Shown in pieces: positions 1-64,000 of a DNA stretch of 64,000 bases. This stretch comes from Lethocerus indicus. Lineage: Eukaryota; Arthropoda; Insecta; Hemiptera; Belostomatidae. The notes beneath the pieces were generated by a model. That model was not told the origin of the DNA, ran no database searches, and saw only the letters and a list, made by a program, of their open reading frames with translations. How positions within the stretch are numbered: the stretch's first letter is position 1; every line of letters starts with the position of its first letter. Location of the stretch: assembly GCA_019843655.1 (NCBI GenBank), contig JACDQD010000008.1, forward strand, positions 10,326,442-10,390,441, given 5' to 3'. A program made the translations under genes and the position numbers.

Positions 1-954
1 TAATTCTATATTTCATACCCTCTTCATCTTTCTCCAATTCTACAGCAGGCTTTCCCTGATTCAGAGGATCAAATGCAGCTCCCCTCTGGGTTGTAAAACC
101 TGCACCCTTAACTGCGGTCATTGGTCTGTCAGATGAACTTGTCAATGGTCGTACAAGGAATCCTGTACCTTCTCGATACTAAAATTTAAAGAAAAAAAAC
201 AGTGAGTAGGTAAGTATATCCTCCCTTTATTATAATTATGATAATTTAAATTCTTATTCATATGCTAATGAAAAAGAGCTATATAAAAGAACTATACTAC
301 CACACATGACAAAATAATAACAATAAATATAATTTATGTTAATATATGCATAAGGTATGAAGATTACTTACACCTGTAGAAGTTCCAAGTCTCATGGTGG
401 TTCCCGGAGTCTTTCTACCAGTAACCTAGAGTGAAAAAGTTATTAATTAATCAGTCATATTATTAATTCTTTCAATTGTTTACTGGTAAAGAAAAACAGT
501 CAGTTTAGTTTAATAAACTAAAAGTTTAATTGAGTACATTAAGGTATATTTGAGTAATAAAAGTAAAAGATGAGTAAAAGGAAAATCTGGCTATCTGAAA
601 GATAGAATGTCAAATTATAGATTAAATAATCCCAAAATAATTTTTTTTAAATTATATAAAACATATCAAAGGTGCTATTTTTATTTTCTATTTTCTTTTA
701 GACTGAAACAGACAATTAATTTAACAAGCTCAAAAGATAAATCCCACTGTATGTATAAAAACCATTTTAAATCCTTTTTAGTTCAAAAAAATACTTACAA
801 CTCCTGTCCTTCTCCCATAAGATGAGCGCAGGGCTTCTTGTAAATATTCATCCTGTTCAATATCTTTTGTGTCAAAGGCTGAGTTGTAATCATTGAATCC
901 TGAGTACAGATCGTCGTTATCGCTCAGATTCGGCGTGTAATGCATAGCATTCAT
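1..954 (-). CDS. IFT88: Intraflagellar transport protein 88, N-terminal part (gene runs off the left edge)
   Basis: Minus-strand exons, 5' to 3': 954-799 (52 codons from the ATG at 954-952), 425-372 (18 codons) and 178-1 (continues). All junctions are GT-AG and phase 0. The N-terminus contains DDLYSGFNDYNSAFDT followed by an SSYGRRTG segment, then RPMTAVKGAGF and GAAFDPL, the ordered landmarks of the IFT88 N-terminus (nompB in Drosophila). IFT88 is a TPR protein of the IFT-B core that carries cargo along ciliary microtubules; in insects cilia are confined to sensory neurons and sperm. The TPR array lies outside the window. I chose the first ATG downstream of a possible 5'UTR acceptor; a second ATG three codons later is an alternative start. 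Divergent from RpL24. Confidence 0.92.
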
Positions 955-1647
955 CCCTTCAAACAAAATATCAACGTTCAAAATGATACCATTGAGTAAG
1001 ACATAAATAAGCCGTAAATTTTACCTAAACAATACCAGCAAGTAGGTTATACTCTTGTTACAAGGTTTATAAATTATGAAAATATATTGAGATTCTACAA
1101 AAAAATGATTAATAAGGATTTTAATAAAACCACTTAATTATAACAATAGACTCAAGGCCGCGAGAAGCCCGATAAAATTCACTTTTAATTTATGCATCTT
1201 AATAATAGTAGCTCATGTTGTTTTATATAAATACTTTATAAGACTATGAGACAATAATATCTGATTAATATACCTGTAAGTAAATTAATTCTGTTAATAT
1301 TTAACTAAAGAAAGTAATCCTGATCACGATTTTCAGCTATCTGCATGTTAAAGCTGCTTGTACTACCAATGTTACCAGCGAAGATATATGTACATTTGTA
1401 TATTAGTTCTTGTAAACGTTGTGATCATATTTGATATTATAAACATAATAACAATTATGTGATTACATAAAAACAAACGTATTCAAGTAATATGCGGATT
1501 TAATTTAATATATTGTAATAAATTCCAACTTGATCACTAACGCGGCATACCGATAGTATAGATTTAGGAGGCATTAATCGCAAAACATTCAGTGTAGTCC
1601 AGTTCCGTTCCTTTCTGTTTACGTAGTTTCGTAGGTTACCTAAGAAG
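955..1647. promoter_or_regulatory. Divergent promoter region between IFT88 and RpL24
   Basis: About 690 bases separate the two start codons. No ORF or repeat is recognised. The right end (about 1530-1660) regains CpG and holds a pyrimidine stretch (TTCCTTTCTG, near 1608-1617) upstream of the RpL24 ATG that looks like a 5'TOP/TCT initiator, as expected for a ribosomal protein gene. The transcription start is inferred from this motif only. Confidence 0.45.
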
Positions 1648-3720
1648 ATGAAGTAAGTCCGATTTATCTTTTTCAATCTGTACCATCGGTAAACCAAACG
1701 GTTTATACTCATCTTAAATGTGCTTATTTATCTTTACAGGATCGGACTTTGCGCATACAGCGGGTACAAGATTTACCCGGGACATGGGAAAACCATGGTC
1801 AAAGCTGATGGGAAGGTAGTGTCACGCTTTTGCATACTAATAAATATATGGAAAATTTAAACAATGTGGGCACAAAGGGAGAGTTTCTAATTTGAAAGTT
1901 GGGTTATGTATATTTACAAAGCAATCAGCACACAAGTAACAGTAATATTTGTCAGACAGTGAATATTCTTGAACTGAACTAATCCTTATTTGAATAAATC
2001 ACTCCCTTTCTGGTGTTCCATATTATACCTCTGGGTCGTAATCTCTTGAATGCTTTGCTGTTGTTTCTCTTTTATGAGAGGCTAATTTTACACCATAAGA
2101 TGTCATAATGAGAATGGTTATAAGATAGTAGTTCTTTAAAGAAATATGTATATTTTCTGTTGGTTCATTTGGTTCTCCTGAAAATTAGTCTGTATATTTA
2201 ATTTTGGTTTTGCTGTTTTCATGCCTTATTGTGGAATTGTCTGTTTCTTAATAATTTGTTACATTATTGGGGAACATTTAATTTTCAATTCAATCATTTG
2301 TTTTTGCATGTTTGATTAAATGTATAAAGTTTCTTCCGATTTTTTTAAGTGGCAACTTAAAAGTTAAATCCTTCAATATTTCAATTTTATAAAATCTTAC
2401 ATGGTGGTGTTGAATTTAGATTGCTGGTTGGATTCCAGCTTGTGATTAATGAACTTGTAATTATTTTATGGTAACTTACACCTTTATCCAGGACATTTGT
2501 GTTGATGTAAAACCCACAGTCTAAGGAAGGATTCTCATTACTAAGATATATCTTTAATTACAGTCATTCACATTCCTGAATGCCAAATGTGAAGCTTCTC
2601 ACATCATGAAGAGGAACCCGAGGAAGGTGACATGGACTGTACTGTACAGGTAATATAATTGATAATAATAAATGTTTTAAAGGCATATTAAAGTTAAAAA
2701 ATATAATATTCATTCTCCTTGTATTTTTTTTTTAATTGTTTTTCATCCCAGCAGTATATATTAACAAGTACCTTTGTATTATATCTACCTCTCTTTCACC
2801 CATTTGTTTTGGCCATTGATAATTTTCTATTTATGATGTGGTATTTTTTTGTAATAGGAGGAAGCATAAAAAAGGACAGGAAGAAGAGCAATCCAAAAAG
2901 AGGACTCGCAGAACCCAGAAGTTCCAGCGAGCTATTGTTGGAGCTTCTCTTGCTGATATTATGGCGAAGAGAAACATGAAACCTGAGTTCAGGAAAGCAC
3001 AGAGGGAGCAGGCTATCAGGTGAAGATAATTATAATATAATTAGTATCTATTATTTTATGTGAACCAAATATTACTAGTGTTTTAGTGTATATAATAGGT
3101 CCTTTGTATTATTACCCTTATTGTTTAAAATCAAAGAGAACATAATTTCTTAATGGCTTGATTTAGGTTTCTTTATAGGGGATTAGAGGTTATTGAATAA
3201 GTTACTTCTTAGCATCAGTTTCTTCTTGTTAGGAAAATATTGTCATTAATGTAACATTAGTTACATATATTAATATGAATATTAGTTATCTGTAGCTTGC
3301 ATTAGTTGTATTATTATATTTATTCCTGTTTGAATCTTTGTTTTCTAATGAAAACTGTATTTTTATTTAATTTCTTCTTAATGATTAATTGGCTTGAAAA
3401 AATGTATTTGATTGATTTACTAATAAACAATAGAGTGAGCTGACAAAAGAATTTTAACTTGTTATGTTTATTACAGGGCTGCAAAGGAACAGAAGAAGGC
3501 CCAGAAAGCAGCCAAGAAACCTGAGAAATTGCCTCAGAAGGTATGTACAAAATTTTTAACTTATAATCTTATATTCATTAGATCATTATTTCCTTATGAT
3601 TGTTTGAACTTTTCTCAAAAATGCCATCTTTTTTCTTCACAGGCAAAGGCTCCTCCAAAACAAAAGGCCACCAAGCTACAACAAAGGAGTGCTGCACCTC
3701 GTGTTGGCGGAAAACGTTAA
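1648..3720 (+). CDS. RpL24: 60S ribosomal protein L24 (eL24)
   Basis: Six coding exons: 1648-1652, 1740-1815, 2564-2649, 2858-3019, 3477-3540 and 3643-3720 (stop TAA 3718-3720), giving 156 residues, the usual eL24 length. The first coding exon is only ATGAA, split from the rest by an intron. The product starts [18 protein letters not shown] and continues with the [20 protein letters not shown] core, [20 protein letters not shown] and a Lys/Ala-rich tail ending RVGGKR. It is a large-subunit protein at the subunit interface. Exons 3 and 4 both end in AG with the Arg codon completed by the next exon, so frame continuity checks every junction. Convergent with mof. Confidence 0.97.
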
Positions 3721-4293
3721 TTTACGTGTTTTAATAAAACCCTTTTTAAAAGCATAACCGTTATTTTATTCATTTCTGTACACTGACCAATTTTATATTT
3801 AATAATAAAGATTATTATTCGAATTCATTCTTTTAAAAGTTCTAGAGAATTTTTGGGCAATATATTCAAAATAGGTTCAAGAATAAATGCATGTAAACAT
3901 CTAAGCTAGCAAATTACAAAATTCTAACAGATAAATAATCATCTTTTTGTCCATCGGTTTTTCTTGGATAAATTTGATTGTTATTAACAGTTCTGACAAA
4001 AAACCAGTTTCAAATGTTGCCAGTTATCATAAAACTGGACATTCATGATTAATATAAAAGGGGAAAAACATTTTTGGAATTAATTCCCTGTATTCAGAAT
4101 TAATAAAATATAAAACTTGACACTCATGATTAATATAAAGGGAAAAAGAAATATATATTGCAAACTCAAAAAAATATGTCAAAAAATGTATTTTCAATGA
4201 CAAATATACATGAAACTATATACAAATACTTATACAAGCATTTCTAAATATTAGAAATGTAATAGGAATGGAAAGAAAAATGAACTATAGTCC
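3721..4293. other. Tail-to-tail spacer between RpL24 and mof
   Basis: This AT-rich spacer of 573 bases has no ORF. It carries the RpL24 AATAAA (plus) and, at 3765-3770, TTTATT, which reads AATAAA on the minus strand and could end mof transcripts. If both are used, the two mRNAs would finish within a few tens of bases of each other. Confidence 0.4.
3733..3738 (+). terminator. RpL24 polyadenylation signal AATAAA
   Basis: A canonical AATAAA begins 13 bases after the RpL24 stop codon, implying a very short 3'UTR, normal for ribosomal protein mRNAs. Confidence 0.7.
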
Positions 4294-7698
<3,405 letters not shown>

Positions 7699-8298
7699 CT
7701 CCGTACCTGAATACAGATTACACTCAAAATAAACGCAACATTTCTGAGCAACAATAATACTGAGGGTCAGTGTTGCCAACTTCGGAAGTTCGTTAATGGA
7801 TGTTTATTCATCCTGTAATATATACGCGAAAAAATTACTTGCTCCTATTCATTGAAATGCAAATAAATATATTTTTAAAATATCACTTTAATAATCACAA
7901 GAACAAGATAATTCAAAATTGAGAACATTTTATGGTTATAAGAATTATAAATTTGATTAAAATTAGTTCTTCTCTTCCAGTTAAAACTATTAGTGTCCAG
8001 AAGAACAATCAGGGAAGAGAAGAATATAAAAAAAGTTGGATATTACTTTATGTGCATACAAATATAATATACCAGAAATATTTATTTTATTTTATTTAGA
8101 AAAATAAAACTGGTAAAATTGTTTAACGGCTTTACATTTTTCAATTTGTTCAGTTGTTGCTTATAACAAATAAATATTTACATTATGGTAACAGGAACAT
8201 TCAATTAACAAATAAATCTATAAAACAATAATTCTATAAAATAAAAAATTCTTAAGACTTATTCTAGAGGTACAAGAATGTTATCTCTAAAACATACT
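7699..8298. other. Spacer between the mof 5' end and the Parg 3' end
   Basis: The mof promoter and 5'UTR should lie at the left end, where a few CpGs occur (about 7700-7850). The right end holds several TTTATT motifs (8081-8098), that is AATAAA on the minus strand, which can polyadenylate Parg about 200 bases past its stop. No ORF, RNA gene or repeat is seen. Confidence 0.4.
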
Positions 8299-12393
<4,095 letters not shown>

Positions 12394-12880
12394 TGTGAAA
12401 TTGGAAATCACCGCTCCGTTGTCCAGTACTAATTTAAAACTTCCAGTAAGGTAGATGCTTTGAAATAAAACGAAATGCCATCAGTAAATGTAAACGTAAA
12501 GCGAAAATCTTATTTCGGCTCATATTTTAACAATTATTAACATTCCCGTTTGGCGCTTTGGCTGCGCTATTCGAAAACTGGTCTGACGATTGCAATTTAA
12601 AAATGTAAACTGAGTGTAACCTCCAGCCTTGTTCCACGTTCAATTTGGGAGTACGTAAATAGAACCCCTCATTATTTACCCGAACATTTTTCCTAAGCTG
12701 GAATCAAACATTTTTTAACTGTCAATTTTGGATTAGTATTGTAATTAAAATCAAATTTTGATCCTTCTAAGTTTAATACAAAAATACAGTTGAAATGTGA
12801 AACCTCGCCCTCAATGTTATCCCGCATCAGTGTTTTGATAACGTTGTTCTAAATGAAACATAATCATATATCCGTAATTA
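12394..12880. promoter_or_regulatory. Shared divergent promoter of Parg and MPPE1
   Basis: The two start codons are 487 bases apart in opposite orientation. The central part (about 12400-12660) regains CpG relative to both gene bodies, consistent with an unmethylated bidirectional promoter. No TATA box is obvious on either side. Confidence 0.5.
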
Positions 12881-15535
12881 ATGTTTTTAATCAGACGAAG
12901 GTACTCTTTTTTTTATATATGATTGGTAATTCATGCATATTTTGGTTGTACAGTAATTAAGGTTTCTTTTCACCAGGGAACATCTAATCAGAGTCTGCTT
13001 ATTTTTTCTGCTGGGACTGGTCGTTTACAATGAGGGCGTGGTGTATATTTATCACAGTTTTAGATGGCCTGATCTGAAATGTGGAGATACAAAAGATTTT
13101 TACAAAGTTTTGCTTGTGGCGGATCCTCAAATTTTAGGAGAAAAGACTGAATCTTGGATTGCCAGATGGGATAGTGATAGGTGAGTCACAGAAAAGTGAA
13201 AAGTGCAGAATTTAAAATTTAATATAAGTTATGTATTAATATTTTTGTTCAATTAATGTTTAATACACATAAGATGACTTTTCTTTTCTTTTTGTTACTA
13301 TGTTAATTTCCTTTGCTGAAATGATTAACACTGTGAAATTTATTAACACTATAGGTTTTTGTCTCGAACTTTTGATTTGGCCTTAAAACACGTAGAGCCA
13401 TCACTGGTTGTATTCCTTGGTGATTTGATGGATGAAGGTAGTATTGCAACTTCTGAAGAATATGCTAGGTATTATAAGCGTTTCAAAACAATCTATAAAC
13501 TGGACAGTTTTGCCCCAAATACTGTAAGTATTATAAAATTGAATTTCAACTAAATATTTTGGTAAAAGACTTAATATTTATTTGTATTATTGTAGACAAT
13601 ATTTATCCCTGGAGATAATGACATTGGAGGAGAAGATGAGGAGATTACATCATACAAAGTTACACGTTATTATGCGAATTTTCATCAAGTAGAATCATTA
13701 GACCATGGAAATGTGAGATTTATTAAGGTTTGTTTTTTGAGGTTACTCTTGCATAGATTAATCTAACCTGAAGCTGAATATGTGAATATTCCTTTCATTC
13801 CAGTATTAAAATTGCCAATAACTTGAATTAGACATGGTACTACACGTATTATATTCTTCATAACATTATACACTTACTTTCCTTGTAATGCATGTATTCT
13901 TATTAATTTACAAGAAGCTTTTAATAATGTTTCTAATTTTACAGCCATATATGACTAAGGCAGCATCAGATTTAAATTTTTGAAACCCCATTAAACAAAC
14001 AGTTTAAAAGTATTAAACCAAATTTATTTTTAATTTTATTGAAATTAACAGTTCAGTAAATTTAAATAGAAGAATATAAAGTATTAAAGTTTAATTATAA
14101 AAAAGTAGTTAAAGTATAATTATAAAGTATTAAAGAATATACTTTCTAAATACATAAATAACTGAAACATTTATATTTTATTATATACTTGTGATTTTTT
14201 ACAGGTCAATAAACTTCTGAAGACATATCCAATAATAAATGAATCGGACAATAAAATTTCAGTACGAGTTATTCTATCTCATATACCAATTTTGGGAGTT
14301 GCCAGTTATTTTTCAGGCCAGGTAAGTTGTTTTTAATTAGTGCCAAAACGATTTCAATTAACATCATTAATTGGCTTGGATTTATCATGTTTTATTTATT
14401 TATGTTATCAGAAGTAATAATTATCAGTCTTTTTTTCAAATCAGTTCTTTGATATCAAATATCTTTCAAATGGTTACATTATTTTGTGGTCAGAGAGGAT
14501 TGTTTTTTTATAAATACTCCTCTTCATTTCTAGTAATGAATAGAAGCATAATAAAAATTATGCCATATAATGGTCAAAATAAAATCAGCAAAATTAAACA
14601 CTATTTCTAGTTCACATTTTGTGTTTTAGGCAATGTCTGCTCTTAGACCTCATATTATATTTTCTGCCCATGACCACAAATCTGTGCATTTTGTGGGAAA
14701 TCCTGATACAGGGCAAAGAATACTCGTAGAAGAATTGTCAGGCAATAAATATGCAGATGGTGCTCCCACATGGAGATTTCAGATCACTGATAATGCCATA
14801 AACGAAATCATCGTTCCTACATGTTCTTACCGAATGGGTGTTACAGATATTGGCTACGGAGTGGCACTCATAGGTACACATTACAACAAGTGTAATACAA
14901 TTTTTTTTTTTTAATAAAACAAAGTTTTTAGATTTTTTTGAAAACAATTGTACATACATATTTTTTTAGATATATTTTTCTGGAGAATGGCAAGAGTTTG
15001 AAATATTATAACTTGCATTATTATCATTGTATTGTTACTTCCTTAATTGTTAACTAGTCTGGTTTAGCTTTTCACCTACCATTTCCATTAATAATACATT
15101 GGGGAGATACATATATGACTTATACTGCTTATCTCTGTAATAACTGGATACTTTATCAGCATTAGGCCTATATCCCCTTTTGTTTTCACTGTTTTAATCA
15201 TGATCATTTTTAAGGCCATCCAGTTTTCCACCCACCAGTTTTCTTGTTACCACATTAATTTATTTTACTATTCCCTTGACTTTTGATTTATATTTTCATT
15301 TAACAGATGTAGGGTGCTAAATCATCTATAACTACTTAATTTGTGTGTTATATTTTCAGACAAGAAGAGTGAAGTGGTTTGCTATAGTATTCTATGGCTT
15401 CCTCAAAGACTAGAAAGTCTTTTTATGTACCTAATTTTTGTACCTGCAATCGCATTGCTGTGTACAATGATGCAGATTCGGAAAAGGAACCGATTTAGAA
15501 AGTGGAACCAACCTTTGTCAGTAGTAGTTAGGTGA
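12881..15535 (+). CDS. MPPE1: Metallophosphoesterase 1 / PGAP5 (GPI-anchor remodelling)
   Basis: Seven coding exons: 12881-12900, 12977-13180, 13355-13523, 13596-13727, 14205-14321, 14630-14873 and 15360-15535; 353 residues. An N-terminal membrane segment (about 10-32) precedes a calcineurin-like phosphoesterase domain with all metal ligands visible: D56-x-Q58, GDLMDEG (97-103), GDND (137-140), H201, and HDH (228-230). A second hydrophobic segment lies near the C-terminus (MYLIFVPAIALLCTMM), followed by a basic cytosolic tail. This two-TM architecture is that of MPPE1/PGAP5, which removes an ethanolamine-phosphate side branch from the second GPI mannose at ER exit sites, allowing export of GPI-anchored proteins. 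The first exon encodes only MFLIRR. A polyadenylation signal AATAAA lies near 15558. Confidence 0.93.
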
Positions 15536-17388
15536 TATGCACTGTGATTATAATCTAATAAATGTTGACTGATGTAATATTTTTGTAAAGTATCATTCTA
15601 CCATTGGCCATTACTTTACATAGAACCATTGACCAATAAACTGCCATAGTTTCAGATTGGAATTTTATCACATATATTTTGGAGGGCTTTGAGTATAAAG
15701 AAATTAGAAAGATATGTCTTCTTATGTTAAATGGTTTATAGAATTAATTGAAAGTTATTTTAATTTTTATTGTATAATGCTTCTTAATACTGAAATTGGT
15801 ATAGCAAGATGCAGGATAAATGCTGTCATTGGTAGGTGATACAGGGGGTATTTTAAATCACGTACATTCCTAAATTAAAACATATTTCATAAAGCAATTA
15901 TTTGCAACTATATGGATTAATACTACAGACTGACATGTGCCCAAGGGTTTATTGTTCATTTGTTCTTTACATTTATTTATTTCTTCTTCCATTTCCAATG
16001 TACAAACTGTAAATCAATGCTGTGTGTACAAAATTAATATATACTGATATGTATTTCTGATGCATTTATTAAAATATAAAAAATTATCTCATAATTTACT
16101 TTTTTATTTAGATAAAATATTTTTATTAATCATAAAATGAATAAAAAGAACATTATTTACCAATAAATAAAATTAAAATGAGGCTAAGAACAGAGCAATA
16201 TGATCACTTTTTTGCTAATTTTTCCTGTTATGGTGCACTCTAAAGGATTTACAATCTTGCATTTTTTTTAAATTCACTAACTTGATCAATGTAAGCAATT
16301 GTGTAGATTAATATTTTATCATTTAAACTTAATGTTTGTTCACTTATTCACTTGCATTAGAAATTGAAAGTAATATTCTACTTTTTTAAAACCTGTATTA
16401 AATGTGCTGAATGTTGTACTGTATCTTACTTTACAAATATGTGTATATTGTAGGAATAATTGTGACATTGTACTTACACATGTTGTATTAATAAGTGTCC
16501 TGATTATATTCTAAAATGTCAAGTGTGTAACTTCATGTTAGTGAAACTAGATTGTTTTATTTTTATCAGTCTGAGCAATAATATTTGTGAAATTATAATG
16601 TGTGTTTATCTTGTGATGTATGTTGGTTCAATAAAAGAGCAGTATAATTTAGCCTGAAAAATACCCAGTTTTGAAATTTATATTTAGTTTAAGGTAACAA
16701 ATTGATTTTGATTCATCATAGTTTTATTTTAAAAACATACAAGGTTATGTTTAATAATATGATTTAATGATTTTCACATTATTTTTTTGTTAATTTTAAC
16801 TATTAATTGATACATTAAAAAAAACTTGAAATATATATTTTTTAAGTTATATTCATCCTTATACTCATAGTATAATCAAGTTGACACAAGAAGGTTAACT
16901 GGTTATAAAGCCTTGAAAGGTTGATAAAATCAGGTTTCTGATTGGTCCACTGGACTAATGACTTATACAGAACTCATGACTGAACCCATCAGTTGGGGAG
17001 TTACTCTCCTAGAGGTAGCTTGTCCTGAATGTAACTTGGTATGTATCTTAATCTATAATATTTTACTTTCAAATGACTTTACTTATAAAGTACTTATAAA
17101 TTTATTATAATAGGAAATAAATAATATAAATATTATATTTGTATGTGCTTTAATTAAGTTCCAGATTTCTAATATGAATACAATGATGAATGTGATAGGG
17201 ATATTTTTGTTGACCAAGCTTACAGTACAGATTATTTTAGTTTTTAATGGACATCAAACATAAAGTGGGGCATTGTATAACATTTGTTATTACGAATTTT
17301 CATTTTGAAATGAATAACCCTGTTAATTTATACCCTGTAAAATACCTGCTGCATTATAAATTAATTGAAAATTCATTTCAGGGACAAA
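15536..17388. other. Intergenic region between MPPE1 and the glutathione peroxidase
   Basis: Very AT-rich, with no ORF of note. The left part contains MPPE1 3'UTR signals (AATAAA near 15558; another AATAAA near 16630, as in CAATAAAAGAG). The right part holds the presumed GPx promoter and a 5'UTR intron. Confidence 0.5.
16904..16909 (+). promoter_or_regulatory. Possible TATA box of the glutathione peroxidase gene
   Basis: TATAAA is followed about 130 bases later by a good donor (CTTG|GTATGT at 17039). The GPx start codon sits just behind an acceptor (ATTTCAG ending at 17381). This fits a noncoding first exon of roughly 16935-17038 spliced to the coding exon at 17382. The start of transcription is inferred, not seen. 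Confidence 0.35.
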
Positions 17389-20300
17389 ATGATACTTAAT
17401 TCTGCAGTAGGGATTGCCCTAGTGTGTTTGGCTTGGTTAGGAGAAGGAAAAGTACAGAAGATCCCAAAGAGACCATGTCTTCGACATGGTTATAATGACA
17501 CTGTGTATGAGTTCACAGTTCAGGGACCGAATTCAGAAAATATATCCTTGTCTGAGTTCCAGGGGAAGGTATATGTTATATTTTGTCCTTCATTCCTAGC
17601 ATAACAGAAATGTGTAAATATATGTTACAAAATAAATATTAATAATTAATTAAAGTAAGTAAATCACCATACTCTTTAATATTGGCATAGTTTTATTGTT
17701 GTTATTAATATTCATTTTGTATACAGGTAATACTAATAGCAAATGTAGCGACTTACTGAGGTTTCACTCCCCATTATTTTGGAATGAATGCACTAAAATC
17801 AAAATATGGTGAGAACTTAGTAATCCTTGGATTCCCCTGCAATCAGTTTGGTATGGTAAGTAAGAATCATAGTTCCCTATTCATACAAAATAAATATCAA
17901 TTTAAATAAAAAAAATGTAAATATAAATATCAATGTAAATATAAATTTTTGTGATTAATTAATACTATCAATCTTATCTATTTTGCAGCAAGAACCAGCA
18001 AAAAATCATACTGAATTATTAAATGGTGTAAAACATGTTCGTCCTGGAGGTGGTTTCATTCCCAATTTTATCCTGTTGTCTAAGGTTGAGGTGAATGGCG
18101 ACAATGAAATTCCACTTTACACATATCTTAAAGTAAGTGGTTATAAACTAAAAAACAGACACTGCTTATATTTAATATTAAGTTAATTGTGTGCATGACT
18201 TCTATTACTAGAAAATCCTTTTAGCACAATGAAAAGATATGAATTTGTAATGAAGGAAACGTTAAAATGAAAAATTCAAATAATTAACAGATTTTATGTG
18301 ATAAAATGTTATTGTATTTAATTACAAAATACTCGTCAAGCTATTGAGCGATTTTCATTCAAGGCAATTTTCGAACTATCGCTTTAATTGCCAAGGTGCA
18401 TGAACGAGAGTTAAGCGACATCGCGATTCCGCTCGACGCGGGAAACAGCCTCAGGTTTATTCTTGGCGTGGCCTTAACGGTAGAATAACCGATTTTTAAT
18501 GTCCTTGTACTTGGTACGCAACACACAATTCATTAGTCGGACGGTGGCCGAGACTGATTTCATGTGAACGAAAGTTTGAAATACTCACAAAATTTGTCAT
18601 TTTTCAATAATACCACCTACAGTTACTCAGATTTCATTATTTTATTTCATCATCCATTGTTTAGACGATACGATCATTCGATCATCCTTTCCATGCCAAA
18701 TATATTCAAACACCATCTTGAGTAAAATATAAAATATATAAAACGCTGTTGGTAGATCTAGATTTTCGGCATAGTAGTTTCTGAAAACTTTTTGAACATT
18801 TGTAAAATATCCGAGGTTGTAGTATTGCGAATGAGTTTACATCAGAATGTTTCAAAAAGTGCTTTTTAATTAATTTTAAACCTTTCAAGATATATTTTGG
18901 CTCATTATATTTGAAAGAACGAGTTGTATGATTTCTCTAGAGAACGCCATTACAACTTATGAGCATAAATTGTACGCATTTAATGCTTTTATAAAGTCGA
19001 CGCTATTTAATTGTAATAAGAAACTCAGGTCTATATAGAGGAAGGCGCCATGGTCGGATTTTATTCGGTTTATTCGGAGTTAATAAAAAATGAGATTTAA
19101 GGTCAGAGGTCCGGGCTACTCCCCAATTAAATTTTCGAAATGTTTTATCGGCGACCTTTAGAACTGAATCTTATGCGAAAATGTTATACTTTTATTTAGT
19201 GAATTATTATTATAGGATCGGAGGTCCGGCACCGTGCTCGGGTCATGCTCCCAATGGGCTGCTTCCTGCCAGTTAAACTTTTTCACCTCGCGCTTTGTAA
19301 GCTGTCATCCGTCAGTCTCATCCCGCCGTTGTCTGTTTTTCTGATTGTTGTAGTTCGAATTCTGTTCTTCCGAACGGATGTTGGTACTCCGACAAATATC
19401 TATGGTGGGAAATGTGATATTACGTGGGTATATTTACCGTAAGGTACTGATGATACGACAGCGGAAGTAGGAACAACTACTGCAAATGACTTTTTATTGG
19501 AACTTTCTTTTATTAAAATACCCGGAGTTTAGATTCCGGAGTAACCCCTGGGTCATTCTTAGCCATTAGTCTTGTTCGTTTGTTAGAGATCTAGTCATCA
19601 TTTTTGTGTTTGTTTGGATAACATGGCCGGAAGTTTAAATCGGCCTTGTACCAACCGTAAGAGCAAATGCAGAGAGATATACAGTGTTCGTTTCTCGTCG
19701 CATGCATTATTGATAGTTGGCCTGCTAAAATGAATAATGAAACGTGATTTTGTTTGGAGGGGCAAGAAAAAAAAGTGTAGAGCTGCCAAACACGCAATAT
19801 AGGTGAATGAGAGTTGCGCAATACGGTTGCCTTTGGCGCTGTATTGTTAATCGCGGCGTCCGATAATATCCTCTGGAAACTTGATAAAATCGTGACTCCG
19901 ACAGATTATCGTTTCCGTTGTCCGAATAATGAAGCGAAACGGGGAGTTCGAAAAACAAATTTTATTTTCTCTTCACGATTTTCTGTTCAACTTACCCAAA
20001 CGCATACACAATATATAAAAATGGAGGTTTGGCCAAGGCGTCTTTTAAACCAGATTAATAATACTTAGTTCCTCTGTATTTTCGCTGTTTCTTGATAGGC
20101 TGGTATAAACTTACGATCACCGAAACCCATAAGCATTACACATATTTAATTGTTGTTAAAAGCGAGTTGATGAAAGTTACGATGCCATATTTTCTTTCGG
20201 TTTTCAGCAGTGGATGTTATATAGATTTTATACTTTCATGTCCGTGTAATCTCAGTACCTTCCTTGATGGTATCTACAGTTTATCTGCGTCACTGGTACC

Positions 20301-23300
20301 GGGCAAAGTCAAGCGTTGATGTTGCGAAGTCGTTCGTTTGTATTTCTGACTAGGCTTCCATTTAGTTTACAAACAGGTGAGGCGAAATTCCAGTGTTCTA
20401 AACAAACGTTTATTTATAAATTACATACTTCCGATGGATTGGATCCTATATTCAGAAACTATTTGACTGAACTTTTAGTGCCCGTTATCATGTAACGCGA
20501 CCTACTTTTCAACAGATAGCCTACTGAAATGAAGCAGTCAGTGTCTTATCAAATCTGATACGGCTGTGTCGAATAGCCATAATACTACATTTATATACGC
20601 GAATATTAGGTCTAAATATACTTGTATTAAGCACAATGTTGGTAATGAGAATTTATAATAGCGCATAATAGCCAGTCTTATTGCCTTGGGGAAATTAGCA
20701 GCGTTCAAGCGCATTCAGCAAATATAATGGGCTTTCTCAGATATTTTTCTTGTTTAACTATTCATTACAGATCAGTAGAAGTAACCGCAATAATAATTAC
20801 CACGAGCAGCATTGTTTAAACCGAAGGTTGCCAAACGTTTTCAGTCTCCTCGGGTTCACCTTGTGCCTTCATATATAATAACAAATAAACAGATTTTAAA
20901 GCAATTCCCTCTGCACTTACTACTCTCAAGCTAACTTAGTGCATGTAAAGAGAATTTAAAGAGATGTTTTCACCGGATAAACATCAGGACTGTGGCCGAC
21001 GTGTCCGAGCCATTGAAAGGCATCGAGTAGGGTCCGATGAGTCAACCCTGGATATTTGCATACGCCACGAGACCCATCCAATTCTTCCCGCTGTACTAAT
21101 TTCAACTTCTTTCGAGCGTCCCACTCTGAATCGTTTCTCAGGCGAACAATTTTAAATCTCCAATAAATCAATTCCGTCTCTATATAACCGGCCAGTTTTT
21201 ATTCTGTAATTTAGCTAAAGTTAAGTTTGTTGTTTTTTTAATTCGCAAAACCGGTTTGAAACTCCGCCAACTACCTTTTTTTATTTAGCGGTTGTAAATC
21301 GGCGTTCGAATTTTCCTTGTTGGATCGCATTTGACCGCAGGCCAATGCAGCAGTTTTCTTTGTTTTCAAGATCAGGGAAGAAATAACCTTCACTGGGGAC
21401 TAATTGCTCGAATATTGTGTTACATTAGTGGTTACCGATCGACTATGTTCAACTGGGATAGTTCAACTTTAATTAGGACTGGTCCTTCTGTTGCAAGTTC
21501 TTGTTAATCATTTGTTGTTATATTCGTCAGTTGTATTTAAATATTATTTTTAATTCCCGTATGTAAATGATATAACTACCGAAAGTAAGGTTCCGTTAGG
21601 TCAGAAAATTATTTACCATTTCCTCCCCTCATTAGGACGTATGTTTTACATCAACCGAAGTAGTGGTAGTATGTACAAATGTTCCGAACACAAAGGAACA
21701 ATCGGCACCATAATATCTCTGAGCCATCTGTGCTTAAAACCTTCAAGGTCTCCTACTAATCCCTCCTGTCGGGGGCAGGCGAACGTATCATTCACAGTTC
21801 GGTCACGCCCTAATAAGTGGGTAACGTCGGTTCTTTCTGGCTAATGAAAGATTTGGATGATGAAGGAAGTTCGAAAAAAGTCTCTTGGGAGGAGTCCAGA
21901 ATAAGCATCGCATATGTTAGACAACTTATATCTCTTCGCAGTAGTGAGTGGATTTTGTACTTCGATTTGTTCGGTTTTGCAGAATCCATTTTGCCCAGGT
22001 TTCTTACTATAAGCAAATTGAACATTTGTAGTATCAGTAACAATGATAGCGTAACAAAATATCTGGCGGATAGGTTCGACGGCACGCGTAAGCGGTAAAT
22101 ATACTGCCAACGGAATGCTACTGACGGTTATGAGAAGCCGAAAACCGGAGCTAGCTTAGGACCAAATCGTCGAACGGTTATCCAAACCTCCGCGGACCCT
22201 CAAGCAATAAATAAAAAGAAAAACATAGTTATGTAATACGCTCTATCAACACACAAACATACACCGTGACGGCTAGATAAAAACGTATTTTTAGTACAGG
22301 AAGAACAATTTGAAGCCTGTAACGTCCAATTACGACAACATCGTTGAGTCGCCATCCACAATTATCGAAAAGTCCATCATGGTTGCACAACGAATCATCA
22401 TCTAATTATCTAAGTATACAACCGACTATTAAATTATGATCTGACTGTATCGTCCTGTTCCTCAAATGCTATACAAGGTGTCCCGGAAGTAAACCGCAAT
22501 ATTTGAACTTCTGATAAGCGCCTTATCCTCGCGACAATTGTAGGCCCCCCGTGAAAGAATTATAATTTCATTTTCCCGATATCTGTTGCGATTTGATCCT
22601 TTGTTAGTATGTTATCGATGTTGCCACCTAATTCCAGACGTTTGTTGAAAGTTGGAAGACGATGGACGAACAGTGGGCAAACATACTCTTAGCTATCTTC
22701 TTGCTTCTAACCTGTTCGTCAACATCATTAGGGCCTTGGCTACACTTTTCTGTCCGATTACTTTCGAAAGGGGCAGTTGTAGATCTTCAGACTGTGTGAA
22801 TTACGTTTCTCAAATGCCTGTCCGGTCGCAAAGACGGCTCTGAAATGTTAATTATTTTTTCGCAGAAATTTGAGATCCACTATTCACTCTTTTGTACTAT
22901 GACTATTATGAATTTTTCCTTCTTCTACAGTTTATCAAAATAAAAATTATACCATTTGCATATATTTAGAGAATTATAAAAAAAATATCCGCGATATTGG
23001 CTTCGGATGATCAACTTAATAGCGGGCACTACATTCGCGAATTAATTTATACCTCATTAGTTCATCAACTGTACTACGATATTATACTGTACGTTATTAT
23101 AGAACACATAATAAAAATATGAATATTTGTGGACAATAAGTTCTACCCGCCGAACATTTTTGTTAGCCGTCTCCTAAAAATGGTTTCGTAGTTGTCTTGT
23201 ATCTAGTTTTATCTCTTCGCATAAACTAAACAGTTTAAACTGGCCGTTTATCAAGAACGCCGCCGTAGGCATTTTTTTCTTGCCTGTGGACTGTGGAGCC

Positions 23301-25417
23301 GAGGCAGGCCAATGTAAACTCGTAGAGGTTAACTGGTCCCGTCCGTCATTACCTCCTCCTTCGACTCGTAGAGCTAATTCCCCGGCCTTCCGCCCACCCG
23401 CAATACACAGCATACAGACAGGCTCGCTCCTCAATCCGATAGCTGCATACAAATCGTGTTCAAACGACATCTTCGCGATGTAACCACGTGTTGTTTCGGC
23501 CGAATAGTCACCATTGAGCATTGTAAAATTATACAATTCGAATAAAGAATAGTTTAAAATTTCATTTATTTCAAACAACTGTACAGAACAATAAGTGACA
23601 TTTATGAGACAGAGTAGAACAACAGAGGAGAAATATACTGGCTATAAAATATCAGAATCATTATTAGTGTAATTATTGTTATCGTCGACGAAACTTCTAG
23701 CGATTTTATAGGTTATAAGTTTTTATCGGTGGAATATATTTAATTTGAATAGGTTGAATATATTGAAAATTAATTTATTTTAAAGGATTGAATTGTGATG
23801 ACGGCAATAAAAATGATAATATAAAAATGACCTCAGAGTTATACGATCATTGATAACTGATCCTAAAGTTTCGTAATCCTAATTGTTTCGTTAAAAACAG
23901 TATAGCTCTAATGAGATGGTCTTGCGCCGATTACAGTGTTATTAGTTTCATCCGGACCGCAGCCTTCCATCAGCGATAAGGTTGGTTCTAGGGCAAATCT
24001 GGACGCAGTAACATAACATAAGAAATAACCAATAAAAAACAGCAACTAAATCCAAACAGTATGAGCGTAATCCATTTTTATCCAACTTAATTTTCCATGT
24101 CGAAACTACGCCTTAAGGCCTATCGACGATATCGAGCTTACATCATCCCGAAGTCCGCTGAATGCGTTTATCGTCCGTTCTTAGAAACTATAAGTCGTGG
24201 TCAGTCCATATTTCTCAGTCGAAATCAAGGCCGACTCAGACCTCGGAAATCCTCAGAGAATGCTAGGATCTCTTATATTGTAGAATCAGGTTCAGTTCCA
24301 GACGACAGTAAGTTCCTCAGGTTCTCAGCTTATGTATGGCAGAAATTAATTTCAGAAGCGAGTATTATAATTACGGGTTAAAATAAACGCCACGTTTAAA
24401 GCTCACAAAAACATTTTATCATTATAACTGGAAAATTATACAGCGAGCTCTTTGCTACAAAAGGAAATTAAATAATATGTGCGCTGGAACGATGTCGGAT
24501 TGACACATTATAATACAAAGGGAACTTTGATTATTCTAAGACTTCATCTCGAGGGAAGGGGAAAGGTAGATCCGGTGGGTGGGGCGGATGTTGGGATTTT
24601 TTCATGTTTTTCCTGCACTACTGTCGAAGAATGTGCAGGTTCTTTCCGAACAGTTTCTCTAGCCGAAATAAAAAAGAAATAAATATTTCGCATTGTCTCA
24701 AATAAATTTTGACTTTCCGGTGTGCGGGATATTCGCCCCCGATACAAACACAATTGTATACAAGTGTACAATACAAGTGTATTTGTCAGCTTTCAGCGTT
24801 GTGGGGCCGCTGGCTTTAGACACGTCGTCAACGGTTCGTTTAATTTTCCGTCTCCATTTTACTATTTAACTCACCCGTCATTAGCATAATTATATAGAAA
24901 GGTCGGTGAATTCTTCCTTGACGAAGGTTAATGGGGGGGTTATTTTCGCTGTTCATTATTTTCTGCAATCTCGGTAAAAGACTAAAATAGCAATGTTTTA
25001 AACGCGAAGCGCCTAAATAAAATTTGAAGCACCTACTCCAAACATTCTTCATTTATTTGAGCTTCATGGGAAGCTGACATAAATCAGTACCTGATAATAT
25101 TATTAACGTGTAAGCCAAACCGTGGATGTGACGGTAAATGGGAGGCCAGCTCGACAATACTTTTCCGCATTTTTACTAGAAATCTTTACTAACGCCTTGC
25201 TTTCCGTTTACAGAAATATTGTCCGTCGACCCGCGACGGGTTTGCCGACAAATACAACTTGTTCTACCAGCCTATGAAGAACTGGGACGTGCGCTGGAAT
25301 TGGGAGAAGTTCTTGATCGACAGGAGGGGCAGGCCCTACATGAGGTACGACCCGAGCTCAGAGCCTTTGGAAAACATCTCCAGCGACATCAGCAGCTTGA
25401 TCCAGGTCGACATTTAG
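17389..25417 (+). CDS. Secreted selenocysteine glutathione peroxidase (GPX3-like)
   Basis: Four coding exons: 17389-17568, 17727-17855, 17989-18132 and 25214-25417 (stop TAG 25415-25417); 218 residues if the TGA at 17757-17759 is read as selenocysteine. The N-terminus is a signal peptide (about 1-20, hydrophobic core [13 protein letters not shown]). The body aligns end to end with the vertebrate extracellular GPX3 group: LSEFQGK, ANVATY-Sec-[26 protein letters not shown] and the C-terminal [10 protein letters not shown]. The catalytic tetrad is complete: Sec71, Gln104, Trp179, Asn180. The enzyme would reduce hydroperoxides with glutathione outside cells. All exon junctions are phase 0. A SECIS hairpin lies in the presumed 3'UTR. 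Exon 4 follows a 7.1-kb intron and is much richer in CpG than exons 1-3, but it continues the family alignment exactly (TYLK then KYCPST). Everything after the TGA is intact, which argues against a pseudogene. Confidence 0.93.
17757..17759 (+). other. In-frame TGA read as selenocysteine (Sec71)
   Basis: TGA sits exactly at the catalytic Sec/Cys position of glutathione peroxidases, between ACT TAC and GGT TTC ACT (Thr-Tyr-Sec-Gly-Phe-Thr). It is the only stop in frame across the four exons. The reading frame stays open and conserved after it, and a SECIS element follows downstream on the same strand. Confidence 0.92.
18133..25213 (+). other. 7.1-kb third intron of the glutathione peroxidase gene
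   Basis: Bounded by GTAAGT at 18133 and TTTACAG ending at 25213. From about 18,345 on, base composition changes from CpG-depleted AT-rich DNA to CpG-rich DNA. Several overlapping ORFs of 60-134 codons occur on both strands, as expected by chance in this composition, and none resembles a known protein. Two short related stretches (GGTC(A)GAGGTCCGG at about 19100 and 19213) are the only repeats noticed. No exon, RNA gene or intact transposon is recognised. Confidence 0.6.
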
Positions 25418-26957
25418 GGGCAGCAAATATTCAAAAGACGCCCTTTTAGCCTCAACGATTTAGAAAAAAGACGGCGCTAGATTCGAACAATAGATTCCCG
25501 GGGGCGCACCGAGGTCCTTTTCGTTGAGTACTCCAAAATCGATATAACAATTATTGATCCATTATTTACCGTATTATTCCATTCATCGGTATTCATAAAA
25601 AAATGATAAAGTTAAAACCTCTCTCGCAATTTACCTTTTTTCCTATTCCGTTTTAAACGCTCTACGCAATTCTTGCGATGCACCGGTGCGCCCCCATCCC
25701 GCCCCCATCTCTTTATTAGGAGTAAATTAATTAGGAATGATCGCTTTCGAAATCCTGACACTCGTTCGTTGTTTTCAAGTAACTTGGTCTTTGTAATACG
25801 CCGTCATTATGCGTTATTACATCGTCGACGGGACGCAATAGAGGTAGAACGATAGAGTTGCGACATTTCAGCAGAACGCCGGTCTCCAAGGTCGGCAAAC
25901 GAGCTCAGATCCTTGCTCCTTGGCGAAACAGCCTAGAAAACGCCGTCCGAGTGTTGGCATTTCGAAATGTTTTCATTCGGTCACCTTCTGTTGTAAACGT
26001 GTATTGTCGAAATTCGTTCGAGTTCGACCAGAGATATCCATCCATTATAATAGCTTAGATCCCGACCTGTAGGGATGTTGGATCTTGACTGTACTTAGAG
26101 CCAGCTCGATGGAGCACAGAGTCTCTGATGCCTCGAATTCAAGCATTGGCAATTATTATAGATGTTTTCTAAAAGTGTAATCTAATCTAAAAGTTTTGAG
26201 GCCTGCTCAAATATTTTCCTTCGCTCCCGTCTTTTTTCCAAGTCAACATTGACAAGTTGCCGTCGGCACAGCACCATGATTTCATGAAGCGGACCACTTC
26301 TTACTAACACACCACTTACTAATTACCTATTATACTAGGATTTTACACAGGGAATAATCTTATAAATAGTTCATAGTTCGTCCTTGGTTTTGGGATTTAT
26401 CGGACCGATTTGAATAGCGCGAGCGGAATGTTTAAAAACGCCAGCGTATTGCCGGCTTCGGTGTGTCTAAGCGCGGCCGCTGCTTTTAGTTTGTGACGGA
26501 ACAGCCTTAAATCACCACGCGTGAGGAGCTGCTCCTGATGAGCCGTGGCCGACCCGCGCTCTTCAGTGCATTCGGGTGCGGGACGACACGCGTTCTAAAC
26601 GCGGCACCGAGTTTTCCACCGAAGCCGGAATACGGCGTTGGTTTCGGCAGGGAAGTTTTACTCGATGTGAACCTAAATTTTGTTCCAAATATATATTTAT
26701 TTAAAAAAAACAATATATCTCGTATTTTATTTCTACAATCTTCACCGAAATTCCTTGAAGCGACTCCAGAAGCGCATGGACGTTGAACGATGATGAATGC
26801 TTCTGGTATTCTGTCAATTCGAGGACCGCATAATAACTATGATTGCTTAAGAAGAACTGCCGTACCTAAGAAACTTTAGAAATGTCGTCGGTCAAATTAA
26901 ATATGGCAATGCTACACCGTGATTTAAAATTTGTATTTGTGAACATTTTATAATTCT
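25418..26957 (+). other. Presumed 3'UTR of the glutathione peroxidase and tail-to-tail spacer
   Basis: CpG-rich noncoding DNA between the GPx stop and the choline-transporter stop (minus strand). It contains the SECIS at 26470-26560. A perfect hairpin with 6-bp arms (GTCGAA 26006-26011 with TTCGAC 26023-26028) lacks the SECIS core and is probably incidental. I find no clear AATAAA after the SECIS; AATATA near 26712 is a weak candidate. Confidence 0.5.
26470..26560 (+). promoter_or_regulatory. SECIS element (type II) for selenocysteine insertion
   Basis: The folded parts, 5' to 3', are as follows. Helix I is GGCCGCTGCT (26475-26484) with AGCCGTGGCC (26541-26550), one mismatch and one G-U, extended outward by AGCGC (26470-26474) with GCGCT (26556-26560). 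The SECIS core pairs GTGA (26493-26496) with TGAT (26536-26539), giving the non-Watson-Crick UGA/GA quartet. Helix II is GGAACAGC (26498-26505) with GCTGCTCC (26528-26535), one mismatch. The conserved AAA (26509-26511) lies 12 bases after the UGA. Helix III is TCAC (26512-26515) with GTGA (26521-26524) closing a 5-base loop, which makes it type II. It lies 1.05 kb after the GPx stop and 0.4 kb before the convergent transporter gene ends, so it must sit in the GPx 3'UTR. Core spacing matches the eukaryotic SECIS consensus. Confidence 0.85.
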
Positions 26958-29900
26958 TCATTTCCCACCGCTGGCCGCCAAGGTTTCGTCGTTTTCTTTG
27001 TCTTTGAAAACTCCCATGAAATCGTACCTGGAAAAACAGATTTGAGCATTTTAAAAATAGATATTTTTCAAAGGAAAAAATACAAGGTAAGTAATTAAAA
27101 TAAAAAAGTAAGTAGTTAATTAGCAACAGGACGACCATACGTCCTGTCTGTCTACCCCCTTTCCCAGGTAACTTCATATCGCTTGGATTCTACGGTAACT
27201 AGATTTGAATTTAAATTTTAAAAAGTTACTTGAGACCGATGCATCCGCTGAGGAACATCTTCCGTGTAATGGCGCTCACGACGAGGAATATGATCATAGA
27301 CGCGATCATTATTAGCGTCCTGAAAGGGAACCTCTGCACATTTTCTTCCTCGAGATACCACGGGTATTTCAAAATGGCTGGTAACCCGATACCCTCTTCA
27401 CCGGCTGAAAAATTACCGTGAAGTTAGGGCAAGCTAATCGACAAAGAGAGAAAACGAAGAATAATGTACGCGTAAAACCAGCCACAACTCCTTTTTTTTA
27501 ATTCTGACAACCATTCGTCACAGTGAAGAAACGCCAACGCTTTTTTTCGAAAGAGTGGTATGAGTAAAATCTGCTAACGTTGGGGTGAAAACCGATTTTT
27601 GTATCAGGAGGTAGACCACTTGGTTCCTGATACATCGGCCTATTTGTTCAGGCCGTGGCTACTAGATAGCGCCGATGACCCGATGAGTTTGATTGACGTC
27701 CGCTAGATGGCGTTGTCCACCAACAATGAGGCTCTTGAGGTTTGATTGACCTCCGCTAGGAGGCCTGCTGTACCTATCTGTCCTGGTACAGCCATTCTCT
27801 GCCAGGTCTGACCTGCGCCATTATGCCTCTTTAACCTAGCGCGTTTGGCCCAACTGTGCCGTACTAAATGTGCCATTGCGTATGGTAAGATTCCGTACTG
27901 GTTCAGTACTACACTTAAGGTGTTGCCTCCTGAATGGTGAAAAGAAATGGGAAGGAAGATTCGGTCCTTCAGGGGGAAATCTGCAAGAAACACCCACAAG
28001 ACAGGATAAGGACCAAAAAAGTGGTGAGATACAGTTTGTTGGTCACAAAGTGTGCGCCTTCTGAGAAAGAGGGTATACATGTATCAGATAACAGGAACAC
28101 CATCGCGTAATCCTTCAGACAACATTTCCTTTTCTCCAGCAATTCCAATCGTCTCTCTCTTCTCCAAAGCCTCAACTCTAAAGTAAAAAACAAAAGCGCG
28201 GTTGGGCAATTAACGAATTCCAAAGCCCACGTCTTGGCCCCTACAAAACCAGTTTAACTTATCGGCCCTCTCGGATACCGGAAACGACTTCTCTTTCACG
28301 TTGGTAAACATTTTAATATCCAGACCTTCGACGCTTCCCATTTAAGATTGAGAAACCGAATCGACTTCACTATGTTGAAATCCAGATCTTTCTACCGAAT
28401 ACAGCTCGCGAGAGAAACTCGAGAAGGAGAAATTCCTAGAAGGTAAAAAAGGACTATTTTATTTACTAATTTCCAGATGTATAAACAATTTTTAAATGGT
28501 TCAACTAGAACTAGTTTTTTCTGCTTAACAGAGAATGAATATAAAGCTCAAAGGAATAAAGTAGAGACATTTGTCACTGACGGAAACTAATTAAAAACTC
28601 GCTCATGTGCAGTGACACAATCCCACTCGTCCTTTCATTTTAAGTTATTGGTTTTAGCATAATTGAGAGAGCTTATTGTCAGATATGGAACGCGATAGTC
28701 ATATCGTTTAAGTAAAGATTTCATATGAATTTTCAAATTTACAGAGATAAAATCTAAGCGGCGTAATTACAGGACATTTGACAATGAAATTGTGAAGGAA
28801 ATAGACGCAATTGAAGCCGACGGAACAATCGAAACTTTGAAGTAACAACTCAATTCCGCTGCTCTCTCGCGTTTTATGGGTTTTGCCCGGAACTTAATTG
28901 TTGCGCCGGTGACAGTTTACACCGGGACGTAACGACCTCCATTCCCGCCGGATCCGAACAGAAAGTACCAAATGACAATGCAAAAATGAATACAAAAAAT
29001 TCGATTGAAGCGAATTCATAGTGCGTGACCGTCCATTGTCCTCTAAAAGTATCGAAAATGTCCTTCGGTTTTAGTTCTGGCATTGGATGATTTACTACTG
29101 GAAAGTTTAAAGGTACCACCATATTATTGTGGAGTAAAAACACCGGTGTTTAGTCCTACGTTCTCTCTACATTCTACACTGCAGCATAAATTATATAAGT
29201 GCTCCTTGTTTATTAAAAATGAATTATTGAAGTAACTATCATCACACATAGAGCTGATGATTAATAAATATTCTTTAATAGAAAATTCAAATGGAAGGAG
29301 AATTCGGAATTTGTTTTCAACTAGAAGAGAGAGAACTGATCAATCGAGAGGGACTTTTAAACTCCAGAAGAATTCAAATTAAAATAAACGTTCTATTATT
29401 CTCATCATTCAAAACTTCTCAAAATTATAGTTTATCATTTGAGGCGGTGGAACTCTGTACTTACAGAGGGCGCGGAAGAGCAGGCCGAAAAGGAAGGATA
29501 TTAAGGAACCGTAGGTGTTGACGTAATCGGGCCAATACAAGGTGAGCACCAGCTGGGGAAACAATATCACGTACACCAGGTCGGAACACATAAACCTGCA
29601 ATAAATAGATTACCCTTTATTAAAAAAAAATATGTACTACTTTTCGGAGAGAATTTTAACAGTAAATACCACAGTCTTAAAGAATGTTTCGTATGCTATG
29701 TTATTTCTAACAGCGTTATATTGCTCATGTTTGTGTTTGAATGTTTAGTATTGATTCTTTTATTCAGTTGAAAAACTTGGTTGATGAAGGGTGGAGCCTT
29801 GAGGCCACTCTGGTATGCCTTTTGTGGGCACCAGTTAACCCCGAGTTGTAAAATAGACGCGACAGAGCCTCTCTCATTACGCTATCAGCGTCAGGACACT

Positions 29901-30200
29901 TCGACTAATGAGGTTCCCCCAACTCCTATTTTAATTTCCAAATACGCGAGAGACGATCGACTGTTGCGGGTCGAAACAGCGACAGATGCAATTTCTTATT
30001 TGTGTGCGCTGTCGAAAAATTAATTACAATTCATAGAATAAGTACTTACGACAGATAGTAAATGCTGTTTACCGTCATGGCTATCAATCCGGCGAAAAAA
30101 GTGAACACTACTATTGCAATTCTCAAGACACAGTGCAATTCTTTGTCAGAAGCCTGTTTACAAAAGATGACCAAACTGTTAATTCGGTTATACCGTTGCA

Positions 30201-30249
<49 letters not shown>

Positions 30250-32210
30250 TGTTATTATATAGAGTTTAACAAAACCCAACATTAGTCGAACGCAATATGC
30301 GCTTACGTTGGGACGAAATAAATTCTTGTAGACGTTTCTGGAGAACAGGGCGCTGGAGGCCAATATGGCCGAATCGGCCGATGCCATCACGGCTCCGGAA
30401 ACAGATCCGAGACCGAAAAATGCCACCCACTGGAAACAATTGCCGTTGATTCTAAATTATTTTATTTCTATATTATAATAGTTGGGCTTGTGTTACGTCT
30501 GCCTTACCGCCGGTGTCAAATGTCTCAAGACCAGTGGCAAGATCAGAGAATGTTCGTCCGCCCGGATATCTCTCCCAAACGTCGGCACTTTGCTCCAATC
30601 TGAAAGTGGTATATCCCATTTTATATCCCTACAGTTTAATTAGAAATTGTTCTAAAAATGGTTATTATTTTCTCTCATCGTCGGTATTCCCGTTGCCGTT
30701 ATTTTAAGTCGGTATAAGGCTATGTCAGTTTGCCCTAATTAGACTTTCTTCACTTACCCGTCATTTTAGCTATGACGCCCATGATCAAGGACGGTACCGC
30801 TATCAACAGAGAGAAACACATCGATGCCCAAGACATTCGGAACGCCAACTGTGTCGACCGGATGGAGAAAACGCGTTGGAAATATCCCTGTTGAGAGCAC
30901 AAATTATGTTTAAAACGCAAATATTTTGTTCCTAATTTCTTCAGGTTTATTCGTTCGGTCGGAGCATAACCTTACTTGCCAGGGTATACCCCCCAGAGCC
31001 AAGACGAGCATATCGTCTATATACATCGCGATTTCAGTTTTCTCGATTTTTCCCAGCCACTCTTCCGTTTCCAATTGTCTTAGCGATCCGGCTTCGCTGT
31101 GATAAGCAAAAGGCACACTAATAACCTGGGTTAAAAATTGAATTTTTGTTTTTGTTTTTAATTTTAAAATATCTTTACATCGATTATTTGTGACGGCGAA
31201 TAAACTTACTAGTCCGACAACGATGAACAAGAGTTTTATTATGTCCGTGTACGAGATACTGTTGAGACCTCCGACCAGGGTGTAGAGCCCGGCGAACAAA
31301 GCACTCACAATTACGGCTTCGTTAGCCCTTATTCCCAATATTACCACGAGTGCGTTCCCTGAAACAGAAAATATAATACATTTATCCTTAATCAAGATTA
31401 ATACAATTAACTACTGACACCGCCGCTGTATGTAGACAAAAAGAAACTAATCCCGTGTAAATTCTCGGACACGTAATCTCGTTACCTAACGAATTCAAGA
31501 TTGAAGCGCACCAGAAAAATTCGGAGCATATTGCCGGCAGTATGAGAAGAGCCCCGAAACGGTAACCATATTTGTGCTGGAACGGATCCAGCAAAGTTAT
31601 ATATTCCCCATCTCGCATTTTCTTGATAAAAAACAAAGCGCCTGAAAATTACGGGTAAAACAAACAATAAGTCCGGTCGGAAAAGAAATGGCACGAAGAA
31701 AATACCTGACATATTATTCGGCGTACTCGTCGTATTTATATTAAATAAATAATTACCTAAAGCCAAGGCCGCACTGTACCCAATAGGTACTTTGCATTGA
31801 AGTAAACCCGATGAATATATCTTCTCGGCGGTACCAGTAATGTAGCTTCCCCCGGCCCAGGTCGCTAGAAGCAAACAAATGTACGAATCAAATTGAAAAT
31901 TTAATTGCTATTTGTAATTACAAGATCGTTCGTTGGTTTACAACAAAAAGAAAGCCAGCCGGCAGGGATAAAGGGGTGGAAGTAACCGGGTTAAGGGTTT
32001 TGACCTAAGTTGTTACTCAGCGGCCTATAACAGCCATTCATAATTACCCGTCAGAGTAGTCGTGCCAACGAAAAGACCCAGCCTTCTCCCGGCGTTCATC
32101 GTCTCCAACTCTGAGTCTCCACTGTATTTTCTTCCTGCCCATATTCCAACTGCAAGTATCACAATGTAGAAGAACAAAATTGCCACTACTCCTGTGACAA
32201 AGACAGCCAT
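26958..32210 (-). CDS. High-affinity choline transporter 1-like (SLC5A7 family)
   Basis: Thirteen exons, 5' to 3': 32210-32048, 31864-31757, 31641-31486, 31358-31210, 31125-30976, 30887-30758, 30599-30508, 30429-30307, 30153-30050, 29595-29465, 27404-27230 and 27027-26958, twelve of them listed here as the complete coding set; 516 residues, every junction in frame. The product begins [19 protein letters not shown] and shows the CHT1 landmarks [78 protein letters not shown] and RFPFRTL, consistent with the sodium-coupled 13-TM fold. Known members import choline into cholinergic terminals for acetylcholine synthesis. The tail after the last TM is only about 25 residues, shorter than neuronal CHT1, so this may be a paralogue. 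Disregard the word thirteen for exons: twelve coding exons are supported. Confidence 0.9.
27405..29464 (-). other. 2-kb intron of the choline transporter gene
   Basis: CpG-rich, without a recognised exon. The flanking exons join in frame ([13 protein letters not shown]), so nothing is missing. A partial duplication with a 53-base offset shares TTTGATTGAC (27688-27697 and 27741-27750) and adjoining CCGCTAG. Open frames of 125 codons (27703-28080, minus) and 89 codons (28874-29143, minus) match no family I know. Confidence 0.5.
30205..30246. repeat. (AT)n microsatellite
   Basis: An uninterrupted AT dinucleotide run of about 42 bases in an intron of the choline transporter, close to the exon at 30050-30153. 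Confidence 0.95.
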
Positions 32211-32549
32211 ATGGACAACACAAATTCTATAATTCTAGAGTATTTCTTTCGTCGAAAATAAACATTACAGTTAAAGTTCGTGTACTATCAGCTGGACAGC
32301 ATTCAATTTATAGAGACGCATACTACGTTTTCAGCTGTTTCCCAGGTACACAAACACATGCATTGTTCCTTTATGTATTATGATACAATAAAATTATTTT
32401 TTATTTTTTGTTTTCTTTGCCTAAAATTGAGATACTGTAATTTTAACGTTTTTCTGTCTCCTTTCGCTGGTTTGGTTTTTGCTAGGCGGCTGCTCGCCCC
32501 CTCAGTAGTCACTTTTTCTCCCGATTTAACCCATACCCCGTCAATAGTG

Positions 32550-33330
32550 CACCGCGACGCTAGCGCTCCCCTAAGGGTGGCGCGGGGATGCACTCAACTA
32601 AAGTTCGTTGTGTGCAGGAGCACCGTGACGCTAGCGCCCCACTGAGGGTGGCGCGGGGATGTACTTAACTAAAGTTCGTTGGGATCACGAGCACCGCGAC
32701 GCTATCGCCCCACTGAGGGTGGCGCGGGGATGTACTCAACTAAAGTTCGTTGGGTGCACGAGCACCGCGACGCTATCGCCCCACTGAGGGTGGCGCGGGG
32801 ATGCACTCAACTAAAGTTCGTTGGGTGCACGAGCACCGCGACGCTATCGCCCCACTGAGGGTGGCGCGGGGATGTACTCAACTAAAGTTCGTTGGGTGCA
32901 CGAGCACCGCGACGCTACGCCCCACCTGAGGGTGGCGCGGGGATGTACTCAACTAAAGTTCGTTGTGTGCAGGAGCACCGTGACGCTAGCGCCCCACTGA
33001 GGGTGGCGCGGGGATGTACTCAACTAAAGTTCGTTGGGATCACGAGCACCGCGACGCTGGCGCCCCACTGAGGGTGGCGCGGGGATGTACTCAACTAAAG
33101 TTCGTTGGGATCACGAGCACCGCGACGCTGGCGCCTCACTGAGGGTGGCGCGGGAATGCACTAAACTAAAGTTCGTTGGGTGCACGAGCATCACGACGCT
33201 GGTGCCTCACTGAGGGTGGCGCGGGAATGCACTAAACTAAAGTTCGTTGGGTGCACGAGCATCACGACGCTGGTGCCTCACTGAGGGTGGCGCGGGAATG
33301 CACTCAACTAAAGTTCATTGGGTGCACGGG
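32550..33330. repeat. Minisatellite: 11 tandem copies of a 71-bp GC-rich unit
   Basis: The unit starts CACCGCGACGCTAGCGCCCC and ends in a GTTGGGTGCACGAG-type segment. The 71-base period fits exactly eleven copies from 32550 to 33330. Copies differ by scattered substitutions (for example GGGTGCACGAG, GGGATCACGAG and TGTGCAGGAG variants), and the last three to four copies share changes, pointing to local amplification. Each unit contains an inverted repeat GCGCC...GGCGC around ACTGAGGGT that could form a hairpin. A 71-base unit changes reading frame each copy, so it is unlikely to be coding. It lies 340 bases upstream of the choline transporter start codon. Confidence 0.95.
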
Positions 33331-35131
33331 CACCCCGAACGGCCCTCTGCAAAGTTTCGAAAAACAAAATATTTTATTTTTCAAATTTCGTTTATAGGAG
33401 AGTGTATCTCACATTGGAAGCCCTACTTTATCTTCATTGTTCTTCTTATTTCTTGCATATATAGTACATTTGGGCTTAATATGGTATGATTAATGATTTG
33501 TGTCGATTCATAATTAAATTTATACTCTACCAATACAAGTACCACCATTACATATTCCTACTCAATTACATTAATATTATTAATGAAATACAAAAATATA
33601 CAATTAGCCATAAAACAGCTTTTAACTAGGGCTCGATCAAATAATAGTAATAATAACATAGTACATAGATTCATATAGGTTTAACTAAATCAAAACATTA
33701 TGTTCACACATCATTTATTTCAAAAATATTACACTCGCAATATAATATTATTACAATATCTACAAGGCTCAATTTTTCATTGAATGTTTCATTTATGAAA
33801 TACATAAACCTTTGAAAAGTACCGAAGAAATAGGAATTATTTCAGTAAACTTCCTTCTCTTAAGTAAACCAGATAAATTGAATTAATGATTAATTGTATA
33901 GCAGAATTTATAGTCATATTTTCTTAAATTATCTGTGATCACCTTTAGGAAGCATTCTATAATATTCTATAATCATATAATTCATACAATTTCAATAAAC
34001 ATTAAATTATAAATTTGTGTTTATTCTAGATTTTAATTCATACAAATTAGTTCTATTCTATTACATTTTCAATTTTATGCAATTGATATGTTATAAAGCT
34101 ATAAGTTACATTATTTTATGTAAAGTCTATACAATTCAATTTCAAGAGAAGTCCAATTACAATAGTGTCCAAATAAAAAATAAATAAGACATAAACAGAA
34201 TAACTTTTTGGTATACATAAGGCCTCAAAAATAAATCTTTTGTACACATCATTCTTAACACATATTTCCGATTGAAGCAATACAGTATATCCTAAAATAT
34301 TACTAAAATGAATATTTGTCTAGTGACGAAAGAAAACTACTAGCACAGAATTACTAAGCAAAATAAAAATTCTATCAACATAAGTTTTGAAAATTGAATT
34401 TTCTTTTACCATCTGTCAACCATTTAACCAATTCTGTTTCAATCACTTAGATATGAATGACATAGAAATAATGTCATTATACTGTTATAAATGAATAATA
34501 TAATTGAAGCTATTTTGATGAAAATATGCTATAAACTGTCATGCTTTAAATTATAATTTTTTTATGTGTATTACATTAGTTTTAATGTACAACATGCAAA
34601 CCACTTGGTTCATGAAAATATTGTCCATTTCTACAAGTGATATTGATATTAATTTCTTTCAACTAATGAGCTGAATTGATCTAAATTTTCAGAGGGTTTG
34701 GAAAAAACCCTCAACAAGTAAAAATTGTCTTTAGCCATACTAATGTCATAATGATTACTATCAAAACAGTTGCCCAGTAAATTCAAGGAATAATGTGCAG
34801 TAACAATTTTAATAGTTAATTAATTAACAGTATATTCATGCCATTATGTACATTATATACATACATTCTCTATGATAATATTTCTGCTAAAATTTTACAT
34901 AGGTTTTCATATCCAGATAGAATGTTAAAATAGTAGTAGACCATTATCCTGAAAATTTCATCACTGGGTTCATAAAAGATGACATAAAACAGCAAAACCA
35001 GGATGATGCAAAACTGAGTTATTTTCAATATAACTTTAAGCATAAGTTAATTAACAACACAATCTTAATAATACTTATATATACAAATGCAAATTAGCAG
35101 GATAATACTTCTATAAATAATTAATGAATAA

Positions 35132-35290
35132 GGGAGCCATCATGGCTCTGTGGCTAGAGCGTTTGCCTTGGTGCCATTGAGACCATTAATTCAATTCTAG
35201 TGTACCTCTGGGTGCATTGGCTAAATTAGGTTAATGCACCTATATGTGTTAATGCTATGTTGTAGCTCATTAAATATGAGCAAACAAAAT
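35132..35290 (+). mobile_element. Candidate tRNA-derived SINE
   Basis: TGGCTAGAGCG (35151-35161) resembles a pol III A box. AATTCAATTCT, about 28 bases further on, resembles a B box (GGTTCGANTCC) decayed at CpG. The stretch is more GC-rich than its surroundings and is followed by an unrelated body with a GCTCATTAAATATGAGC inverted repeat and an A-rich end. No target-site duplication was established. A decayed tRNA pseudogene is the main alternative. Confidence 0.35.
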
Positions 35291-36099
35291 AATAAATCAA
35301 ATTCAGAGAATTGAGTACTGGGCAACATATTTATCTAAGTCATACAGTGACCCCTCTCCAGCTTCAGTTATTTCTCTAACAAATTTGTGTCTGAATGTAT
35401 TATACATTTGTATACATACATATATTTACAAAAATATAACATGGCAAATAATTCTGAACATATAGGTTATTCGGATGGGCGAGCCATTGGTCATGTTTAC
35501 ACGCTTGAGTTACTGAGAACAATTTTCTATTCAAAAATTTCATTTGAAATAAGTTTCACTTTGTGATTCAGACAAATATTCTAATATCAATTATGGTACT
35601 AATTGATTTCATCCAGATGAATTATTTATATATAATTTTAGGCAAGTGTAAAAAGTAAACAACAAATTTAATTTGATTTGAAACATCATATTTACTACTA
35701 AAAAAATCATCTTTTACAGTGCCAGTATACAATGATTATACTGTGCATAAATTAATCATAAGAAACAAATACATGTAGCAAATTATTAACATTATTTAAA
35801 TAAAAATAAGAGAGCAAAAAATGGAAACATTTCCATTAGCTTACAATATTGACTAGTTAATTTAACTATTAGCATGGAAATCAAGATTATTTATATTAGT
35901 CTAAAAAGCATGGTAATTTTCAATTCTTCAAGCTTTCATTAATTGAACTTGGTATAGATTATTTTTTAATAAAATTAAGTATTGAAGAAAAAATAAAATT
36001 GCTAATAATTGAAAAAATAAAACTGGAATGAAATTTCATGTTAAATAAAATTCACATTTAACTTTGTACTATACATATTAAACAATTATAGACATAACT

Positions 36100-39000
36100 T
36101 CAGTAACTGCCTAACGTGAGCAGGTCACTTTGGTCATTAACAAGGAAATGGTAAACAAAACTGGCCTTTTTCCTATCGAGGATCTGTTGACTTTTTGCAT
36201 TCTGAGAATCCCTACTTCTTGGTGGATCCCTAATGAAAATGGCTCCAAATAATGTAGCTGAAAAACATGAATACATTTCAATTTTGAGACATGCAACTTA
36301 AATCTATAATAAAAAATTTCACTCATCTAAAATTTTTAGAACAATTCAATTTCCCTTATAATAATTGTGTATTTCATTTTAAACTCTGATGCTCACCAAT
36401 GGTTTTGATATCAAGTCCATTATCATTTGAATGGGAAAGCAACTCCTGAAGAAAAGAGCATAAATACAGAAAAATATTTCTGGTCAGATCAGGAAGTTGC
36501 TGAATAACCTGAACAGAAAGTCATAGAATATAATTATTATTTATTAAAATCAGGAATGTCAGATTAATTCAATGTATTATTTATTTTGTGGATTCAAGTG
36601 AAAAAACTTGCCTGTTTACACTGGATGTAGTTTGATGCAGATTCAGTGCATACACTGTGGAGATTGTATGGTATTACTGGCTCAGCTGTAGATTCAAGCA
36701 GAAGTAACAATGCCTCTGCAACTGAATGGACACTACCAGCTGTTTACAGAAGTTAAGTATATCATATTGAAAATAAAAGTTTCATTATTCACACAAAATA
36801 TCTGTTTCAAGGTTTTATATTGTGTCCCTCTAAGCGACAACCATATTTTACATTAATTATAATCAATCAATTACTTATTTTATCAATTTATATACTAAAT
36901 TTTATGGGGGATGAAGAAGAATTGGACCCTGACAGTCATCTGAGGGGATGACAAGTGCAGACCATCACTCAAACATTTAAACATCACTTAAACTAGTCTA
37001 ACAACAAAATAAAAAAGATCAACAGATATACCATAAAAAGAATAGGGTTCATGAACACTATTAACAAAATAAAAGGATACACAAAGAATCTTGTGACCCA
37101 TTATCCAACCAATTCCTTATTTGAATTAGTTCAGAGTGTAAACCTGGTTGTTCAAACAAATTCCGTTGTTTCAGACCATGCCTATAAAGATAGTCAATGA
37201 GAAACCACACTTCTTTAGGTATCGGGTATAATGAATTTTCCCGCCCTTCTTTTTTGTTCTCCTGCAAAGTTCATCAATTAAACAAGGATTAATCAACAAA
37301 GATGTCAGTGAAGTATTTCATTGAGACAAATATTTGTTTATACTTACATATCTACACATATCTGATAATATATCAAAAATACACTTGTTTTTATTCCTGT
37401 TTAAATATTGATAATGCTTATCTGTTGATAAAAAATATACTAACCAACTCCATTAGTTTACCAATTGGTATTTCCCTAATTGGTACAGTGATATTTGCAA
37501 GAGCTTCCAATGATGACCCAAAGCAACTCCTTTCATAGGTTCCTACAATAAAAATATGTATATAAAAGAGTTTTATAAAAATATTTACAAATTTTCTCAA
37601 TCTAAAAATGATAATAGATTAACTTCCAAAATGTTAACAGCTCTATAAAAATTCTGAAGAGTTGAACCTTACATTGAGGGACAAGTCTTCAATTATAGTT
37701 CAATTCCTGGTGTTGAATTTATGAGACAAGTTTTTTTTAATATGGAAGTCTGAACAAATAATGATGAAATTTCAATTTGTTATAGTCACTTCTTTCTTCA
37801 AAAGAATCATTGAAAATACCTGTTACAGTTATAAATATATCTTTTCCACCATCCAAGTGTAAAACAAGAATGTCATACAGTTTATCTTGTCCTGAGTTTA
37901 ATTTGCAAGCAGACCTCTTATCAACATAAACTTCTAATCTAATATCACATTTTTCCCCTAAAATATATTTGAAATTGAAATTAATAAGACAGTATTGTTA
38001 TTGTTCGTATTAATAATCCATTCAATTAAAGATCCAAGCAGATAAATATAAAAAAATGCTAATATAATTGAGAATGTATAAAATAAAAACACCTGGCATA
38101 ACATTTCCCATGAATGGTTCAATGTGGAGCCATTCCTTACAAAAAGTGGTATCATCTAATTTCTTAATAAATTCAAACTGTACTGGAACCTGAAAAATAA
38201 ATGTGACTAATTTGAAAAATGCATTGCCCCACAGATAGAATAATCATGTATTGTTACAAATAGATTAATTGCAATTATAATGCATAACTAAATAATAAAA
38301 TATGAAGTACTCTTTATGAAGTGCTTAGAAAAAATTTGCCTAATATAGCAATATATTTGAAAACTCCATGCTTCAAAATATATGACCATATATTGCGATT
38401 ATACCTGGCCTGTATTGGCAATTATTAATTCTTTAGTCTGAGGTTCCAGAAAATGAAGAGTATCAAATATAATATCCGTAGTATCAACCATCACTTGTGG
38501 TAAGAACTCATTTTCTAATTTGTCTAGTTTTTTCATTACTTCCTCATGTATCTTCCTGTACTTTACACTATCTATTACACGGACCTGAAAGCAATGACAA
38601 TAAAAGTAATCACCACAAAGGCCAATAATGTAAGATTATAGTTATATAATTGTTAGACAAATGTATAATGAATAATGAAAGATTTGAAATTGTACCTTAG
38701 AATCAAAGAGTGCACTGACAGGCTTGTGATCACTTATTCTCATAATTGGATGACTCCTATACGCTATCTGCTTTATTGACTCTCCTCTCCATAATATACG
38801 ATCACACCAAGCTGGGGCGCGATTTTTCTCACTGAAATCAAAATAAAATCATTAAATCGATCACTGTTTTAAACTAAGAAGTTATTGATAAATCATATAA
38901 AATATTATCCAGTCACCTCGTATCCCAATTATCTGTTCCAGTGTCATACTTGTATGTGGGTCTAAAATTGATGGGTCCTTCTTTATATCCAATGAAAACT

Positions 39001-42000
39001 TGGTTCAAACTTTTCTGCTTCATTAGTTGATCATAATCAAGTACAGTTTTAAAATCTTCATTGTCTATTAAATCTTTGACAATTCTTGGATCAATATCCA
39101 CAATGCGATAATTTAAGTCTCCCAGCCAATATACCTGGCTTGAAGGAAAAAGAGCTCATTGAACATATCAAATATATGAATATACCAACAATACATTAAT
39201 TGAGAGAACTTTTGGATATATTTTTTAAATAGATTAACCAATAAAATCATGTATATCTGTTAGCACAAAATCTTATATAAATATTTTTAAATCTACAAAA
39301 TGTTTGAGATAATATTTTAGTATTCACAATTTAATTTCTGTTTTCCCTAGTTTTTTTTTAATACATTTTCTGTTTAATTATATATATAACAGGATCAAAC
39401 TGCTTTATATGATAAATAATAATAACCCTTATACTCTTGACCAACTCTGTCCATAGTTCTGAGCACAATTAGGAAACACACAGAAGGTATAACATTGAAT
39501 TTGTAAAGGAAGCAGTTTTTCAATAGCTTACTCATGACTTCTAATTGATTTAGGAGGGCGAAATTTAGTAAAAGATGTTCTTGAACAAATATCTCTGTAG
39601 TCTTGATTTCTCCTCTCATATTCTTCCACATGAGCAGCAAGGTGAGAATTAACAAAGCATATTGAAGTATTATAAATTTCAAACCTGACTGCTACACCTC
39701 CTTTGTTTCCCTAAAAATAAGAATTTACATGCCCGTTAATAATAGAGCACTACATGTTTTTATGTGAGCAAATAAATAACTGAATAATTAAAAACTTATA
39801 TGAATGAAATAGAATTTTTGATGAGTATGTCATATTGGATAAGAAAAGAAAATTTTAAATAAAATCTTCTACAAAAACATTACATGTTTTTTAACTTGGT
39901 CATGGCGCACTAAAAAGCGATATAAGGATATTCTTAACTGCACTCCTCAATAATCAATTCTGATTTTTTTTTAAATACAATACAATTTTACAGTTACTAT
40001 CTTGTCTTATAACATTATAGAAAAGATCAAATTGTATGAAATGTAACTGAATGAAAGTGTTTGAATTTTCAGGGATTTATACCACACTCTAACCACTAAG
40101 TTATGCTGAATTTCTATCGCTAACAACTCTGACATTTCTCTTCAATTAATACATCTAAACCTACTGTTTGGAAACAACTTTTTCATGAATAATTAAATTT
40201 GTTGTAGACAACCAGCTGATAGACTAATGTTTTAATTTAAAGCAAATACAAAAATCCCGGCATAAAATAAGTTTAAAATTACCATAAATAAAATGCATAC
40301 CATTTTGCCCATGATGCCAGTCCCAACTGTGTCAACAGCGAGGTTTCTCACATTGTGAGCATGTTTTTCCTGAACGTACACAATTAACATCATGCCCACT
40401 AACCGAATAATTACCACTCTTTTATACTTGGCACCAGTATGCAAGCCATTACATACTGCAGCACTAAAAAAAGTTACTTAATTATATATTTTATAGTACT
40501 TTAATTTCAAGTTAAAGCACGTAACAAGCACATAAGCAGCCTCATTGTGCTACATAAGAAATCTTAAGAGAAAGATACAAATCAAAGAAACCAATCGAAA
40601 AATACATAAATCTTGCATGCTTCAACTGAAATAGTAGAGAAATGCATTCTCCCTTCTCCCCAAATCTCATGTTGAAAGACCCCTCTAATAACTGAAAGTT
40701 GGCTTACTGTTTAGTCTGTTGAACTAGCATGACCAAGCTTCAAAATATTTAATATATTAACAATTAAATATTTATTACAATTCAGAATTTTGTAAATTTC
40801 CACAATAGTTTCTATTTTTGTCCTCAGTTTTATGGCACTCTTGTTGAACATGCAGTGTTCGTTTTAATCAGAGCTTATTATAACAAAGCAGTTAAACAAA
40901 TCAACAACAATTGGGGCATACTTACTTCCATTCGTCTTCTCTAGGAGTATCATTAAACAGGAAAGCTTCCTTTGAAAGGTCCAATTCCTGAAAACCAATG
41001 GCGTACATATCTGGTGGGTCTTCATCATAGGCTAACCAATCTGACAAACTAATCGTAGGAGCTTGCCCATTTACATTCCACGTACCAACGAATACCCTGA
41101 AATATTAGTGTCTTCTCTTACTATGTATGTTTATAATAATTTACAATTCTTTAATTAAATTCATTAGGTATGAGTTAATACATTAAAACTAATAATTTAA
41201 ATGTGTTAAGAATTTTAATTTGTAACTCTTTCTAATCTTGCTTGCCAATTTTACCTGAGCCCCAATAAACAAAAAGTTTCTTAGTAATGAATAAATATTT
41301 CACTTTAATAAATATGTCTGTATACTTGTTGCAGTACCAGAGTGTAAGTGATGTTTAAAGGTGCCCTGATATAGGAAGTACTAATAACTGAACTTAGACA
41401 TTACCCAAGGAAAACATAGTTTAGTAAAAAATATGATGATAATAACAATATCCATTACAATTATAAATTATGATGTCTTTGCAAGTACAGCTTCACGAGA
41501 TTTTGGTACATAACCACCTGAGTGATGTCTCCTGTCTCCTCTCAACAGTTTTTCCCTTTTTCACATAAATAATTACAACATCCCGATTACATTATTATAC
41601 TTTTATTTCATCAGTTATGATCATTATGATCCACATAATAAATTTTATTATTATGTATTGCTAAAACTTCAGCATTAGTTAAAAAAAATTAAATAATTTT
41701 ACCTCAATGATTGAATAAATGTGTAATCATCTTCCTTCATGGACATCTGATACCTGATGACACTTTCTCGAGGAGGAATAGGCACTGCCCCTTTGGCAAT
41801 ACTCTCTCTCGGTAATGCAACATCACTGCTATCTATAACAAACTACCAGAATCATACACATTACTGAATCAATAATAAATATGACTATATTGAATTCTAC
41901 GACAATGCAGAGGGAGTCCCACACATGTAACACAATAACAATTACTCATTAACAATGAATATGTATTATTATAACTACCTAAATTATATATAAAGAATGT

Positions 42001-43653
42001 TCTTTCCCTCAAGAATGTTCTTAAATAAGCGACTTGTAGGATAAACTACTAAGAAATTATAGCAGCACTATCACAATCAATTAAATTTTATCATAATAAC
42101 TTCTCTTTTAGAAATCATCATAGGAACATCTCTCCTATTCACTATTTAAGTGCTAAATATAAATCACATTTATCATTTGAAAATAAAGCAACACTTAGGA
42201 GGAAATTTAATTACATGATGGGATCATATTAATTATCTAAAGATCTCAGGGCAGTAAATTCCAATTTACAATTTGTACATTTGAATTTAATTGTGTAGAT
42301 TGTATTAAATTATTTTTAGTTAAAAATATCATAATTGAATTATTAAATACATTCATAAGAAAATAAAAAATGTAAAGGTGAATATTTTTTCAATTTTTCA
42401 ACACAAAACAATTGAACTATTAAAAATGAATTGTACCTACAGCATCAGGAACATCTTGCTTCTCCTCGGTCATTTCAATTTGGTCAGTTTTGTAGAAATC
42501 ATTCAACCACTGGAAATCATCTTTTGAATCAATCCGTTTTCTAACATCTGTAAAAAACAAAAATCATTATACAGTATACTATTAAAATTAAAAAGTACTA
42601 ACTAAAAGAATATAAATTCTAAATTGTATTACATTCTTATTGACACATAGTTTTCAGTAAAATTTGATAATGAAGTTTATTAGATTTGATTATCATCAAG
42701 TTTGATTATTATAAAACACTGTGGCACTAACCACTACATCAGAAAGAACTCCAAGATAATCTAATACACCTGCACATAGTCTGTAATGCCTGAGAATATG
42801 ATAATTAACCAACTTAAGAAAATATTTGGTTCTGTAGTAAACAAAAATTGCTAATGATTTGGAAAAATATGCAATTTAACATACATACATTCACAATATC
42901 TGAAAAACAAACTAAACCACAATGACAGACTCATGGACAAATTCTTATAATTACCATCAGTAGATTTATATAGTTCATCCACAAAATTGCTTGTCTTTAC
43001 TCCTGGAACCATTTCAAAAAGAAGTTTCACCTTATTTGAAGAAATGTTCATACTAACAAACAAATCAGGACTATCCTTGTGCTTGCTGTCTGTGTCTGAA
43101 ACAAAAATCTTGTCACAAAAAAGTCTAGTGGCACAAAATATATAGTATTAATGGGTCAAATTTATGTACTTCAGACTGAAAGATAAACTTCAGATTGAAA
43201 CAATCGAGCAACCACTTTTAGTGAAACCAAAATACTGAACTTCGAAGTACCTATATCAAACTTGAAATTCGAGTCTATAGGAATAATTTTTTCTACGCAT
43301 AAATCCGTAAGTGTTTGCGGATATGTAGTAGCGAGATTAAACAGTATAAGAGCCGAGGTAGTACCATTGCTGGATAAACACAAAAAGCGTGATTTCCGCA
43401 CCCAATCCTGTAGTAAGCTGGCTTCATGTACCTTGTCTTCATTAAGGAAAATTTAAAAACAATTATACACAATTAAATTAAAATGTAGGGATGACAAAAA
43501 CAACCTTAGTAACTTCTACAAATGTTAATTTCACTTTAGGTGGTTTATACAAAGTAAACAAATAATTCAGAGAATATTGTAGTAGGATACAATAACTGCA
43601 ATACACCCCTGAGGAAGCTTGGACTGGACCAGTGATAGATAATCAGAGCTCAT
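36100..43653 (-). CDS. Ocrl: Inositol polyphosphate 5-phosphatase OCRL/INPP5B
   Basis: Eighteen coding exons, 5' to 3': 43653-43591, 43431-43251, 43095-42955, 42547-42437, 41832-41703, 41096-40926, 40463-40301, 39710-39532, 39138-38917, 38831-38696, 38584-38405, 38189-38093, 37957-37820, 37542-37445, 37261-37081, 36739-36612, 36508-36397 and 36257-36100; 862 residues. Domains: an N-terminal PH-like region (about 15-130), the 5-phosphatase (about 208-500: [48 protein letters not shown]), an ASH domain, and a C-terminal RhoGAP-like domain ([26 protein letters not shown]). It removes the 5-phosphate from PI(4,5)P2 on endosomes, Golgi and forming cilia, with Rab binding through ASH. The intron after exon 16 begins with GC (CAG|GCAAGT), not GT. 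Two adjacent donors exist at exon 15; phase selects 37081. Confidence 0.95.
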
Positions 43654-46009
43654 TGTGTAAACGCTTAATGACGCTGCAAATAATAACAGGGGCGAATGAA
43701 TAACATATAAATAAGAAGAAACAAATAATCCAATAGTAACACCTTATAACCTACAACAAAATTACACAAAGGTTTCGAAACGGCCGACAGTCGATTAATT
43801 CGGAATTTAAACTTGGAAATTACAACCGAAACAAATCACGGCACATTGTCCAACTTCTTTCCACACAACAAATCCTTTTACACATGCCAAAATTCAGCTA
43901 AACATTTAATAATATTCATACTGAGATACAATTCAACCTGACAACAACAAAGGCAATTGGCACCCCTGACCACCACACAAACATTACGTATAATTTCTGA
44001 ACAGTTAAAAAAATACATAAATATTAAATTGACTGTATTGTGTTTGTCAATAATGTGAAAAAAGTTCGAGAGATGTTTAAATTAAAAACAAGTTGTTATA
44101 CTTTCAAGTATAATAGTCAAGTATTAAACAGAAATCTACATTATAGTTTTTAATGAAAGGAATTGAAATGTTTCACAGTTAAATGGAATGGATAAGTCTC
44201 CAGTTTAAAAATGTAAAAAGCGTCTTACGAAATCCTTTTAAATAAGGGCTTAATATGTTCTTTTAATTTCAGGAGAAAATGTTGGAATCTTTTATGCAGT
44301 AAAGTTATTATATTCATGTTTATGACTAGTAGTTAAATAATTTTACAGATTCCGTACATTACTAAAGTGATTAATGCAAAGAAATGAATGGAGAAATTAC
44401 ATGAAGAAATTAATGGAATGGCAAATTGATAGTCCACTAGTAGGGGAAATTTAACACTCCTTTTAAACATCAAGAGATCTATTCAACAATCCTATAAACA
44501 ACAACATGGGGTATTGTTGGGTACAATAACCCAACAAATGAAAGGAGCAAATTGGATTTAAATCACAACCACAGTAATTTATCCAGAAAAAATACTTATG
44601 TAATAGTTGTACAAGGTTTTCAACCCATATGTAGTTCAAGTGTTAAGATTTAAGTTCAATACGAAGGTTTGGATTCCACTGCAAAAGAAAAGGTATTTAT
44701 ATTATAAGTTATTTAATTATAGTTACAGATCTCAATGTGGACTATCCAACAGTGACATATATTGAGTTGAAAGCTACTTATGACAGACATGATGCTGTCA
44801 GGAATATTGGAGTTTAGTGTACCAAGTTACATGTACTCGTGTACCTAATAAATTAAAGTTGAGATTCCACTGTGAACTTATATCATGTAGTTTTTGTTTC
44901 TCTGTGACAGTCCTTCTTGACTCCTTGCCCTTAACTTCTTAAGCAATAAGTTTGAGGAGTAGAGGGACAAAGCATAGGCGAATACCTCTAATTTGACTCC
45001 CTTTACCTGGTTATGTATCCCCCATGAGGATTAATTGGCTCCTATTATTCTTAAATTATGTGGAAGTAAAACAAAAAATAATAAAAAAGTTTATTCTGAT
45101 GCAAACAATCAAATACAAAAACATTAAACATAATTTATTTTGATTTAAGTACTAACAAGGTTAAAATATCAACAGTAAATTAAAACAAAACTCATTTTGG
45201 AAAATTAAACTACTTAGACAAAAAACAAAATAAAAATTAACAAAGTCAGTAGAATAATTAAGTAAGCATCTTCGCCACAGGAAGTTGTAATTTTTCAAAA
45301 GAAGAGAAGGAAATAGTGTTCAGAAAAAAGACAAAGTGAGTGCAGGCACTCTGGCTGGACGATTCTATTTTACTATTAAACTAACATGTTTTTTTTAAAT
45401 TATAATAAAAAAAAAAGAAAAATACACATCTTCCTAGAATACAAAAATAAAATTACCTTCCTGATAACAAATGTTCCAAGTTATTGTGATCATGCCCATA
45501 ACAAAATAAGATACACTTGCTTAACATTAATACATAATCAAATGCCTAAAGACAAAACAAAATAATGAAATGACTAACAGAACATTTAAATTAATCCTAA
45601 AGGAATTTTTAAATACCTACATTTAACAAATAATAATTCCACTTTGGTCACTGGATTAACTCCTCCAGAATTAAAACTTGTAACAAAACTGAACTTACAA
45701 GAATGAAATAAACCTTATCACCATTTATCTCATGTTTTAAATGATAAGACACGGAATATAAGCAAATAACAAAACCACAAAAAAGTTTCAAAATTAGCTG
45801 TTGCACAGCCAAACAGAAAGCAATAAATAATAAGCGGCCAGATAATAATATCCTTTAATATATTTCAACTTAACAGTCTTACTTATCACACATGTAAGGA
45901 ACAATAAAAACTAAGGCAAGATTCTTATAAACAAAAATTCAGTACAATCTTAGGTGTGGGTGTGTGTGTGTGTGTGATTTTCAACACTCATCAACTTTTG
46001 GTATCATAT

Positions 46010-46062
<53 letters not shown>

Positions 46063-46655
46063 TTGACAAACAAAATTGTGACCAAACTAAAACAATATGA
46101 ATCCACAAACAAAAACCCTAAATCTATTAGATTATTGTCAATTTACCACAACCCCACAGAAACAAAGTTATCAGGAATATTAACCCCCGATAAATTAATT
46201 AATATCATGTTTTATATAAATTACCAACTAAGATATGTACACTTCTGAGAATTCTGCTTTCAGTTTACACGAGTAAAGGTTAATATACATACACTTCTTG
46301 TGTATTAGTTTACATTTATTTTCAGCTATGATGTGACTCTTAATATAGATTGAATTGCACACTTTTAGTACCTTCAATTGTACATTTGAAACAACTGGGG
46401 AATCTAACTGCATGAATTAAATAAATTGTCTGGAAATGTATATAGCACGTCTGCTTTCCTTCTCTTTTACCTTTGAAAAAATACAATAAGTGTTCCCTTA
46501 CATTGCATTACAATGTGTAACCACTACTTCTAAATATTATGATCGTTTAATATTTTTAAAATGAAACATTTAACGAATACAAAAAATGAGTTATAAGTTA
46601 ACATGTTATATTTTAACGATCCAATAGAGATTTATTCAAGAAACTATATCACAAA
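43654..46655. other. Intergenic region between OCRL and CFAP410
   Basis: 3.0 kb of AT-rich DNA. The left few hundred bases (to about 43,850) keep CpG and probably hold the OCRL promoter. No protein-coding potential, RNA gene or transposon is recognised. The right part contains the dinucleotide repeats near 45,960-46,060 and should carry the CFAP410 3'UTR. Confidence 0.5.
45961..46060. repeat. (TG)n and (AT)n microsatellites
   Basis: A (TG)8 run at 45961-45976 is followed 36 bases later by an uninterrupted (AT)24 run at 46013-46060, between OCRL and CFAP410. Confidence 0.95.
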
Positions 46656-49600
46656 TCAACCATCCAATTCATCCATTCTGCTTTTCACGGCCATCTCAAC
46701 TACTTCGAGATTAGGATAATCCAGTTCCTTAATTAAACAGAGTACAGCATTAAGTACATTCGTTCTCTGTAAAATGAAATTAAAAATTACTATTTCACAC
46801 TCACAAGTATGATCAATAGCAAAGGCCAACAAACTTTTCACTAGTTTACAGTTAAGTATAATAATACTTATTTACCCTTTCTGGAGGTCTTCGCCCACTA
46901 GACGACTGACGAATTCTGTGTCTCCTCCAGTCATTACAACAACCTAATTCTCCATCCGCCTATAAACAATGAACCAAGATAAAAAGAATATATGAAGGAT
47001 GCATAAAAGAATTAAAGATAATGTAAAACAGATATTGTTTGTATTAGAAAATGTAGTAATCGTTGATTCAAAAATACAATCTAATTTGGCTCATACTTGA
47101 AGTTATATATAAATTTCAAAATGGTATAACAGACAATGATACTACCTCAGAATAAATTAAGATAAATACATTAATTGTGAATTAATATCAATGATATTTA
47201 TAATAAGTATTAGAAGGAAGTTTATAATGACAGGATCCAAATTAAAAAAAGGTTTGTAAAACAATTGCAGATTAAGAGCAATTCCAGTTACTTACAGTTC
47301 TGCTTCGAGGAATAGAGTTGAATGGAGGCCTCGCTGGATTATGAGTTTCTACTGTATCTTCCTGTCGATTTTAAATAATTGAAAATAAATTACAATTTAA
47401 ATAAAAATACGTGGAAAATCACTGAGCATGCTTATGTACCTTATGGAAAAAATAAACCATATTAAAATAAATGTATAATTAAATGGAAAAAATAACCATG
47501 AGAAGTGAGATATTGTTAAGATTTATGATGAATCATGTTAAATTGAATTTCAAGGTTTTCAATGCATCCATTTTTTTACTTTAACACTACTGAACCAACA
47601 TGTAACACATACATTATAATGCAAATATAGAAACGTACCCATATTCAGATTACCATTGCAATCTTTAATACACTTTGCAATAGCCCTCTTGTATACGAAT
47701 GGATAATTTATTTTACAATATATACAATAGCTATTATATTATACCAGTAGGGATACCAAGCATGCTGATAACATCAAGTTGCGTTAACATGCTCTCTTAA
47801 TTCATATAAAACTGATAAAACATTTAGAAATATATTTTTATTTCTTGAATTTCTTGAAAACAAAAATCACTATTTCTAGGAACAATTTATAATGTTTAAT
47901 ACTAACTATGGACTATTTATATTTAACGTGCATTGTCTCAGTTGCTTAAAATGGGACAAATGAATAAGACAATAAAAAAGATAAACAAGTATTCTATTTG
48001 CATTATGGCATTCCTTAAAAGATAAGAAAATCTGGTCTTGAATCCCCCTTCATATTAACTGAAGGCTAAGAGGAAACTGATCTTTTAATTATAAGACAGG
48101 CCTATTAAATTATAGTTACGTGCTACAAGAGTCAACAGCCAAAAGAACAATTTCAACAGATGTAATTATCGAATCCATTAATGTGCTTGTTTCTAGTGGA
48201 ACTAGATACAAAACTTGAATACATGAAAAACAGAAATACCAAAAAGTGATAATCTGAAGAAAGTATCAATATTTCACTCAACGTGTATTTGTTGAATTTT
48301 CCCTGTTGAAAATATATTTTGATAAAAAAATTTTAACCATAAATGGTCATGCCATAAATGGTCATTAATACAAAAGAATTCTACATTCTTATTCAAAGTC
48401 AATAGAAATTTAAAGCACTACACCAACACTGTTCTTTTTGAGTCATTTTTCTTAAGCTAATCAGATGCATTTGAAATTTTATTTGCCTATTTGTTGTATT
48501 TGTTCAATTTATATTTTATCTAAAGATGATAGATACAGGGTTATTTTTAATAGGCAATAAAAAATGAGGATATTTCCTACATAGTAAGTCTGTTTAATAA
48601 AGATCTCAGAAACATCAAACTACTAAGATAATAATAGAAATATTACCAAACTAATGTACAATATTAAAGTACTTAAAGTAATTTAAACTTAAAAATAAAA
48701 ATAAGTTCTAGACATACATATAGAACAATGAAGTATTTATCACTGACCACCAGTAATGCAGTACCATTAAAATCATTTCATTTAGGAAGGCTGTATGTTC
48801 TGTATGCGTTAAACTGAAATGTTTTATACCTTATAAACTGCAACCCTAGTCTCTATTTCCAATGGAGATTCCATTTGCTTTTGGACTTCCGTGTACACTT
48901 CTTGTTCAGTCTATAACATTTATTAATCCGGCACCAAAATAAGTAATGGCAAAATATGCATGTTAGCATGTTATTTTCCATGAATGAATTAGAATTATTA
49001 AATTTATTTCATGAAGATTATTAAGATAAACATAAGACATCAAACAAAACCACACTCATTCATGCAAACCATAAAAAAATATCAGACATAAAACCATTGT
49101 ACATTAATAAAAGGTACATTATTTCTGATTAGAATAAGACTGTATAATAACTTTCATTAAGGGAAATAATTAAAAAAATTAAAATGACTGGGTTACAATA
49201 AAATCATAATCATCATTCATAATACCATTCCAGATAATTCAATACATCTTTTAAATGATAGTACTAGAATGAAGTATTATAATGACTTAAGAATTTATAC
49301 TAACTAATTCAATTGCTCATCTGCAACTAACAGTATGTGAAATTATTCAAATAAAATGTTAAGTTCACATTGCATATAAATAAACACTTACTAGTTAATT
49401 TGTGAACTAATTATAATAATAAAGAAATATGTTAAAATTATAATTTGTGAAAACAGTAAAATGATTACCTTTTTATATAAAAGAATGCTTGTAGTCTTAC
49501 CTCATAATTTGAATTGTTTTGCACATATTCCTTTGGCCTGTGGTACCTAGTGACAACAATCAAACCATGATTAACATCATTGCAACATTAACTGCATGGC

Positions 49601-52600
49601 TATCATGCATATAGCATGATTGCATAACAATCATAATAAGAGGTCACATGACATTAAAACGTAAAACTAATGTTTGATTAATATTATTTATTCCTTTTTT
49701 GTAGAACACAAATATAACAAGTTCAATAATGACATATTAAGTTGAATGATATGATAGAAATTAATGTATCCTATAAGTTTTCTTATTTATATCATCTTAA
49801 CTTTAATTGTGAACTGAACTATAATGTAAATTGTCCATATAAAGTGTCTTTATTCAACATCAGTTATCTTTTAGTTCTATGACTACATTGACAGTGGTTC
49901 ATGGATAAATTATTCTGTAACACAGATTATTTGTAATCATATTTGTCTGTTTTGACCATTCATCCTACTTGGGCAACAAAAAATTATGTAAAATAAAAAT
50001 TCCAACATTTCTGTCATTACATCATTGGCAATTAAACATTTTGATGTTTCAGTATTTTTATCTTACTGTGTTGGAAGAGGAGGTACATCTGGGGTGTAGG
50101 GTTCATGCTCAGGTTCTACATATTGCACTTCAGAAGGAGGAGACTTCCTATCATTGGACTCCTGAAAAAATAATTAACCAATGAAATAGTTATAGTTATA
50201 ATATAATAAATATTTATTATAAACTGTACATTTATTTAAATGAATGTTCTCGATTGCAAGACATTAGACATAAGCTGTATTAGTTTATCAAGATATAGTA
50301 ATTAGTATATTTAAAACAATATGACCACTTTAAAATTATAGAAATGATGTTGCTTGTGAAATGCTACAGTTTCTCACTTTCACTCTACAAATAATGAAAT
50401 TACTGTTACTAAAAGTTTACTGAAAACATGAAAAAACAAACAAAACTAGAAGGAATCAATGCATCACATTTCAGTAGCGTCCCGTCAAGATGATCTATGC
50501 AATAAAAATTGTAGATACAAATTTATTCATCCATAATTGATCTTTACCATTAAACAAATTGATGACAGGAATGATTATGTCATTGATTCTTCCAAACTAA
50601 TAAAGCAATTGATATCTACAGTACATAGATACATGCAAACAAATTTTAAAAACCCGACAAGCCAACAATCAAAACACAGACAAGCATTTAAATGATGAAA
50701 CACTCACCTTGTATTGCGAATATTTTTGTTCATACTCGTCTTCATCAGGATCAGAATAGTACTCCTAAAAATAAATCAATAAATAAAGAAACCAAAATAA
50801 GATTCCATAATAAATTATTCAAATAATGTGTTTATAAATGATCCTTTGTCAATTATGTATAATGCAATGTATAAATAGGGGATAGAAAATGTTGACATTT
50901 ACTTATTAATTTCATTTCAAATGAAAAAGAAATAAAACAATAATACATGTATGAAGAGTATGACGAACAAATCTAGATGGTATCACTTTTTTTATTTCAT
51001 AATTTCATATTTGTGAAACAGTTATTAAAAATGTGCCATTATAAAAACTATTAGAAGCCTAATTGTCTAATCTACATTCAGTACCGCTGCAGTTGCTTAA
51101 CATGCAAAAAAGAGCAAAACCTCACGATTAATAATGGTAGATTTTGGTGCAGAAAAAAATACTAAACACATACTGAATTGAGGATATAAACTGATTATTT
51201 TCAGTTAATTTTTAACAGAGATATCTGTCAAATACATGCAGGAGTTTAAACTTGCATGGTGAAACTCAAAACTGTGCATTAACTACTCCCACTTGTCACT
51301 TATAGAAGACATTATTTTTTTGAGTATAAGTGAATAAATTTTAACAAATCAAACTTTATTGCTAAACAGTTTATGACAAGCATTACTATAGACAATGACA
51401 AATATTATTATGACAAACCAACATTAGGTCATACTGCATTGTATTGTTTAATACTGTTGGTGACATAATATTTTAATAAAAATGAATATGCTACAGAGTT
51501 GTCTAAAGAAAAATAATGATAAATATTCAGTAGTATATTTAGGAAATTTAGGAACAGTACAAACAGATTAACCCTGTGTGTCCGTAAACTAAAGTCACAT
51601 TTAAGCCATGTATTTTCTGATTTTAGTATGTATGTCATTGTTATATTTCTGTATATCTATTACCTGCTGCATTTCAGGATGGATTAGGACTTTTCCAAAT
51701 CGCTGAGCTTTTTCCAGTTCTGTACTTTGTACAGGAACATCATCTAATTTCACCAGTTGTGGCAATGCTCTAAGAACTGCAAGTCTATAACTATAAATAC
51801 AATTTGAAGGTACTTTATTGTACACATTTTAAAAAATAAAATAAAACATATTCAACATGGTTTATAAATATTAAAATAAAGGAATACTGTTGATAAATAG
51901 TATCAGATGAATAACAATAAATACTTTCTTAGGAGGGAAAATTAAGGAAACTTTTTTAACAGATTTAGGCAAATATTTTTTCTTAGTGTTATGTTAAAAA
52001 ATAAGCTCATACTACACATACCACCAATGATGATTTTAGTATATTTATCAATAATTTTCAAAACTTCCTAGATATATAAAAAAATCATTTTGAAATTATT
52101 TTCTACAGAAGTAACCAAAATGAGATTATCTAATTGTGTAAAGTTAATCTTAACAACTGTTAAATTAAACAACTGAAAACAATACTTTTTTAAGAATAAT
52201 GTACAGAGGTCTGAAGTGTCTGAACTGTTTCAGTTCACACTGAAACACTGCTGAAGTGTTTCTACTGCTGACACAGATATTTCATTTTTAAATACTATTT
52301 AGCCTAAAAGAATAAGAAATCACTAATAATAATAGATATATAATAGAATAAGGATTCACTGCTCCAACTTTTGGATGTTTTTCTAATAACTTTAAACCAG
52401 CTAATATAAATCTCGACTGATATTATTATCCCACTCAATAAATTATCAAATGTCATTAATATTAGAAACACTAATATTTATCATCACTATAATTATACGA
52501 TATACAAATGATGTGATTTTATTTTTCTAAACAATTTTTATTTATGTAAGGACCTTTTTATAAAGAGAAATAAAATGTTAATATATTTATATAAGGACAT

Positions 52601-54596
52601 TTTGTATATAAAAGCATTAGTGATATTCATTTACCCTTACATTTTTAAATTACCTTTCATCACTGGTAACACACGGGTTTTCATCTAACCATAAGCATTT
52701 CAGATTCTGTAAATCCTGCAGATAACATACTTCGTTGAGATCCTTAATATTGTTTTTACGCACAAATAGGTCTTGCAATTTTTTGCAGAACTGGAAGTCA
52801 GCAAGAGTAGAAATGCTGTTTACACTGTGATGAACATAAATATACTTAAAATACAAAATTCAATTGCAATACAGAAATTAGAAGCATAATATTCATTGGA
52901 CATATAGTTAAATATAAATATTTCTACACTCATTTTATGTACACACACACAACATTTTTAATTAAAAAGTATGTGCTTTTTATAAAAAAATTTAATTTAC
53001 CACCAGATGATAAGTGTGCATTATTTGTACCTGGACATATAAACTCTGAGTAAGATAAAAATAATAATAAAGATAATAATTTTTTTAACGACAATTACTT
53101 TATACACCACAAATGAATGACACAAACACCCTTACAAAATGAGTATGTTTATGCAACATAAATCATACATGGTCAATTATATAAAAACTCATGTGCAAGA
53201 ACATACTCAATTTGTTATATTTTGCACCACTATGATTATATACGATAAACTGAATTTAGATAATTAGTCATGGTACAAGTTTTTTACACAAATGAGCATC
53301 AGAGTGTAAAACACAATTAATTACAAGAAAATGAGATCATGAAAATTGGGATATGCTATTTCAAAATATGACAGTACCGTATACCTTCCATTATATGTAT
53401 ATATACATGTCTTGTGTTTTAGGACATCATGACGAAATCATTTCAATTGATCTAAAATATGGAAAAGTATGCTCCAAGTAAAATATGCTATACTTTCGTA
53501 GTACATATTAGGAGAGATTATGGGACATAATCAATATTTTAAATTATATAGTCAGTTGAGAATAATCATGAGCTTTCAATGTTCCCAAAAATGGACAGCC
53601 TAGAATGAATCTTGTTACACCTACAAGAATCCCTTCATGGTCATGAGATCCTACGCTTCAAGAATGATTCATTGACCATTTAGACAAAAGAAATGGTTCA
53701 TTATAAATATAAAATATATGGTAAAAATATTTAATAATTCAAAAATCAAACATTTTCAACACTAGCAAAGATTAATAACAAATGCACAAATGTTAAAACA
53801 TTCATTCAACCAAATAATAATAAATTATCAACTAATTTTAAAATGATAATTCCATACTTGAAGGATGCATTTATTATCAGTGTTAATGTATCAACTGAGT
53901 AGAGCTACTATTAAAAATGCATTTTGGAAGTGGCTATTCAACATGCAAGCAGAGAACTGATGACATGTTTTTAAGATGTGCCTTAAGATGTATTACACAA
54001 TACAATATGAATCAATATGTCCCATAAATTGAAAAATAAAATTTAAGTAAGATTTTACTTAATTTAAATTCATACAAAGTGGATATCCTCGTAGAAGTGA
54101 TTTCACCTGCTTCCAGACATATCTACAGTTTACAATTTATCTGTAATTGTAGGCAACTATAAAATTCACTGCAAGGGTTCTACATGGCTAAAATTTAACA
54201 AAGTTAAGAATAAAAATCATTAAGGCAAATAACAAACTACTGCATAGGCAGCTAGTAACTATGGTAATAACAAATTAAACTGGGATATCGTTAATAAGTC
54301 TGAGAATTATAAACTTATACACACCTTAGTGACAATACTGTGACATTAGGCATTCTTCTTAAAATGCTAACATCTGACAGTTGGCTACCCCTAAAAGAAA
54401 GAAAATGGTTTAATAAATTACATATAGACTTACACTATTCACTTGAAATACTGGCATTTAAGTACAACTTTAATAAAGGGCGACTTACAATATATTAATT
54501 AAAACAAAATACATACCAGCAATTTAGTTTCGTGATTAAAGCTAGATTGGATTGTTTGGTCCTGGCGATCACCATTTCTTCCGTTAACATTACCAT
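46656..54596 (-). CDS. CFAP410: Cilia- and flagella-associated protein 410 (C21orf2 homologue)
   Basis: Eleven coding exons, 5' to 3': 54596-54517, 54390-54325, 52824-52654, 51790-51664, 50764-50708, 50161-50067, 49546-49501, 48910-48830, 47361-47296, 46959-46876 and 46766-46656; 327 residues, all in frame. The N-terminus has leucine-rich repeats with the family landmarks LNCWGSQLSDVSIL, SVNSISTLADF and LKCLWLDENPC, capped by YRLAVLRALPQLVKLD. The C-terminus NVLNAVLCLIKELDYPNLEVV matches the short helical domain that oligomerises and binds NEK1 in known members. The middle (about 150-285) is acidic to basic, Pro-rich and probably disordered; it makes this protein longer than the human one (about 256). 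The protein acts at the ciliary basal body. Introns up to 1.5 kb are AT-rich and empty. The first of two in-frame ATGs is used. Confidence 0.92.
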
Positions 54597-55623
54597 CTTC
54601 GATATGATATTTGACCTCAAGTGTTACAATGTGTCACCGATACCGATCATAATCTTTAGAAATTGAACCGAAATGTAACGAGATTTATAAATGGAATCAT
54701 TTCACCAGATCAGCGCATAATAATAATGAAACTATAGTAACACCTTAGGATAATATTAAAAACCCCCACACAAGGAAGGTTACCTTATGTTGTTTAACGT
54801 CGTTGCCGTTGGTGGCACCACATGTCGGAAAAGGGCTCAAATTAGCTACGAAAAAAACATAAAAATAAAGTTAAAACCATTTATTGTGATTTCCTTTCGA
54901 CAATGCGGTGTAATATCAACTGATTAATACAAATTTATTGTACATTTGTAAATAAATTGCAGAATATTATTCCAGAATTAAGATTTGTAGTTTATACTTA
55001 GAACTTATAATTTATGTAATATTAAATTTTCTTTGCATTGCTACCTTCTATGTTTAGTGACTTGACCTTTTTAAATTGAATTCTTTTATATTCAAATATT
55101 AATCATGGTTTATTCTTATGAAAATGTAATCAGTATCAGTTTTTAAATAAATATTGGCTAAGACAAAAGTTTAGATCTTTTAAAAAGAGAATTGCATATG
55201 ACATAATTATAGATAACATAATATTATTAATAATATTCTTTCTAAGTAGAATACAGTTTTAAGTATTTCATAAGTAATTGGTTTTTTCTTTTTTTACTTT
55301 AAATTATTACTTGTTTTGAAAATTATATTTTCACTGATATGCTGACCTGCTCTTAAATGTTAAGATAAACTTAATATTTAGTTAAATACTTTTTAATGAA
55401 TAATGCACATTGATTATTCAGAAGGTCATTATTAATTTATTTATTAATGACGAGTTGAATTACATATATATTTATTATTCAGAAAGGTAGCTTTAATTGG
55501 TAACTCTTGGTGATAAATTCATTTGTTATATATCTAAGCTTTAATAATTCACACGTGATAATTCAACAATAAAATGATGCTCCTAATAAGATCTTTGTAG
55601 GTAAACTCCTTAAAACAATTTAT
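54597..55623. other. Spacer between the CFAP410 5' end and the FAIM 3' end
   Basis: CpG-containing sequence at 54,600-54,840 probably represents the CFAP410 promoter and 5'UTR. The rest is extremely AT-rich, with no ORF or repeat recognised. Confidence 0.45.
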
Positions 55624-57013
55624 TTATCCTTCATATTCTTGGTCGATGATTTGATCTTTATAAATCAGTGTGTAAATTAGTCCTTCCTTCTTGTTACAGC
55701 TGCTCATCACCTTTATGCAGGCTGAAACATTACCCACTACAAAATGGGTTTCAGTTCCTCCATCAACAAATTCACCCTACAAACAATATAATTGTTGTTA
55801 TACCAATTTGCTAATTTTGATATTGCACAAATTATTGAATTCCTTAAGATAATTAAGAAATACAATTATTTATGTTAATAACTTATTAATGCACTGATAC
55901 AAAATACATAAAATAATAACAAGATTATTTATTAGGTTCAATGATCCTGATTTATTTAATAATGGAATGAATACTATAGAGTACTCTACCATTGCTTCAA
56001 CTTTTTCCCCATCAACCCAGATGTCTAGTGTGTCCTTCTCTAAAAAAAAATCACCACAAATAATTAAAATGAATAAACCATTCTCCAAAATTAAGTTAAA
56101 TAATTCACTATATTGATGTATTACCAAGCACTATTCTGTGCAGGTCTCCTATGACCCAAGTGCACACTGTGTTGGATCTACGACGTGTGAAGTCAGCCAA
56201 AGATCTCCCATTTACAATTAAACAGTACTGATAAGAGAATCCTGATGCAGGTTCAATCCGTATGGCACATTTAGTAGTCCCTAAGTTGAATTCCTGGTCT
56301 CCCACTAATTTAAACATCCAGTCCCTCCGAAATATTTCCTGATTGTATTAAAGATTTTTTTAAACTGCATACATATTTTCAAACAAATTTTTTTGGAATA
56401 AATCATGCTATTCCTATTTTAATAGTGTCACTCATATTAATGAATTTTGATTGGTATATAAATTTATGATCATGATGGTCTTATTCTATAGAGTAAATTC
56501 TTAATAAAAATCTCATAATTTAAATTTAATAGTTTTCTTCAAGTGCTTGAAATTAAACCCTAAGAAATATGCTTACTTCAAAAAATGCTATCTGTTATAC
56601 AAGAAATGATATATGAAACAATATGTTGCAATAGTAACATTAACTCCAACAGTTTCTATTTTACTGAAAACTACTTTTCATATATAAATTAATTGATAAA
56701 ATTCATAGTACTAATGCAATACAACAATTTTCACCTCATTATCAATGCGTATTATTCGTTTACCAGTAGCAGTACCATGCTCGAATTCAACAGTATGAAC
56801 CCCATCACTCAATGGAACTTGCCAAACACCAACTACATCTCCATTTACCTTTTGCATATGATAAAGAATAAATTAGATTAGTATGTTAAGAGATTAGTAT
56901 GCTTGTTGGTCATAACAGGAAATAATGAACTATCAATTTTGTGTAAATATACACACACACACACACACACACTTATACTGGTATATTACTTAACTTACTT
57001 CTGTTTTCTTCAT
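55624..57013 (-). CDS. FAIM: Fas apoptotic inhibitory molecule 1
   Basis: Five coding exons, 5' to 3': 57013-56999 (only MKKTE), 56848-56735, 56338-56125, 56039-55990 and 55776-55624 (stop TAA); 181 residues against 179 for the common human form. Family landmarks run the full length: VWQVPLSDGVHTVEFEHGT, ATGKRIIRID, RRDWMFKLVGDQEF, a NGRSLADF turn, RIVLEKDTLDIWVDG and GEFVDGGTETHF. FAIM is a small all-beta cytosolic protein of two similar lobes; vertebrate members dampen Fas killing and protect against protein aggregation, and the invertebrate role is not settled. The start exon sits behind an acceptor at 57049/57050, so a noncoding exon lies further upstream. Its first intron holds an (AC)n run near 56951-56972. 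Confidence 0.95.
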
Positions 57014-57737
57014 AATTGAAGTGGTGATTCCAAAATTAACCAAAGTTCTCTGAAACATAGGGTGGGTAATACTTTTTTTTCAAATGTCCACAAATATAAA
57101 AATGATTTAATCAAGTAGACTTAAAGCTGAAAGTAGATAAATTTAAAATTCACTGACATGAATTTTATAATTGGCAAAAAAAATGGTTGCAGTTAGTTAA
57201 GATTATTTGATAGTACTCCATATGCATTACTTCCAATTTCAATGAGCCAAGGGTTATGAGATTAAGGAAGTAATTCATACTGCATTATGAAGGTTGTCAA
57301 AAATAACATACGAACCTAAATTCATTATGAGTGTGGAGTATAATTTATTAAAGAGATTAACAACCTTAATAGGTTAGCTATAAAATTCTCATTTTTTAAC
57401 TTCTTTCTCCCTTACTATTCAACCTTCCAGTAATGATTATATTGGTTACCATTACTAATAAATACTAAAAATAATCTTTGTATATTACTGTTATAAAAAA
57501 AAATCATTCTCTATGTAATTGTAAGGAATAACATGCAGCACATATGTATAAAAGCACTGTTTGTATTAATTAAAAATACTTTCATTGAATATGCATAGAA
57601 AAAAATTAACAAAACATAAAATTTCATTATAGCACTACCTGAAATACATCAACACCAATTACTAAACTGTTTGTGTTCTTTCCTTCACTTAGCAACCACA
57701 GTAGCTAATACGGCATGTGGTTGTATACAGATGTATG

Positions 57738-57784
<47 letters not shown>

Positions 57785-58193
57785 AATATTTCTGTTCATT
57801 TAAAACAATATAAATATATGTTCTTCATTAGCTTACTAGTCCACTCAATTTAAATGAAATTTAATACAAAAAATTTAATGAAATTTAATACACTTTTTTG
57901 CACCATTAAAATCATTATTTTTAAATCATCTTTCTTAGAGTGACCAATTTTCCTAGCTTTATATCTAAGAATGATTAGCAAGTGTAATTACAAAGTCAAG
58001 AAAAGTTATATTAGAAATTGTACCTATTACATATATGTTTCAGTAGGAACCTTTTACCTTAGTTACTAACAAAAAAATGTAAAACACAGAAGACCAGACG
58101 AATTTTAGTTTCATACATTTATTCATATCCATTAATATTTTTCTCTGACAAAGAGAATTTATTTTTTAGAAATACTCAATGAAATTATCAAAT
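57014..58193. other. Spacer between the FAIM 5' end and the FAH 3' end
   Basis: AT-rich with no ORF. It should contain the FAIM noncoding first exon and promoter, which I could not place. The only clear structure is the AT repeat at 57742-57780. Confidence 0.45.
57742..57780. repeat. (TA)n microsatellite
   Basis: An uninterrupted TA run of about 39 bases, preceded by ATGTATGTATG, between FAIM and FAH. Confidence 0.95.
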
Positions 58194-61015
58194 TTATAAA
58201 GCTGGTAATAATTTTCCAGAACATATTCCAAAGCCAATGCGGTAACCATTGCCTTGACAATGACCTGAAACAAGAAAATTGAGTTATCACAAACATACAG
58301 ATTTGCTTATGAATTAAAAATGCTGTGTAAATATAACTAGAGTCGTGGAAGCTATTAACCTTCAATTATGACTTCATCTCCATCTTGCAAAAATTTTCTG
58401 GTTGAACCATCAGCCAGAGTGATGGGCTGTGTGCCTTTCCAGGATAGCTCAAGCATAGATCCAAAACTGGATGGTTCCTGCATGAATATATGTGAAAACA
58501 TTTCAATAATTATTCTATATTTTACAGTGTTTGCAAAATATATATTAGCAGGGCAGGTTGATGTGACCTCAGCACCTCAGCCTCAGTTCTGGAATTATGT
58601 AATATAGTAATATTTTATATATGGTTAATTTTGTTTTTAATTAAATAAAAATTTGATTAACTAAATTGAATATCTTTTGTTTTCAATCTTTCTGTTTTTT
58701 GTGTAGAATTTATGAAGGTGTTTTTCTGCATTACTCCCTTATTATATTTGATTTAAATAATTTACCGGTCCACTTATAGTTCCTGAAGCCATGAGGTCAC
58801 CAGGATTCACATTGCACCCAGCTACAGTGTGATGTGCAAGTTGTTGCTTTGCTGTCCAGTAGAGCCATTTGTAATTTGATTTACATACGGTTGTTGGAAT
58901 AGATGCTTTATCAGCTGAGGAATACATGTTGGTATTAATGGTGTTTCAATTAATAAAATATTACTGAGTACCATTTGTCAATACTTACGTCTAATTGAGA
59001 CAGACAAATTTATGTCATAGTTGTAACTGTCACTATGAGATAAATACGGCAATGGTGGTGGGTCTTGGACAGCATTTGGAACCTTAAATGGTTCTAAGGC
59101 ATCCATTGTTACAATCCATGGAGATATTGTTGTTCCAAAACTCTTTGCTAAGAAAGGTCCCAGTGGAATGTATTCCCACTTCTGAATATCACGTGCTGCA
59201 ATAAATATTGGTATCATGAATCAAATAATAAACATTTGTTTTGTTCAAACAAATTATTTAAAAAAATATAATTTGCCCTTTGGAAACTCACAACTAATTA
59301 ATTATTGCCAATCAATATAAACATTGTATTTATTTATATATATTCTTCTTAACAAACATGTTTCAATGCTAGAAAAAATTCTACCTTATAATAATTTTGT
59401 TATGATTGAGTTATTTATTCATTTATGTTTTGTTTATATTTTTTGATAATACATACCACTCCAATCATTCATTAATACCAATCCAAATATGTGATTTTCT
59501 GTTTCTTCTATAGGAATTGATGTTCCCAATTTAGTTTGTGCACCCCCAACAAAAAATGCCACTTCAAGTTCAAAATCCATCAAAGCTGAAGGCCTATAAA
59601 GTGGGTTTGTAGCTCCTTCAGGACAGACCTTAAATGTTACAACTTACTTTGTATGCAAACATTTTAGTAGTTCATACAGTGAACATTTTTTTGCCCATTA
59701 CATTCAATTTTGAATGCAGCCATTAATAATATTTATTTAAATTCAGAGCTAGTATATTGGAATACACAATTTTAATTGATTTCAGACTTAATTATAAATG
59801 GTTAACTCATTTTTTGCTGAGATTTTACCTGTCCCTTAGGTCTGTATATAGATGTACCAGAAACTACAACTGAGCTTGCTCTTCCATGGTATCCAACAGG
59901 TAAATGTTTCCTAATTTAAAAATATTTATATATTAAATTGTATACTTTCAACAAATCTAACAGCATAATAAAATTCAATTTAAATTAATAGAGGGTTAAT
60001 ATATTTATTATAATTTAATAAGTATATTATGACAAACCAATTTGGCATGAGAGCATTTTCTTTGCTGCGGAACATTATTCCAACATTGGTAGCATGATGA
60101 ATAGATGAATAAAAGTCAGTATAGTCCCCAATAGTGGCAGGTAAATGCATTGTTGCTTCAGACTGATTAACAAAGAATCTGAAAAATAATTTTAATCAAA
60201 TTATTTATCAGATTGTATTTGATTTATCCTACAAAACTTATACATTCCTACATCCTTCTTTATTTGTCCAAATTATGTACTTTTCTTGCATAAGATGTTG
60301 GCAAGCCAACAGGCAGTTACATAATATCTTACCCAGGTTGACCTTGAATAGTTGAGTTCTCTGCTGATAATAAATGTTGTATAGTTGATCTGGCTTCCTT
60401 CCAGGCTTGCTTTGAAAGACTCATGAAAGAATTCAAGGTAGTCTGAAATACAATGAAATATTCTAAAATTTGGTTTAGGGAATAGAAAAAAGAGTATAAA
60501 TTTCTATTTTTCTTCAACTCTACCTGTCGGAAAACATGTTGATTGTCCTTAAGTAATGGTCCATTAAAGAGATGACTGATGGCATTTAGGTCCAGTATTT
60601 TGTCCCCTATTGCAACTCCAATTCTGGGGGTGACCTTAGATTAATATTATAAATGTAGTTAACATTATAATTGAAGTAGTTTTTTCTTAACTGATTACCA
60701 ACAATCTACACGCAAACATCAATTTTTTGGGAAACATTTTTGTAGTTAAAAAAGAAATGAATGATTGTTAGGTAAATATTCCAAATATAGCAATGATATA
60801 AAAATAACACAAATAATAAACACACATTCAAAACATAAGATAAGAGTGTCTTTCTTGTGTTATCTTACAGTATAACTGTATTAACTGAAAATAGTTTTAA
60901 GAATAAATTCTTTTTATAAATAATTACTTACATTTTCTTTTGTAGAGAAAACGCCATAAGGTAGATTTTCTATGGGGAATTCTGAATCTTCACAATACTT
61001 TATAAATGACTTCAT
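58194..61015 (-). CDS. FAH: Fumarylacetoacetase
   Basis: Ten coding exons, 5' to 3': 61015-60932, 60634-60524, 60442-60333, 60178-60038, 59910-59829, 59628-59457, 59195-58989, 58914-58766, 58477-58360 and 58264-58194 (stop TAA); 414 residues (human 419). It catalyses the last step of tyrosine and phenylalanine breakdown, splitting fumarylacetoacetate into fumarate and acetoacetate in the cytosol. Active-site and metal residues are all present: Asp123 and His130 in [12 protein letters not shown], Glu196 and Glu198 in [10 protein letters not shown], Asp231 in [14 protein letters not shown], and Lys251 in [10 protein letters not shown]. The start [24 protein letters not shown] is typical of the family's N-terminus. 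All splice sites are GT-AG and consistent in phase. Confidence 0.97.
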
Positions 61016-61977
61016 CTTTAACCTATACCATGAAGTTACTGAGTCAGACTGGTTATAAGCAAGCCAGAGTTACACTTATATAAGTTGTCCCCCACCTTCA
61101 CTTAATATTATTTAAATTAGCATTTCAATGTTTACATGTGATGGAATTATATATATCAAATACTTATACTATATATTTATAATTAAAAGTAACTCGAATT
61201 TTTAATATACTGTATTTCTATAAAAACATGAAACAAAACAAAAATGTACTTACATATTTTATGTCTACAAATTGACAATGTAAAATATGTGCTCAAAATA
61301 AATAATACAAAATGTATTTTTATTAATGGCCTCAAATAATTAAAGCACACATAATAATTATTTGTGAATAAGGAAACCATGAAAAGATATTCTATTTGTG
61401 TACAATTAGAAATATATAGTAAAAAAGCTTATAAAATAGAAAAAAAATCTGATATATTCTTTGCAAAACTTTAGTTCAAATTCAAGGAAATGTTATTAAA
61501 TTCTAAATAAAATTTTATATTTCCATAAGTAGTATTAAATTTTTATTGGTGGAAATTTTGCATTTTGAATAAATTAATTTTACAATAGAATTTAAATTTT
61601 ACAAAAAAATGAAAGTGTTATGTTCAGACCCCATTCATTAAATTCTTATTTTTCTGTGTTGATCTTCAGTACTAATACAAGCTGTTACATGTTATGTGTG
61701 AATGCCATGATTGACAAGAGTATGTGATTTAGACATGGTATAAAAGAATGTGGATGAATTTGGATTGAAAAAAAATTAAAGCAGAAAAACAATTTTAAGT
61801 GGATTTCCATATTTATTTTCTAATCTTCATTTTCCTGAACACAATAACATTGTATGTAACATACAGATAAATAAGGACAGGTAAAAAACTGAAGGAAAAA
61901 TAAACAATTCCCCAAAACATTTTTAATTTTATATTACATTAATTAAAACAGTAATAACTTATAACTAAACAATTGCC
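61016..61977. other. Spacer between the FAH 5' end and the alpha-mannosidase 3' end
   Basis: Apart from the FAH TATA candidate, this AT-rich stretch shows no coding potential, repeat or RNA gene. Confidence 0.45.
61076..61083 (-). promoter_or_regulatory. Possible TATA box of FAH
   Basis: On the minus strand TATATAAG lies about 60 bases upstream of the FAH start codon, a spacing that would put transcription start close to 61,050. The motif is AT-only in an AT-rich region, so chance occurrence is possible. TGACTCA (AP-1-like) lies between it and the start. Confidence 0.35.
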
Positions 61978-63964
61978 CTATTTTTGTTGCACTTGAATGA
62001 TAAAAGTACGAATTTGCATTGGCTGTAGTGTAATTTCTGGCAAAGTCTTTGAATATGGCTCCTCCTTAACACCATACCAATTGTTATTTTCTTCAAGTTT
62101 CCAGATGAGACGTGTAACTTCATTTACCTTTTGATTAGCACCCAACATGGTTTCTTCTATTGATATGATCTTCCATTTGGAAAATATTTTCTGCAATGTA
62201 TACCATTTTTCATTAATTAACGACAATACAACAATACAACAATATAATTATATAATAATGTTCTGTTATCACTGCATTACCTGAATTTGAACAGTTGCTG
62301 GTTTAGACCACTTTGGATCATCATGAGTTTCCATTATGTGTTCCAAGCGGAACAAGAATGAGCTTCCAATCCATGGTTCCAATGTAAGTATTTGGACATT
62401 GTTGGGTAATGCTTCTGTTAAGCCCGAAAACTGTAATCAGATAAGTAATGTTTATTTTATAATTAACTTCATAAAATAAATAATAGCTAACAAATGAAGA
62501 ACATTGAATTATTGCATATACTTTTATTTGAAAAATAATCTACCTCCATATTATTAGACCTTGACCAATCTTCAAAAGACATGCCATTTGTTGGATTCAA
62601 GAATACCCAAGTATCCATGACTTTCTCCTGTATCAACTTTCGCACTTGAGCCATATTTCCTGTAGTGACATAATGGGATCCTCGAGCTACAAGTCCCACT
62701 CCATAGGCTGTCTCATTGAGCGCCTCACCGACTCCAAAGGCATCATCATGAGTTAAACGTCTATGCACCTAGAATATTCATTGGAGTTACATTGTTGAAA
62801 TACATTTCCATTTTAAATTTCATGACTCTTAACTTTTTTATTTATAGATAATTAATAAATGATTGTGCACTATGCATTACAAAAAATAAAATCAAGGACG
62901 ATCATGGGTATCGGCGACAACAGTTGTTATAATATTTGAAAAGTAGTAGTCAAGAAGACAACATTACTTACTACAAATTATGTGATCCGTTTGACTAGAC
63001 GGGTTTACAGTATATTATTTTTATCTCAAAGCACCAGTTAATATTAATTATAATGTGTTAATTATACTTTTAATATTTGTATATGCTATAATGAAATTAC
63101 ACCTTACCTTAAATCATTTAAATTAATTCAAATTATTTACCATAAGTTCCATCTCTCCATCATTTAAGCTGCTTCCACCTTGGGCTCTGTCGGTGATAAC
63201 TGTAAGGCTCTTCATTGAGTCTTTGATTGAAATGGCGGTCGTCAACGGGTAGTAGTTTCCTGGTACTTTTTCTGCTAAATTCACATCCCAAGTTTGGCGG
63301 TAATTGAGGCGGCGTTTCAAAAACTCCCGTCCGTTCGAATCGGTCGTGAATTCACCATTATTGTGGATTGCGGACGTCTTGAACCGATTTATAACTTCCT
63401 TTCCTATTCCATTGCTGAAAAGTTACAATATGTTCATTTTTTAAACCATTGAACCATTGATTTTGCTATGATAAAATGGTTGTTTTTTAATTATAACCAC
63501 GTATTAATCATATTTTAATAGAACATAAATATGATGCTATAGTGTACACATACTTTATTGGTATAGGTCCGACCAGCCACTCGAACTCGACGTGTTGGGC
63601 TCCAGCGTAGATCCTGATTACTTGGCTCACCCAATCCGAATACTTGGCGCGAACCTCCTTAACAACAGGACCTTTTAACAAATAACCGAATCCAAACTAA
63701 TTCGTTCCGACAATACGGGAAGGTTTATATTCCAGTTGTCCGTTTAATATTACCATCGATGATTTTAAATTCGTGCGCATCGTCAATCAATATTTCTGAT
63801 CCATTGGGACGGAAAATGTAAGCTCCCGACGAACGGTTCTGGAATATTTCGTTGTTTCCAACTGCGGAATTGTAGTAATAGAACGCCTGCTCCAGCGGGG
63901 TATCTTCACCGTTCATGCCGACTTTCACCAATTTTCCGTTTCCGTCAATCGTTATAGAAGCCCC
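61978..63964 (-). CDS. Lysosomal alpha-mannosidase, C-terminal half (gene continues past the right edge)
   Basis: Six exons are visible, 5' to 3': 63964-63754, 63671-63554, 63414-63141, 62768-62544, 62430-62281 and 62190-61978 (stop TAG). They encode roughly the last 395 residues of a GH38 acid alpha-mannosidase of the MAN2B1 type. Landmarks are [44 protein letters not shown], the [14 protein letters not shown] [22 protein letters not shown] block and the C-terminal [12 protein letters not shown]. The catalytic N-terminal domain is beyond the window. The enzyme trims alpha-linked mannose from N-glycans in lysosomes. Exons at 63,141-63,964 contain noticeably more CpG than those further downstream. 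Which of the several insect lysosomal mannosidase paralogues this is cannot be told. Confidence 0.94.
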
Positions 63965-64000
63965 CTGGTGACACAGTTATAAAACAATTAAAGCAAATAC

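Follow-up and report, generated by a model that had tools for sequence, protein, structure and literature searches.

A glutathione peroxidase gene of Lethocerus indicus with a TGA codon at the catalytic site, very probably decoded as selenocysteine

A selenium-dependent glutathione peroxidase (GPx) of the kissing bug Rhodnius prolixus has been reported by Dias et al. 2016, as judged from the title in the reference list of PMC11508645, and according to an excerpt of PMC4561486 this heteropteran has kept SPS2 and the machinery for selenocysteine (Sec) insertion. The genome of Lethocerus indicus analysed here resembles it in pairing a putative Sec-GPx with SPS2 and Sec machinery, whereby the enzyme of R. 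prolixus, a different species, is likened to ours by title and not by sequence. Going by this title and by excerpts, which include a survey of Paraneoptera, Sec-GPx in Hemiptera is already published. Excerpts of further papers report 20 predicted selenoproteins, GPx among them, in a centipede (PMC4244043), and state that a beetle, a moth and two hymenopterans have lost their selenoproteins (PMC2500217); two beetles with selenoproteins were found later (PMC5330540). A previous reading of the locus, made from the sequence only, had described beetles, moths, bees and wasps and the pea aphid as having lost selenoproteins, which is in line with the reported losses in a beetle, a moth and Hymenoptera but does not hold for beetles as a whole. 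In the part of a 2024 review available to us, GPX genes are still stated to be lost in insects (PMC11508645). The published picture, in which some true bugs and lice still have selenoproteins and aphids and their kin have lost them, is left unchanged by our analysis, which adds one well-supported selenoprotein-keeping insect genome, extends the kissing-bug pattern by one species and shows how annotation loses such selenoprotein genes. The finding of a Sec-GPx is right and useful, if ordinary for specialists.

The stretch of 64,000 nucleotides that was analysed, referred to as the window, corresponds to G000:C8:10326442-10390441 of a 427 Mb genome on 209 contigs. Indeed, we could reproduce the previously proposed four-exon GPx gene with a lone internal stop in its borders, frame, length and TGA position (Table 1): the exons, all of whole-codon length, are joined by GT/AG introns and encode 218 residues up to a TAG. 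In an alignment of 15 rows, the TGA at codon 71 falls on the catalytic Cys/Sec column, as had been claimed, while Gln104 is nearly invariant and Trp179 and Asn180 are invariant, and the gene hence carries all positions of the catalytic tetrad of GPx, which consists of Sec or Cys together with Gln, Trp and Asn. Against the Pfam GSHPx profile (cut-off 27), the protein scores 118.4 bits when Cys is put in place of the TGA. Among solved structures (PDB), GPx6 ranks highest (167.5 bits), followed by GPx3 (162.8), GPx5 (151.2), GPx2 and GPx1 (133), and the GPx4 entries, designed proteins aside, reach at most 77.1 bits. From this ranking we conclude that the window GPx is a long, GPx3/5/6-like form, which agrees with its earlier assignment to the vertebrate extracellular type insofar as it is nearer to GPx3/5/6 than to GPx4; the protein is of insect lineage, although its best solved-structure matches are vertebrate GPx3, GPx5 and GPx6 (44% identity to rat GPx3). 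The N-terminus is hydrophobic as judged by eye only, and the protein is probably secreted. Altogether, this is an ordinary, intact-looking gene of a selenium-containing antioxidant enzyme.

Table 1 Features of the window (positions are those of the whole stretch).
Feature	Position	Strand	Remarks
GPx exon 1	17389-17568	+	start codon, putative signal peptide, N-terminal part
GPx exon 2	17727-17855	+	bears the TGA (Sec) codon; AG/GT borders, frame kept
TGA codon 71, very probably read as selenocysteine	17757-17759	+	in the catalytic Cys/Sec column of the alignment
GPx exon 3	17989-18132	+	gene model
GPx exon 4	25214-25417	+	Trp179-Asn180 (invariant columns) and TAG stop
SECIS candidate, presumed 3' UTR	~26473-26552 with helix I	+	Rfam match 26485-26549; core GTGA..AAA..TGAT
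Sodium:solute symporter exon	30910-31410	-	Pfam
Exons of neighbouring genes: MYST-family acetyltransferase, poly(ADP-ribose) glycohydrolase, fumarylacetoacetase N-terminal	4841-6120, 9297-11454, 60329-60640	-	Pfam

The in-frame TGA might reflect a pseudogene, or else a Cys codon that was wrongly assembled, since TGT and TGC are one base away from TGA; we regard this as hardly credible, because frame and splice sites are intact and conserved residues stand on either side of the codon. The identity to the relative P0002 amounts to 38 of 70 aligned residues before the TGA and 96 of 146 after it, and the identity to a Ranatra protein after the TGA to 102 of 135. As the homology thus runs on past the TGA, the codon does not look like the stop of a pseudogene. 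The relatives themselves point in the same direction. When the 120 listed relatives were sorted by script at the catalytic column, 22 carried Trp, 29 Cys and one Ser, 31 began just past the Sec site and 37 fell into none of these groups; the Cys rows are no proof of a Cys codon, since U is rendered as C in the relatives' rows. Five of the 37 others (P0007, P0014, P0015, P0041 and P0052) have Trp at this column too, as seen by eye. Trp at a catalytic Sec/Cys position suggests a TGA, and most likely stems from gene callers that read the TGA with a TGA=Trp code. Both these rows and the 31 relatives cut just past the site argue against a pseudogene or an assembly error. In the protein models of Lycorma (P0010) and Ischnura (P0022), the stretch bearing the Sec site is missing. 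The warning that such a gene is likely to be misannotated is therefore well founded as regards its database relatives, which are cut after the site, skip it or show Trp there.

A SECIS element had been claimed downstream of the gene. We did find a candidate of the expected layout, but it lies 1.07 kb past the TAG, outside the interval 17389-25417 to which the sequence-only reading referred, and its score is under the Rfam cut-off (21.2 bits vs a gathering score of 35). It is the top-scoring Rfam match in the 1,783 bases 3' of the GPx stop (RF00031, SECIS_1; E 0.51 for these bases and all 4227 families) and the lone SECIS_1 match at E<=10 in 16 kb; it is absent from the list at E<=10 when all 64 kb are searched. 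The GTGA, AAA and TGAT core is accompanied by 8 of 10 possible pairs in helix II; a core with at least as many pairs occurred in 17 of 3000 Markov-simulated flanks, and four places in the whole window, two per strand and the GPx one included, reach this number. A tight 80-base stretch, which was picked after the Rfam match was known, folds with a z of -2.34 (3 of 200 shuffles as good) into helix I, an internal loop, helix II, an A-rich bulge and a small apical helix; the fold of a wider stretch of 126 bases does not surpass that of shuffled sequence (z 0.21, with 109 of 200 shuffles as good). Core and fold are hence present in a presumed 3' UTR, and we take the candidate to be a real SECIS because of its layout and position more than its score. 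Polyadenylation signals stand further downstream, ATTAAA at 26896 and 27094 and AATAAA at 27099. A simple scan gave a second SECIS-like core on the + strand at window positions 49402-49450 with 9 of 10 pairs.

Genes for tRNA-Sec, SepSecS, PSTK, eEFSec and SPS were found in the genome, and the absence of Sec machinery, which had been named beforehand as the outcome speaking against a Sec-GPx, therefore did not occur. Four of 34 matches to the tRNA-Sec family RF01852 lie above the cut-off, each with 77.1 bits, and ARAGORN calls all four SeC with the anticodon TCA (UCA); two of the 30 weaker matches were inspected and are tRNA-Ser. SepSecS is represented by five exon matches at C1:20448495-20450548. 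For eEFSec, PF21131 reaches 144 bits on C10 and PF21208 matches in the same open frame, which covers the C-terminal and third domains. PSTK is matched by TIGR03575 on C9 with 109.4 bits (E 3.1e-29) and again on C100, each time under the whole-protein cut-off, which a single exon is not expected to reach. Two of the tRNA-Sec genes are located on C9 (8015020 and 8035219), 20 kb apart; within the compared 3 kb they resemble each other over 160 bases, at 90.6%, and both may therefore be working copies. The pair on C100 does not differ from the C9 pair across the compared 3 kb, which makes an assembly duplicate likely. More generally, matches on C100 and C144 mirror, at equal spacing, those on C9 and C4, and C100 and C9 have identical sequence in two 3-kb stretches; the copies on C100 and C144 are probably assembly duplicates, the sequence comparison covering C100 vs C9.

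Two SPS genes are present, at C1:38018235-38021124 and C4:23610408-23612665, the matches of the latter being repeated on C144 with equal scores and spacing; the whole-protein cut-off is reached by no single exon match. Both genes read LKG*GCK with a TGA at the Sec site, and a SECIS-like fold was found for only one of them, the gene on C1, when the loci L027 (C1:38014000-38023900) and L028 (C4:23606000-23615900) were searched. It lies at L027:8830-8875, 1.0 kb past the stop, has a core with 9 of 10 pairs, which 3 of 1000 simulations reached as well, and folds with a z of -4.58 (0 of 200 shuffles as good). The putative SECIS of this SPS2 rests on motif scan and fold; Rfam SECIS_1 is listed near neither SPS gene at E<=10, and a laxer scan of the C1 flank gives two further places with eight pairs. 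For the C4 gene, a strict scan revealed no SECIS core in 1,800 bases, and the best core in the laxer scan has 6 of 10 pairs. The two genes thereby match the pair of SPS2-Sec and SECIS-less SPS1-UGA published for R. prolixus and Pediculus, as given in an excerpt of PMC4561486.

For SPS1 of Hymenoptera and Paraneoptera, the same excerpt proposes that UGA is read without Sec (PMC4561486), and the UGA of the GPx could likewise be read by a near-cognate non-Sec tRNA. The C4 gene, with its UGA and without a SECIS core by strict scan, would fit such a mode in this very genome, and so would the modest score of the GPx SECIS candidate. However, the UGA of the GPx encodes the catalytic residue, a SECIS-like fold lies downstream and Sec machinery genes are present in the genome, which makes non-Sec readthrough highly improbable for this gene and bears out the original reading of the TGA as Sec. 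We are thus confident that the window contains a long-form (GPx3/5/6-like), probably secreted GPx in which selenocysteine is inserted at the UGA of codon 71 by the Sec machinery of the genome. In the proposed mechanism, the SECIS in the 3' UTR would recruit eEFSec and SBP2, whose presence is assumed from established knowledge; these would deliver Sec-tRNA[Ser]Sec, presumably made by PSTK, SepSecS and SPS2, to the UGA, and Sec71 together with Gln104, Trp179 and Asn180 would reduce peroxides at the expense of a thiol donor. Our computations yielded the structure of the gene, the position of its TGA, the SECIS-like fold and the genes for tRNA-Sec, SepSecS, PSTK, eEFSec and SPS, to which established knowledge adds the expected expression of the GPx, Sec insertion, secretion, activity and donor.

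Going one step further, we lean slightly towards the view that the retention of long-form Sec-GPx among insects, namely in Hemiptera, termites and damselflies, goes further than annotations suggest, since gene prediction truncates the protein just past the UGA, leaves out the residues around the Sec site or puts Trp there. In the same view, the present genome combines an SPS2 decoded with Sec and an SPS1-UGA lacking a SECIS. If this is true, two modes of UGA reading would exist side by side in one organism.

The nearest relatives of the window GPx are hemipteran. AAG570_004010 (P0009) of Ranatra chinensis (Heteroptera, Nepidae) shows 76% identity over 62% of the query and is the sister in the tree (support 100/95), its annotated protein, unlike the window GPx, beginning just after the Sec site. 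Rhodnius, like Ranatra, belongs to the Heteroptera. The tree comprises 27 rows, i.e. 25 picked from the 120 listed relatives and the two GPx proteins of L. indicus; of the 24 inner branches, 9 are open, and long branches lead to the Cys-GPx, Varroa and Rhipicephalus. The window GPx falls into a set of eight rows with a support of 94/93 (an open fork), consisting of itself, three unnamed rows and four named ones that belong to the Hemiptera, namely Ranatra, Clastoptera (assigned via its UniProt code), Lycorma and Macrosteles. A horizontal origin is not favoured, because the protein stays among hemipteran rows in the tree.

A second, Gtpx-like GPx gene is located on C1. Its open frame showed one TGA and it was considered as a further Sec-GPx, yet the catalytic codon reads TGT (NVASECGL), which makes it a Cys-GPx. 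It belongs to the same family but differs from the window GPx in this residue, and its closest match is Gtpx of R. prolixus (82%). Together with the tree, this match points to a hemipteran, probably a heteropteran, as the source of the DNA; a search with the window ORF at 31482-31907, made to the same end, gave no match. SECIS_1 was listed at E<=10 in neither of the Cys-GPx loci L001 and L003, which may end before the gene does.

The base composition of the window is uneven: positions 19000-34000 have a G+C content of 37-50% in 1-kb steps vs 23-38% elsewhere. This G+C-rich block begins inside GPx intron 3 and contains exon 4, the SECIS candidate and the sodium:solute symporter exon.
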